A DNA stretch of 64,000 bases from Acidobacteriota bacterium (GTDB lineage: Bacteria; Acidobacteriota; Blastocatellia; Chloracidobacteriales; Chloracidobacteriaceae). Where the stretch lies: positions 62,001-126,000 of the forward strand of contig JACQXX010000056.1 of the NCBI GenBank assembly GCA_016208495.1, written 5' to 3'. Each line of letters begins with the position of its first letter. Position 1 is the first letter of the stretch. Under the pieces are notes generated by a model. The model was not told where the DNA came from. It searched no databases and saw only the letters and a program-made list of their open reading frames with translations. Shown one piece after another: positions 1 through 64,000 of this stretch. The position numbers were made by a program, and so were the translations under genes.

Positions 1-1
1 G

Positions 2-1591
2 ATTGGAAATGCGGCCTTCAACGGTGGTCCAGCAGTTGTGTTTTTGTTTATTTTTACCGCGATTGCCTGCGGATTTTCGGCATTATGTTATGCCCAGTTT
101 GCTTCGATGATTCCGGTATCTGGCTCTGCCTATACCTATGCGTATGCAGCATTTGGCGAACTTGCCGCATGGATTATCGGCTGGGACCTGCTGATGGAAT
201 ATGCCATCGGAAATATTGCCGTGGCAATTTCGTGGAGCGACTATTTCACCGCCTTGATGGCGAGTTTCGGGATTCAAATTCCGCAATACCTGACCATGGA
301 TTTTTTAACCGCTTCACGTGGGGCTGAAGCTGTAACTCAATTGCTGGCGAAGGGGCAAACCCTGACCCAAATCCAGGCTGAAAGCAAAATGCTCTATGAA
401 GCACATCTTGCCTGGACCACGGCGCCGCATCTGGTTGGCCCGTTACGCCTGGTGTGTGACCTTCCGGCTCTGGTCATTACCTTATTGATTACCACGCTGG
501 TGTATGTGGGGATTCGTGAGTCGAAAAAGGCTTCAAATGCAATGGTCGCCTTAAAGGTAACCATTGTGCTGTTTGTGATTGTGCTGGGTGCGTTTTATAT
601 CAAAACCGAAAACTGGCACCCCTTTGCCCCAAATGGAATCGGCGGCGTGCTCAAAGGCATCTCAGGTGTGTTTTTTGCCTATATCGGATTTGATGCCATT
701 TCCACGACGGCTGAAGAATGCCGTGACCCCCAACGCGACCTGCCCCGCGGGATGATGTATTCACTCATTATCTGCACGATTTTGTATGTGTTGATTTCAC
801 TGGTGTTGACGGGGATGACCAGTTACAAAACGCTCCAGGTTGGTGACCCACTGGCGTTTGTGTTTGGTCCACAGGTGGCTAACCTTCAATGGGTTGAAAT
901 GATTGTTGCTGTTAGCGCTGTGATTGCCATGGCCACCGTGTTGCTCGTGTTTCAACTTGGTCAACCGCGAATCTGGATGTCAATGAGTCGCGATGGTTTG
1001 CTGCCCAAGATCTTTTCCGCGATCCATCCCAGGTTCCACACCCCGTGGTTTTCGACGATTATCACCGGATTTCTGGTGGCCGTTCCCGCACTGTTCCTGA
1101 ATTTGACCGAAGTGACCGACCTGACCAGCATCGGGACCCTTTTTGCCTTCATTCTGGTATGTGGTGGCATTTTGATGTTGGATAGCAGCAAGATCGAAGC
1201 TAAATTCAAGGTGCCATATGTGAATGCTAAATTCATCATCCCAGTGTTTTTTGTATTATTCTGGGTGATTGGATTTGTGAAATACCCAACCGAATTGACC
1301 AGGTTCTTCACCGGAGTTGATCTGGTTGACCCAAGCCTGTCAGGGTGGGAAGTGATTAAACATCGGATTCCAACCTATGCCTTTATTCTGATTTCAGCCG
1401 GATTGTCGGTGATGTGTTTCTTGAGAAATCTATCGTTGATTCCGGTTTTGGGACTGCTCAGTTGCGGATACCTGATGTCTGAACTCGGAATTACCAACTG
1501 GGTGCGATTTTTGGTCTGGCTGGCGATTGGTCTGATGCTCTATTTCACCTATGGTTACCGCCATTCAAAGCTCGCCAGGACTCAAGCCTGA
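2..1591 (+). CDS. APC-family amino acid permease, 5' end outside window
   Basis: Inner-membrane transporter of the amino acid-polyamine-organocation superfamily, closest in look to the cationic amino acid transporter (CAT/YfnA) group. The reading frame is open from the left edge, so the start codon and probably the first membrane helix lie outside the window; a GTG at 38 is inside the conserved region and is unlikely to be the start. About 529 residues are visible with roughly a dozen hydrophobic segments. The motif GFDAISTTAEE followed by a charged CRDPQRDLP stretch is typical of this family's loop after a mid-protein helix. An unusually polar segment (about residues 100-140) lies between early helices. 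Substrate cannot be told from sequence. It is followed by a heptad-repeat array rather than a clear terminator. Confidence 0.85.
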   Translation: MGNAAFNGGPAVVFLFIFTAIACGFSALCYAQFASMIPVSGSAYTYAYAAFGELAAWIIGWDLLMEYAIGNIAVAISWSDYFTALMASFGIQIPQYLTMDFLTASRGAEAVTQLLAKGQTLTQIQAESKMLYEAHLAWTTAPHLVGPLRLVCDLPALVITLLITTLVYVGIRESKKASNAMVALKVTIVLFVIVLGAFYIKTENWHPFAPNGIGGVLKGISGVFFAYIGFDAISTTAEECRDPQRDLPRGMMYSLIICTILYVLISLVLTGMTSYKTLQVGDPLAFVFGPQVANLQWVEMIVAVSAVIAMATVLLVFQLGQPRIWMSMSRDGLLPKIFSAIHPRFHTPWFSTIITGFLVAVPALFLNLTEVTDLTSIGTLFAFILVCGGILMLDSSKIEAKFKVPYVNAKFIIPVFFVLFWVIGFVKYPTELTRFFTGVDLVDPSLSGWEVIKHRIPTYAFILISAGLSVMCFLRNLSLIPVLGLLSCGYLMSELGITNWVRFLVWLAIGLMLYFTYGYRHSKLARTQA

Positions 1592-2001
1592 TGAATGAAG
1601 AATTGAGAATGAAGAATTGAGAATGAAGAATGAAGAGTGAAGAAACCAATTGGTTCTTGGTTCTTCGAAGATATTGGTCCAAAGCACTAAGTACCAGGTT
1701 TTTTCATTCTTCATTCCCTTAATTTCGCCCAAAATACTGACCTCTTCCTCAGTTTTCGTCACAAATTCGATTGATTGAGCCCGAGCCAAAGGACAGAAAG
1801 GACAGAAAAAACAGGGTGGAAGTCAGTTTCGTCATCGCGAAGGCTCAATTTCGGTGAAGTTCGATTCCACTCTCAGGACCTGACCGCTTCCCGTTTACGC
1901 GGCAGGTCCCGCCCTGGTCGGCAGCGGTCTTTGGGCAAGGTTGTCTTATTTTGGGCAAAATTTGGGTCATTCTCAATTCTTCATTCTTCATTCTTCATTC
2001 C
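1592..2001. repeat. Composite spacer with heptanucleotide arrays in inverted orientation
   Basis: The left arm (1592-1640) is a 7-bp-period array of GAATTGA and GAATGAA units. The right arm (about 1967-2001) holds the reverse complement (TTCTTCA type units). Between them are TTGGTTC units (about 1651-1672) and a roughly 300-bp stretch with no gene I can support. The arms could fold on each other. This is one member of a repeat style seen in many spacers of the window. Confidence 0.6.
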
Positions 2002-2144
2002 CTGATCCCCTGGCAACTGGGTATTCCTGGTTGCTTTTTCTTTTTTCGCACAGTAGAGTTTTGGTTTCCGCAAATGATCATTCAAAACACTGTAACTGCT
2101 TTAAGCAACCATCTTTGAGGCAAGTTGCAAGTTGTCCGTCTGGG

Positions 2145-2340
2145 TGTTGTCTCTCTGCAAAGTTAGTGAAGGGCATTGCTCGTTTGGGCCGATATTGTAA
2201 GAACGGGAAACCGATGCACCATATTTTGTCAGTGCAATACTCGTCAGCGCACGTGGATGCCACGACAGAAGCTAGGTTACCCACCTGTTGAAAAACAGGT
2301 TCAAACAGACTGCTACAACGGCTACGCGGAGAGACCCCCC
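2145..2340 (+). ncRNA. ssrS: Probable 6S RNA
   Basis: Candidate 6S RNA, which binds the RNA polymerase housekeeping holoenzyme and mimics an open promoter. The ends form a closing stem: GTCTCTCTGC (2149-2158) pairs with GCGGAGAGAC (2326-2335) with one G-U. Internal blocks resemble E. coli 6S in the same order: GCCGATATT on the 5' side, GAAGC before the 3' half, then a hairpin ACCTGTT-gaaa-AACAGGT followed by TTCAAACAGACTGC and ACGGC, like the E. coli CACCTTGAACC...GGTTCAAGG region. Length near 190 nt fits. As I recall, 6S often lies near ymdB/rny in related gene orders, and ymdB starts 113 bp downstream. No covariance search was possible. Confidence 0.7.
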
Positions 2341-2367
2341 TCCAAAAGTATTTTCGTGTGACTGGCG

Positions 2368-2386
2368 AGGTCGTGCATCACGACCT
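2368..2386 (+). other. Short hairpin downstream of the 6S candidate
   Basis: AGGTCGTG and CACGACCT form an 8-bp perfect inverted repeat with a 3-nt loop. No U-run follows, so it is not a classical intrinsic terminator; it may be a processing or leader structure in front of ymdB. Confidence 0.35.
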
Positions 2387-2452
2387 AAACCGACAAATCC
2401 CTTGCCTGTTTCAATCGCCTCACCTCTTCCAACCTTGTTCAGTTCCATTGCT

Positions 2453-3235
2453 ATGAAAATTTTGATGATTGGTGATGTTGTCGGCAGTGCGGGAGTTCGT
2501 CTGTTGACAGATCGCCTCCGTGATGTGCGCAAAAAGCACAAGATTGATTTTGTCGTGGCCAATGTTGAAAACATTGCCAACGGTGTCGGGATTCTTCCCC
2601 ACCTGGCTGAAGAATTGCTGGCTGCCGGTGTGGATGTGATGACCTCTGGAAATCACGCTTTTGATCGCAAGGAAGCCACCGACTACTTCAAATCTGAGCC
2701 GCGCATGCTGCGCCCGGCCAATTATCCGGAAGGGGTGCCTGGGGCCGGAATGTGGCTTGGCGAACACAATACCGGCGTTTCGATTGCCGTCATCAACCTG
2801 ATGGGGCGTGCCAATATGCCCCGCACGGACTGTCAGTTTCGCAAGGCGGACAGTCTGATGAAAGAGCTTTCAAACCGGGCTGATGTCATTCTGATTGACC
2901 ACCACGCCGAAGCGACGGCTGAAAAAATTGCGCTGGCGCGATATCTTGACGGCCAGGTTTCGGCGGTGGTTGGAACGCACACCCATGTGGCCACGGCTGA
3001 CGAACAGGTTTTACCCGCTGGAACAGGCTACATTACCGATATGGGCATGACTGGTTCCCACTCAGGCGTGATTGGAATGTCGCTTGATAGTGTGCTGGAA
3101 CGTTTCCTGAGCGGTCTTCCTGTCCGGCTTGGAAGCGCCGAAGGTGATGTCCGAATGAATGGTGTATTGATTGATGTTGATACCTCGACCGGTCATTCGA
3201 CGGCGATTAGCCGGTTGTGCGTGCGGCACTTTTAG
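2453..3235 (+). CDS. ymdB: YmdB-like metallophosphoesterase (TIGR00282 family)
   Basis: Calcineurin-like metallophosphoesterase of the YmdB family; B. subtilis YmdB hydrolyses 2',3'-cyclic nucleotides and affects biofilm and sporulation decisions. The 260-residue protein begins MKILMIGDVVGSAG, which holds the first metal-binding Asp. Further metal ligands follow in family order: NVENIANG (Glu-Asn), SGNHAFD (Asn-His), IDHHAEAT and VGTHTHVATAD (His pair). The reading frame stays open upstream to 2288, but that extension overlaps the 6S candidate and shows no conserved residues, so the ATG at 2453 is chosen. Length fits the family. coaX follows 103 bp downstream in the same direction. Confidence 0.92.
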   Translation: MKILMIGDVVGSAGVRLLTDRLRDVRKKHKIDFVVANVENIANGVGILPHLAEELLAAGVDVMTSGNHAFDRKEATDYFKSEPRMLRPANYPEGVPGAGMWLGEHNTGVSIAVINLMGRANMPRTDCQFRKADSLMKELSNRADVILIDHHAEATAEKIALARYLDGQVSAVVGTHTHVATADEQVLPAGTGYITDMGMTGSHSGVIGMSLDSVLERFLSGLPVRLGSAEGDVRMNGVLIDVDTSTGHSTAISRLCVRHF

Positions 3236-3252
3236 TACCAGAACCAAACCCT

Positions 3253-3317
3253 GACAAGGTGACAGGATGACAAAATGACTTTTTTTATCCCTCATCCTTC
3301 ATCCCTCATCCTTTCCG
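3253..3317. repeat. Short simple-repeat spacer between ymdB and coaX
   Basis: Contains GTGACAAG-type octamer units followed by ATCCCTC/ATCCTTC heptamer units. The same two unit families recur near 25.7 kb and 27.9 kb. No gene or terminator is seen. Confidence 0.55.
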
Positions 3318-3338
3318 AAAACCCTGAACCCTGCTTTT

Positions 3339-4133
3339 ATGCTTCTTGTCATTGACGTTGGAAATACCAATACCGTCCTCGGCGTCTATCAGGGCGAAAA
3401 ACTGACCAACCACTGGCGGTTGACAACCGAACGCGAGCGGACGGTGGATGAATATGGCATTTTGTGCCGTAACCTGTTTGAGTTTGCTCATCTTGAACCA
3501 GACAAGGTAGACGGTATCATCATTGCTTCGGTTGTGCCGCCACTCAACTTCACACTGTTTCGGATGGCGATGGTCTATTTTCGCCAGGAGCCGTTGTTTG
3601 TGCGGCCTACGGAAAACGTAGGCATGCCAATTCGGTATAACTCGCCAACGGATGTTGGTGCTGACCGAATTGTGAACGCGGTGGCGGCTTTTCAGCGATA
3701 TGGTGGCCCCTGTGTCGTGGTGGACTTTGGAACGGCAACCACCTTTGACGCGATTTCGGCTGAAGGCGAATATCTGGGCGGAATCATCACCCCAGGCGTC
3801 AATATTTCCTCCGAAGCACTGTTCCAACGGGCGGCGCGGCTCCCCCGCGTAGACATCCGCCACCCCGAAAAAGTGATTGGCGATTCGACCGTGACCAGCA
3901 TTCAGTCAGGATTGTATTTTGGCTATATCGGACTCGTGGAAGGGATTTTAAAGCGGATGGAAGAGGAACTTGGACCGCTCAAAGCCGTGATTGCCACGGG
4001 TGGGCTGGCGCGATTGATAGGAAAAGGAACGTCTGTCATCACTGAGATTGACGACAACCTGACGTTAGAGGGACTCCGGCTGATTTATTTGAAGAATAAA
4101 GGGGATCAGGCGACAGCCATTGACGGAAAGTAA
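3339..4133 (+). CDS. coaX: Type III pantothenate kinase CoaX
   Basis: Cytosolic kinase for the first step of coenzyme A synthesis, pantothenate to 4'-phosphopantothenate. The 264-residue length matches the family. It opens MLLVIDVGNTNTVLGVY, the ASKHA phosphate-binding loop with the first acidic residue. GADRIVNA (pantothenate site region) and VVDFGTATTFDAI (second phosphate motif with catalytic Asp) follow, then ATGGLARLIG, the adenosine-site motif near the C-terminus. Type III enzymes are typically insensitive to CoA feedback and need a monovalent cation. The start is the only ATG before the conserved motif, and no strong ribosome site precedes it. It converges with the ferredoxin-ankyrin gene, with 10 bp between stop codons. 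Confidence 0.96.
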   Translation: MLLVIDVGNTNTVLGVYQGEKLTNHWRLTTERERTVDEYGILCRNLFEFAHLEPDKVDGIIIASVVPPLNFTLFRMAMVYFRQEPLFVRPTENVGMPIRYNSPTDVGADRIVNAVAAFQRYGGPCVVVDFGTATTFDAISAEGEYLGGIITPGVNISSEALFQRAARLPRVDIRHPEKVIGDSTVTSIQSGLYFGYIGLVEGILKRMEEELGPLKAVIATGGLARLIGKGTSVITEIDDNLTLEGLRLIYLKNKGDQATAIDGK

Positions 4134-4143
4134 AGCAGATTTC

Positions 4144-4803
4144 TCAAAACAAGCTGTCAGTACCCTGCTTTTTCCACTCCGTCAGGCAATCAACAATATC
4201 TTGAAATTTATGCTGGATTGCTTCTTGTAAGGGGTTTCTTCGAAAATCCGCATCTGGATTAGCACCATATATCAAAAGTAGTCGAACAATCGGCAGCCCT
4301 TCCTTGCAACTTGAAGCATAATACAAGGCGGTCTCTCCCCAGGACTTCTTTACATTCGGGTGAGCCCCGTTCTTCAATAACATTTCGACAATTCGGATAT
4401 ATTCTGACGTTTTGTTTGAATATAACATCTGGCTGGCTGCCATCAGTGCTGTTTTGTTTGGGTGTATTGAGTTTAGATCAATCCTCTTTTCAAGCAGGTA
4501 TTGAACTTGATCAATATCTCCTAATGCTGCTGAAGTGACAAGTTGTTCCCCTTCATTCGACCAGTCTTGTGTGTCCCCATCGTTTCCAATTGATTCAATT
4601 GGGCAGGAATCCACCGCTTCCTGAACCGCAACCCATTCTGCTTCGGTTTCTGGTTGTTTAAAAACATAGGAAACACCTTCATGATCATTGCGAGTGAAAA
4701 TAGTCGGCGCACAATCTCGACACACATCACAATCAAGACAACTCCAGTCAACATACACCTTCCCTGGAATTCCTTCAGCCACCCGATGTTTAAAATCTGC
4801 CAT
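4144..4803 (-). CDS. Ferredoxin-like domain fused to ankyrin repeats
   Basis: A 219-residue soluble protein with two parts. Residues about 1-70 resemble small monocluster ferredoxins: VYVDWSCLDCDVCRDCAP holds closely spaced cysteines, and a distal cysteine sits in VDSCPIES, the usual Cys-Pro closing ligand. From about residue 88 there are ankyrin-type repeats: GDIDQVQYLLEKRIDLN, NKTALMAASQ, IVEMLLKNGAHPNVKKS, WGETALYYAS, IVRLLLIYGANPDAD. Ankyrin repeats bind proteins, and the ferredoxin part should carry one Fe-S cluster; the joint role is unknown. An ATG at 4803 lies 6 nt after the upstream Uma2 gene's stop, so the two are probably co-translated; a TTG at 4809 is an alternative start. Confidence 0.8.
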   Translation of the reverse strand: MADFKHRVAEGIPGKVYVDWSCLDCDVCRDCAPTIFTRNDHEGVSYVFKQPETEAEWVAVQEAVDSCPIESIGNDGDTQDWSNEGEQLVTSAALGDIDQVQYLLEKRIDLNSIHPNKTALMAASQMLYSNKTSEYIRIVEMLLKNGAHPNVKKSWGETALYYASSCKEGLPIVRLLLIYGANPDADFRRNPLQEAIQHKFQDIVDCLTEWKKQGTDSLF

Positions 4804-4809
4804 ACACAA

Positions 4810-5751
4810 TTACTCAAATTCAGGCTCAACCCCTAACGCCCGCAATTGCTCCATCAATTTTTGAACCCGACGTGCCTCGGCATCAGCCCGGTTTTGTTCA
4901 ACTGTAGCGCGTTGAGCCTCAGCGTCGGCCCGTTGAGCTTCGGTTTCGGCCCGTTGAGCTTCGGTTTCGGCCCGTTGAGCTTCGGTTTCGGCCCGTTGAG
5001 CTTCGGTTTCGGCCCGTTGGGCTTCGGTTTCAGCCCGTTGGGCTTCGGTTTCAGCCCGTTGGGCTTCGGCATTAGCGCGTTGGGCTTCGGCATTAGCGCG
5101 TTGGATTTCTTGTTGTGCCGCTTCTTCTGGGGTCGGAACCAGCGTGCCATCTACCAGGAACAATCGAAGCTGCCGTTTTTCAACCCCCAGGAATAACTGC
5201 AAAACTTCACTCCAACGGTGACCGCGTTCGTTAGGGGGGATTGGTTGATAGTGGGCTCCGACCAAATGAAATCCTTCAAACTCAAGAGTAATCGGCGAAA
5301 ACCAGAAGTATTCCGGTGTGTGAAACTGATTCTGGTAGATTTCCTTTTTGGTCGTGCGGTCATTCTTTTCAGTTGATTCTGAAAGCAGTTCAATAATCAA
5401 ATCTGGGAACTTTCCTTCCCTCCACACTGCCCAGGAGCGTCGCTGACGACGTTCGGTGCCAGTGACCACAAACAGGTCTGGCCCAACCAAAGTCTTCTGT
5501 TTCAGTTCTTCAGTTTTGAAATAAATGCTGAGGTTGGCACCCAAAAAGAAATCGGTTCGTTCCCGCCAGAGCCATTCCAGACTGACATACAGGATCAACG
5601 CTTGAAGATAATGAAGTGAAGATTCCATCTCGGGTTCCTTGCTTTCAAGGAGTGGTGAATCATCTGGAAGGAGCGCGAGCGCATCCTGTTCGTCCAGTTC
5701 AGGCTCACTCGTCCAGGGAGGTTCCACAGGTACGGTTGCGACATTTGACAT
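4810..5751 (-). CDS. Uma2-family PD-(D/E)XK nuclease-like protein with coiled-coil repeat tail
   Basis: Residues about 30-215 match the Uma2 (DUF820) endonuclease-like fold: VGPDLFVVTG, then FPDLIIELLSEST as the catalytic acid motif, then IYQNQFHTPEYFWFSP, the family's closing Y..W segment. The function of Uma2 proteins is poorly known. The C-terminal third is nearly pure alpha-helical repeat: about nine copies of a seven-residue unit (QRAETEA, QRANAEA, QRADAEA), which would form a long coiled coil, ending in QKLMEQLRALGVEPEFE. At DNA level the unit is 21 bp and very uniform, so copy number may vary between strains. It is followed immediately by the ferredoxin-ankyrin gene. Confidence 0.85.
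   Translation of the reverse strand: MSNVATVPVEPPWTSEPELDEQDALALLPDDSPLLESKEPEMESSLHYLQALILYVSLEWLWRERTDFFLGANLSIYFKTEELKQKTLVGPDLFVVTGTERRQRRSWAVWREGKFPDLIIELLSESTEKNDRTTKKEIYQNQFHTPEYFWFSPITLEFEGFHLVGAHYQPIPPNERGHRWSEVLQLFLGVEKRQLRLFLVDGTLVPTPEEAAQQEIQRANAEAQRANAEAQRAETEAQRAETEAQRAETEAQRAETEAQRAETEAQRAETEAQRADAEAQRATVEQNRADAEARRVQKLMEQLRALGVEPEFE
4915..5106. repeat. 21-bp tandem repeat inside the Uma2 gene
   Basis: About nine in-frame copies of a 21-bp unit (core TTCGGTTTCGGCCCGTTGAGC on the + strand, with GGGCTTCGG variants). Six copies encode the identical heptapeptide QRAETEA. The near identity of the copies points to recent slippage or unequal recombination. Confidence 0.9.
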
Positions 5752-5855
5752 AGTAGTTCCTTTCCGAACCCATAAGCGGCATCAAGCCGCCGCACTCCAA
5801 AGTAAGAAAATCGGCATCAAGCCACCGCACTCCGCCGCCGCCCTCCGAAAAAAGG

Positions 5856-7025
5856 TTAGCCCGTTATCCAGCCACCGCCGACAACTTTGTCCCCGTCATA
5901 AAAGACGGTTGCCTGACCGGGTGTGATGGCGCGTTGCGGTTCGTCAAAAACAACGCGCACCGTGCCATTTTCTTCTGGGAAAACCGTGGCTGCCGCCTCA
6001 CCATGCCGGTAGCGAATCCGCGCTCGAACCCGAATGGATTCAGTTAGTTCTGGAATCGTGATCCAGTTCATCCGGGCCGCCGTGTACTGTTTGCCAGGCA
6101 GGTAATCACCTGATCCCACAACGACCCGTTTGCGAATCGGATCAATGCCAACCACATAGAGCGGCTGACCATCCGGCGAATTGATTTTCAATCCGCGCCG
6201 CTGCCCAATCGTGTAGCGGTGGGTACCTTCGTGATGCCCAAGCACTGTGCCATCGACGCCAACGATTTCACCGGGCTCAGGGAGCGTTCGCCGTAACCCC
6301 AGTTGAACCAGGGCTGAGGCCACGGGGGCCTGTGGTTCGGCATGGACTTCGCCACCAGCTTCCTGCAGATAGCGCTCAATAAATCGGGCATAGTTGCCAT
6401 CTGGAATGAAGCAGATTTCCTGGCTCTCTGCTTTTTCAGCCGTCGGAAGTCCATTGCGGCGAGCAATTTCGCGAACTTCGGGTTTCGACAGTTCGCCAAG
6501 CGGAAACAGGGCGACGGCCAGTTGTTCCTGGGTTAACTCAAACAAAAAGTACGATTGATCTTTGTTTGGATCCAGCCCTTTGAGCAACTCATAGCGTCCA
6601 GTTTCATGGTTTAAGTGAACGCGGGCATAGTGACCTGTCGCCACTTTGGCAGCGCCAATGTCTTCCGCCAGTTTGACCAGCGTTTTAAATTTCAACCGGC
6701 TGTTGCAGGCAACACAGGGGCTTGGCGTGTTGCCGTTGACATAACTGGCAACAAACGGGGCTACCACATGCTCTTCGAAATCCTCTTCGAAATTAAGCAC
6801 ATAAAACGGAATCCCGAGATGGGCTGAGACCGAACGCGCATCATACAAATCATCCAGCGAACAACACCGCGAAGGGAGCGGTTCACCGTCCGGTCCGACA
6901 TTGATGCGGCGCTGATTCCACAACTGCATCGAAAGACCAACAATGTCCTGGCCCTGCTCTTTGAGCAATGCCGCCACGGCAGAGCTATCCACTCCACCAC
7001 TCATCGCAACTGCAATCTTTTCCAT
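5856..7025 (-). CDS. mnmA: tRNA-specific 2-thiouridylase MnmA
   Basis: Cytosolic enzyme that adds sulfur at position 2 of the wobble uridine in tRNAs for Lys, Glu and Gln. The 389-residue protein starts [17 protein letters not shown], the PP-loop ATP-binding motif SGGVDSS. The two catalytic cysteines are visible: Cys107 in CVACN, which activates after adenylation, and Cys205 in [12 protein letters not shown], the persulfide carrier. The GHYAR and KDQSYFL motifs are present. The C-terminal third ([21 protein letters not shown]) is the tRNA-binding beta domain. The start is ATG 7025; a TTG at 7034 is possible but adds only three residues. priA lies upstream, 86 bp away. Confidence 0.96.
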
Positions 7026-7111
7026 GATGTCCAACTATCTAACTGGGAATGAAGTCAGTCCCACCTGTGTCAACGGGTGGGGGTTGATTCTAAGTCCTTG
7101 ATTCTCATTTC

Positions 7112-9694
7112 TCAAAGCAGGTCAACCGGATCAACTTCAACCATGATGTGATATCGGTCAGGGTTGTTCTCTGGTGTGAATGCTTTCCCGGTTTTGGCTG
7201 CCGCATCATCAGCCAGATAGGTAAACGCCAGATCGAGAACATCACGTAACTTACGACGTTGCCGGGCTTTAATCAAGATCTGATACCGGTATTCCTGCTT
7301 GAGTTTCGAGAGCGGTGCTTCTGATGGTCCCAGAATGCGCACGGTGTTGTCACCCTGAGCGGCAGCCCGGAGAAACTTTCCGAATTTATCTGCCAGCGTT
7401 GACCCCTGGGTGGCATCTTTATGGCGAACAATAATATTGGTCAGGACTGAAAACGGCGGATACCACAATTGTTTCCGGAAGTTGATTTCCCGATTGTAAA
7501 ACTGGGTGTAATCCTGGGTTCGAGCGCATTGCAACGCATAGTGTTCTGGGTGATAGGTTTGCAGGACAACACGGCCCGGTAATTCACCCCGGCCAGCCCG
7601 ACCAGACACCTGAGCCAGCAACTGAAACGTGCGCTCACCAGAGCGGAAATCCGGCAGCGCCAGCCCGGCATCAACCGAGACCACCCCGACGAGCGTGACA
7701 TTCGGAAAATCGTGCCCTTTGGCAATCATTTGGGTTCCGACCAGCACATCCAGGCTTCCTGACGCAAATTCACCCATGGTTCGTTCAAAGACACCCCGAC
7801 GGCGGGTGGTATCCCGGTCAAGGCGGCCAATTCGAAAATCAGGAAACTGGGCTTGCAGCAGTTCTTCGAGTTGTTCAGTGCCTTCTCCGACAAAGTAAAT
7901 AAACAAACCGTTACAATTTGGGCATTGTTTGGGGACTGGCGCCTGATGGTTACAGTAATGGCACACCAGCCGCTGGTCAGCCTTGTGGTAGGTCAGTGTC
8001 ACGTCGCAATCCGGACACGGAATGCTTTCTCCGCAGCGACGGCACAGCAGAAAGCTCGAAAACCCTCGTCGGTTGAGCAGGACCATGCTTTGTTCACCTT
8101 TGGCCTGGGTTTCTTTGAGTGCCAGCAAGAGTTCATCGGAAAACACGACCTGTTTGCCATGCCGTTTAAACACTTCGCGCATATCCACGACCTCGACCGT
8201 TGGGAGTGCCCGGTTGGCAAAGCGTTGATTGAGTTCGAGTTTTCGGTATTTCCCGGTTGAGGCGTGGTAGGCTGATTCGATGGCCGGTGTGGCGCTTCCC
8301 AAAACAACCACGCAGCCTTTGCGGTGTGCCCGGAGCACTGCCGTATCACGTCCGTGATAGCGTGGTGTTTCGGCCTGTTTATATGATGTATCGTGTTCTT
8401 CATCCACCACAATCAATCCTAATTCAACCAGCGGCGCATAGATTGCCGACCGGGTGCCAATCACAATCCGAGCTTCGCCTTCGCGGATGCGTTCCCATTC
8501 GTCGAGCCGCTCCCCTTCCGAAAGTGAAGAATGCAGAATGGCCACCAGCGACCCGAAACGTTCGGCCAGTCGTCGGGCAAACATTGGAGTGAGACCAATT
8601 TCAGGCACCAGCATCAGCGACGATTTGCCTTGTTCAAGCATCGCCTGCATGGCTGCCAGATAGACTTCGGTCTTTCCGGATCCGGTGACGCCCTGGAGCA
8701 AAAAACAGGCATATTCATTGCGCTGGCTGGCTTCCAAAATCGAAGCCACCGCCGCCGTTTGGTCTTCATTGAGTTCAAAGCCGTCGTGGCGGGGAAGGGT
8801 TTTCAACAGGGCCAGCGGATCACGACGGACTTCGCGAATCACCAGTTCGACCATCCCTTTCTGGGCCATGGTGCGGACAATGGCCGGGCTGACAGCCGCT
8901 TTTTCGGTCAATGCCGGGAGTAGCAGCGGTTCACCGGCTTCTTTGAGTGTTGTCAGGACTCGTTCCTGGGCGTCGGTGCGTTTGTGGGGTTTGGCTGGTT
9001 CTGAAAGTTCCAGTTCAGGCGGAATTACGGGCGGCAACTGAACCATTGTCTGGCGTTTAGCCTGAACGCGGCGTTTCCCAAGGGCCTGTTGCACCTGCAA
9101 AAACCCTGCCTTTTCGAGTTCACGCACCAGTGCTTTGACCCGATTCTGAGAGTAGTCTGACGGCGCATTTTCAATCAGTGCCGTGCCGCCAACTTCGGTG
9201 AGCCAGATCAGAAATTTCCATTTCGTCAGATGATGGCGCTGGGCGGCCTGGGCTTCTTCAAGTTCATGCCGGCCATGGGCAGTGATGGTAATTCGAACGT
9301 GCGGAACGGCCTGCAACCCGCTTGGAATCGCAGATTTGAGCACTTCTCCCCAGGGTGCGTAGTAGTAATCCGCCACCCAGTGGGTCAGGTCCAGGATTTC
9401 CTCAGTCAGGAGTGGTGTTTCATCCAGCCATTCTTCAATGTCTTTGATGCGTTCGACCGGCACACTTTCATCCGGCGCATCGTGCAGCGCCACGACATAT
9501 CCCACTTGAACCGATTTTCCAAATGGAATAGCCACGCGGCACCCGCGTTGCGCCAGGTGATGCAGGCCCTGAGGAATCCGATAGGTGTACGTCTGGTGAA
9601 CTGCCGCTGCGACAGCAACTTCGGCATACAGTTCTTCAGCGGTAACAGGAAACAACGTCGGTACTTCGGCCACGATACTCACACAATTTTCCAT
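7112..9694 (-). CDS. priA: Primosomal replication restart helicase PriA
   Basis: 860-residue 3'-5' superfamily 2 DNA helicase that reloads the replisome at stalled forks. N-terminal 3'-DNA-binding domain: YAEVAVAAAVHQTYTYRIP. Helicase core: LLQGVTGSGKTEVYL (Walker A) and VVDEEHDTSYKQ (DEEH box), then the SATPAIES and ARIVIGTRSA motifs. A cysteine-rich insertion (CRRCGESIPCPDCDV ... CHYCNHQAPVPKQCPNC) gives the eight zinc-binding cysteines typical of PriA. Motifs V-VI appear as GTQMIAKGHDFPNVTLV and SGRAGRG. The C-terminal domain ends MVEVDPVDLL. The length is slightly above E. coli PriA because of a linker near residues 210-300. Monocistronic or loosely coupled with mnmA. Confidence 0.97.
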   Translation of the reverse strand: MENCVSIVAEVPTLFPVTAEELYAEVAVAAAVHQTYTYRIPQGLHHLAQRGCRVAIPFGKSVQVGYVVALHDAPDESVPVERIKDIEEWLDETPLLTEEILDLTHWVADYYYAPWGEVLKSAIPSGLQAVPHVRITITAHGRHELEEAQAAQRHHLTKWKFLIWLTEVGGTALIENAPSDYSQNRVKALVRELEKAGFLQVQQALGKRRVQAKRQTMVQLPPVIPPELELSEPAKPHKRTDAQERVLTTLKEAGEPLLLPALTEKAAVSPAIVRTMAQKGMVELVIREVRRDPLALLKTLPRHDGFELNEDQTAAVASILEASQRNEYACFLLQGVTGSGKTEVYLAAMQAMLEQGKSSLMLVPEIGLTPMFARRLAERFGSLVAILHSSLSEGERLDEWERIREGEARIVIGTRSAIYAPLVELGLIVVDEEHDTSYKQAETPRYHGRDTAVLRAHRKGCVVVLGSATPAIESAYHASTGKYRKLELNQRFANRALPTVEVVDMREVFKRHGKQVVFSDELLLALKETQAKGEQSMVLLNRRGFSSFLLCRRCGESIPCPDCDVTLTYHKADQRLVCHYCNHQAPVPKQCPNCNGLFIYFVGEGTEQLEELLQAQFPDFRIGRLDRDTTRRRGVFERTMGEFASGSLDVLVGTQMIAKGHDFPNVTLVGVVSVDAGLALPDFRSGERTFQLLAQVSGRAGRGELPGRVVLQTYHPEHYALQCARTQDYTQFYNREINFRKQLWYPPFSVLTNIIVRHKDATQGSTLADKFGKFLRAAAQGDNTVRILGPSEAPLSKLKQEYRYQILIKARQRRKLRDVLDLAFTYLADDAAAKTGKAFTPENNPDRYHIMVEVDPVDLL

Positions 9695-9956
9695 AACATC
9701 CAGAGTTGAGCGGTTGCGTGCAAGTTAACCTCAACAGGTGGCATTCGTGCCAGCCTAAAACAAATGGATTGGAAGAAAAATTACGGAGTAATTATAAATT
9801 GGTTTCGTTTTTTTGCAAGGCCAAGCCTGCCGCGCCCAAATCTGGGTTGTACCTTTTATCTCAGAGACTGTTTGGAAATTCAGGGTTTGAACCTGCGAAG
9901 CGGGTGGAAGGCTCGTCGCCCAGGGTTTTAACCCTGGGAAACATCGCCTTCTCACC

Positions 9957-10001
9957 CCCACCCGGCCAGCCGCCGCCTACGGCGGCGGCTGGCCGGGTGG
10001 G
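9957..10001. repeat. Perfect 21-bp GC-rich inverted repeat
   Basis: Arms 9957-9977 and 9981-10001 are exact reverse complements around a TAC loop and are rich in GGCGG/CCGCC. Smaller hairpin CCCAGGGTT-TTAACCCTGGG lies at about 9919-9938. It sits in the 448-bp spacer upstream of priA, where no gene is visible, and has no U-run on either side. Confidence 0.9.
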
Positions 10002-10022
10002 AAAAGGGTGGGGAGTAGCTGG

Positions 10023-10115
10023 TTCCCAGGGCTCGATGACTCGCCCTGGGCTACGAGCCGACACCCAGCTCCTGGGCTGAGAACCAAAACCGGCTTCAAC
10101 CCTTAACTGGCATTA
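10023..10115. repeat. Dispersed repeat, copy 1 (matches 45698-45787)
   Basis: About 90 bp closely match the right part of the hairpin element at 45.5-45.8 kb, including GGCTTCAACCCTTAACTGGC near the end. No gene is seen in it. The rest of the spacer up to 10142 is GTCAGTA-like heptamers. Confidence 0.85.
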
Positions 10116-10142
10116 CTACTAACTACTGACTACTGACTGGTA

Positions 10143-10775
10143 TCATTGATTGATCTGTTTTTTGATTTTTTCGATGTCGAGTTTGCGCAGGTAGGATTCA
10201 AACCGCCGATAATACCAGTGCGAGCCGATACGGTTCATTTCGGTAATCGCGTCTTCCCGACTCCAGTCATCAATGACAATTCGATAGGCCGCAATCATGA
10301 GTCCGGTTCGGTCAACTCCTTGCCGGCAATGGACAAACACTGACTGTTTTGAAGCCGCCGTCACGGCTTTCAGAAACTGAACGACGTCCGCTTCTTTGGG
10401 TTTTTTGAATGGATTCACGCTGACCGGAATGTGTTCGAAGGTCAGTTTTTCATCATCCAGTATGTTGACGTCATCGCTGTCAGAGCGGAGGCTGATGATA
10501 TGGGTGATGCCCAGCTTTTTGAGTTCTTCAAACCCTTTGTCTGACGGTTGACCGCCTCGATACAGCCTGTCGGTAACTTTGTAGAAATGATCTATCTCCG
10601 AACTAAGGATTTGCTCTGTCTGGTGATTGCTCGTTGCCGTTGTGATGGAAATCGAAGCCGATTTTTTGACATTTGATGTCAGGACTGGTGGTTGTTGGGC
10701 GAGTGTTGTCTCCGCCAAAACTATCACCAGGCTTCCAGCCAGAAGGCTCAAATTCAAAAGCACCCGAAATTTCAT
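10143..10775 (-). CDS. Secreted dual-specificity/tyrosine phosphatase-like protein
   Basis: 210-residue protein with an N-terminal signal peptide (about residues 1-26, ending AETTLAQQ), so it should act in the periplasm or be anchored to the membrane. Residues about 63-185 form a cysteine-based phosphatase domain: FYKVTDRLYRGGQPSDKGF resembles the dual-specificity/Siw14-like group entry, and VHCRQGVDRTGLM holds the CX5R catalytic loop with Cys150 and Arg156. Substrate is unknown; relatives act on phosphotyrosine, phosphoinositides or inositol phosphates. The Asp-box protein gene lies 67 bp upstream on the same strand and may be co-transcribed. Confidence 0.85.
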   Translation of the reverse strand: MKFRVLLNLSLLAGSLVIVLAETTLAQQPPVLTSNVKKSASISITTATSNHQTEQILSSEIDHFYKVTDRLYRGGQPSDKGFEELKKLGITHIISLRSDSDDVNILDDEKLTFEHIPVSVNPFKKPKEADVVQFLKAVTAASKQSVFVHCRQGVDRTGLMIAAYRIVIDDWSREDAITEMNRIGSHWYYRRFESYLRKLDIEKIKKQINQ

Positions 10776-10842
10776 GAGACCCCCATCTGGTTGACGAACG
10801 GTTGAGAAACGTGGGGACAGCTTCTGGGTGCTGTTCCTGGAT

Positions 10843-13083
10843 TTATGGTTGGCCGGCGGATTGTGGTGCCGCCGACGTTCCGACGATCACTCCGGATGAA
10901 AAAGAACCGGCATAAAAGTGATTTTCGCGAAACAGATCAAATGCCACTGCCCAGACACGATGGCTGGGGAGCTCTTTTTGATCAATGCGTCGAAATTTTC
11001 TTGCTCCATCAGTCGAGAGGTAGAGTCCGCCGTGACTGGCATCACCGACCAGGATTTCATCCGGGTTGCGTGGGTTGAACCGAACCGAGGCTATTTCTCC
11101 ATACGGGATGCCGTGTCCAAGTCGCTCCCACTGTTGCATTCCATCCCGGGTCATATACAGCGAATGTCGAGTGCCGACCAGAATCATTTTGGGATCACGT
11201 GGGTTAATTGCGATTTCCTGGACAAACGATTTGTCGTCAAAATCAACTTCAATCTGTTTCCAGGTCTTTCCCTGATCCAGGCTGGCATAGAGTCCATTTG
11301 AGGTACCCACCAGAATAGTATCCGGTTCGTGGGGTGTTGTCGCCACGGCAAAAAATCGCCCGGTGTACCCTGTCACGTTGAGTTTTTCCCAGCCTTTGAC
11401 CGGATCGTAGGTCCGGAAAAGTCCTTCCCAGGTGGCGGCCACCAGGCCATTGCGTCCGTCACCAGTCACTGAAATTTCCATCACATGTCCATCCAGATCC
11501 TGAAACAAACTGCCTGGAGCTTTGGCGGTTTTGGTTTGGTCGCTGGTCACTGCCGTTTTGGGTTTGGCTGGAGCTGGCTGTGATTTTTTCGATTTTGCTG
11601 ATGCGTGGTGTTTGGTGGCTGTGTTTTTGGTGGAGCTTTTCTGGTTCCCGCCCGCCGCTTTTTTTGATTTGCCGGGAGCTTTGGTTTTGGCACGCGGCGG
11701 TGGTGCTGGCTTCACTTTTTTCATCTCCAGGCGCTTCCAGGTTGTGCCTCCGTTTTCGGACAGAAACACACCGTTGCTGGTGGCGGCGTAGACCTGCGAC
11801 GCATTTCCGGGGTTGAGCGTGAGCGAGTAGACGTCTTTTGGGCCGATTCCCTGCGATGACGGGTACCATGACTGACCGTTGTCATTTGACAAATAGACAC
11901 TGCCTTCAGCTCCATTGTAGAGCACTGAGGTCAGCAACCGGCCCGGCTGCATCGGATCAACCACAATGCTTGAAACCTGACGAGTGACAAACCCTCGATT
12001 GGAGGGCACAAACGTTTCCCCTCCGTTTTCACTGACCAGGATGCCACTGTTGGCCGTGCCAATCACCACGCGATCAGGTGTTGTTTCGTGGATCTCAATC
12101 GCATTGATCACGGTTTCTTTTGAGGTCACCAGTTTCCAGGTTGTGCCGGCGTCGGTGGTTCGCCAGAGACCTTCGGTCGTACCGGCAAAAATGGTGTCAG
12201 GATGAACCGGATTTTGAAAAATGATATGCGTCCGACGGGCGCTGTAGGGGATCCCCTGAAACTTGGTCCAGTTTTTTCCAGCATCCAGGCTCCGGTAAAT
12301 GCCGCTGCAGGCGCTGCTAAACACCCGGTCTGGATTCCCTCGATCAATATGGATGCTGAAAATATCGGAATCATCCAAAATCTGAGTTTCAGTGCCCTTC
12401 GTCGAAAACCAGCTCTTCCCACCATCGGTGGTTTTCCAGGGCAGGTGCCAGGTTCCAGCATAAATGGCTTTGGTGTCCCGCGGATCAACCGCGACCGATT
12501 CAATGTTGCGGAGTTCCGGATGATTGGCCGGAGAAATACGATCCCAGGATTTTCCGGCGTCGGTGCTCAGAAAGACACCATCGAGTGCACCCGCCACGAT
12601 CATTTTTGAATCAGTTGGCGCCAGGGTCAGGGCTCGGATCGAATGGTCTCGAAATACATTTTTCCAGGTTTTTCCGCTATCCGTGCTTTTATAAATCGCT
12701 CCGTCGCGTTTTTCACCCAGCGCCCACATTCCCAGATACACCGTTTCAGGGTCGCGCGGGTCAATCACCAGGTTGTCAATCAAATTGCCGGATTTGTTAA
12801 AAGTCGAGATCCAGGTCCAGTTTCGCGTGCCATCATTTGAGACATACAGTTGCCCGTCTGAGGTGCCGAGAAAAAATTGTTGTGGATTGGCTTCATTTTG
12901 AACCAGCGAACGAACCGTGCCGCCAAAAGGGCCATTGAGTTCCCATTCAAAATCAATGTTGGCCGTGGTTGCGTTCGAATCCGGGTCTGATCCCAGAACC
13001 CTGGCTGAAAAGGGTTCTGGCGACCAGGCCATCCCCAGCGTCAGAAGCAGACACAATACAGTTGTAAAATAAGTTTTTGTCAT
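10843..13083 (-). CDS. Secreted beta-propeller protein with Asp-box (BNR) repeats
   Basis: 746 residues with a signal peptide (MTKTYFTTVLCLLLTLGMAWS). About 12 Asp-box motifs of the S/T-x-D-x-G-x-x-W type can be read (STDSGKTW, STDAGKSW, TTDGGKSW, SLDAGKNW, TTDAGTTW, SNDNGQSW, SENGGTTW, SLDQGKTW and others), each after an I/V-x-V-D/N-P-x-D-P-x-x-I strand. This is the sortilin/YCF48-like propeller style, probably two propellers. A lysine, alanine and proline-rich linker (about residues 454-524) separates them. It is most likely an extracytoplasmic scaffold or binding protein; catalytic sialidase residues are not evident. It is followed by the secreted phosphatase gene. Confidence 0.85.
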   Translation of the reverse strand: MTKTYFTTVLCLLLTLGMAWSPEPFSARVLGSDPDSNATTANIDFEWELNGPFGGTVRSLVQNEANPQQFFLGTSDGQLYVSNDGTRNWTWISTFNKSGNLIDNLVIDPRDPETVYLGMWALGEKRDGAIYKSTDSGKTWKNVFRDHSIRALTLAPTDSKMIVAGALDGVFLSTDAGKSWDRISPANHPELRNIESVAVDPRDTKAIYAGTWHLPWKTTDGGKSWFSTKGTETQILDDSDIFSIHIDRGNPDRVFSSACSGIYRSLDAGKNWTKFQGIPYSARRTHIIFQNPVHPDTIFAGTTEGLWRTTDAGTTWKLVTSKETVINAIEIHETTPDRVVIGTANSGILVSENGGETFVPSNRGFVTRQVSSIVVDPMQPGRLLTSVLYNGAEGSVYLSNDNGQSWYPSSQGIGPKDVYSLTLNPGNASQVYAATSNGVFLSENGGTTWKRLEMKKVKPAPPPRAKTKAPGKSKKAAGGNQKSSTKNTATKHHASAKSKKSQPAPAKPKTAVTSDQTKTAKAPGSLFQDLDGHVMEISVTGDGRNGLVAATWEGLFRTYDPVKGWEKLNVTGYTGRFFAVATTPHEPDTILVGTSNGLYASLDQGKTWKQIEVDFDDKSFVQEIAINPRDPKMILVGTRHSLYMTRDGMQQWERLGHGIPYGEIASVRFNPRNPDEILVGDASHGGLYLSTDGARKFRRIDQKELPSHRVWAVAFDLFRENHFYAGSFSSGVIVGTSAAPQSAGQP

Positions 13084-13120
13084 AGTGTTTTTTGGGTGAA
13101 GTGGTGAAGTAGCGGCTCAA

Positions 13121-13264
13121 GAGTGAGTAGCGAGTAGCGAGTAGTCAAACCCCTTATCGTTCACAATGTGATTTATTCAGTAAATTCCGAACTGTCAAAA
13201 GTAACCATCTCTGGACTTCTCAAACTGAAATTTGGGTTGACTACTCGCTACTCGCTACTCACTC
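13121..13264. repeat. Composite hairpin of GAGTAGC heptamers
   Basis: Left arm 13121-13152 (GAGTAGC units then TCAAACCC) is nearly the reverse complement of right arm 13233-13264 (TTGGGTTGAC then TACTCGC units). An 80-bp A+T-rich core lies between. It occupies most of the 202-bp spacer between the SDR and Asp-box genes. Confidence 0.8.
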
Positions 13265-13285
13265 CTCGCTCTTGTCCAGGTCTGC

Positions 13286-13993
13286 TCATCTTAAATGACG
13301 ACCACCATCCACCAAAAGTGTTTCACCGGTAACGTAGTCAGATTCAATCAGGTAGCGCACGGCACGGGTGATGTCCTGAGGTTGGCCGCTCGGGAAAGAT
13401 GGTAAATCAGGTAATGGCTGGCCGGGAAATTCGATTCTTCCTGGAGCAATGGCATTGACCTGGATCAGCGGCGCCAGGGCCAGCGCCAGGGCTTCGGTCA
13501 ACATAATCAGTCCTGCTTTGGAGACCGAATACGGGATAAAGTTTGCCCAGGGACGCACCCCGCCCACGCAGGCCAGGTTGATAATTTTTCCAGCCCCTTG
13601 CCCGAGCATTTTTTCTCCGACCAGCCGGGAACACAAAAATGGAATTTTCAAATTTGTGTCGAGGGTATGATCCCAATCGGCTTCAGTGAGTTCAAAAAAC
13701 GGTTTGCGGTCAAACACGGCGGCATTATTGATCAAGACATCCACCTGGCCAAAGGTTCGATACACCTGGGCGACCATATCGGCAAGTTCTTCAGATTGAA
13801 GCAGATTGGCTTGAAAGGCGGCGGCCTGTACGCCGCAGTGCTCTATCTGATTGAGGGTTGCAAAGGCTTCTTCTGGAAAGGAGCGGAAATGCAGGGCAAT
13901 ATTGGCGCCCTGTGCGGCCAGTTCGAGCGCCATTGCCCGACCCAGGCGGCGGGCCCCGCCGGTGATGAGCACTGTTTTCCCCATCAAATTCAT
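13286..13993 (-). CDS. Short-chain dehydrogenase/reductase, pteridine reductase-like, with Cys at the catalytic Ser position
   Basis: 235-residue Rossmann oxidoreductase. The coenzyme loop TGGARRLGRA, with Arg instead of the common Gly/Ser, is the NADPH-type pattern of pteridine reductases (PTR1, FolM). NNAA and YSVSK (catalytic Tyr and Lys) are present. Twelve residues before the Tyr, where SDRs carry Ser and PTR1/FolM carry Asp, this protein has Cys in INLACVGGVRP. The end YVTGETLLVDGG is typical. Its ATG overlaps the TGA of the flippase-like gene upstream as ATGA, so translation is coupled. Substrate is not known. Confidence 0.85.
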   Translation of the reverse strand: MNLMGKTVLITGGARRLGRAMALELAAQGANIALHFRSFPEEAFATLNQIEHCGVQAAAFQANLLQSEELADMVAQVYRTFGQVDVLINNAAVFDRKPFFELTEADWDHTLDTNLKIPFLCSRLVGEKMLGQGAGKIINLACVGGVRPWANFIPYSVSKAGLIMLTEALALALAPLIQVNAIAPGRIEFPGQPLPDLPSFPSGQPQDITRAVRYLIESDYVTGETLLVDGGRHLR

Positions 13994-14961
13994 GACAATG
14001 TGGCCTCACTGGTTTTTTCTAACGGAGTGGAATCGGCTGCTGATGAAACGGCTCCCAATTTTCGGACATAGGTAATGCCCCACAACCCAGGCAGGAGCGA
14101 ATTCAAAATATATAATAACAACGCCGAGTAAATAGCTGCAGCCTCGCTGACGCCAAACTGCCGGAAGAGAAACACCGAGGCACTTTCCCGAACTCCGATG
14201 CCCCCTGGCGTGATAGGGACCAGGTTGGTCAATAAAATCAATGGGAAAGCAAAGGCGACGGCTTTGAAACTGACCGGTTCAAACGTGGCCACCAGCACAT
14301 AGAGCGAAATGACATCCAGTACCATCAGCACACAGCCGAGACACAAATTCCACCCCAGGTCACGGAGTCTGATGGGCTCAAGTCCCGTCACCAGTTCTGA
14401 CAGGATTCGACAAAGTTTGACTGGAAGGGGCATCCAGCCCAAAATCCAGGGCAGCACAATCGGCCAGAGGAGCACACCAACCACGAGGAAAAACAAGGCT
14501 GTCCCCATCACGATTTGCCACCCAAGGGTGAGGACTCCGGCTGAGCCGGCCAGGGCCAGCATTAGAATGGTTACCAGATCAATGGATCGGTCCACGATAA
14601 ATAACCCGCCCGCCAGGGTTCGAGTCGCTGGTGGCAGAAAGGCAATTCGGCCCAGTTCACCTGCTCTGGCCGGAGTAATGAGCCCAAAGGCCAACCCGCC
14701 CAACACCGATACCCACGCCTGTCGAAATGAAATCGGGTGCGGGGTAACCGTTTCTGGCAGTCGGTGCAATAACGCCTGCCACTTGTAAACCCGGACCACG
14801 ACCATGGCGACCCCGACCACCACCGCAATTGCCAACAGGGAAGGGTTCGCCCGGTGTAAGGCTTCGATCAGAGGTTGAATCCGCACTTTTCGAAGCAGAA
14901 AATAGAGCAACCCAGCCATCACAACCCACTTAAGAATCCACCTCACATGAAATTTGGACAT
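13990..14961 (-). CDS. Lysylphosphatidylglycerol synthase TM-region/flippase-like membrane protein
   Basis: 323-residue integral membrane protein of the UPF0104/LPG_synthase_TM group (PF03706-like), about eight helices. Family hallmarks: LLRKVRIQPLIEAL at the first loop, LLHRLPETV, VLGGLAFGLITPARAGELGR in the central re-entrant motif, and NLVPITPGGIGVRESA near the C-terminus. Members move lipid-linked substrates or act with aminoacyl-PG synthases; the catalytic synthase domain is absent here. It is the first gene of a coupled pair with the SDR. Its ATG (14959-14961) overlaps the hemW start codon on the other strand, so any promoter lies inside hemW. Confidence 0.85.
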   Translation of the reverse strand: MSKFHVRWILKWVVMAGLLYFLLRKVRIQPLIEALHRANPSLLAIAVVVGVAMVVVRVYKWQALLHRLPETVTPHPISFRQAWVSVLGGLAFGLITPARAGELGRIAFLPPATRTLAGGLFIVDRSIDLVTILMLALAGSAGVLTLGWQIVMGTALFFLVVGVLLWPIVLPWILGWMPLPVKLCRILSELVTGLEPIRLRDLGWNLCLGCVLMVLDVISLYVLVATFEPVSFKAVAFAFPLILLTNLVPITPGGIGVRESASVFLFRQFGVSEAAAIYSALLLYILNSLLPGLWGITYVRKLGAVSSAADSTPLEKTSEATLS

Positions 14962-16189
14962 GACTCAACTCAATAAAGAACCTCAGGAACCTCAACACCA
15001 AGATTTCGAAAACCCGGAACCTGGAACCCGGAACCCAGAACCCGGAATTTACCTCCACCTGCCGTTTTGTCACTCAAAGTGTACCTATTGCGGATTTGTC
15101 ACCCGTAGTTTTGACGATGACTTATCCCAACAGTATCTGGCGGCAATAGAACAGGAAATTCGAGCGTTTCCTCCATCAGAGATAATGGTCAATGGGAAAC
15201 GACCCGTGATTGATACCATTTATTTGGGTGGCGGGACACCTTCAATTCTCGCGCCGGAGGCAATTGGTCGGTTGCTTGATGCCTGTCGAGAGCGCTTTGA
15301 CGTTACTCAGCAAGCTGAAATTACCATTGAGGTCAATCCCGGAGATACCCAACTGGAGCGACTGACCGGGTTTCGACAGTGTGGCATCAACCGGGCGAGC
15401 CTTGGCGTGCAGTCGTTTCTCGATCATCAGCTTCGGGCCACCGGGCGTGATCATACTGCCGAGCAGTCACGAGCAGCGGTGGCGGCTTTACGGGCTGCCG
15501 GGTTTGACAACCTGAGTCTGGATTTAATCGCGGGCCTCCCGAATCAAACCATGGCTGAATGGAAATATAATTTACACGAAGCACTCGCTCTCAACCCTGA
15601 GCACCTGTCGCTGTATCTGCTTGAAGTCAAAGAAGGCACCAAGCTGGCCGACCAGATTTTGAGTGGGAAACTTCCGACGCCGGATGATGATCTGGCTGCT
15701 GAGATGTATGAAGCCCTGCTGGATATACTCGAACGCAATGGCTTTGAAGCGTATGAAATTTCAAATTTTGCCCGGTCCAAAACCCTGCGATCACACCATA
15801 ACCTGAAATATTGGACTGACATACCGTTTTTCGGATTTGGTGTCGGAGCGCATTCCTACGACGGAGATGAGCGATACCACAACCCATCTTCGATCCATGA
15901 CTATCTTCAGTTGATGTCAACCCAGGGCATGGCCGTGGTGGGGCGAACTGCACGGACCCCGGAAGAAAAATTTTATGAAGCCTTAATGATGGGGTTGCGC
16001 TTGCGCGAGGGCGTCGAGTTGTCATGGCTGGCCAGCCGGTATGAAATGACCCTCAGCCAGGCTTTTATGCGTGAACTCGAACGCCTTTTGGAAGCTGAAG
16101 TGGTTGAATTTCAAAATGGAGTCCTTCGGCTCACCCGACGTGGTGTTTTGGTCTCAAATGAAGTTTTCGTCGCGCTGATGCCTGAATAA
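14960..16189 (+). CDS. hemW: Radical SAM heme chaperone HemW
   Basis: 409-residue cytosolic radical SAM protein of the HemW (formerly HemN-like) family, which hands heme to respiratory enzymes. GIYLHLPFCHSKCTYCGF holds the CX3CX2C cluster motif. The HNLKYW motif typical of HemW heme binding follows in SHHNLKYWTDIPFFGFG, and GGGTPS and VEVNPGD are SAM-domain motifs. The first 30 residues are not conserved: codons 20-31 come from five GGAACCC-like heptamers (15016-15050), giving the peptide NPEPGTRNPEPG. There is no later start codon before the conserved region. TTG 14954 is an alternative start. The start overlaps the divergent flippase-like gene. Confidence 0.92.
   Translation: MTQLNKEPQEPQHQDFENPEPGTRNPEPGIYLHLPFCHSKCTYCGFVTRSFDDDLSQQYLAAIEQEIRAFPPSEIMVNGKRPVIDTIYLGGGTPSILAPEAIGRLLDACRERFDVTQQAEITIEVNPGDTQLERLTGFRQCGINRASLGVQSFLDHQLRATGRDHTAEQSRAAVAALRAAGFDNLSLDLIAGLPNQTMAEWKYNLHEALALNPEHLSLYLLEVKEGTKLADQILSGKLPTPDDDLAAEMYEALLDILERNGFEAYEISNFARSKTLRSHHNLKYWTDIPFFGFGVGAHSYDGDERYHNPSSIHDYLQLMSTQGMAVVGRTARTPEEKFYEALMMGLRLREGVELSWLASRYEMTLSQAFMRELERLLEAEVVEFQNGVLRLTRRGVLVSNEVFVALMPE
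15016..15050. repeat. Heptamer array inside the hemW reading frame
   Basis: Units GGAACCT, GGAACCC, GGAACCC, AGAACCC, GGAATTT in tandem. They encode the non-conserved segment just before the first conserved strand of HemW. Confidence 0.85.
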
Positions 16190-16518
16190 AGCGTGAATAG
16201 CGAAATAGTCAAATCCAGAGCATTTTTCTATTGTCACCCTGCCCCCATAAGCGCCAGGATAAGAAAACCTGTGTCCTTTCCGTTGGTATTGAATGATGCT
16301 CTTGTTAGGCTTGGGTCGCGTCCTGGTCGTGACCGTGGGCTTCGCACCACGGCTATTACACGACAACCCTCCGGGCCTGAAACCTTGTCCCCCCTGTCCC
16401 CCTGTTCTCTGTGATTGTGGCGCCCAATTTGCGGACTTCTCACCAGCGGCTGTTTGTTGAATTTTAGAAATTAAACAAATGGCTTTATTTTCAATTTGTT
16501 AAGGCAGGTGAGAAAAAT
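16190..16518. other. Spacer with a solitary element end
   Basis: No gene is visible. At 16247-16264 the sequence ATAAGCGCCAGGATAAG equals the terminal repeat of the mobile element found at 33.0 and 53.9 kb, but no second end or matching interior follows. Runs of CCCCCTGTCCCCC and ATAGCGAAATAG type simple sequence surround it. An A+T-rich 60 bp precedes the pilin gene. Confidence 0.5.
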
Positions 16519-17046
16519 ATGAAGCAAATTCAATTGATTCAATTGAAAAAACAACGTGTCAATCAGAAAGGTTTAACTTTAATTGAGCTATTAATGGTGA
16601 TTGCCATCATCGGGATTGTGGCATCACTGAGCGTAGCTGCCCTTCAAAGAGCATTTGGCAGTGCCTATGAGGCGCGGGCGATTGCCAATGTGCGCTCAAT
16701 TGTGACCGCCCAGTTTGAATTCAACGCCACTCGTGGTCGGTTTGGCACCTTTCCTCAGCTTATGAGCGAAAATGGTAATCTGAGTGATCAATTTCAACGC
16801 TACATTGGCGGTGCGGGTGCCAGTGAGGTCGTGAGTGATGGACGCTTTGACTACAGTTTTCGCTTTGACCGGGGCGCCACCGGTTTTACGCTCGATGCTG
16901 ACCCCAAGCCCGAATATGCCCGGCGATTTCGGCGCTTCCGGTTTCGTATTCGCCAAACCGTCCGGGGGCAGTTTGGGGTAATTCTGGCCAGTCCTCCGTC
17001 TGTCGAATCCCCACCCGATAGCAGCTACAAACCCATCGGCAACTGA
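16519..17046 (+). CDS. Type IV pilin-like protein with prepilin leader
   Basis: 175-residue pilin or pseudopilin. A short basic leader (MKQIQLIQLKKQRVNQKG) ends at the prepilin peptidase site, followed by LTLIELLMVIAIIGIVASLS, the methylated N-terminal helix with the key Glu5. Residue +1 is Leu rather than the usual Phe. The helix continues into a mainly beta C-terminal head with no cysteine pair, so the D-loop disulfide of classical PilA is absent; it may be a minor pilin or GspG/H-like subunit. A GGTGAG site lies 6 nt before the ATG. pilT, the probable retraction ATPase, is at 45.8 kb. Confidence 0.85.
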   Translation: MKQIQLIQLKKQRVNQKGLTLIELLMVIAIIGIVASLSVAALQRAFGSAYEARAIANVRSIVTAQFEFNATRGRFGTFPQLMSENGNLSDQFQRYIGGAGASEVVSDGRFDYSFRFDRGATGFTLDADPKPEYARRFRRFRFRIRQTVRGQFGVILASPPSVESPPDSSYKPIGN

Positions 17047-17110
17047 TTTTTTCGGTTGCGTCAACCCAAAGCCCTGAACAAAAGGTTGATTTAACTTCAA
17101 TCAAAATTAA

Positions 17111-17141
17111 ATTTAACTGTATCAACAGGATACAGTTAAAT
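17111..17141. other. 13-bp perfect inverted repeat
   Basis: ATTTAACTGTATC and GATACAGTTAAAT flank AACAG. It lies 64 bp after the pilin stop. It may stabilise the 3' end of the mRNA or bind a dimeric regulator. Confidence 0.5.
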
Positions 17142-17156
17142 ACCGGGAACCTGATA

Positions 17157-17195
17157 ACGAAGCCGAAGATCCCTGAAATTCTGGCTTCGTTTTTT
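17157..17195 (+). terminator. Intrinsic terminator after the pilin gene
   Basis: ACGAAGCC (17157-17164) pairs with GGCTTCGT (17183-17190), followed by a T-run. The remaining 200 bp to the next gene show nothing I can name. Confidence 0.75.
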
Positions 17196-17398
17196 ATTTT
17201 TGACGCAATTCATTTATTTTCAACTATTTGTGCTTGTTCTGGAGGGAGTGGAATATCATTTTGGATCATGAAAAAAGCTGTGGCACGGGTGTTGCATTAG
17301 AGGATGTCAACGAAAGTCACATAACTTGATGCGGAATCAAGAGTTATTTGACTTTGAACCCAATTTATTTTTGAACTTGAAAGGATTTGAAAAACTGT

Positions 17399-17779
17399 AT
17401 GAAAATCGTTAACCCACTCTCATTGATCAAAACCTGCTTGCTGATGTGCGCTTTTATGGTGACGCTGGTCACCAGCACCGCTCCGGTGAAAGCGGCGATT
17501 GTGCAAGATAACCAGCCGACGGCTGTTTCAAAAACAGTGGCGGCGCCGGCCACCAAAGAACGAAAAGCCAATCCCAACACCCAGTATGGAAAAGCCCAGC
17601 AACTTTTAAAAGGTGCTGGATTGTACCGGGGTGAAGTGACTGGCTACAAAAACGACGAAACAGTTGAGGCGTTAAAAGCCTATCAACAGCAAAATAATCT
17701 GAAAGTCACCGGGACGCTGAGCAAAGAGACCAAAGACAAAATGGGGATCGTTGCCGGCACCAGCAAATCTGTAAAGTAA
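17399..17779 (+). CDS. Secreted peptidoglycan-binding-like small protein
   Basis: 126-residue exported protein. A signal peptide spans about residues 1-33 (LLMCAFMVTLVTSTAPVKAA). Residues about 57-110 look like a PG_binding_1 fold: YGKAQQLLKGAGLYRGEVTGYKND (split by the G-x-x-x-G turn), then VEALKAYQQQNNLKVTG and LSKETKDKM, the usual 'number of residues, then L-x-x-T' pattern. No catalytic domain is attached. The ATG at 17399 has AAGGA 13 nt upstream; a TTG at 17387 is too close to that site. It ends in a strong terminator, so it is a single-gene unit. Confidence 0.8.
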   Translation: MKIVNPLSLIKTCLLMCAFMVTLVTSTAPVKAAIVQDNQPTAVSKTVAAPATKERKANPNTQYGKAQQLLKGAGLYRGEVTGYKNDETVEALKAYQQQNNLKVTGTLSKETKDKMGIVAGTSKSVK

Positions 17780-17852
17780 GATCAACTTCCATCCTTCGTT
17801 CTTCGAGCTTTACTGCAGAGTGTCTTGTTCATCCCTGAGTGTCAGGTCTTTT

Positions 17853-17891
17853 GACCCTTTTCCAGAATATTGGAAAAGGGTCTCTTTTTTT
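17853..17891 (+). terminator. Strong intrinsic terminator
   Basis: GACCCTTTTCCA and TGGAAAAGGGTC form a 12-bp perfect stem with a 6-nt loop, then a T-rich tail. It closes the peptidoglycan-binding gene. The 434 bp from here to the next start codon are A+T-rich and show no gene. Confidence 0.92.
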
Positions 17892-18325
17892 GTGAGTTGA
17901 TTCATATTTTTGGATTTTCATTCATTATTCTGCAAGTTTGGGTTATTGAGATCACTGGGAACCCATCAGAATTGGCGCTTTCTCGAAAAATAGATAACCG
18001 GCACTGGTAGTTTTCCCGACTGATATTTGATTGAATTCAAAGTACTTAAAAGAATTAATTGCTAATAAGTGATTTCTGACTAGATTGATTTACAGTGCTA
18101 TCCCACTTCCTGGCGTGAGAATTGCTAGCTTGCTGTGCATTCCATTTTTTTGAACCCCCAATCAGTTTGCTCAAAACAATCAAAAAGATAACTCCTCAGG
18201 CTGTAAACCAGCTTCTGCCTGCGAAATGCCTTGTTCCTTATCAACTTCAGTTTATTTGGAGCAGGTTTAAGTTGGTTCCTTTTTTTGCAGGTCAACAAAC
18301 AAGAATTGATACGGAGGGATGTACA

Positions 18326-21300
18326 ATGAAAGCAAAGGTTTGGTCTTTTACTCACTCCTTGATTCTCGCCATCGGGCTGATTTTGATCGCAAGCCAGGTA
18401 ACGGTTTTCGCTCAGTCAGCAACGGGTGGAATTCGGGGACTTGTGACTGATGAAAGCGGTGCCGTGCTCGCCGGCGCCGAAATCAAACTCAAAGGTGTAG
18501 ATACGGGTGCTGAAGCATCAACCACCACGTCTGGTGATGGATTGTTTCGCCTTCCGGCTCTGACACCAGGGTTGTATAACGTCACGGTCGTTGCCGCAGG
18601 CTTCAAGCGTGGCGAATTTACCTCGGTTGCGATTAAACTGGGGACTGACATTACCTTAAATGTCACGCTTCAACCGGGCGGCGCTGATGAAATTGTCGAA
18701 GTTTCCGCCAGTGACAACGTTGTGTTACAGCGTGATGTCTCGCAGCTTTCCACCAATTTTGAATCGCGCAAAATCACGGATTTGCCGATCAACACGGCTG
18801 GCGGTGGTGTGGACAGCATTGCCTACCTGACACCCGGTGTCGTCAACCCGGCGGATGCTGGTTTTACCAACACCAATGGCGGCGGCGGGATTTCGTCCAA
18901 CGGTGGACGTTCGCGCTCCAACAACTTCAGCATTGATGGTCAGGACAACAATGACATTTCGGTGGCTGGTCCATCATTCTTTGTGGACAACGCCGACCTG
19001 GTTCAGGAATTCCAGATCATTACCAACAACTTCTCCGCTGAATATGGCCAGTCGTCAGGCGCGGTCGTGAATATCGTGTCCAAAGGTGGCACCAATGAAT
19101 TTCACGGAACACTGTCATATTTCTTCCGTGACCGGAAGAATCTGGATTCGTTGACCAACATTGAACGTCGCCAGGGATTGAAAGATCCGCCAGCCCGGGT
19201 CACCAATACCTTTGGCGCCACGTTTGGCGGACCGATTGTCAAAGACAAATTGTTGTTTTTTGCCAGTTATCAGGGGATTCGGCAAACGGAATCGTCCTTG
19301 TCACAGTCCACGGCTTCGGGGTTGACCCCAACACCCGCCGGTTTGCAAACCCTGTTGGGAATTGCTGATTCCAACATTGCCGGTGTGATTCGAGCGGCGG
19401 CGCCGTTCAACATTTCAAACGGCAACCCGACCATTCGGCCTGACATCGCCACCCGGTTGATTCCGGTGACGGTGGGTGGTCGCACGGCTCAGGTTGAATT
19501 CGGTGCGATTTCGCGCCAGATCAATCAGCCATTTGAAGAAAACTTTGGTTCCATCCGCCTGGATTGGAACAAGAGCGAAAAACTGCGCATTTTTGGCCGC
19601 TATTTCTACTCCAAACAGGAAAGCGCCAATGCGACTGGAAACTTCCAGAACGGGTTCTTCGGAGATGTCCCGGCCCGCACCCAGCAGGCCGGTGGCACGA
19701 TTGTGTACCAGCTTTCACCCAATGCGGTGAATGAAACCCGAATCAACTACAGCCGCATCCGCGTGTTCTTTGGCGGTGGTGGAAACAGCACGATTCCGTC
19801 AGCCAGCGATGCCGGGTCGGCGGTGGCCTTCTTTAACCTGCCGGCTGGTTTTCTGGATTGGGGCGTGGCGACCAACCTGCCCCAGGGCCGTATCAATGAC
19901 AACTATCAGGTGTTAAACAATTTCTCCTACATCGCCGGGAAGCACTCGCTCAAGATGGGGCTTGATCTCAAGCGCCGCTTGACCGATTCTTTCTTCCTGC
20001 CGCTGCAGAACGGTCAGTTCAACTTCACCAATTTCAATAACTTCTCCAGCAACGTCGTTGCCTCAGGGAACATTGCATTTGGTGAAAACGTGGTGAACTT
20101 CCCGGAATTCGACCAATTCTACTATTTCCAGGATGACTGGCGGATTCGTGAAAACCTGACCCTCAACCTCGGCGTGCGCTATGAAAATAGCGGCCAGCCA
20201 ATCAACGTGCTCAATGATATTACCACTGAACGTGAATCAAATCCGGAAACGGCATTGTTCCGGTTGGATGTGCCGCTTGAAGATCGCATCGTGCGCCGCA
20301 TTGAAACCGACAAAAACAACTTTGCTCCTCGGCTTGGGTTTGCCTACTCCCCACGGTTCTGGAAAAAGATTTTTGGCGATAGCAACACGGTGTTCCGTGG
20401 CGGATACGGGATTGCCTATGATTTGGCGTTCTACAACATCTTGTTGAACGTGCAGACCTCAACCCCAACTGTCTTTTTGGTGAGCGTCCCCGGTGGCGCC
20501 GGAATCGTTCCGGCTGACCCAACTGGAACCTCGGTTCGTGGTGCTTTACAGCGCCTGGCGCCACTCCGCACCCTGGATCCGCGCCTGTTGAACCGCACTA
20601 ATGTCGCTCAAGACTTCCATGCTCCATATACCCAGCAGTATTCCTTCGGGATGCAGCGCCAGTTTGGCACCAAGACCGTGGCTGAAGTCCGCTATGTCGG
20701 AACGACGTCAATCGGACAGTTCCAATCCGTCAATGCCAACCCGCGCATTGATGCTCTGGCACGTGATTTTCCGGGCTTCCTGCCATCAGGTGTCCGGCCA
20801 TCCCCCAATGGTCGGCTGATTGCCGGTAATGGATTGCTCCGCACGCGTATCAATGGTGCGACCTCAACCTACCACTCACTGCAAACGCGATTGGATACGC
20901 AGGCGATCAAAGATTTGAACCTGGGTATTTCCTATACCTACTCTAAACAACTCGACAACGCGTCTGAAATTTTCGGAACGTTTGCTGGTGGTGCAACAAC
21001 TGCTTTTGCCCAGGATCCATTTAATACAACTGGTAGTGAAAAGTCATTTGGGGCGTTTGATTTCCGCAATGTACTGGCGTTGAACTTCCTGTATGACATT
21101 CCATTTTTCCGCGAACAGCGTGGCGTCGTAGGCAAATTGCTGGGTGGTTTCCAGCTTTCTGGAACGTACCAGGCGCTACCCGGCCAGCGGTACACCCCAG
21201 TTCAGTTCTTCTTCGGCAGCCCATACAACGATGGTGGATTTACGGCGGCATTCAACGGTGCGGCTGAATCGCTGCGTCCGTTCTATGGCAACCCGAATGC

Positions 21301-21739
21301 ACCTGTTGGAACAGTGGCGATTGACCAGCAGACCGCCACGGATGTGTTTGGCTTTACCTCAACCTCGCCAACCGGTTACTTCCTGCTCAATGCCTTCAAC
21401 CAGAACGGCGCTGAGGTTCCAGTCAGCGTCAACGATGTGCGGTTCATTGCCAACACCGGTGCCACGGCCCGGATGTTTGGTTCACCATATGGCAATGTGG
21501 CGCGCAACTCAGAAAAGGGTGACCGGACTTCAATCGGAAACTTTGCGATCTTTAAGACCACCAATGTGACCGAACGCATGAAGCTGCAGTTCCGGGCTGA
21601 ATTCTTTAACGTGTTTAACACCCCGAACCGGGGCGTGCCGGATCCATTCATTGATGATGCGGGAACAACCTTTGCTGATATCAATGAAAACGGTGGTGGA
21701 CGCCGGACGATCCAGTTTGGTCTGAAGTTGATCTTCTAA
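18326..21739 (+). CDS. Oar-like TonB-dependent outer membrane receptor
   Basis: 1137-residue outer membrane protein. The ATG at 18326 has GGAGGG 8 nt upstream and opens a clear signal peptide (ending TVFAQS); the frame is open further upstream but without support. Residues about 33-115 are a carboxypeptidase-regulatory-like beta-sandwich (GIRGLVTDESGAVLAGAEIKL split by the usual turn). The plug follows (NFSIDGQDNND, EFQIITNNFSAEYGQ, VNIVSKGGTNEFHG), then a long beta-barrel with many Y/F-rich strands ending in IQFGLKLIF, with a terminal Phe for barrel assembly. No TonB box is obvious. Large families of such receptors occur in Acidobacteriota. It probably imports plant- or polymer-derived oligomers; the ligand is unknown. 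Confidence 0.93.
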   Translation: MKAKVWSFTHSLILAIGLILIASQVTVFAQSATGGIRGLVTDESGAVLAGAEIKLKGVDTGAEASTTTSGDGLFRLPALTPGLYNVTVVAAGFKRGEFTSVAIKLGTDITLNVTLQPGGADEIVEVSASDNVVLQRDVSQLSTNFESRKITDLPINTAGGGVDSIAYLTPGVVNPADAGFTNTNGGGGISSNGGRSRSNNFSIDGQDNNDISVAGPSFFVDNADLVQEFQIITNNFSAEYGQSSGAVVNIVSKGGTNEFHGTLSYFFRDRKNLDSLTNIERRQGLKDPPARVTNTFGATFGGPIVKDKLLFFASYQGIRQTESSLSQSTASGLTPTPAGLQTLLGIADSNIAGVIRAAAPFNISNGNPTIRPDIATRLIPVTVGGRTAQVEFGAISRQINQPFEENFGSIRLDWNKSEKLRIFGRYFYSKQESANATGNFQNGFFGDVPARTQQAGGTIVYQLSPNAVNETRINYSRIRVFFGGGGNSTIPSASDAGSAVAFFNLPAGFLDWGVATNLPQGRINDNYQVLNNFSYIAGKHSLKMGLDLKRRLTDSFFLPLQNGQFNFTNFNNFSSNVVASGNIAFGENVVNFPEFDQFYYFQDDWRIRENLTLNLGVRYENSGQPINVLNDITTERESNPETALFRLDVPLEDRIVRRIETDKNNFAPRLGFAYSPRFWKKIFGDSNTVFRGGYGIAYDLAFYNILLNVQTSTPTVFLVSVPGGAGIVPADPTGTSVRGALQRLAPLRTLDPRLLNRTNVAQDFHAPYTQQYSFGMQRQFGTKTVAEVRYVGTTSIGQFQSVNANPRIDALARDFPGFLPSGVRPSPNGRLIAGNGLLRTRINGATSTYHSLQTRLDTQAIKDLNLGISYTYSKQLDNASEIFGTFAGGATTAFAQDPFNTTGSEKSFGAFDFRNVLALNFLYDIPFFREQRGVVGKLLGGFQLSGTYQALPGQRYTPVQFFFGSPYNDGGFTAAFNGAAESLRPFYGNPNAPVGTVAIDQQTATDVFGFTSTSPTGYFLLNAFNQNGAEVPVSVNDVRFIANTGATARMFGSPYGNVARNSEKGDRTSIGNFAIFKTTNVTERMKLQFRAEFFNVFNTPNRGVPDPFIDDAGTTFADINENGGGRRTIQFGLKLIF

Positions 21740-21777
21740 GGTTTGCCAAAAACAAAAGTCCTCGATCTATTCTCTCC

Positions 21778-21807
21778 AGGAGGTGGTTATGCCACCTCCT
21801 TTTTTTG
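21778..21807 (+). terminator. Intrinsic terminator after the TonB-dependent receptor
   Basis: AGGAGGTGG and CCACCTCCT form a 9-bp stem with loop TTATG and seven following Ts. The 475 bp after it, up to 22282, hold no gene or structure I can name. Confidence 0.93.
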
Positions 21808-22282
21808 ATGAATTCAACGAATGCCTGCCGCTTAAATCAGGTGAAATACTTGCCAGGCCAGGAAAGTTGGTTAGATGATAACTCCTTATGATTCAATTGG
21901 ATGATTGTTTTGTAATTCAGTTCTCTCATTACGGAGTTCAGGCAAAGAAAGGCATCGGTTTGCCTGGGATTTTATTGTGGTAGGTTTAGAGTTGAATTTA
22001 ACTGGAAATTTCTGGTAGGGTTCTGTATTCATGCGCGCCATCATCACCTTGCGTATGCGACTCGACTCTGCCTCAAGACAAACTCACTTTTTGATTGAAA
22101 GGCTCCCGTCAGAGGAGTTTTGGCCAGACTGCCCTTTTTTCTCCTTCCGAGAGGGCGTTACGCTTGATAGATAGCATTTCATTGATCACCAAGGCTTAGA
22201 CGGTAATCCATCCCGCACACAGGTCATATTTGTATCAGGAAAAGGAGCAATTCTTTACGAATTGCATTGGGAGGCTCAACGG

Positions 22283-24508
22283 ATGTCTTACAGACTGGAG
22301 CAAACGTCTTTCCCGAAGATTCTGTGTGAATGCCATAAACAGCGGCTCAGCGGAACTCTGTCAATTAACCATAATTCCATCAACAAATCGGTTTACTTTG
22401 AGGATGGCGCCACGGTCTATGCCAGTAGCGACATTATCAGTGAGCGGTTTGGCGAACGGTTGCGCCTGTCCGGAAAGCTTTCTCCGGAACAGTTTGATGA
22501 GGCCATCCTGTGCATGCACCTGAGCCAACACCAGCTTGGTGAATGTCTCATTGACCTTGGCTTTCTGCAGGAGGCCGAGGTGAAAACCCTGCTGACCGAA
22601 CAAGTGACCCAAATCATCTTTTCGCTCTTTACCTGGCAGGAAGGGCAATATGACTTCAAGCCTGGCCGAATTGAGATCAAAGGGTTTCGCCTGGCAATGC
22701 CAACAGCGGAAATTATTTTTGAGGGCATCCGCCAGCTTCCGGATCAGCAACTGCTTCGACGCTGGTTGGGGGATTTTAATCGCAAGGTTGTCCCGGCATC
22801 TGATCCCTACATGCTCTTTCAAACCGTTTCGCTCAAACCTCACGAGGCTTATGTCATTTCACGCATGGACGCCCCGTTGAGTATCAATGAGCTTCTGGCA
22901 ATTTCGGGAATTCCTGAAGAGCAACTGTTGCGAACAATTTGTGCCTTGAAAATGGCGGGGATTGTGGAAAGCCTGGAAGGTGATACTCGACCACAACTAT
23001 TTACAAATTCCGTGGCCGAAAGCATGCAGTCACCATCGGATGCCCAGTTCCAGAGCGTTGATGCCGCCGCTGCCGCTCAGTTGTGCTTTGAAGTGACCGA
23101 AGTGGTCCGGCAAATCGAACAAAATGCCGATCACTATCAGGTGCTTGGCGTCAACCGTCGAGCCACCCCAGAAGAAATCAAAAAGGCGTATCGTGAGCGG
23201 GCCAAGAAGTATCATCCAGATCGTCATTCACAACTGGCCGCCTTCGATTTTCAAATAAAATCAGAGCTGGAACGAGTGTTTATTCGGGTGCAAGAAGCCT
23301 ATGGCACGTTAGGTGATGAAACCAAGCGCCGCAAATATGATGCCGCTGTGCGCTTTCCAACGGCGCCCACGGCGCCACCTTCCTCGGGTGTCTCGACAGC
23401 GGCGCCACGACCACCAATGACGCCCCCGGTGTCCACCACGGCGCCACGACCACCAATGACGCCACCTCCAGGGAGTCGCCCTACCTCGACCTTTACGCCA
23501 ACACCAACAAATCAGCCGTTGCGTCCAGCACCACCGCCGTCTGGGCCAAATGCGCCATATCCACCTGCCAGTCCGTACCAAACTCCAGCACCCTATCAGC
23601 CTGCTCCATCGGCATCAACCTATCCGCCGCCAGCCAGACCACCAGCACCGCCGGCAGGGACATATCCACCAGCCCCCCCAGCCGGGCAACGACCAGCAAC
23701 TCCGCCGGGGCAGCCCCAGTACAATACCCCGCTCTCGGTTCAACCGCCGCCAGCCGGGCAACGACCAGCAACTCCACCAGGGCAACCCCAGTACAACACA
23801 CCAAAGCCGTTTCAATCTCCTCCTTCAGGGCCAAACCCGGTACCGCCAGCGGCACCTTCGTCAACCTATCCACCTCCGTCTTCGACGTATCCACCCCAAG
23901 CCCGTCAGCCGAGTGGAAACTATCCACTTCCAGCTTCGACATATCCACCACAATCCCGTCAGCCGAGTGGAAACTATCCACCAGCCGGAAGAGCAACCCC
24001 ATCCACTGGTACTCCCAATCCGTTACCACCATTGCAAACAAGCGGAATTAGCGCAAATTTAAGCGCTTCAGAATATTACATGCGGTGTATTGAATATTTA
24101 GGGAATAACGATCTTGAGAAAGCCTATCAGGCCATCCGGCGGTCGGTTGAAATGCGCCCGAAGAATTCTGAGTACCATGCCCAACTGGCTCGGGTCCTGA
24201 TGAAGATGCAGGGACGCAATAAACAGGCCGAAAAAGAATATTTGGTCGCCATTGAGCTGGATTTGGAAAACCCTGACTTGCCGGATTTATATGTCGAACT
24301 TTCGGACCTCTATCGCAAATTCGGCATGGAACTCAAGGCAAATGAAATGCTCGGTAAGGCACTGGAAATTAACCCTGACCACTATGAAGCGAAGGAAAAA
24401 GCTGAAAAACACGCGCCACCGCCAGAGCCGACCTGGAAAAAAGCCAGTGGTCGGTTTGGCTCACTGGTTGGGAAAGTTTTTAACAAAGGTGATAAAGGGG
24501 GGAGTTAA
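22283..24508 (+). CDS. DUF4388 - J-domain - proline-rich - TPR protein
   Basis: 741-residue multidomain cytosolic protein. The ATG at 22283 has GGGAGG 8 nt before it. Residues about 1-150 resemble DUF4388/PATAN (KQRLSGTLSINHN, VYFEDGATVYASS, LGECLIDLGFLQEAEV), which in relatives mediates regulatory protein contacts. A winged-helix-like segment follows (about 185-230). Residues about 284-352 are a DnaJ domain with HPD at about 310 (KKYHPDRH), so it should stimulate an Hsp70/DnaK. Residues about 356-586 are Pro/Thr/Gln/Ser-rich with repeats such as PPAGQRPATPPGQPQYNTP. A TPR-like helical region closes the protein (about 593-712). It may tether DnaK to a signalling or motility complex. Confidence 0.85.
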   Translation: MSYRLEQTSFPKILCECHKQRLSGTLSINHNSINKSVYFEDGATVYASSDIISERFGERLRLSGKLSPEQFDEAILCMHLSQHQLGECLIDLGFLQEAEVKTLLTEQVTQIIFSLFTWQEGQYDFKPGRIEIKGFRLAMPTAEIIFEGIRQLPDQQLLRRWLGDFNRKVVPASDPYMLFQTVSLKPHEAYVISRMDAPLSINELLAISGIPEEQLLRTICALKMAGIVESLEGDTRPQLFTNSVAESMQSPSDAQFQSVDAAAAAQLCFEVTEVVRQIEQNADHYQVLGVNRRATPEEIKKAYRERAKKYHPDRHSQLAAFDFQIKSELERVFIRVQEAYGTLGDETKRRKYDAAVRFPTAPTAPPSSGVSTAAPRPPMTPPVSTTAPRPPMTPPPGSRPTSTFTPTPTNQPLRPAPPPSGPNAPYPPASPYQTPAPYQPAPSASTYPPPARPPAPPAGTYPPAPPAGQRPATPPGQPQYNTPLSVQPPPAGQRPATPPGQPQYNTPKPFQSPPSGPNPVPPAAPSSTYPPPSSTYPPQARQPSGNYPLPASTYPPQSRQPSGNYPPAGRATPSTGTPNPLPPLQTSGISANLSASEYYMRCIEYLGNNDLEKAYQAIRRSVEMRPKNSEYHAQLARVLMKMQGRNKQAEKEYLVAIELDLENPDLPDLYVELSDLYRKFGMELKANEMLGKALEINPDHYEAKEKAEKHAPPPEPTWKKASGRFGSLVGKVFNKGDKGGS

Positions 24509-24667
24509 CCATGGAGCGCAAACTGAAGAAAGTGGCTTCGGGTCTATCCTTAAACACAACTTCTTCAGCCCATTTTTTTCAGTTCGAAAAAGTACCGTCG
24601 CCTGTCAGAGTACATTCTGATTGCGTTTTTTTGAGACCTGCGCTATTGTGCCGCTTTCCTTTTTTAT

Positions 24668-24745
24668 GGCGGTTGTAGCTCAGTTGGTTAGAGCGCCTGG
24701 TTGTGGCCCAGGAGGTCGTGGGTTCGAGACCCATCAATCGCCCCA
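24668..24745 (+). tRNA. tRNA-His (anticodon GTG)
   Basis: Complete cloverleaf. Acceptor GCGGTTG (24669-24675) pairs with CAATCGC (24735-24741). D-arm AGCTC...GAGC, anticodon stem CCTGG/CCAGG with GTG at 24703-24705, T-arm GTGGG-TTCGAGA-CCCAT. The His-specific extra G(-1) at 24668 faces C73 at 24742, and the CCA end is encoded. Confidence 0.98.
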
Positions 24746-24760
24746 CTTGGAATTAAGATA

Positions 24761-24794
24761 AGGGCTACGCGCACACTGCAGCGTGGCCTTTTTT
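24761..24794 (+). terminator. Intrinsic terminator after tRNA-His
   Basis: GGGCTACGC (24762-24770) pairs with GCGTGGCC (24781-24788) with G-U pairs, followed by TTTTTT. Confidence 0.8.
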
Positions 24795-24883
24795 CATTTC
24801 TGGAAGCCTTTTTCCTATCCTCAGGGTCCGAGGGTTGACCCAAGCTCCTCTGACAATCATTCTTCCTAACACCGGCTACGCTT

Positions 24884-25702
24884 ATGATGGATTCTTCTGC
24901 ATTTGCCCAACCCGAGGGGTTTGACAGTTCTTCACTACCGGTTCTTCACCTTCAAGAAATCAGTAAACAATTTGGTACCCAGCCGGTGCTGAGAAACATC
25001 AGTTTTTCAGTTCAGCGTGGCGAAATTTTTGGCTATATCGGTGCCAATGGGGCTGGAAAAACCACAACCATCAAAATCCTGACCGGTTTAATCAAGCCAA
25101 GCCAGGGAAATGCCTTCGTTTGCGGCCACAGTATTCTGACTGACTCCTTACACGTCAAAGCACGCGTTGGATATCTTCCTGAATCCGGTGCCTTATTTGA
25201 AAAGCTCTCTGCCCGTGAATATCTCACCTTAACGGGTCAACTTCATAAATTACCCGCCCATCAGCTTCCGGATTGTGTTCAGGAATGGCTCAAATTCTTT
25301 GGACTTTCAGACAAGGCTGACCAGCAAATGGGGACATTCTCAAAAGGCATGAAGCAGAAAGTCTGCTGGATTGCCGCCTTGATGCACAACCCAGATGTCT
25401 TGATTCTGGACGAGCCGTTAAACGGGTTGGATGTCGAAACCGTGGCGCGGGCGAAAGATCTGATGAAGTATCTGGTGGCGAGTGGAAAAACCATTTTTTA
25501 CTCATCACACATGATTGATATCGTCGAAAAAGTATGCACCCGCATCGCCGTGCTCAATGCTGGTCGGTTAATTGGCATTGGCACGATTCCGGAAATTGTA
25601 GCCTTATCTGGAGAGCCCACCCTTGAGCAAGCTCTTTTAAAACTGTGGCAAGGTCAGCCATTGCACCACCCCTCCGAATCGAATGATAAAATGACAAGGT
25701 GA
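24884..25702 (+). CDS. ABC transporter ATP-binding protein
   Basis: 272-residue ATPase subunit of an ABC-2 type exporter. Walker A GANGAGKTT, Q-loop region, signature FSKGMKQKV, Walker B DVLILDEPLNGLD, and the switch His in YSSHMIDIVE are all present. The signature has Phe-Ser-Lys-Gly-Met rather than LSGGQ, as in CcmA/NatA-like drug or lipid exporters. The ATG at 24884 is followed by a 20-residue non-conserved leader. The partner membrane protein is the next gene, 539 bp downstream, which is an unusually wide gap for this pair and is filled by repeat arrays and an inverted-repeat element. Confidence 0.92.
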   Translation: MMDSSAFAQPEGFDSSSLPVLHLQEISKQFGTQPVLRNISFSVQRGEIFGYIGANGAGKTTTIKILTGLIKPSQGNAFVCGHSILTDSLHVKARVGYLPESGALFEKLSAREYLTLTGQLHKLPAHQLPDCVQEWLKFFGLSDKADQQMGTFSKGMKQKVCWIAALMHNPDVLILDEPLNGLDVETVARAKDLMKYLVASGKTIFYSSHMIDIVEKVCTRIAVLNAGRLIGIGTIPEIVALSGEPTLEQALLKLWQGQPLHHPSESNDKMTR

Positions 25703-25824
25703 CAAGGGGACAGGGTGACAAGGGAACAAGGGGACAGGGTGACAAGGGAACAAGGGGACAAGGGGGACAAGGTGACAAGGTGACAAGGTGATCATATGTC
25801 AAAATCGCAGTTTGCCACCTTGTC
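25692..25824. repeat. Octamer array GTGACAAG
   Basis: About 13 degenerate 8-bp units (GGTGACAA, GGGGACAG, GGGAACAA). Near 25810 the orientation flips (GCCACCTTGTCAC). Similar units in reverse complement lie beyond the permease gene at 27935-28040. Confidence 0.85.
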
Positions 25825-26194
25825 ACTCAGTACAAGTCCTCATAAATAGGGGATGGAATTTCGGTGATTCCGAATTGGCTTTCGCCCGAATAGCCGGTGG
25901 TTTGCCGCTTTGGGCACACCACCGGAGCTTCAATCCACAGTGGTTCGCGTCCGGATGGGCGCTGGAAGCTGGTTCGGGTCCCGGTTTTCGTGGAATTTCC
26001 GGCTTCTGACTCACGACTCCTGTTCCAGCGCCCATCCGGGCGCGAATCCGTGATGGCGGCTCTGTCCGGTGGCCGCGTGTCCAAAGCGACACTTGCCACC
26101 AGCTATTGTCCAGCGCCCATCCGGGCGAAAACCAATGTTTCTGCCAGCGAGTAGTCGAATTTCATCCCCCCTTTTATGGGGACTTGTACTCAGT
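25825..26194. mobile_element. MITE-like 370-bp element with about 40-bp terminal inverted repeats
   Basis: The left end ACTCAGTACAAGTCC, then ATAAATAGGGGATGGAATT, matches the reverse complement of the right end (ACTGAGTACAAGTCC, ATAAAAGGGGGGATGAAATT) with few mismatches. The inside holds a second inverted pair (CGTCCGGATGGGCGCTGGAA near 25949; its complement CCAGCGCCCATCCGG near 26026 and 26111). No transposase or long reading frame is present. It interrupts the octamer spacer inside the ABC transporter operon. Confidence 0.6.
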
Positions 26195-26241
26195 CATACA
26201 GTCACCTTGTCACTTCATCATCTTGTCACCCTCACTTCATT

Positions 26242-27885
26242 ATGCTTCCAGCCCATTGTTTTCTCACTCCTGCTGCTGCCGTTGTCGAAGGTCAGCTTGA
26301 TCTGACACAGCTTCGAGTTATCGTCACCATGAATTTGAAGCAGGCGCTCAGACCTGGCAAAGATCCAGTGACGGGCAGCGTCGGAAATCCCATTCGCCAA
26401 ATTTTGCTTTCAATGGGGGCATTCGGGGTGTTGTTTTCCCTCAATATTGACCGGTTTGCCGATCTGCCCAGCTATCTCATCATGCTGTTTGCCTCGACCT
26501 TCCTGATTGCGAGCCTCAACATTGCCCCCGACCCATATGACGTTCGCCAACGCAATCTGGAGACCTTTCATTCAAAAGCAATTACCCAGAAAACACTCCT
26601 CACCGCGCGAATCGCTGTGTTGTTCATTATCGTGAACTTCATTGCGGTCAGTTACTCGTTGATTCCGTTGATTGTCTCAGTGTTTTACCTTGACTGCCCG
26701 GTGGTGCTGGCCGTCTGTACTTTGATTTTATTGCTGATTGGGTGTTTTTCACTGGTGGTGTACTGGCTGGTGGTCTTGATGGTGGCGGCCCAATTTATTG
26801 GGATTGATCGGGTTCGCCAGATGTCGCAGGGGCTTTTTCTGCTGGTGTTAATCGGCATCATTGGCATTTCATTTGATTTTTTTGGGGTCAACCGCCATCC
26901 CTTTTCCCAGGAAGTTGAAAAATTATCGCTGACTGATTCAGTGTGGGTGAAGTTTTTGCCGTCAACCTGGTTTGTTGATTCTTTGGTTGGCGACCTGTCA
27001 CTGGTGGCTAACACCGAACGACTGGTGATGCTGGTAACGGTGTGTGGTGCCATTGGGATTATCTGGCGAATTGATACCGAAGGGTATTTTCCGCGCTTGA
27101 TTGAAAAGCTCTCAGAGCCGGCCTCTCAGCCCACGTCCAGTCCCCTGTCGGTAAAATTATTGAGCCTGTACCGACTGATTCCACCCGTGCGCCGATGGGT
27201 GATTCCCGATCATACCTTTGCGCTGGCGTCACTGGTCTTGACGGTTACCCAGCGCGAAGAGATTTCACGCATTCGGACCCTGGTCCCGCGGGTGTTTATG
27301 ATCCTGTTTTTTTTGGCTGGATTTAGCTCGTTTCGCCCAGAAGCCCATTTTTTCGGGTTACTCATGCTGAGCTACTATGGATTTTCGGGAGTAATCGAAG
27401 GGCTGGATATCATCAAGCAAAGTTCTCACGCTTCAGCTTGCTGGATGTTGCAGGTCATTCCACTTAGGGGAAAAGACATTCTCAAAGGTTTGCGCCTGAC
27501 AGTGATGGTGAAATTTTTTGCATTTCCAGCCGTCCTGTTGCTGGTCATGTTTTACAGCTTTCACCCTTTTCTCATCGCAACATTGCTGGCCATTGGTTTT
27601 TTCATTATTGCCAGGGTTTTAATCCCCGTGTTGCTGATTGCACAGCCTACTTATCCGCTCTCTCAAGACCAGCGGACAACCCAGTCGCTCATTGGATTCT
27701 TGATCGGAATGGTGGTGATTTTCTTCGCGGCGATGGGGTATGGCGTGATTACCCTGCTGGGATCGCTTTTGGGCTACTTTGGGCTGGCGGTGGCTGCTGG
27801 CGGGCTGGTTGGCCTGGTTGGCCTGGAGTATGTGCTCGATTTGCAGGCAGCCCGTCGGTTGCAGGCCGTTGGTGTGAAGGATTAG
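26242..27885 (+). CDS. ABC-2 type exporter permease subunit
   Basis: 547-residue integral membrane protein with about 12 hydrophobic segments, in three clusters. It pairs by position with the ATPase gene upstream. The N-terminal motif LDLTQLRVIVTMNLKQALRP resembles the pre-helix region of ABC-2 permeases with large split halves. A short loop with KLLSLYRLIPPVRRWVIPDH separates the two halves. Substrate is unknown. The start is uncertain: ATG 26242 keeps the conserved N-terminal segment, ATG 26329 would cut it, and the frame stays open further upstream into the repeat element. Confidence 0.75.
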   Translation: MLPAHCFLTPAAAVVEGQLDLTQLRVIVTMNLKQALRPGKDPVTGSVGNPIRQILLSMGAFGVLFSLNIDRFADLPSYLIMLFASTFLIASLNIAPDPYDVRQRNLETFHSKAITQKTLLTARIAVLFIIVNFIAVSYSLIPLIVSVFYLDCPVVLAVCTLILLLIGCFSLVVYWLVVLMVAAQFIGIDRVRQMSQGLFLLVLIGIIGISFDFFGVNRHPFSQEVEKLSLTDSVWVKFLPSTWFVDSLVGDLSLVANTERLVMLVTVCGAIGIIWRIDTEGYFPRLIEKLSEPASQPTSSPLSVKLLSLYRLIPPVRRWVIPDHTFALASLVLTVTQREEISRIRTLVPRVFMILFFLAGFSSFRPEAHFFGLLMLSYYGFSGVIEGLDIIKQSSHASACWMLQVIPLRGKDILKGLRLTVMVKFFAFPAVLLLVMFYSFHPFLIATLLAIGFFIIARVLIPVLLIAQPTYPLSQDQRTTQSLIGFLIGMVVIFFAAMGYGVITLLGSLLGYFGLAVAAGGLVGLVGLEYVLDLQAARRLQAVGVKD

Positions 27886-27893
27886 GGTTCAGG

Positions 27894-28040
27894 GGTCTTG
27901 AAGGGATGAGGGATGAGGGATGAGGGATGAAAAAAATCACCTTGTCACCCTATCACTTTGTCACCCTGTCACCTTGTCACTTTGTCATCTTGTCATTTTG
28001 TTACCTTGTCACCCTGTCACTTTGTCACCCTGTCATTTTG
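27894..28040. repeat. GGGATGA heptamers and TCACCTTG octamers
   Basis: 27901-27930 is a run of GGGATGA units; 27940-28038 is about 12 degenerate octamers (TCACCCTG, TCACTTTG, TCATCTTG). The spacer lies between the convergent permease and thrB genes. Confidence 0.85.
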
Positions 28041-28046
28041 ACCTGG

Positions 28047-28967
28047 TCAAACCCACTCTAGTTTTCTTCCGATCAAATCCACATCTAAAAAATAAGCGGT
28101 TGATTCGTGTCCGTAGCGAGCAAAGCACGCCTGCATCCGCGAGGCAATTTCTTCTTGATGTGAAAGAGCCAAAGCCAGGGCTGATGGTCCCGCACCACTC
28201 AAGGCAGTTGCAAGCAATCCGGGGTGTGAAAGCCCCAGAATGTCTTCCAGCCCTGGAATGTGACGGGCGCGAAATCCTTGATGTAACCGGTCCTGCATCG
28301 CTTCGCCCAGCAAGTCAAACCGTTTGTCTTCCAGGGCAGTCAATAAAAGTCCGATGCGTTGCATCTGGAATACCACGTCGGCTCGCGAAAGGGAATCAGG
28401 CAACACGGCCCTCATCGTCTGTGTAGACAGTGGAAAATGCGGTCTGACCACGATGCAGGAAATTTCGGGGGGCCAGGCCCGTCGCAGCAGGTATGGCGCC
28501 CCAGCTTCACGTTCACACAACAGGACCAATCCCCCCAGCCGGGCTGGTGCCAGGTTATCTGCATGGGACTCAAAGACCATCGCGTGTAACAAAAACTCGT
28601 CAAGCGTCAATTCACGGCCCAGAAAACTCTCAACCAGTGATACCCCAGCGACAATAGCGGCGGCACTGCTTCCCAGGCCGCTCCCCAGCGGGACATCGTT
28701 GATCATTTCAAGCGTGAGGGCCGGAAGTGAAATCCCCATCGTTGCCGCTGTGTGGTGAGCCACCTGACAGATTAAATTTTCTTCAGGTCGGAGCGGAATG
28801 TGGGTCGCCGCGCTTCCAGTTGCCGTCAGTTTCCAGTCACCAGCCTCCGCATGCCATGTGCCGCGAAGCGTTAAATACAGGCCCAGGGCCAGTCCAAGGG
28901 TATCAAATGCAGGTCCAAGGTTGGCGGTCGAAGCCGGAACACGAATTGAAAAAGTGGAATAAGCCAT
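28047..28967 (-). CDS. thrB: Homoserine kinase ThrB
   Basis: 306-residue cytosolic GHMP kinase that makes O-phosphohomoserine for threonine synthesis. The N-terminal motif VRVP-like VPASTANLGPAFDTLGLAL and the ATP loop DVPLGSGLGSSAAAIV (about residues 90-105) are the GHMP signatures. The third motif SGAGPSALAL is at the C-terminal side. The length is normal for ThrB. No other threonine genes are adjacent, so it stands alone between two repeat-rich spacers. The ATG at 28967 fits the family N-terminus but has no good ribosome site. Confidence 0.93.
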   Translation of the reverse strand: MAYSTFSIRVPASTANLGPAFDTLGLALGLYLTLRGTWHAEAGDWKLTATGSAATHIPLRPEENLICQVAHHTAATMGISLPALTLEMINDVPLGSGLGSSAAAIVAGVSLVESFLGRELTLDEFLLHAMVFESHADNLAPARLGGLVLLCEREAGAPYLLRRAWPPEISCIVVRPHFPLSTQTMRAVLPDSLSRADVVFQMQRIGLLLTALEDKRFDLLGEAMQDRLHQGFRARHIPGLEDILGLSHPGLLATALSGAGPSALALALSHQEEIASRMQACFARYGHESTAYFLDVDLIGRKLEWV

Positions 28968-28975
28968 GACGAGGG

Positions 28976-29218
28976 AAGAATGAAGAATTGAGAATGAAAA
29001 ATGAAGAAAGTGGTTAGTGGTTAGTGGTTAATTTAGTGGTTAGTGGTTAATTTAGTGGTTAGTGGTTAGTGGTTGGTTTAGTGGTTGGTTCTTGGTTCTT
29101 GGTTCTTGGTTTTTGGTTCTTCTTCGAAAGCATTGATTTCTAACCACTAACCACCAACCACTAACCACCAACCACTAACCACTAACCACTAACCACTCAT
29201 TGGTTTCTTCATTCTGTT
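28976..29218. repeat. Heptamer hairpin: GAATGAA, TTAGTGG, TTGGTTC arrays
   Basis: Left arm: GAATGAA units then TTAGTGG units. Middle: TTGGTTC units leading to a core CTTCGAAAGCATTGATTTC. Right arm: CCACTAA units and TTCTTCATTC. The arms are reverse complements. Confidence 0.9.
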
Positions 29219-29220
29219 TT

Positions 29221-30570
29221 TTAGCTGGTGAGCCGGTTGGTTGTTTCCTGCAACTGGTTGCGGAGTCGGTTTTCATCAAAGGTCAGGACATTCTGGCCGT
29301 CAAACAAAACTTTTCCGCGCACCATCGTCATAATGACATCACGACCACTGGCCGAGGCCAGTAAGGCAACTGCCGGATCGTGAACTGGTTGGGTATGCGC
29401 TCCAGAGAGTGAAATGGCCGTGATATCAGCGTCTTTTCCGACATCGAGGGTCCCAATGCGGTTCTCCAGACCGAGGGCCGTGGCCCCACCGAGGGTCATC
29501 CATTCCAGCAGGTCCGAAGCCGGCAAGACGGAGTCATCACCCATTGAAGCCCGGTGGAGCAGTCCTGTAAAGCGTGCTTCATCAAGCAAATCACATACAT
29601 TGTTGCTGGCCACACTGTCAGTTCCGAGCCCAACCGGGATTCCCCGGCGGCGCATGCGCAGGGCTGGGGCAATTCCATGACCAAATTTGGCGTTTGATTT
29701 TGGGCAATGGGCAACGCGGGCGTCCCAGAGTGAAAGCAACCCGATATCTTCTTCTGTGGCGCGAACACAATGCACCAGGAGTGGTTTTACTCGCAGCACA
29801 TTCAAATCAGCCAGATAGCGGATGGTCGAAACGCCAGGCGGTGACCATTGGATATCCCGGCGGCGGTATGAGTCGCCGATGGGACCAAGCCCTTGCCGCA
29901 TAAAGTCTTCCTCGGCCTGGGACTCGGCGGCATGGATACACATGGGAAGTTTGTCTTGTTCGGCAAATTCAGTCGTCAGTTGAAACAACAATTTTGAAAC
30001 CGTATATGGCGCATGCGGTGAAATCCCAACTTTAACCAGCGATGTTTCATGGCGGCGTAAGGTCTGGATTCTCCGTTTTAAGTCGCTCAAGCTGCGTTTG
30101 GCTTTGAGCATTTCGAGGCCAAAGACTTCTTGATACACAATTCCACGGACACCGCCAGTGACCATGGCATCCATGGCTGAGCCTGAATCACCCGTATCCG
30201 CCAGTGTCGTAATGCCCGCCCGAATGGCTTCGATCACGCCCCACCGGGCTGCAATTTGGAAATCCGAGGCCCGCAACCGTTCACGTTTGAGTTCAACCAG
30301 CTTTGTAATCCAGGGGTAAAACGGCAATTCATCGAGGAGCCCCCGCAAAGCGGTTAATTCCAAATGGGAGTGAACGTTCACAAAGCCCGGTGTGAGCGCA
30401 GTTTCACCTAAATTGACAGTTTGATAAGGACCATCTTTGGCAACACTTTCACGAACGGTTTCTTCCGGTCCAACCGCGGTAATGAGTCCATTGTGAACGG
30501 CAACCGCGCCGTGTGGAATCGGCGGGATCGAAACCGGAAGTACCCATCGAGCAGAATATACAATTGTCAT
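29221..30570 (-). CDS. Cytosolic amidohydrolase, TrzA/SAH-deaminase-like
   Basis: 449-residue metal-dependent hydrolase of the amidohydrolase superfamily (chlorohydrolase/cytosine deaminase-like, COG0402). Metal site: NVHSHLEL (HxH), ISPHAPYTVS (His), VHCVRATEED (His) and GTDSVASNN (Asp). It has no signal peptide, so it acts in the cytosol. Members deaminate S-adenosylhomocysteine, methylthioadenosine, guanine or triazines; the specificity cannot be set here. The ATG at 30570 gives the usual N-terminus MTIVYSARWVLPV; the frame continues upstream to 30618 without conservation. A paralogue with a signal peptide lies at 37643-39082. Confidence 0.88.
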   Translation of the reverse strand: MTIVYSARWVLPVSIPPIPHGAVAVHNGLITAVGPEETVRESVAKDGPYQTVNLGETALTPGFVNVHSHLELTALRGLLDELPFYPWITKLVELKRERLRASDFQIAARWGVIEAIRAGITTLADTGDSGSAMDAMVTGGVRGIVYQEVFGLEMLKAKRSLSDLKRRIQTLRRHETSLVKVGISPHAPYTVSKLLFQLTTEFAEQDKLPMCIHAAESQAEEDFMRQGLGPIGDSYRRRDIQWSPPGVSTIRYLADLNVLRVKPLLVHCVRATEEDIGLLSLWDARVAHCPKSNAKFGHGIAPALRMRRRGIPVGLGTDSVASNNVCDLLDEARFTGLLHRASMGDDSVLPASDLLEWMTLGGATALGLENRIGTLDVGKDADITAISLSGAHTQPVHDPAVALLASASGRDVIMTMVRGKVLFDGQNVLTFDENRLRNQLQETTNRLTS

Positions 30571-30762
30571 AATGCGTTTTGTAACCAGTCGTTCAAAGTC
30601 AAAAATCAATGATTGCAAGTCGAAGGGAAAAACAGGAGCTCAGGGTTGGTTGTCGTAAGCCGGAAATAATAAGTGTGTTTGGTGGATGAATCTATCGAAT
30701 AGTGTATCAAGACAGTTGAGGATTCAGGTTCAGGTTCGAAATTTTTGATTGTTTTTCCCAGG

Positions 30763-32064
30763 TCAGCCTTCCTGGCGGGATTGCCAGAAAGCCAGACTGG
30801 CATAGGTCACGGCTGATGCGCGTTCGATTTCATGCCATTGCTCGTAGTGAAGGACTTCACCCTCACAGTCGCCAAAAACATCAAGCGCGTCCAAAAAAGT
30901 CAGCATTGGAGGGAATCCACAGACCTTACGCGCATCCTGATCCTGGGCAATGTGGGTCAAGAGGGCCTGAGCATTGCGTTGCTCAACCACGGACAGGAGT
31001 TCGGAATCAGCCTGGGCAACGGTTTCCAGTTTTTCCTCGGCATCAAACGGATCCCCAAATTTGCGCCCAATGTGGGCCAGGTCACCGCCAACAAGCAGGC
31101 AACTGGATTGGGTATGTGACTGAAGCGTGGTCCGGAGTGCTTTGACAAAGTCTTGATATTCAAGCTCGTCTGGATTTTCAGTCCCGACTGATCCATCCAG
31201 CAGGGCCTGAAATGAAGTGCATAAAATCGGTACAATCCGCAGTCGCCCTTGTTCAGCCGCTTTCGGAAACAGGTGTTGCAGAAAAATAACCTGAAACTCG
31301 ATTGAATGCTCATGCCGGTGCGAGGTGTCATCCTGGCTAATGCTGCGGCCAAGTTGGACTTCGAGATGTTCTAAAAAAGCCACGTCGCATTGAAGCTGGC
31401 CAAAGGGCGTTTCATACGCCTTTCGAGAGGCCATAAACAGTCCGTTTCCGCCATAGTGAGAAGTTCCCAATATGATGAAGGTTTGTTCCGAGGTCGGATC
31501 GCTTTCGAAGTGAGCCAGGCTCTCGCCTAAAACCCGGTATGCCGGAGCATAGACCGCTCCGCCAACCCGCAAATCTATGTGTGGTGAGATCAACCCCACC
31601 AGGCGCGAGTCAGGACGTGCTTCAACCGGCGGACCACCAGCCAGAATCTCATCGAGTCGAGCACGGAGCGCGTCAATTTCAGCCGGGTAACTGGCTCCGG
31701 CGTGAGCGCAAGGCCGAACTGGCGACGAACGAAACGCCTCATCAATTTTTGCCTGGAATTGTTCAAACCGGGGGCTGTCAAACAACAAAAACGAATCAAA
31801 CATCTCCAGAATTTGAACAATTCGCTCCCGAGGGATCGTGATACCAGCTTGAAATCGAATGGCCTGCTGCATGTTCTCAACCGTATGTTGCCCGTCACAA
31901 AACAGCAGGAATAGCCCCAGAGCTTCGGGAATGATCACCGGCTCCGTGTAGTTTTGCGGGTCATGGGCGATCAATACCCGTTCTTCCTCAGCTTCGGCTG
32001 GAATCAGTTGGATTTGGCGCAATCGAGGGCGCTCTGGCAAAGGAAGATGAAGGTTTGAGTGCAT
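30763..32064 (-). CDS. MEMO1 family protein (AmmeMemoRadiSam system protein B)
   Basis: 433-residue protein. The first about 120 residues are a lineage-specific region (DGQHTVENMQQAIRFQAG) that resembles a small helical regulator domain. From about residue 125 it is MEMO-like: AGASYPAEIDALRARLDEIL, LISPHIDLRVGGAVYAPAY, GTSHYGGNG, KAYETPFGQL, HEHSIEFQVIFLQ and LVGGDLAHIGRKFGDP. These carry the His-rich metal site. MEMO is often found with an AMMECR1 protein and a radical SAM protein; neither is next to it here. ATG 32064 is chosen; TTG 32088 is an alternative start. Confidence 0.88.
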   Translation of the reverse strand: MHSNLHLPLPERPRLRQIQLIPAEAEEERVLIAHDPQNYTEPVIIPEALGLFLLFCDGQHTVENMQQAIRFQAGITIPRERIVQILEMFDSFLLFDSPRFEQFQAKIDEAFRSSPVRPCAHAGASYPAEIDALRARLDEILAGGPPVEARPDSRLVGLISPHIDLRVGGAVYAPAYRVLGESLAHFESDPTSEQTFIILGTSHYGGNGLFMASRKAYETPFGQLQCDVAFLEHLEVQLGRSISQDDTSHRHEHSIEFQVIFLQHLFPKAAEQGRLRIVPILCTSFQALLDGSVGTENPDELEYQDFVKALRTTLQSHTQSSCLLVGGDLAHIGRKFGDPFDAEEKLETVAQADSELLSVVEQRNAQALLTHIAQDQDARKVCGFPPMLTFLDALDVFGDCEGEVLHYEQWHEIERASAVTYASLAFWQSRQEG

Positions 32065-32202
32065 AGGAGTTTGGTGGCCTGTTGCCAATCCTGAATGGTG
32101 GAATATGAGTGACGCACAATCAAAAATGAAGGACGATCTATTTAGCCTGAATCTGGTTTGAACGCAACCTCAAACTCAAGCAAAATCTTGGATTAAGAGG
32201 GG

Positions 32203-32850
32203 TTAAAACTCTAACATGCCCCGCTTGTTTTTGTACCGATCCAGGATGCGCCGCACATAATTACGCGTCTCCGGGTAATCAATGCGGGCCACATACTCAT
32301 CGGCGGTCAGTTGTGGTTTCCCTGCCTGAGCCGGTGCATTTCGCCATCGTTCGGCCTGGCTTGGACCAGCGTTGTATCCGGCGAGCATCATCGGAACGAC
32401 AATTTTCTCAGCCTGATACCGCTGACGGAGCAAATCCAGATACCAGCACCCAATGGCCAGATTGATTTCCGGATATTGCAACAAATCATCTTCAGTGAGT
32501 TTTGATGCCTGGGAAGCCGACAGATTTGGGACGCGTCTGGCCATTTCACGGGCAAAGTTGGCGGAAGCATTTTGTTCACGCCGTTTTTGTTTCCACTCGG
32601 TAATCACCACGGGGGTAACCTGCATCAGGCCGACGGCACCGGCGCCGCTCCGGGCTTTGGGATTGAAGTACGATTCTTCATAAACAATTGCCCGGACCAG
32701 TTGCTCTTCAAGTTTATATTCTTTGGCTGTTTTTGAGATGAGCCCGTCAAAGCGGTGAATCCGCCAGTAGGTATAGCCGAAAAAACTGGCTGACACCACC
32801 AGCACAAACAGTACAAATGAAAGAAGTTGTCTTTTGAGAGAACGAGCCAT
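32203..32850 (-). CDS. Membrane-anchored lytic transglycosylase (SLT domain)
   Basis: 215-residue protein with one N-terminal membrane segment (about residues 8-28) and a periplasmic SLT domain. It cleaves peptidoglycan strands between N-acetylmuramic acid and N-acetylglucosamine. The catalytic Glu is in VRAIVYEESYFNPKARS, followed by GAVGLMQVTP and the closing AGYNAGPSQAERW with YVRRIL. It resembles the C-terminal catalytic part of Slt70/MltE-type enzymes without the superhelical domain. It lies 138 bp downstream of the MEMO1 gene's upstream end and is probably transcribed alone. Confidence 0.92.
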   Translation of the reverse strand: MARSLKRQLLSFVLFVLVVSASFFGYTYWRIHRFDGLISKTAKEYKLEEQLVRAIVYEESYFNPKARSGAGAVGLMQVTPVVITEWKQKRREQNASANFAREMARRVPNLSASQASKLTEDDLLQYPEINLAIGCWYLDLLRQRYQAEKIVVPMMLAGYNAGPSQAERWRNAPAQAGKPQLTADEYVARIDYPETRNYVRRILDRYKNKRGMLEF

Positions 32851-33031
32851 AAACCTGAGTACTGAGTACCGTGAGCCGTAATGACGCCGAAGATAGCGGG
32901 CTGAAGACGTTGGGCTGAGAAAACCAGGGCTCAGGGCTTGGGGCTGAAGAAATTGGTTTTATTTCATCCCTCATCCTTCTTCCCTTCCTTTGCTCCGAGC
33001 CTGCGAGTCTTCAACCCCCAGCCCTGAGCCC

Positions 33032-33223
33032 ATATGCGCCAGGAGAAGGAAGTTTGAGCCTGTGTGAGACAAGAAGATGGGGAGACACGGAGACAATTCA
33101 CCAGGGTTGTCAGGTTGAATCAGTTCCGATTGAGAGCGGGGGAAGGCGACCAGTTGTTTTTTCTCCCTGTCTCCCGGTCTCCTTGTCCAGATCGGGCTCT
33201 GTTTCCTTCTCCTGGCGCTTACG
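33032..33223. mobile_element. MITE-like element, copy A
   Basis: 192-bp element whose ends GCGCCAGGAGAAGGAA (33036-33051) and TTCCTTCTCCTGGCGC (33203-33218) are exact inverted repeats. It is flanked by a 12-bp direct repeat AGCCCTGAGCCC (33020-33031 and 33224-33235). The inside matches, in reverse orientation, the element at 53850-54047, with a near-identical central 75 bp. It has no reading frame of its own. Similar 'ccctgagccc' text elsewhere in this 512-bp spacer means the duplication could be chance in this copy. Confidence 0.8.
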
Positions 33224-33362
33224 AGCCCTGAGCCCGAGGATTTTTCAGCCCGAAAAATCCGACGAGGTGGAGGCTTGCAAAGAGGGCGTCTTTGTCCGGC
33301 GGCCAACGTGCTATGCTCCAAAAAAATAAATCAATAACCTGCAGTTCTGAGAGAAAAACTAT

Positions 33363-34208
33363 ATGGGCAAGATTGGGCTACTGGCAATGGATGTTGATGG
33401 AACATTGCTTACACCAGACGGAAAGGTAACCGAACGAACACGACAGGCCCTGGAGCAGGCAGAACGCGCCTATCAGGTACACCTGGTGCTGGCAACCGGA
33501 CGCCGGTTTCATGCCGTGCGCCCAGTTGCTCAAAATCTTGGCATTCGCACTCCTATCATCACCCACAATGGCGCACTCATTAAAAATCTGGAAACCAGGT
33601 CAATTTATCGGTATCACTGGCTCGAAAACGAGATCGCCCGCCGCTTGATTGAGCTTGGGAAACAGTTTGGGGCTGATACGCTGGCACTGGAAGATCCCGA
33701 AGGGGACGGACGGATCCTGACTGACAGCGTCTCGGAAAATAATGTTCCGCTCAAACGGTATCTCGAAATGAATCGGGCCTATGTCCGCCCGGTACCAAGT
33801 TTATTGCAGGAAGTCAGAGGCCCGGTGATTCAGGTGATGTTTTGTGGTCCTTGCCAGCCCATGGCTGAACTGGCTGAACTGCTCATGGCTGAAATGTCGG
33901 AAGTCACCCGGTTACTGATGACCTCCTATCCTCGCAACGATATGACCATCCTGGATTTACTCAACCCGGCGGCATCAAAAGGAACGGCATTGGAGTTTGT
34001 GGCTGAATTCTTTGAAATTGACCAGTCCGAGGTCATGGCAGTGGGAGACAACCATAATGATATTGATATGTTGCAGTATGCAGGTGTCGGCGTGGTGATG
34101 GGGAATGCCGAACCGGAACTGCTGGAAATGGGCTTTCACCGCACTTCATCCAACACGGAAGACGGGCTGGCGAAAGCGGTGGAACGGTTCATCCTGGGAA
34201 TCAAGTAA
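33363..34208 (+). CDS. Cof-type HAD phosphatase
   Basis: 281-residue haloacid dehalogenase superfamily hydrolase (Cof/YbiV type, C2B cap). Motif I: LLAMDVDGTLL with the nucleophile Asp; motif II: VLATGRR; the cap lies in about residues 85-195; motif III Lys is in ASKGTALEFV; motif IV: VMAVGDNHNDIDML with the magnesium-binding Asp residues. Such enzymes act on sugar phosphates, flavin or pyridoxal phosphates; substrate cannot be told. The ATG at 33363 has GAGAG upstream. A heptamer array follows the gene. Confidence 0.93.
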   Translation: MGKIGLLAMDVDGTLLTPDGKVTERTRQALEQAERAYQVHLVLATGRRFHAVRPVAQNLGIRTPIITHNGALIKNLETRSIYRYHWLENEIARRLIELGKQFGADTLALEDPEGDGRILTDSVSENNVPLKRYLEMNRAYVRPVPSLLQEVRGPVIQVMFCGPCQPMAELAELLMAEMSEVTRLLMTSYPRNDMTILDLLNPAASKGTALEFVAEFFEIDQSEVMAVGDNHNDIDMLQYAGVGVVMGNAEPELLEMGFHRTSSNTEDGLAKAVERFILGIK

Positions 34209-34217
34209 AAGCGGAAT

Positions 34218-34352
34218 GAAGAACCGCTGTAGTGGTTAGTGGCTAGTGGTTAGTTGTTGGTTCTTGGAAGGTATTGATTTCTAACCACTAACCACTAACC
34301 ACTAACCACTAACCACTAATCACTAACCACTAACCACATTCTCAATTCTTCA
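34218..34352. repeat. Heptamer hairpin: TTAGTGG and CCACTAA arrays
   Basis: TTAGTGG units, then a shortened core TTGGTTCTTGG-AAGGTATTGATTTC, then a long CCACTAA array and TTCTTCATTC. It fills the spacer between the convergent HAD and thioesterase genes. Confidence 0.88.
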
Positions 34353-34754
34353 TTCTTTCCTCCGGATCGGGGTTGGTCGGCCATCATCGCCGACCGCAAC
34401 ATAAATCACATCGGCTTCAGTGACTTTGACGATTTTGCCCGGTTCGCGCCAGCGTTCAGATTCAACCACGACGTGGACGGTCACTGATGTCCGACCGACC
34501 CGCGAAACTTCAGCGTAAAAGCTTACCAGATCACCAACATAGACCGGCTCCACAAAAATCACTTCCTTCATGGCCACAGTTACATATTGATGAGACGCCA
34601 GTTCGCGTGCCGGAACCGCCCCGGCCAGGTCAATGTAGCTCAAAATGACGCCGCCAAAGATGGTTCCAAAGGCATTGGTCTGGTGAGGCATCATCATGGT
34701 TCGAATGGCGGGTGCTTTTCGTGGAGGGAGGGCGGAAGATGGTGTTTCGTTCAT
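34350..34754 (-). CDS. Acyl-CoA thioesterase (hotdog fold)
   Basis: 134-residue cytosolic hotdog thioesterase of the YciA/BACH group. MMMPHQTNAFGTIFGGVILSYIDLAGA is the family's N-terminal motif: Asn and the FGG loop mark the substrate and CoA site, and Asp sits in IDLAG. The strands VTVAMKEVIFVEPVYVGDLV and TSVTVHVVVESE follow. The acyl chain preference is unknown. It is transcribed away from the CNBD-DUF4388 gene across a 264-bp spacer with little structure. Confidence 0.9.
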   Translation of the reverse strand: MNETPSSALPPRKAPAIRTMMMPHQTNAFGTIFGGVILSYIDLAGAVPARELASHQYVTVAMKEVIFVEPVYVGDLVSFYAEVSRVGRTSVTVHVVVESERWREPGKIVKVTEADVIYVAVGDDGRPTPIRRKE

Positions 34755-35018
34755 AAGTACTTTGCCTGGTAAAAATTCTGTTGTGGATTGTGGTATACCG
34801 TTCGGGGTTCAGGGTTCAGGGTTTAGGATTCAGGAAAGTACATATTTTTCAATAATTTAACTTTTTACTCATCCAAAAAAAAGCGTTTAATCAGTCCTTT
34901 TTCCGTCACCTGAAATGCAGCGGGTGATTTGACCATGGCGCGCCCTTTTGACACAATAGGAATTCCACTCCGATCTCAGCCTTGCATACCCAGCCCAGCC
35001 TTTCACAGGAAGTGTCCC

Positions 35019-36107
35019 ATGTTCGAGTACTTTCCCGAAAATGAACTTGAGTTTTTGCGTGAGTGTGAGCTCTATGCCAACCTTTCGGAAAGGACGCTCC
35101 AATCAATTTTTAAACGTGGTCGCCTGGTTCAGCTTTCACCTGGGCAGGAATTGTTTCAGGTCGGATCGTCAGCCGACAACTTTTATGTGGTGAAGTCAGG
35201 GATGGTGGAAATTTGCCGGTTGGGTGACAAACCCGATGAGGTGGTGACGGTGGCTTTTTTGGGGCGTGGCGATTCAATCGGTGAACTTACGATGTTGACC
35301 GGGACTGACCACGCGGTGCTGGCTCGGGCGCCAGAAGGTGGCGAAGTGTTTGAAGTCCCTCGGCGCAATTTCCGAACTATGCTTGAAGCCTACCCGGAGT
35401 TTGCCATTCACCTCTGCAATACCTTTGCGGAACGGCTGGAATCTTCGGTCAAGAATGAAAGCGGCACCCGGAACCGGCAGTTCCACGGGCATTTAAAGTA
35501 TTTTGACCTCGCCACCGTTATCCAAACGATTGTGGTGTCGCGCATGACCGGGCGACTGGTTGTGACGGATGATTTTGGAAATGCCTACTCGGAAATATAT
35601 TTTGACGCTGGTGATCCTTCGTGCGCCAAAATCGGCCATTTATCTGGGCCAGAAGCCTTTAATCAGCTTTTTCAACCACCACCGGTTGAAGGAACATTTG
35701 ATTTTAAGAGCGGAGAACGTCCACCCAGGGAATTATTGGGCTTGTTTGAAGGCTGCCCTCCAGGGATGAATATGCTGATGGACGCGATCCGGATGCAGGA
35801 TGAACTCGATAATTTCCGCCCGCAGATTGATCTTGAATCAATCTACCAGCCCCAACAAACCGAACTGATCTGGGAAGGCGAAGAACGCTATCTGGTCCTG
35901 GCCAATGACATCTGGTATCGCCTGCACGCCGAACAGCCAACGGTGGTCCAGCTCCTGCAGGAAGTTCCGTCGTGCCATTATGGAGTCTATTATGTTTTGG
36001 CCACGATGAAACAGGCTGGGCTGATCGTCTCATCCATGGACACCGGGTTATGGCAGAAAGTTGATTCGGCGGAGGGTTGGGGTTTGCTCGATGACGACGA
36101 TGTCTGA
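35019..36107 (+). CDS. Cyclic nucleotide-binding domain - DUF4388 protein
   Basis: 362-residue cytosolic signalling protein. Residues about 18-140 are a cNMP-binding (Crp-like) fold: LVQLSPGQELFQVGSSADNFYVV, FLGRGDSIGELTMLTGTDHA (the phosphate cassette position, with GE but no following Arg-Ser at the usual place), and LEAYPEFAIHL. A DUF4388/PATAN-like domain follows (FHGHLKYFDLATVIQTI, SRMTGRLVVTD, IYFDAGDPSCAKIGHLSGPEAF). No DNA-binding domain is seen, so it probably relays a signal by protein contact. The ATG at 35019 has AGGAAG 6 nt before it; a longer frame from 34929 lacks support. Confidence 0.85.
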   Translation: MFEYFPENELEFLRECELYANLSERTLQSIFKRGRLVQLSPGQELFQVGSSADNFYVVKSGMVEICRLGDKPDEVVTVAFLGRGDSIGELTMLTGTDHAVLARAPEGGEVFEVPRRNFRTMLEAYPEFAIHLCNTFAERLESSVKNESGTRNRQFHGHLKYFDLATVIQTIVVSRMTGRLVVTDDFGNAYSEIYFDAGDPSCAKIGHLSGPEAFNQLFQPPPVEGTFDFKSGERPPRELLGLFEGCPPGMNMLMDAIRMQDELDNFRPQIDLESIYQPQQTELIWEGEERYLVLANDIWYRLHAEQPTVVQLLQEVPSCHYGVYYVLATMKQAGLIVSSMDTGLWQKVDSAEGWGLLDDDDV

Positions 36108-36330
36108 TTCCAGTCTCAAAACAGCTCAGATCGAGGTTTCCATTTGAAACAACCCAATGTTTCAGGTACTGGGTTTAACTTCTCGCTTCTCGCTCCTCGT
36201 CCCTCACTTTTCCATTTTGCTATTTTGCGTGAGGGGTCTTGTGGTAGAGTCGGCAAGTGCAATCCCTTGTTTTTTCGTTTCAGCACCCATTTTTGATCGA
36301 ACCAAGCATATTTTAGGAGGATGTTTACCC

Positions 36331-36735
36331 ATGGCCGAAGATTCAGCCTCAACCAAACTTACCTTTTTTCTGGTCGGTGCCGGAATCGGCGCCGTCGTCG
36401 CGCTGCTGTTTGCGCCAAAATCAGGCCGTGAACTCCGCGGCGACATTGCTGATGCCAGCAAGCGTAGCGTCGAATATACCCGGGACAATGCCCGTCGGCT
36501 TGGTAGCAAGGCATCTGAATTGTATGAAACCGGGCGTGAGAAAGCCACTCACCTCAATGAACAGGTCAAAGAACGAACTTCCGGTTTGATTGGTGCCGGG
36601 CGCGAGCGGGTTGAAGAACAACGCCAACGTCTGGCGGCGGCGATTGATGCCGGCAAACGTGCCTATCAGGACAAAAAAGCCGAAGTCCAGGCGCTCGAAG
36701 CAGCACTGGAGGAAGCTGAACCAGAAGAAGTATAA
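36331..36735 (+). CDS. YtxH-domain small membrane protein
   Basis: 134-residue protein. A single membrane segment (about residues 10-27: FFLVGAGIGAVVALLFAP) is followed by KSGRELRGDI, the YtxH family motif, and then a charged helical tail (about 35-134) with heptad character. YtxH proteins are stress-linked in Bacillus; the molecular role is unknown. AGGAGG lies 10 nt before the ATG, a strong site that decides the start. A terminator follows, and a coiled-coil membrane protein gene comes next. The pair resembles the YtxH/YtxG-like arrangement of other bacteria. Confidence 0.85.
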   Translation: MAEDSASTKLTFFLVGAGIGAVVALLFAPKSGRELRGDIADASKRSVEYTRDNARRLGSKASELYETGREKATHLNEQVKERTSGLIGAGRERVEEQRQRLAAAIDAGKRAYQDKKAEVQALEAALEEAEPEEV

Positions 36736-36777
36736 CCCCCACGTTTTCATCACGTTGTGTTTGACAACTTAGCCGAG

Positions 36778-36816
36778 AGGAGGCATTGGAGCCAGGGCTC
36801 CTGGGCCTCCTTTTTT
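36778..36816 (+). terminator. Intrinsic terminator after the YtxH gene
   Basis: AGGAGGC (36778-36784) pairs with GCCTCCT (36805-36811); an inner GGAGCC/GGCTCC stem extends it; a T-run follows. Confidence 0.9.
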
Positions 36817-36865
36817 CTTCACCTACTCACAGTGACTTAAGGTTGAGTAAACGGGTGTCATTGAT

Positions 36866-37525
36866 ATGGAACTCTTGACATATGGAATTCTGGCGATTGC
36901 CGGCCTTCAGCTCTTTATCTTAATCGGCATGCTGGTTGCCCTGATGAAAGTAGCAACGATTATCCAGAGCTTACATGGCCAAACCGAACCGCTTATCGCT
37001 CAAACACGCACGACGGTTGAGAGTCTCAAGCCATTGCTGGAAAACTTAAATGCAACGGTCATTGAAACCAAACCCCTGGTTGAGCAGGCTCGGGCTTCGG
37101 TGATGGCGGTGACTCCGGTTCTGGAGCAAACCCAGCAGATCCTGGCGACCACCAACGAAACCACACTCCTGGCCAAACAAGCCGTGACCACGCTCAAAAC
37201 CGAAGCCGAAGCCTGCATGGCGGCAGTCACCACAACCACACGCGAAATCACCCGGATGACCGAGGAAGAAGCCCGTGAAATCCGTGATTTGGTTCAGGAG
37301 ACGACGGACAAGATCCATCTTCAGATTGAACGCTTTGACCGGGTGGCCTCGCGGACGGCCTTGCGCATTGACGACACAGCGGGTCTGGTCCAGCGCGATG
37401 TGCTCAAGCCAATCAGCGAAATTACGGCGGTTCTGGCCGCGACCAAGGGCTTTCTGGAGGTTCTGTTTGCCGAAGAACGCAAGCAAATTGACCAGGCTTA
37501 TCAGGATGAAGAGATGTTTATTTGA
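36866..37525 (+). CDS. Membrane-anchored coiled-coil protein (DUF948-like)
   Basis: 219-residue protein with one N-terminal membrane helix (about residues 5-28) and then almost entirely amphipathic helix rich in Thr, Glu, Gln, with repeated phrases ESLKPLLENL, ETKPLVEQ, MAVTPVLEQ. The layout resembles DUF948/YtxG-like general stress proteins that sit beside YtxH proteins. It probably forms a membrane-tethered coiled coil. No catalytic residues are seen. It stands 130 bp after the YtxH gene, beyond a terminator, so may have its own promoter. Confidence 0.75.
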   Translation: MELLTYGILAIAGLQLFILIGMLVALMKVATIIQSLHGQTEPLIAQTRTTVESLKPLLENLNATVIETKPLVEQARASVMAVTPVLEQTQQILATTNETTLLAKQAVTTLKTEAEACMAAVTTTTREITRMTEEEAREIRDLVQETTDKIHLQIERFDRVASRTALRIDDTAGLVQRDVLKPISEITAVLAATKGFLEVLFAEERKQIDQAYQDEEMFI

Positions 37526-37556
37526 GCGCCTACCCGATGGTCAAACCCTCATCCAA

Positions 37557-37598
37557 CGAAGCGGTCAGCCTGAAGTGTGTTGAGGCTGACCGCTTTCG
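37557..37598 (+). terminator. Hairpin after the coiled-coil gene, terminator-like
   Basis: AAGCGGTCAGCCT and AGGCTGACCGCTT form a 13-bp stem with an 11-nt loop. The downstream tail is CGTGTCTG rather than a U-run, so termination would need Rho or is weak. Confidence 0.6.
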
Positions 37599-37642
37599 TG
37601 TCTGTCTCTGAAAAAATTGAATTGCAAAGCGAGTAAATTTTT

Positions 37643-39082
37643 ATGAACTCAATTCCTTTCTTTCCCCGGCTAAGTCGTTGGGTTGCAAGTATCTTTAGTC
37701 TATTTCTGATCCTTGGGCCAGGGGTGAGTATCTGGGGCGCCGAGAAAAGGCGGGCCGTTGAAACGGTTGATATCATTTTGCGTGGCGGCCAGGTGGTGAC
37801 CATGGACGCCGAACACCACGTGTATGCGAACGGGCTGGTTGCCATCAAAGGCGACAAAATCGTGGCGGTGGGTGATGCCAAAGAGCTTGGGGCGCGCTAT
37901 CGGGCCAAAACGCTGATTGATGCCACTGGCAAAGCCGTAATTCCCGGCCTGATCAATACTCATACCCACGTGCCGATGTCCCTGTTCCGGGGTGTGGCCG
38001 ATGACTTGTTACTCCAGGACTGGTTGCAGAATTTTATCTTCCCGGCAGAAGCTAAAAATGTGACGGCGGAGTTTGTCCGTGCCGGAACACGGCTTGGCTG
38101 TCTGGAAATGATTCTGGGCGGTACAACCTGCTTTGTGGATATGTACTATTTTGAAGACCACATTGCCGATGAAACCCACAAGGCCGGGATGCGTGCCGTT
38201 TTGGGCGAAACGGTGCTCGATTTTCCAGTGCCGGACGCCAAAACTCCGCAGGATGGGCTGAAATACGCCGAAGCCTTCATCAAGAAATACAAAGGGAACC
38301 CGCTGATTACACCAGCCATCGCACCGCACGCCCCCTATACCTGTTCACCGGATTTACTCAAAGCCGCGAAAGCACTGTCTGACCGCTACGAAGTGCCGCT
38401 CGTAACCCACCTGGCCGAAGACTATAGCGAAGTTGATATCATCAAGGGTCGCTACCAGGCCCGCCCGGTCGAACACGTCGAGAAAATGGGACTGCTTGGG
38501 CCCCGCGTGATTGCCGCCCACGTGATCCAGGTAACCCCGGAAGAAATCCAGATTCTCAAAAACCACGGCGTTGGCGTGGCACACAATCCCCAGAGCAATA
38601 TGAAACTGGCCGCCGGGGTGTCACCCGTGCCAGATATGTTAAAGGCTGGCCTCGGGGTTGGCCTCGGAACCGATGGGGCGGCGTCAAACAACGACCTGAA
38701 TATGTTTGAAGAAATTGACACGGCAGCCAAACTTCACAAGGAATTTTCCCGCAACCCAACCGTGGTTTCGGCCCGCGAGGCGCTGGAAATGGCAACCATT
38801 GGCGGCGCCCGGGCCATTCATCAGGAAGACCGGATTGGTTCGATTGAAACGGGCAAGCTGGCGGACCTGATTGTGGTGAATCTGGATACCCCACACCAGT
38901 GGCCGGTGTATAATCTCTATTCGACACTGGTCTATGCCACCAAGGCGTCTGACGTCGAAACCTCGATCATCAATGGAAAAATCGTGATGCGCGACCGCAA
39001 AGTGCTCACACTCAATCCAGTTGCCATTCGCAAAGAAGCCCTGCTCTATCGCACGCGCATTCTGGAAAGCCTGAAGAAATAG
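37643..39082 (+). CDS. Exported amidohydrolase, SAH/MTA-deaminase-like
   Basis: 479-residue amidohydrolase with a signal peptide (about residues 1-32, IFSLFLILGPGVSIWGA), so it should act outside the cytoplasm. Metal site: NTHTHVPMSLFRG (HxH), IAPHAPYTCS (His), VTHLAED and GTDGAASNNDLNMFEE (Asp). The sequence after GTDG and the ASNN motif match the adenosylhomocysteine/methylthioadenosine deaminase group (COG0402). A secreted version of this family is unusual. A cytosolic paralogue is at 29221-30570. A heptamer spacer and the SpoVR gene follow. Confidence 0.88.
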   Translation: MNSIPFFPRLSRWVASIFSLFLILGPGVSIWGAEKRRAVETVDIILRGGQVVTMDAEHHVYANGLVAIKGDKIVAVGDAKELGARYRAKTLIDATGKAVIPGLINTHTHVPMSLFRGVADDLLLQDWLQNFIFPAEAKNVTAEFVRAGTRLGCLEMILGGTTCFVDMYYFEDHIADETHKAGMRAVLGETVLDFPVPDAKTPQDGLKYAEAFIKKYKGNPLITPAIAPHAPYTCSPDLLKAAKALSDRYEVPLVTHLAEDYSEVDIIKGRYQARPVEHVEKMGLLGPRVIAAHVIQVTPEEIQILKNHGVGVAHNPQSNMKLAAGVSPVPDMLKAGLGVGLGTDGAASNNDLNMFEEIDTAAKLHKEFSRNPTVVSAREALEMATIGGARAIHQEDRIGSIETGKLADLIVVNLDTPHQWPVYNLYSTLVYATKASDVETSIINGKIVMRDRKVLTLNPVAIRKEALLYRTRILESLKK

Positions 39083-39084
39083 GG

Positions 39085-39272
39085 CGGAAGAAAGCAGAAT
39101 AAAGAATGAAGAATGAAGAAATTATTTGGTAGCTGATCCCTTGTTCTTAGCCCTTAGAAGCCGGTACCTTCGAAAAATCAAAAACCAGTACTTGAGAACG
39201 AACTGCCCGGTACGAAGCACCCATCACCAACCCATTTTCTTCATTCTTCATTTTCAATTCTTCATTCTCCAG
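39085..39272. repeat. Degenerate heptamer hairpin before the SpoVR gene
   Basis: GAATGAA units on the left and TTCTTCATT/TCAATTC units on the right, with a divergent core (GTTCTTAGCCCTTAGAAG...CTTCGAAAAATC). AGAGG just before 39287 is the SpoVR ribosome site. Confidence 0.75.
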
Positions 39273-39286
39273 AAAGAGGTTACCCA

Positions 39287-41908
39287 ATGGATCGTGAAAT
39301 CAAGGAACTTGAAAAAGCGCTCGAACAGATTTGGGATATCGCGCTGAAGTTTGGACTTGATCCATTTCCAGTGCATTTTGAGATTGTGCCGGCTACCGTG
39401 ATGTATGAAATCGGGTCCTATGCCCTGCCTGGTCGGTACTCACACTGGACATTTGGGAAAGCCTATCATCGGATGAAAATGATGTATGACCTTGGACTGT
39501 CACGTATTTACGAGGTTGTCATCAATACGAATCCTTCCTACGGCTTCTTACTCGAAACCAACTCCCTGACCCAAAATAAGCTCGTCATTGCCCATGTGCT
39601 CGGTCACGTTGATTTCTTTAAAAACAACGCCTATTTCTCACGTACCAACCGCCGGATGGTTGACGAAGTTGGTGTCCATTCGTCGCGCATCAACGAGTAT
39701 GAATTCACCTATGGCCGTAAGACCGTCGAAGAGTTCCTGGATGCGGTCTTGTCAATTGAAGAACACGTTGACCCTGATTTCCTGATCAAAAAAGCCCGGA
39801 ATCAAACCCCGTCAGAACGCCAGAAGAAAGGTGCACGTCAGGGCAAATATGACGATATGTTCACCGATCAGGAGCTGGACCGAAAAACCGAAGCCCCAAA
39901 AATTTATGTGCCCGGTGAACCAGTGCTGCCTGAAAAAGATCTGGTCTGGTTCATTGCCCAATATTCGCCGATCCTTGAACCCTGGCAACGCGATATCATG
40001 AGTATGGTCCACGAAGAAATGTTGTACTTCGTGCCACAGATGCAAACGAAGACATTAAACGAAGGATGGGCATGTTGTACCGGTGACTCTATCTTATTGA
40101 CTGAAAATGGCTTTATCCGGTTTGACCAGCTTTACGAGGATGGGCGAAAAATCCAGGTGGCGAGTGGCAGACAAACCAAACTTTACCCAATCACTGACTT
40201 TCACAAGGAAGAGCAGGTCCCAACAATTCGGATTCGAACCCGTCGTGGTCTGACCATTGAAGGCTCACATCAACATCGAGTACTTCTTTCTGACGGGAGT
40301 TGGGGATTTTTAAAGGACTTGCAGGTGGGCGATCAGATTCCGATTGAATGTGGGGCAAATATCTGGCCGACCAAACCACAGGCGATTCCGTTTCAGGCCG
40401 GACATCCCACTCCCACGCTGGAAGAAGTTGCCGTACTGGCGGGAGTTTCGATCTGGACAGTTCTTCGCCATTTAAAAGGCCGAAGAACACAAAACGCATC
40501 GGGGATTCAGCTTGCATTGCAACAGGCGGCTTACCAGCCAGGACGTGCCGGCAAAGTTCTTCCGACGCGGGTTGCCTTAAAGACCAATCAGGTCCTTGAT
40601 GACCGCCTGGCCTGGGTGCTCGGCTACTTCATCGGAGATGGAAACCGAACAAAATCAGGAATTTGCTTTACCACGGGTGATGAAGAACTGGCGATTCGCC
40701 TGGAACACACCATCCCTGAAGTATGGGGGGTGACACCACTTCGTCACTGGGATCCCACTGAAGTTGGAGGCAGATGGCGCGTGATTGTTCATTCGCGCGA
40801 GCTCCTTACCTGGCTCAACTCGATTGGTATCAATCTGGCGGAAAAAGCACCTCAAAAAAGAATCCCAGATTTGATTTTGCGCTCTCCAAAAAACGTGATA
40901 TCGGCCTTTTTGCGCGGCTATTTCGATGCAGATGCCTATGCGGGGAAACACGGGATCATCCTTTCTTCCTCCAGTCAGAACCTGATCCACCTGGTTCAGG
41001 TCATTTTGCTCAACTATGGCATTCTCTCAACCCAGCAGCCTTGCCAGGATAGTTGCACGCAACTCCATATCAAGGGGGCCTCAGCCAAACGGTTCCTCGA
41101 CGAAATCGGCTTTAGTTTAAGTAGAAAGCAGCAAGGATTAACTGAATATGTCGAATGTCGTCAATGGTTTAGAAAAGAAGACTTTACCGATGAGATCGTT
41201 TCCATCGAACCAGGCTGCGCTGATGTATATGACATCACGGTAGCGACCAAACACGCCTATGTAGCCAACGGGATGGTCCATCACAATTCATTCTGGCATG
41301 CACGGATAATGCGTGAACTTGGTCTGGAAGGTGATGAATACATTGAGTTTGCTGAACTCCATGCCGGTGTTGTTTCACCACATAAAGGACAACTCAATCC
41401 CTATTATCTGGGCTACAAAATCCTCGAAGACATCGAGCGCCGCTGGGACAACCCGACGGCTGAAGAACGTGAAAAATATGGACGCAAAGGCGGCGAAGGG
41501 CGACACAAACTCTTTGAAGTTCGCGAAATGGAAAACGACACATCGCTGCTGCGCAATTATTTGACCGAACAATTAGTCGAAGAACTGGATTTGTATGTTT
41601 ATGAGTTGGTGGATGATGAAGAATGGACCATTACCGAGAAACGTTGGGAACGGGTCCGCGATCAGCTTGTTGCCAGTCGAACCAACTTTGGCTTTCCCTA
41701 CATTGAAGTCACCGATGCCGACTATAACCGCAACCGCGAACTCTATTTGACCCATCGCTTTGAAGGCACTGAACTGGATTTAAAATATGGCCGCAAGGTG
41801 CTCGAATATGTCCAAAAGCTGTGGGGCCGCACGGTGCATCTTGAAACCATGGTGGACAATGAAAGTCTCGTGTTGCACTATGATGGGAAAGAACATGATG
41901 AAGATTGA
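39287..41908 (+). CDS. spoVR: SpoVR family protein interrupted by an intein
   Basis: 873-residue precursor; removal of residues 263-667 leaves a 468-residue SpoVR protein, the normal family size. Extein part 1 contains the family start ([21 protein letters not shown] split by family spacing), [13 protein letters not shown] and [15 protein letters not shown]. The join restores NEGWA+SFWH, the most conserved SpoVR motif. Extein part 2 continues [38 protein letters not shown] and [20 protein letters not shown]. SpoVR is linked to spore cortex formation in Bacillus and is of unclear function in non-sporeformers, where it often travels with PrkA and YhbH/YeaH; neither is visible here. AGAGG precedes the ATG. 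Confidence 0.95.
40073..41287 (+). other. Intein with LAGLIDADG endonuclease and helix-turn-helix, residues 263-667 of the SpoVR precursor
   Basis: 405-residue self-splicing insertion. It begins Cys263 (CCTGDSILL, block A) and ends MVHHN with Ser+1 of the extein (His-Asn penultimate pair, block G). Block B is [16 protein letters not shown] ([TS]xxH), block F is [17 protein letters not shown]. The endonuclease insert has two LAGLIDADG-like motifs, [10 protein letters not shown] (near residue 445) and [10 protein letters not shown] (near 545), with acidic catalytic residues intact. Between block B and the endonuclease is a helix-turn-helix-like segment, [20 protein letters not shown] (about residues 377-399). 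All splicing residues look functional. Confidence 0.95.
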
Positions 41909-41914
41909 TTTCTG

Positions 41915-42106
41915 AGTCAGTAGAACTGAGTCAGTAGTCAGTAGTCAGTAGACAAAACCCGGATCGTTGAATCCGTCGAATTCTTGAAGAGAATTGTTCA
42001 TAACTGACTCAAATAGAACCAAATACACTTGACAAGATCTCTCAAACCCCCAACGCTCGACTACTGACTACTGACTACTGACTACTGACTACTGACTACT
42101 GACTTA
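41915..42106. repeat. AGTCAGT heptamer hairpin with a 107-bp core shared with 61.9 kb
   Basis: GTCAGTA units on the left and TACTGAC units on the right enclose a core (41954-42060) that is about 85% identical to 61865-61970. The core includes CCCGGATCGTTGAATCCG, a small hairpin, and TCAAATAGAACCAAAT. No riboswitch motif is visible between it and thiC. Confidence 0.88.
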
Positions 42107-42167
42107 CCCAATTACCCAACCACAGTTGTACACATGGCATTTAGTTTTAGAACAGGGAGGCACTCTT

Positions 42168-43544
42168 GTGAAAAGAGGTGAATATCAAACGTTGCGAATG
42201 CTTGCCTGCGAGGGCAAGATCACCGAGGATATGATCATGGTGGCCGAGGATGAACGACTGGAGCCAGAGTTCATTCGTCAGGGGCTGGCCAACGGCACAA
42301 TTGTCATTCCAAAAAACATCAACCATGACTTCCGGCCCATCGGCATTGGAAAGGGCTTGCGAACCAAAGTCAACGCCAATATCGGTGCCTCTGGCTATCA
42401 TCAGTTTGTTGAAGAAGAAATCGAAAAACTGCACGTCTCGGTACACTATGGTGCCGATAGCGTGATGGACCTTTCAACTGGGACGGACCTGGATTTGATT
42501 CGCGAAACATTGATTTCGCGCAGTCCCTTGATGCTTGGAACGGTTCCGATTTACCAGGTGGCCTCGGAAGGTTCAATCCTCAAGATGGATCCGGAAGAAT
42601 TGTTTGCCGTCATTGAAAAACAGGCTCAACAGGGCGTGGATTATATGACGGTTCACTGCGGAGTTACCAAGGAAACGGTCAAAAAATTGCGTGGCCACCA
42701 GCGTATCGAAGGCATTGTCAGCCGTGGTGGCTCGCTGCTGGCGGCATATATCGAAGCCACCGGCAAAGAAAATCCACTGTATGAACAATTTGACCGGCTG
42801 TGCGACATCTTTGCCCGCTATGATGTGACCTTCTCGCTCGGTGACGGGTTGCGCCCTGGCGCCACGGGTGATGCGTCTGACCGGGGACAACTGGCAGAAC
42901 TGCTGGTGTTGGGTGAATTAACCGCTCGTGCGCGGGCCAAAGGTTGTCAGGTGATGGTCGAAGGCCCTGGGCACGTGCCGCTCGATCAGGTTCAGGCCAA
43001 TGTCCAGTTGCAAAAGAAGGTTTGCGAAGGCGCACCGTTCTATGTCCTTGGCCCCTTGACGTGTGACGTGGCACCTGGTTATGACCACATTACCGGTGCT
43101 ATCGGCGGGGCGATTGCAGCGGCGGCTGGCACCGATATGCTGTGCTATGTGACACCAGCCGAACACCTCCGCCTGCCAGACCACCAGGATGTCATCGAAG
43201 GCATCATTGCCACCCGCATTGCGGCTCATTCCGGCGATCTGGTCAAGGGCGTCAAAGGTGCCAAAGAATGGAATGACCAGATGTCGCTCTATCGCAAACG
43301 TCTGGATTGGGAAGGGATGTATCGGCTGGCGATGGATCCAGAGAAAGCCCGTCGCTACAAGGAAGAATCCGAAGCGGCTGGCTCGAAGGTTTGTTCAATG
43401 TGCGGCAGCCTGTGTTCGATCAATATTGACAACGCCGCGATTAAAAAATTCTCAGGGAAAGTGCCTGACACATCTGAGAAATTCCTCACGAAAAAACCAG
43501 AGGTTTCTGAAGAAGTCGTGGCTGAAGCGGCGGCTGGCGACTAA
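42168..43544 (+). CDS. thiC: Phosphomethylpyrimidine synthase ThiC
   Basis: 458-residue radical SAM enzyme that rearranges aminoimidazole ribotide to hydroxymethylpyrimidine phosphate in thiamine synthesis. The C-terminal cluster motif CSMCGSLCS (CX2CX4C) and [41 protein letters not shown] with zinc and substrate ligands are present. It is the shorter form lacking the long N-terminal domain of E. coli ThiC; the anaerobic BzaF-type branch cannot be excluded. GTG 42168 is chosen because GGGAGG lies 7 nt upstream; a TTG at 42126 would add residues without a site. No TPP riboswitch is seen upstream. A strong terminator follows. Confidence 0.92.
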
Positions 43545-43574
43545 TCAGCTTCCACCGACCAGCTCAAAAAAGAG

Positions 43575-43602
43575 AAGCCCCCGTTCCAACGGGGGCTTTT
43601 TT
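43575..43602 (+). terminator. Intrinsic terminator after thiC
   Basis: AAGCCCCCG and CGGGGGCTT with a 6-nt loop, followed by TTTTTT. Confidence 0.95.
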
Positions 43603-43625
43603 GTCAAAGGGAAAGGAATTCCGCG

Positions 43626-43943
43626 ATGAAAGTGACCATTAAAGAACGAATCACTGGGATTATTCTGGCTTCAACTGACGATCCGTCAAAAGTCGAATCT
43701 TTTGAAGGAAACTGGTACTTTGATCCATCCACAGTGAACCAGGCAGTGTTGCAGGTCACCGACGATCTTTACACCTGCCCGTACAAGGGCACCTGTAACT
43801 GGGTCAGTTTCTCAGGGCAAGGAAAAACAGCGATGCGGATTGCCTGGGTGTATCCCAGCCCAAAACCGGGATATGAAAACATCAAAGGTCGGTTTGCTTT
43901 TTATGGTGGGAACCGTCCCAATACAGTTGAAGAACTCGCCTGA
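43626..43943 (+). CDS. DUF427 domain protein
   Basis: 105-residue single-domain protein of the DUF427 family: VESFEGNWYFDPSTV, LYTCPYKGTCNWVSF and WVYPSPKPGYENIKGRFAFY follow the family's conserved order (beta-rich, with the CPYKG motif). The function is not established. The gene has its own position between the thiC terminator and the convergent reductase gene, and an AAAGGAATTCCGCG segment with GGA 9 nt before the ATG. Confidence 0.92.
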   Translation: MKVTIKERITGIILASTDDPSKVESFEGNWYFDPSTVNQAVLQVTDDLYTCPYKGTCNWVSFSGQGKTAMRIAWVYPSPKPGYENIKGRFAFYGGNRPNTVEELA

Positions 43944-43964
43944 TCGATAAGTCTAAAACTTCGA

Positions 43965-44831
43965 TCACTCAATTGATTGGAATAATGAGCAGCCTGATAA
44001 ATAAGCGACCAACGCCTCTTTCCAGTCCCGCAATGGTTTAAACCCCAGTTGAGTGCTGGTTGAGCAGCCAAGGGCGGAATTCATCGGGCGTGGTGCCGGG
44101 CGGTTTAACTCAGCTTCTGTAACAGGAAGTATTTCAGCCTGGACATCAGCGCCCACGACTTCGGCGCCAAACAAGGCCAGTTCATACCAGCTACAAGGCG
44201 TACCGCTGTTGGTTACGTGAAAAAGCCCGGTGTGATGGCCTTCGATCAACTCACGAAGGCGGGCAGCCACATCAACGGCATATCCGGTCAGGATGCGGTT
44301 ATCCGCCACTGACCGGAGTGTTCCGGGCTTGCGCAGAAGTGTTCCAAGCTGACTGGCAAAGTTACGACCTCCTTTGCCATACAACCCCGCGACCCGCACA
44401 ATACAGGCCGATGGAAGTTCCTGCTGAACCAGAACTTCGCCCTCAAGCTTTGATTGACCATAAACCGAAATCGGGTTTGGTTTGTCTTCCGGTTCATACA
44501 AACCATCTTTGCTCCCATCAAACACATAATCAGTGCTGATATGAACCAGTTGGGCTGAGTGCTGGCGGCAAGCCACAGCCAGCAATTGCGGAGCAATGGC
44601 ATTAGATTGAAATGCACGTTCCCGCTCAGATTCGCAGGCATCAACCGCCGTCATGGCGGCACAATTCACCACAATGTCAGGATGAATCCGATCAAAAACC
44701 TGTGCGATAGAATCAGCCTTTGTTATGTCCAGATCACTGTGCCGACATCCTGTAACTCTATGAGAAGGTTTGAGTTCAGTCGCAAGATGCTGTCCTAGTA
44801 GCCCACCGGCACCGGTAATGAGAATGTTCAT
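43965..44831 (-). CDS. rfbD: dTDP-4-dehydrorhamnose reductase-like protein (RmlD)
   Basis: 288-residue extended SDR. ITGAGGLLGQHLA is the dinucleotide loop; SDLDIT, VVNCAAMTAVDACE, ISTDYVFDGSKDGLYEPEDKPNP and YGQSKLEGE (catalytic Tyr and Lys) match RmlD. It reduces the last intermediate of dTDP-L-rhamnose synthesis; other RmlB/A/C genes are absent nearby, so a related deoxysugar role, or the MAT2B-like subgroup, is possible. It is convergent with DUF427 and is followed upstream by a heptamer spacer. Confidence 0.85.
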   Translation of the reverse strand: MNILITGAGGLLGQHLATELKPSHRVTGCRHSDLDITKADSIAQVFDRIHPDIVVNCAAMTAVDACESERERAFQSNAIAPQLLAVACRQHSAQLVHISTDYVFDGSKDGLYEPEDKPNPISVYGQSKLEGEVLVQQELPSACIVRVAGLYGKGGRNFASQLGTLLRKPGTLRSVADNRILTGYAVDVAARLRELIEGHHTGLFHVTNSGTPCSWYELALFGAEVVGADVQAEILPVTEAELNRPAPRPMNSALGCSTSTQLGFKPLRDWKEALVAYLSGCSLFQSIE

Positions 44832-44980
44832 AAGAATGAAGAAACCATCTAGTGGCTAGTAATTAGTGGTTAGTGATTAGTGATTAGTGGTTAGAAATCA
44901 ATACTTTCGAAGAAGAACCAAGAACCAGGAACTAACCACTAACCACTAACCACTTTCTCAATTCTTCATTCTTCATTCAT
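44832..44980. repeat. Heptamer hairpin with AAATCAATACTTTCGAAG core
   Basis: GAATGAA and TTAGTGG-like units, core TTAGAAATCAATACTTTCGAAGAAGAACC, then CCACTAA units and TTCTTCATTC. The same core occurs at 57.26 kb, and reversed at 29.1 kb and 34.27 kb. Confidence 0.88.
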
Positions 44981-45514
44981 CTGAATGGTGTCCAGTGCTT
45001 CTGACATTGCTTCAAGTTTTGCCTGACGGGCAAGTTGCCGGAGTCGAGGGAGGATCAACTCAAATGAAAAGCCACGCCGGACAAGTACATTGGTGAGTCG
45101 GTTGATTTCTTGAGGGGATGTTGGGAGTCCGTTAGAGCGGATAAATTTTTCCAGGAGCTGTTCCATGACATCTGATTCAGGGATTTCAGCATATACCTCG
45201 TTCACGGCTTCGCGCACCGTTTCTGACTTCACTTTCTGCTGGGTCAATTCCTGAGTGAGTCGGCGTTTGCCAACCAGGCGGCGTGCCACTTGCCCGTGGG
45301 CAAATTGTTCGGCAAAGCGTTGATCATCGAGATAGCCATATTCCTTCAGCCGATCAATGACTTCTGTCACTATCTCTTCTCGCTCCTGGTCCTCAATATT
45401 CAATTTTTTCAGCTTGCGGTTTAGATGCTGGGTGGTATCGGTAATGCTCCGGGGACGAAGGGCGAGATATTTGATGCCTGCAGTCAGCATTGTTTGGAAG
45501 AGACGGTCATCCAT
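44966..45514 (-). CDS. recX: Regulatory protein RecX
   Basis: 182-residue modulator of RecA filaments. Three-helix tandem repeats are recognisable: LALRPRSITDTTQHLNRKL, VTEVIDRLKEYGYLDDQRFAEQF and ARRLVGKRRLTQELTQQKV, with the family's Y-L/I-D/N-D-x-x-F-A signature. The last repeat (INRLTNVLVRRGFSFELILPRL) closes it. recA is not next to it, which is common in this phylum. The ATG at 45514 is preceded by a repeat arm, and the C-terminus runs into the neighbouring repeat. Confidence 0.88.
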   Translation of the reverse strand: MDDRLFQTMLTAGIKYLALRPRSITDTTQHLNRKLKKLNIEDQEREEIVTEVIDRLKEYGYLDDQRFAEQFAHGQVARRLVGKRRLTQELTQQKVKSETVREAVNEVYAEIPESDVMEQLLEKFIRSNGLPTSPQEINRLTNVLVRRGFSFELILPRLRQLARQAKLEAMSEALDTIQMNEE

Positions 45515-45515
45515 G

Positions 45516-45834
45516 GTGAAGAATGAAAAATGAAGAATGAAGCCAGTGGTTAGTGGTTAGTGGTTAGAAATCAATAATGCCAGTTAAGGGTTGAAGTGGT
45601 TGTTGGTCCTCATTCCCGTTGGGATGGAGCCAGGTTAGCCGGTGGTCAGCGTCGCTTTGGGCGCGCCACCACCAGAAACGGTGGGGGCTGACCCGAATTC
45701 CCAGGCTCGACGACTCGCCCTGGGCTACGAGCCGGCGCCCACTTCGTGGGCTGAGAACCAAAACGGCTTCAACCCTTAACTGGCATTATTGATTTCTAAC
45801 CACTAACCACTGGCTTCATTCTCAATTCTTCATT
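45516..45834. mobile_element. Giant inverted-repeat element (about 65-bp arms)
   Basis: Left arm 45516-45596: GAATGAA units, TTAGTGG units, AAATCAATAATGCC, AGTTAAGGGTTGAAG. Right arm 45768-45834 is the same in reverse complement, differing mainly by one TTAGTGG copy; 36 bp are identical. The 170-bp middle matches 10023-10115 in its right half. No reading frame with support is present. Whether it moves is unproven; it may be a nested insertion of one repeat into another. Confidence 0.7.
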
Positions 45835-47016
45835 CTAAAAGCGGCTGATGCGTTCGGTTGGCTGTGAGCTTCCAGTCCCACCGCTCCGGGTGGTGAGCTT
45901 GCTTTCCATTTCCTCGCGTGCCTGATCGGTCGTTGATTGAATACCTTTGGTACGCAAAATGAATTCATCGCGGTTAGAGGCCCCATTGAGTGCCTGATCG
46001 TAAGAGATCAATCCGCGCTGGAGCAGATCATAGAGTGACTGATCAAACGTCTGCATGCCGTACTGTGATGTTCCCTGAGCAATGGCGTCGCGAATCAACG
46101 ATGTTTTTTCCTGATTCACAATACAATCCTTGATATAGGATGTGTTGATGAGAATTTCACAGGCTGGAACCCGGCTGGTCTGGTCATGGGCTCGCACCAG
46201 TCGCTGGGAAACAACTGATCGCAGTACACTGGCCAACTGAATGCGGATTGCTTTTTGCTGGTGTGGAGGAAAGATTGAAACAATCCGGTTGATCGTTTCA
46301 GTGGCATCCAGGGTGTGCAGTGTTGAAAGCACCAGATGCCCGGTTTCAGCCGCGGTGAGGGCCGTTTCAATGGTTTCGAAGTCGCGCATTTCACCAACCA
46401 GCACCACATCTGGGTCCTGGCGAAGCGCACCACGTAGGGCTTCTTGAAAACTGCGGGTATCAACATCAACTTCACGCTGATTGACAAATGATTTTTTATC
46501 GCGGTGGAGAAATTCGATTGGGTCTTCAATGGTAATGATGTGATCAGTTCGGGTTCGATTGATATGGTCAATCAAGGCGGCGAGGGTGGTTGATTTCCCC
46601 GACCCGGTGGTACCAGTTACCAGAATCAACCCACGGCGTTCCTCAGCGATTTTCTCAATCACTTTCGGGAGTTGCAGTTCGTCCACGGTTCGAACGCTGG
46701 TCGGAATGACGCGCAAAACCATGCCGACCGCGCCACGTTGCTGGAAAATATTGCACCGGAACCGTCCCAACCCAGATACCCCGTAGGCAATGTCAACTTC
46801 ACAGGCATCTTTAAAGCGCTGTTTTTGACGGTTGTTCATAATACTGAACGCCATGGCGAGTGTATCTTCCTGAGATAATCGTGGTGCATCAATGATCGGG
46901 ACCAATTCGCCGTTAATGCGCGTAAAGGGGTGGCTTCCCGCTTTAATATGGAGATCCGAGGCTCCTTTGCTGCAGGCAATTGCCAGGAGCGTATCAATAT
47001 TGAGTGGTGTTGACAT
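45835..47016 (-). CDS. pilT: Type IV pilus retraction ATPase PilT
   Basis: 393-residue hexameric ATPase that drives pilus retraction and twitching. N-terminal PAS-like domain, then Walker A GTTGSGKSTTLA, the Asp box PIEFLHRDKKSFVNQREV, Walker B-like VVLVGEMRDFETIETAL and the His box TGHLVLSTLHT. AIRIQLASVLRSVVSQRL is the PilT-type AIRNLIRE region variant. A C-terminal tail of about 35 polar residues extends beyond the core. GGGAGG lies 8 nt before ATG 47016, which decides the start over an upstream frame. The candidate promoter lies at 47092-47120. Confidence 0.95.
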   Translation of the reverse strand: MSTPLNIDTLLAIACSKGASDLHIKAGSHPFTRINGELVPIIDAPRLSQEDTLAMAFSIMNNRQKQRFKDACEVDIAYGVSGLGRFRCNIFQQRGAVGMVLRVIPTSVRTVDELQLPKVIEKIAEERRGLILVTGTTGSGKSTTLAALIDHINRTRTDHIITIEDPIEFLHRDKKSFVNQREVDVDTRSFQEALRGALRQDPDVVLVGEMRDFETIETALTAAETGHLVLSTLHTLDATETINRIVSIFPPHQQKAIRIQLASVLRSVVSQRLVRAHDQTSRVPACEILINTSYIKDCIVNQEKTSLIRDAIAQGTSQYGMQTFDQSLYDLLQRGLISYDQALNGASNRDEFILRTKGIQSTTDQAREEMESKLTTRSGGTGSSQPTERISRF

Positions 47017-47091
47017 AGTAGACGCCTCCCGAATGCGACAGATCAGACAGGCAAAACTGCTTGGGGTGCAAGGTGTTGAGGTGAGAGTGAA

Positions 47092-47120
47092 TCTATCACA
47101 GTGCAGGGGCAATCTGTCAA
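47092..47120 (-). promoter_or_regulatory. Candidate sigma-70 promoter for pilT
   Basis: TTGACA at 47120-47115 (minus strand) with a TGATAGA-like -10 after 16-17 nt. The -35 is a full match, the -10 is weak. Distance to the start codon is about 80 nt. The rest of the 395-bp spacer shows nothing else. Confidence 0.35.
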
Positions 47121-47411
47121 TTTTGAACTAGATCAAACCTGATAACCATCTGAAAAGATGCGCTTTCACCACTTTACTCCTGGCAACTCGTACCAGGCGG
47201 AGACTGATCCCATCGAAGTGATTGGAGGAACTGTCAGTGTTTTCTTGCAAAAGAATCATCCCATGTTGCATGATGACTGAATCCCTTGTGTGACCTGTCA
47301 AACCACCCTTAAAAATCAGTAGTTTAGCAAAGTTTTTGATACTTTCTGAACCTGCGTTTCTTGCATTGTAGTCCATCCAGGACATTTCAGATTAAACGGA
47401 GACCCCCCGCC

Positions 47412-48152
47412 ATGACGAGCGCTGAGGCAACGCTGCTCCTTGTGGATGATGATGATCGGGCACGCTTTACCATCCGGCAATTTTTTTCTCGGATGAATTT
47501 TGCCCTGATCGAAGCTGAAAACGGTCGTGAAGCAATTCACCTGACGTTGGCACATCATCCTGATTTGATCATTATGGATGTGATGATGCCTGTCATGGAT
47601 GGGTTTGACGCCTGCCGGGGACTACGTCAGCTTGGAAATGAAACGCCAATTTTGTTTCTCTCAACGCGCACGGAAATTGAAGATCGTCTCAAAGGTCTGG
47701 AGCATGGCGCGGATGATTATCTTGCCAAGCCATTCAGTTTGCGTGAGTTGGAGCTTCGAGTCCGGGCCATTTTGCGACGACGGACTGCTCCGGTTCAATC
47801 TGAAGGCGAGATTTTAATCCGAGGTGATCTTCGCATTGATCTCGCCCGGCATGTCGTCAGTCGGAAAGGGAAGGGATTGGATCTCACACCAACTGAATTT
47901 AAAATCCTGCATATTCTGGCAACTCGCCCAGGGCGGGTTTTTTCGCGAGACCGATTGTTGGATGAAGTCTGGGGTAATGAATATGACGGGTTTCAGCGCA
48001 ATATTGACCCTCATATCAACCGGCTTCGAGCCAAACTGGAACCACCTGATGCCAAGCCGAGATATATTCTGACTGTGTGGGGAGAAGGGTACAAATTCAA
48101 TGAAGCCCTACTCCAGGCACTGGTTGATGGAGCAACAGAAAAGAAGGATTGA
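47412..48152 (+). CDS. OmpR-family response regulator
   Basis: 246-residue DNA-binding response regulator. The receiver opens LLLVDDDDRARFTI; phosphoacceptor Asp in LIIMDVMMPVMDGFDACRG; LFLSTRTEIEDR and GADDYLAKPF carry the Thr/Lys switch. The winged-helix domain has LDLTPTEFKILHILA, SRDRLLDEVWGNE and YILTVWGEGYKF. The partner kinase is not adjacent. The ATG at 47412 has GGAG about 9 nt upstream; the frame is open earlier but without conserved residues. thiE begins 3 nt after its stop, so the two genes form an operon. Confidence 0.93.
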   Translation: MTSAEATLLLVDDDDRARFTIRQFFSRMNFALIEAENGREAIHLTLAHHPDLIIMDVMMPVMDGFDACRGLRQLGNETPILFLSTRTEIEDRLKGLEHGADDYLAKPFSLRELELRVRAILRRRTAPVQSEGEILIRGDLRIDLARHVVSRKGKGLDLTPTEFKILHILATRPGRVFSRDRLLDEVWGNEYDGFQRNIDPHINRLRAKLEPPDAKPRYILTVWGEGYKFNEALLQALVDGATEKKD

Positions 48153-48155
48153 GCC

Positions 48156-48830
48156 ATGGCAACGCCGTTCATTGATGATTTAGTGCTTCCTCAACCGATG
48201 GTGCTTCCCCCGGTGTACGCCATTACTGATCAATCTCTGACAGGGGTATCGCACCTGGAACTGGTTCAGCAATTGATTGCAGGCGGTGCCACCTTGATCC
48301 AGGTACGCGATAAAGAAATTGATGGCCGGACCTGGTATGACATTGCCCGACAGATCATGGATTATGCCCGGCCACGTGGGGTCAAAATCATCATCAATGA
48401 CCGGGTGGATATCGCACTGGCCGTTGATGCTGATGGAGTGCATGTTGGTCAGGAAGATTTGCCTCCTGCCGCGGCCCGCCAGCTTTTAGGTCCGTCAAAA
48501 ATCATTGGTTACTCCACCCATTCATTGGATCAGGCGCTCAATGCTGACCAGCTTCCAGTTGATTACATTGCCGTTGGCCCCGTCTTTCGTACGCAGACGA
48601 AAGAAAATCCTTCTCCAGTCGTTGGGCTTGAGCTGGTTCGAGCAGTGACTGCTCAGGTTTCAAAACCCGTGGTTGCCATTGGCGGCATTCCGGCGAACCG
48701 TGTTTCCGAAGTCCTGCAGGCGGGAGCTGCCAGCGTGGCTCTTATTTCAGGACTCCTGTTGCCCCTCGATTCGATTGTAAGTCGTACCCAATCCCTCGTT
48801 TTATCCCTCTGTCATACTGGTAAAATATAG
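48156..48830 (+). CDS. thiE: Thiamine-phosphate synthase ThiE
   Basis: 224-residue TIM barrel that joins hydroxymethylpyrimidine diphosphate and hydroxyethylthiazole phosphate. Family motifs: VYAITDQSLTG, LIQVRDKEIDG, IIINDRVDIALAVDADGVHVGQED (split as a diphosphate/Mg site), GYSTHSLDQAL, YIAVGPVFRTQTKENPSP and VAIGGIPANRVSEV. The N-terminus has an extra 18 residues and the C-terminus a short tail. It is co-transcribed with the response regulator gene upstream, 3 nt apart, and far from thiC (4.6 kb), so regulation may be unlinked from thiamine. Confidence 0.94.
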   Translation: MATPFIDDLVLPQPMVLPPVYAITDQSLTGVSHLELVQQLIAGGATLIQVRDKEIDGRTWYDIARQIMDYARPRGVKIIINDRVDIALAVDADGVHVGQEDLPPAAARQLLGPSKIIGYSTHSLDQALNADQLPVDYIAVGPVFRTQTKENPSPVVGLELVRAVTAQVSKPVVAIGGIPANRVSEVLQAGAASVALISGLLLPLDSIVSRTQSLVLSLCHTGKI

Positions 48831-49013
48831 AAAGAAAACCACTTAATTCTTGTTTTGACAGACGTGTCAGTAAGCCCTACAATTTATTTTTCCCACAACG
48901 TCGTAAGCACCAATTTCGGGATGCCGGCTTCCCCATCCTTCCAGGCCGCCGTATTACTTGTCTGTGATGCGGTTTTATTGTGCGGGCGACAACTTTTAGG
49001 AGGTATCAGGCAT

Positions 49014-50714
49014 ATGCAACAATTCGCTTTGTGGCCCTTCTCCACTCGGCCTGCAGGTAGCTTCAGGGGAAGATTCAAACGGGGACTGATGTGGGGATTG
49101 CTGTGTATTTTTTTAGTTGGGCAATCGCCAGGTGTTTGGGCCCTACCATCTGGGGTGCCCAAAGTCGTATCAGAACAAAACGAGACAAACCCTGAAAAGC
49201 TACTTAAAGCTGTCCGCAAACTTGTCCGCCAGGGTGACTGGCAGGCGGCTGAAACCAGTCTTCGGCAGATTTTAACGGCAGACCCCAACTGCCATCCCGC
49301 CCGATTGGAGCTGGCCTATCTGTTTGTCAAGCAACGCCGATTGAGCGAAGCCTATGACGAAGTGTCATTCACCAGCGCCTCAGATCTTCCCCTGGCCAGG
49401 GCTCATTCGATTAAAGGGATTGCACTCTTGCGATCTGGCTATTTCGGCCTGGCTTACGATGAATTAAAACTGGCATTGGGAATTGACCGGCAGGATGATC
49501 TGGCGTTGGCAGCCATTGCTGAGGTTGCCTATTATGAAAATCAACTGGAGCAGGCGGAGCGACTGATCAACAATGCTATCTCACGCAATCACAATGAACC
49601 AGATTATTACCTGTTACAGGCGCGGATTGCTTCGCGAATGGAGCGGTTTCGAGTGGCAGCCGATGCCCTTAAAGATTTTCTTCGGGTGACGCCGAAAACC
49701 GATATTGAGCGCCGAGATCGAATCGAAGGCGTCATTCGGTTTTATTCATATCTGGGTGATTCTCACACCAATGTGGTGGAAGACCCCAAGAGTGCCACGA
49801 TCCCGCTGACGATTCGCAATCGGCGCCCCCATGTCAAAGTCAAAGTGAATGGGAAAGGCCCCTTAAACTTTGTGATTGACACGGGTGCCGGTATTTCAGT
49901 GATTTCACAGATAACGGCTGAAAAGTTAGGGATCAAACCCGTTGCTCAGGGAGGGCAGGCCCGAGCCGTTGGTGGTCAAGGGGCATTTCCGATTGTCTAT
50001 GGTTTTTTGAAAAGCCTTGAAATTGGCAATATCAAAATTACATCAGTGCCGGTGTATTTACGCGAAGTTCAGGGTCCCCGGACCAGTACTGCAACTGAGG
50101 CCACTGATGGGTTTTTGGGGTTATCGGTCTTGAATGAATTCCTGGTCACACTTGATTATCAAGCCAAGGAACTCAGAATGGAGCCAAATACCAGGACTGG
50201 TCAGTCCGTGGTTACCCAGGCGGTAGACCCTCAATCGAGCATTATTCCGTTCCGGTTCACGGAAAGCGGATTGATCAGTATTGAGACGATGCTCGACGGC
50301 GCCGAGAAAATGCATTTTATCTTTGACTCAGGGGCCAGCATCAGCGTGATTTCTGATCGAGCTGTCAAGCGGCTTCACTGGGAAGATAAAATCCTGACTG
50401 CGGAAAAAATTCATATTGTTGGTGCCGCCGGAGTGACCCAAAACGTGGAGTTGCTTCAGACAAAAACAGTTCAGGTCGCTGATTTAGTGAAACAGGATGT
50501 TCGACTTCCAGTGCTTGATTTGGTTCGGTTAAATGAATCAGCCGGTTTCGAGCAACATGGGATTTTAGGTGGAGATTTCCTGTATAACTGTCGGGTACAG
50601 ATCAATTTTGCCACCCAGAATTTGATTTTTACTCCCTTTAATGATGCGGTCCGGCGTGTCAATCTGCAGACAACCAAAGAATTGGAAAAGCATGAAACTG
50701 AGCCTGTACCTTGA
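49014..50714 (+). CDS. Exported TPR protein with two retropepsin-like aspartic protease domains
   Basis: 566-residue exported protein with a long N-region and signal segment (about residues 23-44, LLCIFLVGQSPGVWA). Residues about 60-240 are TPR-like helical repeats. Then two retropepsin-like domains: LNFVIDTGAGISVIS (Asp about 288) and MHFIFDSGASISVIS (about 437), each with the DxGAx catalytic loop, and ILGGDFLYNC as the closing motif of the second. This is the clan AA arrangement in which two half-sites could pair within one chain. AGGAGG lies 10 nt before ATG 49014. Its end overlaps the PIN gene by 23 nt. Confidence 0.85.
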   Translation: MQQFALWPFSTRPAGSFRGRFKRGLMWGLLCIFLVGQSPGVWALPSGVPKVVSEQNETNPEKLLKAVRKLVRQGDWQAAETSLRQILTADPNCHPARLELAYLFVKQRRLSEAYDEVSFTSASDLPLARAHSIKGIALLRSGYFGLAYDELKLALGIDRQDDLALAAIAEVAYYENQLEQAERLINNAISRNHNEPDYYLLQARIASRMERFRVAADALKDFLRVTPKTDIERRDRIEGVIRFYSYLGDSHTNVVEDPKSATIPLTIRNRRPHVKVKVNGKGPLNFVIDTGAGISVISQITAEKLGIKPVAQGGQARAVGGQGAFPIVYGFLKSLEIGNIKITSVPVYLREVQGPRTSTATEATDGFLGLSVLNEFLVTLDYQAKELRMEPNTRTGQSVVTQAVDPQSSIIPFRFTESGLISIETMLDGAEKMHFIFDSGASISVISDRAVKRLHWEDKILTAEKIHIVGAAGVTQNVELLQTKTVQVADLVKQDVRLPVLDLVRLNESAGFEQHGILGGDFLYNCRVQINFATQNLIFTPFNDAVRRVNLQTTKELEKHETEPVP

Positions 50715-51156
50715 GACCTCGGTGATCGGCGCCTATCTCGATAATGATGACCCTTTTCGCCGGGATTTAACTATCCGCTGGTGGGAACACGAAATGAATA
50801 CGTTTCGTCCCCTGACGTCGCTTTTGGTACAGCGCGAATTGGAACGCCTTCCTGAACCATATCGTGCTTCATATTTAAATTTGATTCGAGAGATCCCGCA
50901 GGTTGAAATTTCCGACGAAGCTGCAATCCTGGCTGACGGATATTTGAGCCGCGGGATCTTTCAGCGTAAATACATGGCTGATGCCCTTCACGTGGCGCTG
51001 GCCTCAATTCATAAAATTGACTTTCTGGTAACCTGGAATTTTGGGCATATCGCCAATGTCCAGCGTCAAACCAGAGTACGTCTCTTCAACACATCAAGTG
51101 GTTTTTTCTCACCAATGATCGTGACCCCGGAATTTCTGGTGTCGAGTAATGTGTGA
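50692..51156 (+). CDS. PIN-like toxin candidate
   Basis: 154-residue PIN-domain-like protein. LSLYLETSVIGAYLDN gives the first acidic strand (Glu replacing the usual Asp, as in some PIN subfamilies), and ADALHVALASIHKIDFLVTWNFGHIAN the second and third acidic positions (A-D-A-L-H, T-W-N). This resembles VapC-like ribonuclease toxins of the class beginning MKxYLETSVI. The ATG lies within the end of the retropepsin gene. The small gene that follows 22 nt later is the likely antitoxin. Toxin-before-antitoxin order is unusual. Confidence 0.7.
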   Translation: MKLSLYLETSVIGAYLDNDDPFRRDLTIRWWEHEMNTFRPLTSLLVQRELERLPEPYRASYLNLIREIPQVEISDEAAILADGYLSRGIFQRKYMADALHVALASIHKIDFLVTWNFGHIANVQRQTRVRLFNTSSGFFSPMIVTPEFLVSSNV

Positions 51157-51178
51157 GGATGCTTGAGGATTCCGGGAT

Positions 51179-51400
51179 ATGTATCGTAAACCACGCTTTT
51201 TGCAGGAATTACATGCGATCCGCGAAGAAATGGCACGTGAATGTGACTATGACGTGGATTTGTTAGCCGAAATGGTCCGCTCTGGCCATCGTCCAACGCA
51301 TGGCCCTCAACAAATCATCCGCGGACGCCGGGTATTTGCCCCACCTCAAGCCGACCACGAGAAACGCCAATCCCCTGTCAACGAAACGGACTACCAATGA
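51179..51400 (+). CDS. Small basic partner, likely antitoxin of the PIN protein
   Basis: 73 residues. The first half, FLQELHAIREEMARECDYDVDLLAEMVRSG, is a helical motif seen in small proteins next to PIN-like genes in several phyla, as far as I recall; the second half is basic and probably disordered. No DNA-binding fold is obvious. GAGGAT lies 8 nt upstream of the ATG. Its TGA overlaps the ATG of the HtrA gene as ATGA, so its translation is coupled to HtrA. Confidence 0.65.
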   Translation: MYRKPRFLQELHAIREEMARECDYDVDLLAEMVRSGHRPTHGPQQIIRGRRVFAPPQADHEKRQSPVNETDYQ

Positions 51401-52527
51401 CAAGATTAACTGCACTTCTGATGATTTCAGTGTTTCTCGGGGCGGAAACCTGGTTCGGTTTTCAACCATCTGTTTGGGGCAAGCCAGGGCACTCCAGAGG
51501 GACGGCTGTCCAAAAGGAAAAAAATCCCCGGTCAGCCAAAAAAACACCCGCACTCTCCCAGAAAAACATTCCGCCATCTGCATTGCCCACCAAAGGTGCC
51601 ACGCTTGCTCCATCAATTCTTCCAGTCAATATCGCTGATGTTGTGGCTCAGGTAGATCAATCTGTCATGAATATTCAAGCCACGGCTGAGGACGGCAGTA
51701 TTTCGATTGGAAGTGGCTTTTGTCTGGACTCCAAGGGATTGATCGTTACCAACTTTCACGTCATTCGAGGATCGTTAAAGCTTGATGGCCCAATCACTGT
51801 GGTCACCCCAGATGCTCGCACTTTGACAGCCAGCCTGCGGGGATATGATGAAGCCACGGATCTGGCCCTGCTCGAAGTTGATTTCGGGGAAAAACCAATC
51901 CCTGCATTACCTTTTGGCGACAGCGATACGCTACGGGTCGGAGACTGGGTGATTGCTATCGGAAGCCCTTTTGAACTGGATCATACCGTAACGCTTGGAA
52001 TTATCAGTGGGAAAGGGCGAACCGGGCTGGATGGCGAGTATGATGATTTTCTCCAGACGGATGCCGCAATCAACTTTGGAAATTCTGGCGGGCCGCTGGT
52101 GAATTTAAAAGGCGAAGTCGTCGGAATCAATACGCTGGTGCTGGTTCGGGCTCAGGGGCTTGGATTTGCCATTCCGATCAACATTTTACGGGAAATTACA
52201 CCGCAATTGCGCGAAAATGGGTTTGTCCGTCGAAGTTCACTTGGTGTGGAAACCCGTGACATCTCCGCGATTGTCCGCCGGACACTGGGACTTGGCACGC
52301 AGGCGCGGGGTGTTCTGGTGACCAAAGTCGAGCGCGGGCTCCCCGGAGATGATGCTGGAATCCGTCGTGAAGATATTATTTTGGCGATTGATAGCACCCC
52401 AGTGGTTTCAAGTGGACAATTCAACCGCCTGATTGCTCGCAAAACTCCTGGAACCAAAGTCAACATCCGAATCTGGCGAAATGAACAGGAATACACTGTT
52501 TCGGCGGCTGTTGTCGAAAAGAAGTAG
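51397..52527 (+). CDS. HtrA/Deg-like trypsin-like serine protease with PDZ domain
   Basis: 376-residue exported protease. A signal segment spans residues about 5-28. A low-complexity linker (about 29-75) is followed by a trypsin-like domain with His in VTNFHVIRG, Asp in ATDLALLEV and Ser in NFGNSGGPLVNLKGEVVGINT. A single PDZ domain closes it (GVLVTKVERGLPGDDAGIRREDIILAID). It should degrade or refold envelope proteins. It is last in an apparent operon with the retropepsin protein and the PIN pair, and ends at a bidirectional terminator. Confidence 0.92.
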   Translation: MTRLTALLMISVFLGAETWFGFQPSVWGKPGHSRGTAVQKEKNPRSAKKTPALSQKNIPPSALPTKGATLAPSILPVNIADVVAQVDQSVMNIQATAEDGSISIGSGFCLDSKGLIVTNFHVIRGSLKLDGPITVVTPDARTLTASLRGYDEATDLALLEVDFGEKPIPALPFGDSDTLRVGDWVIAIGSPFELDHTVTLGIISGKGRTGLDGEYDDFLQTDAAINFGNSGGPLVNLKGEVVGINTLVLVRAQGLGFAIPINILREITPQLRENGFVRRSSLGVETRDISAIVRRTLGLGTQARGVLVTKVERGLPGDDAGIRREDIILAIDSTPVVSSGQFNRLIARKTPGTKVNIRIWRNEQEYTVSAAVVEKK

Positions 52528-52559
52528 CCCGGTTGGATCGGGAAAACCTGGACAAACAA

Positions 52560-52591
52560 AAAAGCTGTGCCTACGGTGAGGCACAGCTTTT
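52560..52591. terminator. Bidirectional terminator between HtrA and the sigma factor
   Basis: AAAAGCTGTGCCT and AGGCACAGCTTTT form a 13-bp stem with a 6-nt loop; A and T runs on the two sides serve both converging genes. Confidence 0.9.
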
Positions 52592-52686
52592 AACATGAAG
52601 AGGAAAGGAATCGCGTTACGAAAGAGAAAGTCACGTACCAGGTTTCAATCAATGGTTCATCACAGAACCCGTCAAGTGCAGTATCA

Positions 52687-53451
52687 TCATAATTGGGCCA
52701 GGAGCGCCAGGCTTGCATCATCAAGACCTTCAATGGCTTCGACCCCAACCCGCTTGAGCAGCAATTCTCGCAGCCGCATTCGGGCCTTGTGCAACTGGGA
52801 CTTGGATGTTCCAGCGCTCACGCCTAAAATCTGCCCGATTTCTTCGTGTTCATACCCCTGCATGTCGTGCATGATGAACACAATCCGGTAGCCCCGAGGC
52901 AGTTGTTCAATTGCTCTGAGGAGCGCAATCCGATCAATAATCGGCATCATTGACGGTCGTTTGGTTGACGGTTGCACGACTTCGGGGAGTTCACCGTCTT
53001 CGGTTACCGTTTCAGACCGATAGGATTTCTTGCGGAAGTGCATCAACACTTGATTGACCGTAATGCGGTGCAACCAGGTGGTGAAGGCTGATTCGCCGCG
53101 GAAGCTGCTCAATTTACGCTGAAGCTGGATAAACACATCGTGTGCCAGATCTTCAGCATCAGCCGCATTTGAGGTCATCCGCAAACAGAGGCTGTACACC
53201 CGGCGATAGTGTTTATGATAAATCTCTTCGAGCGTGCCAGTCAGTGATTCCTGGTTGACCACGGGTTCTTCGATCAATTCCGCTGCAATATCAAACCCTT
53301 CGGGCGCCACTTCCAGTTCAATCGCTTCCGCTTCGGATTCGAGTTCAACTGATTCAGGCTCAGCGTTCATTTCGATTGGTTCAATCATCATTTGTGAAAA
53401 AGCGGGTGGATTAACAGTGTATTCAATCGTGTTCAATAGAGCCTGTTTCAT
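52687..53451 (-). CDS. ECF-like RNA polymerase sigma factor with acidic N-terminal extension
   Basis: 254-residue sigma-70-family factor. Region 2: [33 protein letters not shown] then [20 protein letters not shown], with the ECF-type DAEDLAHD core. Region 4: [42 protein letters not shown], including the helix-turn-helix. The first about 70 residues are acidic and not part of the usual fold. No anti-sigma factor gene is adjacent, unlike most ECF groups. GGAGG lies 9 nt before the ATG at 53451. It is convergent with HtrA. Confidence 0.92.
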
Positions 53452-53849
53452 ATTGTTTTCCTCCGATGTGAAATAAAAACCATCAAAATAAGTGTGTGTG
53501 TTTATTAGCCAGTGGTCTTACCTAGTGCAAACCTGATGCACAAATCTCAAAAAACTGATGAAATCCGGAAAAAAATTTATGGGTATTGAGTCGTATACTG
53601 GCTAAATGGCTGATTTCTCAGTGGATTACAGAAAAAAGAAAAAGTTAGTGAATACTTACATTCCGGATGACACAGGCAACCCTACTGACCAAACAGCCCT
53701 ACTGAGGTCGGATCCACGCCGTGTTTCGTGTAGTGACTTTCGCCTCAATACACGATATGGGATAGCACCTGTCTGCATTTCATACACAGACAGGTGCGGC
53801 TCAAATTGTGATGATGGGAGTTGGAAGAAAAGCCCGCCGAGGAGGGGGA

Positions 53850-54047
53850 TAAGCGCCAGGATAAGGGAACAATGTCCGATCTGGACAAGGGGACCGGGAA
53901 ACAGGGAGGCCGGGAGAACAAACAACTGGTCGCCTTCGCCCGCTCTCAATCGGAACTGATTCAACCTGACAAACCTGGTGAATTGTCTCCGTGTCTCCCC
54001 AGCTCTGTGTCTCAAACGGCTCAGATTTCCTTATCCTGGCGCTTATA
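53850..54047. mobile_element. MITE-like element, copy B
   Basis: 198-bp element with ends TAAGCGCCAGGATAAGG and CCTTATCCTGGCGCTTA, exact over about 17 bp, flanked by a 12-bp direct repeat CGAGGAGGGGGA (53838-53849 and 54048-54059). It is the reverse-orientation relative of 33032-33223. It lies in the 626-bp spacer upstream of the sigma factor and otherwise holds no gene. Confidence 0.85.
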
Positions 54048-54077
54048 CGAGGAGGGGGAGAGTGGAATCAGAGTCGT

Positions 54078-55124
54078 TTATTTACCCGGCTGTAAGCGCG
54101 AACCGTTGAGTTCCTTTACCTGGACGCCAGCTTGATCGGCAAAATATGAAAAGCGGCCTGTCAGTGGGTAGTTGATTGGCTCGGCATAGATTGCAAATGA
54201 GGTCCGGTCGGCTGAAAGCACAACTTCATAGCGATAGCCGAAAATTTGCATGGCGTTCAGGTTTTCCTGCAGGATCCCCTCTTTAATTAATTCAGGGATA
54301 GACGCACAAAAGCCGTTGTTTGAGCGGGCGTAGACCATTTCAACGTTTGCCAGAGTGGAGATCAGATTATAGATGCTGCCTTCGTTTGCCTGCATTTGCT
54401 GGAAAGCACCGTCCCGCTCGTAAAAGAAGTACTGGTCTTTGAAAGTGTTGACCAGCGCCTGTGTTTCAGCATCGCCAATTTTCCATTGACCATCCACCAG
54501 AATCAGATTGACAGGCAGCACATTGGAAGATTCCGTGACTGGTTGACTTTCAGCTTTAATAATTCCGGTTTTGGACTTAGAGTCGTTGGAAGTTTGCGTG
54601 ACCGTCGGTTTGATCTGAGCATTTTTGGTACGTTCTTCCAACAAATCCTGTCCGGGTTGAACAACCTTGCCAGATGACTCGGTTTTCAACACGCCCATCG
54701 GATTATCTTTATCATTCACAACTGTCACTATTTCTTTCGAACTGTTTTGTGGCTGATCTGTTGTTAAGTACACGGTGGCAAAAGAGCCGGTGATTTGCTC
54801 TCCCTTGAGGGTAACGTTTTCTGGAATTGCTTCTGCCATTGCCAGAAAGTCGGTTTCAAGAAATTTGAACTGGGCAGGTGAGAGTGATTCAACCGCTGGG
54901 GAATAGACGCTGTATTGAAAGGCTTCGACATATTTTTTCTGTCTCAGCAAATCATAAAATCGGCGCACGGTTTCTTTTGGTGAAAGAGGTTTTGGGGTTT
55001 GGGCAGAAACGGATCCAGGCTGTAAGAGCGGGGATACACAGAGACCGCAGATCAAAATCACAACCATACATCTGGTACGGAGAAGTAAAACCCGCCTTGA
55101 TACAACCTGATGGTTTACGTTCAT
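54078..55124 (-). CDS. Exported protein of unknown function with pseudopilin-like C-terminal part
   Basis: 348 residues with a signal peptide (about residues 16-41, ending GSVSA). The N-terminal part (TPKPLSPKETVRRFYDLLRQKKYVEAFQY split by the usual SP) looks like an NTF2/DUF4878-type fold: two helices then strands. A low-complexity Ser/Thr/Gln stretch (about 150-205) follows. The C-terminal part (QANEGSIYNLISTLANVEMVYA, FCASIPELIKEGIL, FGYRYEVVLSADRTSFAIYAEP) resembles the head of small pseudopilin-like proteins. I do not recognise a function. AGAGG precedes the ATG. Confidence 0.65.
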   Translation of the reverse strand: MNVNHQVVSRRVLLLRTRCMVVILICGLCVSPLLQPGSVSAQTPKPLSPKETVRRFYDLLRQKKYVEAFQYSVYSPAVESLSPAQFKFLETDFLAMAEAIPENVTLKGEQITGSFATVYLTTDQPQNSSKEIVTVVNDKDNPMGVLKTESSGKVVQPGQDLLEERTKNAQIKPTVTQTSNDSKSKTGIIKAESQPVTESSNVLPVNLILVDGQWKIGDAETQALVNTFKDQYFFYERDGAFQQMQANEGSIYNLISTLANVEMVYARSNNGFCASIPELIKEGILQENLNAMQIFGYRYEVVLSADRTSFAIYAEPINYPLTGRFSYFADQAGVQVKELNGSRLQPGK

Positions 55125-55159
55125 AGCAAAACCTCTTTCAAAGAATTGAAGGTTGAAGA

Positions 55160-56473
55160 TTATGGTTTGAGCCGGTAGAGCATCCGTGGAAAAGGAATTG
55201 TCTCGCGGACATGTTCAATACCGCAGAGCCAGGTCACACATCGCTCAATCCCCATTCCAAAGCCAGCGTGGGGAACAGACCCATATTTGCGCAAATCCAG
55301 GTACCAATCAAATGCCTCCTGGGGGAGTTCGTGCTCGGCAATGCGCTCGCACAGACGTTCCAGTGACTGCATGCGCTGGCCGCCGCCGATAATTTCACCA
55401 TAGCCTTCTGGCGCCAACACATCAACGGATAAAGACAGGTCTGGCCGTTCTGGATCTTCTTCCATATAAAAGGCTTTGATCTTGGCTGGATACCGGTGGA
55501 CAAAAACCGGGCAATCAAAGTGTCCAGAGATATAGGTTTCATCCGGTGCCCCAAAATCTCCACCCCATTCAAACCGGGTCGGAAGTTTACCTTCGTCAAA
55601 CCCTTGATGCAGCATTTTGACAGCATCATCATAGTGAAGTCGGGGAAATGGCCGTTTGATATGTTCCAGTTTTGAGATATCTCGTTCCAATATTTCCAGT
55701 TCAGGTCGGCGGTTGGTCAGCACCCGTCCCACCACAAAGCACAGAAATTCTTCAGCCAGATCCATGATGTCATTCAGGTCGGCATACGCAACTTCCGGCT
55801 CGACCATCCAAAATTCGGTCAGGTGACGACGAGTCTTGGACTTTTCAGCCCGGAAGGTCGGGCCAAAGCAATAAGTTTTGCCAAATGCCGCGGCGGTGGC
55901 TTCATTGTAAAGCTGGCCTGATTGGGTCAGATAGGCTTTGTTATCATCAAAATAGTCAACTTCAAAAAGAGTCGTGGTGCCTTCGCAAGCGGCTGGAGTC
56001 AGGATTGGGGTGTCGGCCAGAATAAATCCGTTTGAATCAAAAAAATCGCGCACGGCTTTCACAATTTCATGGCGCACCCGCAAAATGGCATGTTGACGGC
56101 GTGACCGAAGCCACAAATGGCGATGGTCCATCAAAAACTCAACCCCATGTTCTTTTGGCGTAATCGGATAATTTTCGGTAAGCTGGACCAGTTCAATGTT
56201 TTGCACGTCCAGTTCATACACGCCGGGTCGTTTGGGATGTTCGCGCGGCACCCCAGTCACAATAATTGAAGATTCCTGGGTGAGCTTTTCAGCCGTTTCC
56301 CACACCGTTTCAGAAACGGCTTTTTTGAACACAATCGTCTGGATGAGACCCGTTCCATCACGGACTTCTAAAAACTGCAGCTTTCCGCTGGAGCGTGAGT
56401 TGTAAAGCCAACCGCGGATGGTGACTTCTTGCCCCAGATGTTGAGCGATGTCAGCAATATAAGTTTGTTTCAT
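55160..56473 (-). CDS. asnS: Asparaginyl-tRNA synthetase
   Basis: 437-residue class IIb aminoacyl-tRNA synthetase. The OB-fold anticodon domain comes first ([24 protein letters not shown], split). Motif 2: [24 protein letters not shown]; motif 3: [31 protein letters not shown], with the Ser/Thr-rich loop, and [17 protein letters not shown] point to Asn rather than Asp specificity. An N-terminal [14 protein letters not shown] start fits the family, and GGAGTG-type signals are weak. FolE is divergent with 92 bp between starts. Confidence 0.96.
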
Positions 56474-56565
56474 GAGCTTTGATTTCCAGTTGAAGTGCGG
56501 AATTTCGTTGAGGGCAGTAAAAAATGGTCAGGATTGCCCTCGTTTTCAGGGAGTCGAGAAATAAC

Positions 56566-57162
56566 ATGTCTGAAGAACTTGAGCAAATAGAAAATGAAAC
56601 CCACCCAATCGTCTCACAAGTGGTTAGTCATCACCTGCGTGCCGCTCTGAAGTCGCTCCATCTCACTGCCGTGGCGGATGAACATCTGGCCCGAACCCCC
56701 GAGAACGTGGCGGAATTCTGGATGGAGTTTTTGGCTCCGTATCTTTCGCACGCCGCACCGCCAGTTGTGGCGACGTTTCCAGCCCAGGAAATGGCTGGAC
56801 AATGCGTCCTGATCAAGGATTTAGCCTATCACTCGATGTGCGCCCATCACCTGACCCCATTTTTTGGCGAAGCCCATATTGCCTATGTCCCTCATGAACT
56901 GGGGATTGGGATTGGGTCACCAGCCAAGTTGCTTGAGTTCTATGCTCGTCGGCCTCAACTACAAGAGCGCCTCGCTGTTCAACTGGCTGATGGATTGGTC
57001 GCTGCCTGCCGCCCCCGTGGTGTGATGGTGTACCTGACAGCGCGTCAGATGTGTATGGAAATGCGCGGTGCCAAAACTAAAGGCGTGGTTGAGTGTTTTG
57101 TGGCCCGAGGATGCTTTGAAGAAGATTTCTGGCGGCAGATGTTTTTTACCCGACTCCGATGA
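56566..57162 (+). CDS. folE: GTP cyclohydrolase I FolE
   Basis: 198-residue enzyme that opens the pterin pathway, making dihydroneopterin triphosphate from GTP. Zinc ligands appear in HSMCAHHLTPFFGEAHIAYVP (Cys, His) and in ARQMCMEMRGAKTKG (Cys). GIGSPAKLLEFYARRPQLQERL and the C-terminal MRGAKT motif are the family's T-fold signatures. AGGGAG precedes ATG 56566; the frame from 56524 is longer but without conservation. The product feeds folate and possibly other pterins. Confidence 0.94.
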   Translation: MSEELEQIENETHPIVSQVVSHHLRAALKSLHLTAVADEHLARTPENVAEFWMEFLAPYLSHAAPPVVATFPAQEMAGQCVLIKDLAYHSMCAHHLTPFFGEAHIAYVPHELGIGIGSPAKLLEFYARRPQLQERLAVQLADGLVAACRPRGVMVYLTARQMCMEMRGAKTKGVVECFVARGCFEEDFWRQMFFTRLR

Positions 57163-57343
57163 ATGAAGAATGAAGAATGAAGAAAGTGGTTAGTGGTTAG
57201 TGGTTAGTGGTTAATTTAGTGGTTAGTGGTTAGTGGTTAGTGGTTAGTACCTGGTGCTTAGCTTAGAAATCAATACTTTCGAAGAAGAACAAGGAACCAA
57301 GCACTAACCATTAACCACTTTCTTCATTCTTCTTTCATCCAGC
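57163..57343. repeat. Heptamer hairpin between folE and the response regulator
   Basis: GAATGAA units, about nine TTAGTGG units, core TTAGAAATCAATACTTTCGAAGAAG, AACC/CACTAACC units, TTCTTCATTC. Same core as at 44.9 kb. Confidence 0.9.
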
Positions 57344-58027
57344 AAATTTATAGCCCAGCCCATGAACGGTCAGAATAAAGCGTGGGTGACGCGGGTTGGG
57401 TTCAAGTTTTTGCCGAAGCCAGGCCACATGGACGTCAACCGTTCGGGTGGAAGGCATGGCATTATAGCCCCAGACTTCGTCTAAGAGTTCATCCCGCGAG
57501 ATGGTTCGGCCCCGGTTCTCAATCAAGTACTGCAGTAACTTGAATTCACGAGCGGACAACTCAACCGGAAGTTTGTTTCGCCGGACTTCAGCTCGCTTGA
57601 AATCAACCTGAATGGCATCAAATTTGAAGGTTTCGGCCACGCTTGATTGATTGGCATTTGGTTGAACCCGGCGAAGCAATGCCTCGACCCTGGCAAGTAA
57701 TTCCATCATTTCAAATGGTTTGGTGAGATAATCATCGGCGCCGAGTTTGAGTCCGACGACCTTGTCCACGACCTGTCCCCGAGCTGTCAGCATCAAAATC
57801 GGCGTTCGATCCCCGTGTTGTCGCAAATCGCGGCAAACGTCAAATCCATTTTTACGCGGAAGCATGATATCAAGGATAATGGCGTCAAATGGTTTGGCTT
57901 TTGCCAGTTGGAGACCTGTTTCCCCATCCTGCGCCGTTTCAAGGGTGTATCCTTCACTTTCCAGACGATCAGTCAATGTCAGGACCAGACCCGGCTCATC
58001 TTCGATAAGCAAAATGTGTTGGCTCAT
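57335..58027 (-). CDS. OmpR/PhoB-family response regulator of a two-component pair
   Basis: 230-residue response regulator. Receiver: ILLIEDEPGLVLTL, Asp in AIILDIMLPRKNGFDVCRD, LMLTARGQVVDK and GADDYLTKPFEMMEL. Winged helix: ELSAREFKLLQYLIENRGRTIS, RDELLDEVWGYNAMPSTRTVDVHVAWLRQKLE (split at the turn) and FILTVHGLGYKF. Its ATG (58027) lies inside the end of the histidine kinase gene with a GAGGA site 6 nt before it, so it is the cognate regulator of that kinase. Confidence 0.94.
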   Translation of the reverse strand: MSQHILLIEDEPGLVLTLTDRLESEGYTLETAQDGETGLQLAKAKPFDAIILDIMLPRKNGFDVCRDLRQHGDRTPILMLTARGQVVDKVVGLKLGADDYLTKPFEMMELLARVEALLRRVQPNANQSSVAETFKFDAIQVDFKRAEVRRNKLPVELSAREFKLLQYLIENRGRTISRDELLDEVWGYNAMPSTRTVDVHVAWLRQKLEPNPRHPRFILTVHGLGYKFAG

Positions 58028-59879
58028 AGACGTCCTCAATCAAATCCGGTTTCTCAGGTGTCTCCACGGAAGTTATTGGAAGATGCAACGTAAAAGTGCT
58101 TCCCTGGCCAGGGTGACTTTGAACGCTGATATGACCGCCGTGGGCTTCGACAATATGTTTGACCAGGCTGAGCCCAAGACCACTCCCGTGAATTTGGGCT
58201 TCGACGGCTTCTGAGCTTCGAAAAAACTGATCAAAGAGATGCGGTATATCACTGGGCTTGATCCCAACCCCTTTGTCGGTGACGGCCAGCCAGATTTCCG
58301 CCCGGGGTTCAATCTTGTGCAATTGGGCAGTAATTCGCAGCCAGTGATGAGCGCCGCTGTACTTCATCGCATTGCTTAGCAAATTTTGGAGCGCCCTTCG
58401 CAATGCCGCTATGTCGCCGTGGAGAAAAGGCAGGTCTGGTTCAAGTTCCACTTCCACCGAAAAGTTCCCTTCGTCTAAAAGTGGGGCATAGGGAACAAGC
58501 GCGCTCTCAACCAGGGTGCGAACGTCAACCGGCGCCAGGTGATAGGTTTTCCGACCGGAATGGACACCAGCCAGTTCCAGTACCTGTTCGACCATTTCGG
58601 TCAAGCGGCGGCCTTCACGGCGAATCAATGTGCCATATTGCACCACCCGCTGCGGATTCCACACCACTCCATCAGCCAGATTTTCAGCCGCGGAACAAAT
58701 GACAGCCAACGGAGTGCGGAGTTCGTGTGACACTGCGGCCACAAACTCCATTTGCTGGCGGGCCAGTTGTTGGGATCGCCGGGCGGCAATCAGAACAATG
58801 GCAACACTCACGCCGAGCAGCACCAGAATGCCAAAACTGACCCCCAGGTTGCGCCGCCGGGTGTGGGCAATCATTTGCTCAAGCGATCCGGATTGATGTC
58901 GGATGACCAGTCGCCAATAGCCACTTTCGTCACTGATTGGAGGCATTGCCCTGACAAATACTTCCCCAGAAACTTGATTCAGGACATTGACTGAAATTGG
59001 GGTTTTGGATGAGGCGGCATCCGGATCCTTCTTTTTCACACTGTTGATCAGTAACTGGCTTTCCCGCAACAGATGTCCAAATTTCTGGACTTGCACGCTC
59101 AAAATATTGGCATTGGCGTCTCCCTGCTCAAGACCGGAAAGTTTTGCGGATGAGGTTTGATACACAATATTTCGGGGGTTTTTGCGGCTAAAAATCACGA
59201 CTTCATAGCCGCTCTGTTCGCCGTTATGCAAATCGTTTCGGATTAACGATGGAATCAGTTCTTTTTGAATGGCATGCTGATTGAGTTTGACGATGGTGTA
59301 TCCCGTCAGCGATGAAACCGTGAACCCATGCGCGTCAGGGGTAAGTTGCAAATTGGAAAGTGGAATGACCAGTGCCGGGATGGTTTCAACAATCGAAGGA
59401 ACATTATAGGAAAAGACGTGTCCAGATTTGGATTTCGTTTGGCGCAATTGCTGGCGCAAGGTCCGGCGTAACTCGCTTAAATCCTCTGGCCAGTGATCTT
59501 TGACAAAGGTCTGAGTGGATGAATCAAAGCGGACCAGATTGAGTCGCCCACGTGAATTGGCATTGACCACATAGACCTGATCAACCAGATCTGGATACGG
59601 CGACGTCACACTCCATTGATGATAGCGTTCGGCATAGGCGTTCCAGGCTTGCCGATTCAGTGGAACGGCCTCCATCTGAAATGCCAGAAAAATACGTGTG
59701 ATTTCCCGGTCAAAATCCTCGGCCAGATGGGCGGCATCGCTTTGCAAGCTGGCCTGGAGGCGAGTTCGTTCGCTTTCAGTAACCTGGCCAATCCATCGGT
59801 ACTGAAGCGTTGCCAGAATCCCCAGCAAGGCCATCAGCAACACCAGTACAATCAGGATTGGCGAAGGTTTGTATTTCAT
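57996..59879 (-). CDS. Sensor histidine kinase
   Basis: 627-residue membrane kinase. A first membrane helix (about residues 8-28), a large periplasmic sensor region (about 30-340) with no recognisable fold, a second membrane helix (about 345-367), then HisKA with His about 384 in AAVSHELRTPLAVICSAAENLA and HATPase_c with LQNLLSNAMKYS (N box), VTDKGVGI (G1), DQFFRSS and GSGLGLSLVKHIVEAHGGHI (G2). There is no HAMP domain visible. Transcribed with the response regulator downstream, overlapping by 32 nt. Confidence 0.93.
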   Translation of the reverse strand: MKYKPSPILIVLVLLMALLGILATLQYRWIGQVTESERTRLQASLQSDAAHLAEDFDREITRIFLAFQMEAVPLNRQAWNAYAERYHQWSVTSPYPDLVDQVYVVNANSRGRLNLVRFDSSTQTFVKDHWPEDLSELRRTLRQQLRQTKSKSGHVFSYNVPSIVETIPALVIPLSNLQLTPDAHGFTVSSLTGYTIVKLNQHAIQKELIPSLIRNDLHNGEQSGYEVVIFSRKNPRNIVYQTSSAKLSGLEQGDANANILSVQVQKFGHLLRESQLLINSVKKKDPDAASSKTPISVNVLNQVSGEVFVRAMPPISDESGYWRLVIRHQSGSLEQMIAHTRRRNLGVSFGILVLLGVSVAIVLIAARRSQQLARQQMEFVAAVSHELRTPLAVICSAAENLADGVVWNPQRVVQYGTLIRREGRRLTEMVEQVLELAGVHSGRKTYHLAPVDVRTLVESALVPYAPLLDEGNFSVEVELEPDLPFLHGDIAALRRALQNLLSNAMKYSGAHHWLRITAQLHKIEPRAEIWLAVTDKGVGIKPSDIPHLFDQFFRSSEAVEAQIHGSGLGLSLVKHIVEAHGGHISVQSHPGQGSTFTLHLPITSVETPEKPDLIEDVYEPTHFAYRR

Positions 59880-60137
59880 AACGTGACCACTTTCAGTCAG
59901 GAGTTTGTGGTTTCGCTAAGTTTGCTTGAATAAAGTGCTTAACTCGCTACAACCGTGAGTTGAAGCGCAAAAATGGTGGAATCAAGCGACTGAGCATCGA
60001 ATCAAACCCAACACTTTTATCTATTTCAGGACCAGATACTATCACAGGCACAAAACCTGGAAACCTGTGGGATAGAAGATTTTACATCCTTAACAAAATC
60101 TTTTCCGCCTCTTAACAACTCCCTTGAGAAAACCCGC

Positions 60138-60269
60138 TATAGTCCGTTTCGCACCAGGAAGGTTCACCACAAACTGACAAGTGCGATTGAGACTCGACGT
60201 TGCAAGCTCTCTCCCGAGTCTTGTTGTTGTGTCTTTCAAGCCCAGTTCTCACCAAACTGGGCTTTTTTT
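60138..60269 (+). ncRNA. Possible small RNA or attenuated leader
   Basis: A TATAGT -10-like hexamer (60138-60143) without a good -35 starts a 125-nt stretch with a stem AGACTCG/CGAGTCT (about 60190-60222) and ends in a strong terminator (60238-60269). No reading frame is present. The membrane glycosyltransferase-like gene starts 49 nt later, so it could instead be its 5' leader. Confidence 0.3.
60238..60269 (+). terminator. Intrinsic terminator upstream of the membrane protein gene
   Basis: AAGCCCAGTT and AACTGGGCTT with a 7-nt loop, then seven Ts. The rest of the 438-bp spacer (59880-60317) shows no other structure. Confidence 0.92.
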
Positions 60270-60317
60270 CTCTCTCAACCCACCAGGTTTTCAAAAAAGC
60301 GAGGCTGATACTCCACA

Positions 60318-61805
60318 ATGAAAGTCCAGGCTACTGTTTATAAAATAATTCTTCCTGAACAGAAATGGATTGGGGTATGGGGAGGTGCGCTGGCAGTTGT
60401 GATGGCTGGGATGTGGCGATATTTTACGGATGCTTCGTTTTGGCTTGATGAAGCTTTTGTGGCTTCTTCGCTCCGATTGCCATCCGTTGAGACGCTCTTT
60501 TCACGGCTTGACTACGGTCAACAGTTCCCTCGACTCTATTTGATGTGTATTGCCATGGTGCGCGAAGCCTTTGGTTTTCAAACCCATAGCTTACGATTAT
60601 TGCCGTTTCTTTGCTTTCTGGTTGGGACTTTGTTGTGGGCACGGTTGCTGGCGATGCGTTCGACCAGATCAAATACCTTGAATGTCTTGAGTGGGTTGCT
60701 GCTGCTGGGGGCCACCTTCTGGCTCGAACAGTCAGCTCAGTTGAAACAATACACCTTCGATGTTTTGCTGGGGTTGTTGCCGGTTTGGGTGGGGGATGAG
60801 TTTTGGGAAGACGGATTACGGGGCGGGAAGAAAAAGCTCGGATTGATAGGGTTTGGACTACTCTGTGCTTGTTCATTTACCTATCCGGTGTGTCTGGCGG
60901 CTCGGGTAAGCGGGTGGTATGTTGGGACGGGTCAGAGGTCAACCTGGAAGCTTCATTTCTCTGGTGTGGCCATTCTGGTTCTTTCAAGTCTGGCTGGCTG
61001 GTGGTGGATTTGGAGCACCGATTATCATTTTGCCCGTCACGATATGCAGGCTGTCACGGCCTACTGGAGTAATTCAATTTTACAAGCTCAACTGGTTGAA
61101 GGGGTTGTACCTGCACTTAAGCTTCTGGGGCGTTTTTTCTGGGGCTGGTACAGCACGAAACCACTGATTCTGGTTGGTTTAATCCCATTGCAGCTTTGCG
61201 GTGTGTACTGGGTGGTGTATCAGTGCCTGTCACCAAAAACGGCTCTGGATCCAGGATGGGAAACCCGATCCTGTGGCAGTTTGATGGTGTTGATCGGACT
61301 TGTCGCCGCCAGTTTGTGGTTTCAGTACCCGCTGAGTCCTGGGCGATTGACCTTGTTTACACTGATTCATATTCAGATTTTGGCACTTGAAGGTGTGTTG
61401 TGCGTTCAACATTTTGTTTCAAGAGCCTGTGTTCGCGAAGGTCTCCTGACTGGTTTTGTGGCAGTTATGGCACTGGCTACAACGCTTTCGTTTATCAAAT
61501 TCATCGCCAGTGAACCACCTGAAAATCTGCGTCCGATGTTGTCAACCATCCGGCAAGCACCAGTTGAGACTATTTGGGTTCATCCGTGTTCCGTAGCCCA
61601 GGTTCAAACATTGCCCGAAGGGATGCCAGTGCGCAATGTGCTTCTCGGAACCGAAGAAATTCCTCGCCACCGACGAATATTGATACTCTGGACTCATCTT
61701 GGTGGGGGATGTGACAGACAACTCGATGCCCTGCGAATGCAATCTGTGTTTTGGAAGGATCTCCACAGGGGCCGCAATCGTGGTCTGGCAATTGCAGAAT
61801 TCTAA
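60318..61805 (+). CDS. Polytopic membrane protein, GT39/ArnT-like glycosyltransferase candidate
   Basis: 495-residue protein with about 11 hydrophobic segments and a short soluble C-terminus. The first periplasmic loop has FWLDEAFVASSLR, which resembles the DE motif of dolichyl/undecaprenyl-phosphate-dependent glycosyltransferases (GT-C fold, GT39/PMT/ArnT class), followed by SRLDYGQQFPRLYL. SAQLKQYTFDVL lies after helix 4, as in these enzymes. Donor and acceptor are unknown. Its GT39 assignment rests on these motifs and topology only. No neighbour supports a polysaccharide cluster. Confidence 0.65.
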   Translation: MKVQATVYKIILPEQKWIGVWGGALAVVMAGMWRYFTDASFWLDEAFVASSLRLPSVETLFSRLDYGQQFPRLYLMCIAMVREAFGFQTHSLRLLPFLCFLVGTLLWARLLAMRSTRSNTLNVLSGLLLLGATFWLEQSAQLKQYTFDVLLGLLPVWVGDEFWEDGLRGGKKKLGLIGFGLLCACSFTYPVCLAARVSGWYVGTGQRSTWKLHFSGVAILVLSSLAGWWWIWSTDYHFARHDMQAVTAYWSNSILQAQLVEGVVPALKLLGRFFWGWYSTKPLILVGLIPLQLCGVYWVVYQCLSPKTALDPGWETRSCGSLMVLIGLVAASLWFQYPLSPGRLTLFTLIHIQILALEGVLCVQHFVSRACVREGLLTGFVAVMALATTLSFIKFIASEPPENLRPMLSTIRQAPVETIWVHPCSVAQVQTLPEGMPVRNVLLGTEEIPRHRRILILWTHLGGGCDRQLDALRMQSVFWKDLHRGRNRGLAIAEF

Positions 61806-61809
61806 GTTT

Positions 61810-61996
61810 AGATCATTGGTCAGTCGTCAGTAGTTGATAAGTCAGTCGTCAGTCGTCAGTAGATAAAACCCGGATCGTTGAATCCGTGGAATTCTTGAAA
61901 AGAATTGTTCCTAACTGATTCAAATAGAACCAAATCCACTTGACAGGCAATTCAAAATGCTAACGCTCGACGACTGACGACTGACAACTGACCAAC
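61810..61996. repeat. GTCAGTC heptamer hairpin with the core shared with 41.9 kb
   Basis: GTCAGTC units, then the 106-bp core (61865-61970), then GACGACT and GACTGAC units in reverse orientation. Fills the spacer between the membrane protein and transglutaminase-like genes. Confidence 0.88.
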
Positions 61997-62015
61997 AGTT
62001 TCCTGATAAGGTGAG

Positions 62016-63152
62016 ATGATGATGCAGTGGACTTTTCGAAATTCCCCGATCCGATTGATCTGGTCAGCAGCGGTCAGATGGCTGCTCTGGAGTGGTCTGT
62101 GTTGCCTGCTGGTGGTGAGTGTGGCGTTAATGCCGGGATTACCCTGGGCAACTCACTGCCAGTACGTTCTGAAAAAAGGTGTCACCCGAACTCGCTTGCA
62201 ACTTGCCAGGTGGAGTGGGCTAAATCCTCAATTAGTAACACTTTATGGGAAAATTGATCGGCCCAATGCTGTCGTCGAAGTGCTGGATTCACCTTCTGGA
62301 TGGGCCAGTCTGACGAATGAGAGCGGTGAATTTCAGTTACCTGAAGAATGGTGTTACCCGGGGGCCACAATTGATTTACTGGTGACGGACCCAAATCGCC
62401 CGCCGCAGGTGTGTTCCGTTGCGGTACCTGACAACCGGACTGGACGTGGATTTCACCTGGGACCGATTTCCCTGCAAACGGCCAGCATCATCAATGAACC
62501 TGACATTTTAGGTCGCAATTCCATCAGTCAGCTCAAATATGATGTGGAGAATGATGGGTATTACCGGCGGTTGTTTGAAAAATTGACCGAAGGAAAAGCT
62601 TCGTCAGCCGAAAAGATTGATGCTCTCAATATCTTTGTGGCCGCGAAATTGAATTTTGATGAGTCCACGGCGGAATTTTCTTCGCCCCGGCAGATGCTCG
62701 AGCGCGGATCAAAGTTTTGTGGCCCCCTGGCAATTGCGATGGCAACGCTGGCCCAGGCCGGCGGCTATCCGGCGCGGGTGTTGCACCTGCGTAACGCCGG
62801 GGCAACTTCAAATTTCCATGCGGTGGTTGAAGTGTATTATGACCAGGCGTGGCATGTGTATGATGCCACCTATGGGATCAAGTTCTTAAATGACACGGGT
62901 TCAGTTGCGAGCTATGAACAACTTCGTCACCAGTCCCATTTAATTACCCCGGAAATTGTCAAAGCCCTGATTCCCAAAGCCCGCCGAAGTGCTTTTGCCT
63001 GGACCCCAGATCCCTCCAACTCACTGTATGTCTTTCTGGTGGAACCTCGTGAATTTGAAGGGATTGAGATCTGGATGCCAGATATTTATGCTTCCGGGAT
63101 GCACCATCTGTTCTACTTTGACCAGTCTGGAGGGAAGGCAGGGGGGAACTGA
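62016..63152 (+). CDS. Membrane-anchored protein with transglutaminase-like domain
   Basis: 378 residues. One membrane segment (about residues 19-41) is followed by an extracytoplasmic beta-sandwich-like segment (about 80-145: VTLYGKIDRPNAVVEVLDSPSGW, split) that resembles a carboxypeptidase-regulatory or similar domain, and a transglutaminase-like domain with the catalytic triad Cys in RGSKFCGPLAIAM, His in SNFHAVVEVYYD and Asp in WHVYDATYG. The C-terminal 70 residues are unassigned. Such bacterial domains act as peptidases or cross-linkers. ATG 62016 and ATGs at 62019 and 62022 are all possible starts; AAGG lies 4 to 10 nt upstream. Confidence 0.8.
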   Translation: MMMQWTFRNSPIRLIWSAAVRWLLWSGLCCLLVVSVALMPGLPWATHCQYVLKKGVTRTRLQLARWSGLNPQLVTLYGKIDRPNAVVEVLDSPSGWASLTNESGEFQLPEEWCYPGATIDLLVTDPNRPPQVCSVAVPDNRTGRGFHLGPISLQTASIINEPDILGRNSISQLKYDVENDGYYRRLFEKLTEGKASSAEKIDALNIFVAAKLNFDESTAEFSSPRQMLERGSKFCGPLAIAMATLAQAGGYPARVLHLRNAGATSNFHAVVEVYYDQAWHVYDATYGIKFLNDTGSVASYEQLRHQSHLITPEIVKALIPKARRSAFAWTPDPSNSLYVFLVEPREFEGIEIWMPDIYASGMHHLFYFDQSGGKAGGN

Positions 63153-63169
63153 AATTCTCATAGGCTGAG

Positions 63170-64000
63170 TTAATTTCCAGCCGGAGCGAGCGAGTTCTCA
63201 GGCTGGGTTGGTGACGGGTGGAGCCGAACCCGCGAAATTCGACGACCTTCGATTTCCTCCACGACAAAAGTGGCACCTTGAAACGTAACAATATCTTCCT
63301 TGCCAAGCAGCTTTCCCGCTTCAGTCATCAGGAAGCCGGCCAGCGTGGTGTAATCATCAGATTCGGGTAAGTGCAGGTCAAGCTTGCGGTTGGCTTCACG
63401 AATCGAGATGCCTCCGTCAATCAAAACCGTCCCGTCAGGTTGCGGCCAGAAGACAGCTTCCTCACCTTCCACATCGTGTTCATCCTGGATATCGCCGACG
63501 ATTTCTTCGAGCAAATCTTCAAGGGTGATAATTCCAGCGACACTTCCGTGTTCATCAACCACAATCGCAAGCTGAGTTTTGGAAATTCGCATCTGGCGCA
63601 TGGCCTCGCTCAGATGGGCAGTATCTGGAATAAAGACTGGTTTGCGCATCACTGAGGCCAGCTCCAGCCGCTTGCCAGTCAGTAAAATCGGAAGCAGGTC
63701 TTTGCTATGAATCACACCGATGATGTTATCGGGTTGTTTTTCATAAACTGGAAGGCGTGAGTACCCTGACTCCTCAAGGGACTTGAGCACCTGATCCCGC
63801 GTGGCGCCAATTTCGATGCTCGCAACGGCCTGACGTGGCACCATGATTTCGCGGACAACCGAACTGGTGAAATGAAAAATATTATGGATGAGTTCGCGTT
63901 CGTCGGCATTCAGGTGGCCGCTTTGATGGCTCAGGGAGACCAGTTGGCGGATTTCTTCTTCGGTGTACACCGATTGGTGGCCACCTGCCCCGTGCATGCC
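63170..64000 (-). CDS. CorC/HlyC-family protein, N-terminal part outside the window
   Basis: C-terminal 277 residues of a CNNM/CorC-type membrane transporter or its cytosolic part. YTEEEIRQLVSLSHQSGHLNADERELIHNIFHF is the start of the cytosolic region that normally follows a DUF21 membrane domain. Two CBS domains follow (MVPRQAVASIEIG..., VFIPDTAHLSEAMRQM...; LAIVVDEHGSVAGIITLEDLLEEIVGDIQDE is the typical ending) and then a CorC_HlyC C-terminal domain (YTTLAGFLMTEAGKLLGKED, split). The frame runs off the right edge. It is probably linked to Mg/Co efflux or resistance. It is convergent with the transglutaminase-like gene, 17 bp apart. Confidence 0.9.
   Translation of the reverse strand, partial: GMHGAGGHQSVYTEEEIRQLVSLSHQSGHLNADERELIHNIFHFTSSVVREIMVPRQAVASIEIGATRDQVLKSLEESGYSRLPVYEKQPDNIIGVIHSKDLLPILLTGKRLELASVMRKPVFIPDTAHLSEAMRQMRISKTQLAIVVDEHGSVAGIITLEDLLEEIVGDIQDEHDVEGEEAVFWPQPDGTVLIDGGISIREANRKLDLHLPESDDYTTLAGFLMTEAGKLLGKEDIVTFQGATFVVEEIEGRRISRVRLHPSPTQPENSLAPAGN

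Follow-up and report, generated by a model that had tools for sequence, protein, structure and literature searches.

A high-copy family of geneless mobile elements with 18-bp terminal inverted repeats and 11-bp target-site duplications in an Acidobacteriota genome

Bacterial non-autonomous, non-coding DNA transposons (MITEs) are in general short and geneless, carry terminal inverted repeats (TIRs) within a target-site duplication (TSD) of constant length, reach high copy numbers at intergenic sites and share their ends with a larger element. MIC231 cassettes are non-autonomous derivatives of the insertion sequence IS231 that are moved in trans. Transposases of the IS4 family are DDE enzymes with a YREK motif. 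The IS231 subgroup of the IS4 family has ends of the form CAT-------AA--TAA--- and produces duplications of 10-12 bp, and in the published survey it was almost confined to the Firmicutes (PMC2266710); the present host belongs to another phylum. The ends of a further IS4 subgroup, ISH8, also begin with CAT and have T at position 15, and its listed duplications are 10 bp long with no apparent target specificity (PMC2266710). In this study, we report a MITE family from an Acidobacteriota draft genome that has all of the general features named above and the CAT ends and position-15 T of ISH8, and that differs from ISH8 in its duplications and target preference, and from bacterial MITEs in general in that the matches to its TIR with MITE interiors were limited to this genome and to one other contig, which looks like a relative's. 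The papers searched gave no prior description of such a MITE family in this lineage; the family is real and apparently undescribed, while its kind, the high-copy bacterial MITE, is ordinary and well known.

The starting point was copy B in the window, by which we mean the whole analysed stretch of 64,000 nucleotides. The features of copy B and of related copies, with the tandem-repeat arrays of the window, are as follows.

53838-53848, no strand: left TSD copy of copy B, 11 bp, CGAGGAGGGGG, placed from the sequence and the family-wide TSD length
53849-54047, plus strand: copy B, type II MITE of 199 bp, geneless, canonical first base C lost
53849-53865, plus strand: left TIR of copy B, (C)ATAAGCGCCAGGATAAG, first C missing
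54030-54047, minus strand: right TIR of copy B, CTTATCCTGGCGCTTATA, last base A in place of G
54048-54058, no strand: right TSD copy of copy B, 11 bp, placed from the sequence and the family-wide length
33031-33223, minus strand: copy A, a type II MITE that shares the sub-subfamily of copy B
16246-16385, plus strand: type I copy with a single TIR (16246-16263), right TIR missing, right end approximate
25688-28064, 28955-29229, 34240-34357, 44830-45834 and 57148-57339: tandem-repeat arrays

The tandem-repeat arrays are intergenic, have 7- and 8-bp units (AACCACT, TCACCTTG with variants, and GAATGAA) and run in both orientations. Rfam searches also placed a 6S RNA (RF00013, 61.4 bits) at 2149-2336 and a tRNA (RF00005) at 24669-24742, both on the plus strand.

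The window has five occurrences of the core of the family TIR, where 0.31 would be expected. Copy B had been described in the first-pass annotation as a short mobile element inverted relative to copy A, and the inversion was confirmed by a match in reverse orientation over arms of 127 nt (89%) and 59 nt (88%). The sequence then proposed as its target-site duplication, CGAGGAGGGGGA, is indeed present exactly on both sides (53838-53849 and 54048-54059), but the true length is 11 bp and not 12; the twelfth base (A) of the left flank is the second base of copy B itself, because the first C of the left TIR has been lost. Copy B had also been considered better evidence of a duplication than copy A. 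The surroundings of copy A are repetitive, as had been supposed, but copy A too is bounded by a perfect 11-bp duplication, AGCCCTGAGCC, at 33020-33030 and 33224-33234.

The source genome (G000) is a draft of 8.38 Mb in 177 contigs. Searched with copy B, it yielded 56 matching pieces; searched with the 18-bp family TIR, CATAAGCGCCAGGATAAG, at two mismatches or fewer, it yielded 161 and 140 sites on the two strands (about 301 ends), compared with 0 for the reversed-pattern control, which bears out the description as a mobile element. The genome holds well over a hundred copies of this geneless MITE of about 200 bases. The copies are dispersed, 135-250 bp long, with 18-bp TIRs, no gene and a constant 11-bp TSD, and 86 of them were extracted with both ends. 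They are biased to intergenic sites, 18% lying within open reading frames of at least 150 aa, compared with 87% for randomly placed sites. As a guide to age, each copy's identity to its nearest neighbour in sequence was examined, and it was uncorrelated with the intactness of the TSD.

None of 146 related genomes had more than two matches to the TIR, and those few appeared chance-like. Across 84,980 species genomes (257 billion bases) the TIR was found in 11 stretches, where by our own arithmetic chance alone would give an 18-mer about 7.5, and a single one of the 11 was accompanied by MITE sequence. This stretch, L096 (JACQYI010000074.1), is a contig of 3.9 kb that had been assigned to a cyanobacterial MAG. 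Its tetranucleotide usage scored 0.51-0.54 to long pieces of G000 (0.36 to one 5-kb piece) versus 0.08-0.31 to its own bin, and from this composition and its MITE and insertion sequence content it probably stems from a relative of the window's organism and is a contaminant of the bin. Neither the TIR nor the left end of the larger element described below was found in viral contigs. Another MITE-like family was also observed that is unrelated to that of copy B; its members are about 115 bp long and have the ends TAAGTACCTT...AAGGTACTTA. It gave 42 matches of 90-100% identity in G000, one of them L014 (G000:C103:18225-18349), and occurs in L096 at about 316-426. It is sometimes nested in the family of copy B, and looks young since two of its copies are identical over 115 bp.

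Many MITE copies, including the flank of copy A, sit in short G+C-rich tandem repeats (GGGCTGA and similar), and on this account the flanking repeats might be read as chance matches inside such arrays and not as duplications made on insertion. The left and right flanks of the 86 two-ended copies were compared at lengths of 6 to 15, with mismatched flanks of the same set as control. Flank identity at 11 bp was 0.69, whereas the control reached only 0.35 (sd 0.019), a separation of about 18 control SDs; the other lengths remained near the control with a slight rise at 10 and 12 and no comparable peak. At least 10 of the 11 bases were equal in 44% of the copies against 1.3% in the control, and several perfect duplications, such as ACTTCACAGGA and CCTCGGTAACC, lie in non-repetitive sequence. 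The chance reading is refuted by this comparison and keeps virtually no probability, and the peak at 11 bp alone gives the length of the TSD. When the targets are reconstructed, the duplicated 11 bp are G/C-rich at their ends and are often preceded by A and followed by T, a preference not fully separable from repeat abundance because so many copies are in tandem repeats. No empty site was shown; L096 provided none, because its genes have no close match in G000. Three pairs of one-ended copies, the two members of each breaking off at the same point but differing in their flanks, were considered as candidates for one-ended transposition; they share exactly 143 bp (L108/L114), 144 bp (L170/L175) and 141 bp (L044/L049), and since these lengths are about that of the contig-tip overlap (137-143 bp), the pairs were treated as probable assembly joins.

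The interiors are of two types. Type I is about 157 bp long (n=40 copies) with a mean inner identity of 0.82; type II, which includes copies A and B, is 135-250 bp long (n=44) with a mean of 0.70. TIRs are among the most conserved parts in both (0.91-0.95), and in type I an inner palindromic block is conserved to the same degree (0.96). The inner 75 bp or so of copies A and B are nearly identical, with about 2 differing positions in the alignments, as had been noticed at first sight and tentatively attributed to selection on the middle through a fold or binding site. The element could on that reading be, or also be, a functional RNA, a terminator or a protein-binding site; a long hairpin is formed by the type II consensus, and the end of copy B is separated by 31 bp from the stop codon of a minus-strand open reading frame (54078-55124). 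Over the 44 aligned type II copies, however, conservation is highest in the TIRs, with a pairwise identity of 0.91-0.92, and in two subterminal blocks (0.90 and 0.86), and the centre is the least conserved part (0.58-0.80) and is missing in many copies. The central 75 nt fold no better than shuffles (z of -0.05 and -0.15), and the excess fold stability of copy B disappears once its TIRs are removed; copy A keeps some, which comes from its longer arms. The consensus structure had a covariation term of -0.25, with double-sided changes in 2 of 23 consensus pairs, so that no covariation-supported fold was obtained, and Rfam gave no match at the copy B locus. Selection on the middle is not supported, and a functional role of this kind is very improbable. 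The closest sampled relatives of copy B, at 83-88%, are L002, L003, L005 (copy A), L004, L006, L008, L007 and L009, which have its centre in common; the inner similarity recurs in about eight further sampled copies and is absent from the rest of the family. The likeness of A and B in the middle is that of a common sub-subfamily. With 44 copies in view instead of two, a near-identical middle in two transposon copies is a sign of their subfamily and not of selection.

A larger element also has the family TIR at its ends. Contig L096 stops about 140 bp into an element which starts with the TIR and has an interior unlike the MITEs, and two contigs of G000, C105 and C166, carry this left end at their tips with 100% identity across 137-140 bp. 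A right end, with the TIR in opposite orientation, is present at the very tip of C84 and of C104, and in C98 at a distance of 34 bases from the tip; the three copies are 99-100% identical, and indicate at least three copies of the larger element. In short-read assemblies, multi-copy insertion sequences make contigs break off within near-identical repeats. From the shared TIR, the left and right ends would belong to one element. The right end carries a 42-codon frame that is open from the contig tip and terminates at a stop codon a short distance before the TIR. C105 and C98 are flanked by the same duplication (GGGCTGAGGGC), but this is a word common in the genome. The larger element and the MITEs have only about 18-22 bp in common, so the MITEs are not simple internal deletions of it. 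With the same TIR at both ends and a reading frame at the right, the larger element is the likely source of the transposase that moves the MITEs.

The end peptides of the larger element matched no Pfam or NCBIfam model, the C-terminal peptide was found in its own genome alone among 396 genomes of the phylum, and a search for relatives on plasmids gave nothing usable. A 22-bp match in Calothrix had no transposase annotated nearby and was taken as chance. The genome contains only two PF01609 genes, IS982-like and ISAs1-like by our reading, and neither has the family TIR; no IS4-type gene with the family TIR was found in the genome.

The explanation that best accounts for these observations is that copy B is a mobile, non-autonomous MITE served in trans by the larger insertion sequence. 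A DDE transposase supplied by this element would recognise the TIRs of the MITEs and excise them in a cut-and-paste manner, and insertion would follow at an 11-bp target that has G/C-rich ends, is cut in a staggered manner and is duplicated in the process; the two types of MITE interior, unrelated to the insertion sequence, would matter little for mobility. We place the probability of this explanation as a whole at roughly 0.85.

Comparison of the ends with ten published groups points to the IS231 subgroup. The family ends, CAT-------A---TAA, agree with those of IS231 at 7/8 positions, sharing CAT, A at position 11 and TAA at positions 15-17; position 12 differs, being G here and A in IS231. 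The 11-bp duplication is within the 10-12 bp of IS231, about one helix turn, and a target preference is common to both. The MITEs here are geneless, unlike IS231 and MIC231. Judged from its ends and TSD, the family may work like an IS4/IS231-type MITE, by which a likeness and not membership is meant, and these features make it somewhat probable that the transposase is of the IS4 family, in or near the IS231 subgroup.

A different, unseen transposase, of another DDE family with a TSD near 11 bp, might instead move the MITEs, the resemblance to IS231 ends being coincidental. The middle of the larger element lies in no overlapping contig of the draft, so no transposase was read, and with ten groups compared a match at 7/8 positions becomes less striking. 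Yet an identical 18-bp TIR is carried by a multi-copy larger element of the same genome, and the ISAs1-like and IS982-like genes that are present lack that TIR; we consider a different transposase rather unlikely.

Taken with the larger insertion sequence as the probable source of mobility, the results describe a MITE family of high copy number that has a clean TSD of 11 bp and is linked to a larger element of the same genome through ends identical to its own. It is also conceivable, as a more speculative proposal, that one undescribed IS4-like transposase multiplied two interiors of unrelated sequence, both bounded by the same 18-bp ends, to more than 100 copies, with a preference for landing in the genome's own G+C-rich tandem-repeat arrays. 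If this is true, whatever DNA lies between two such ends can be mobilised.
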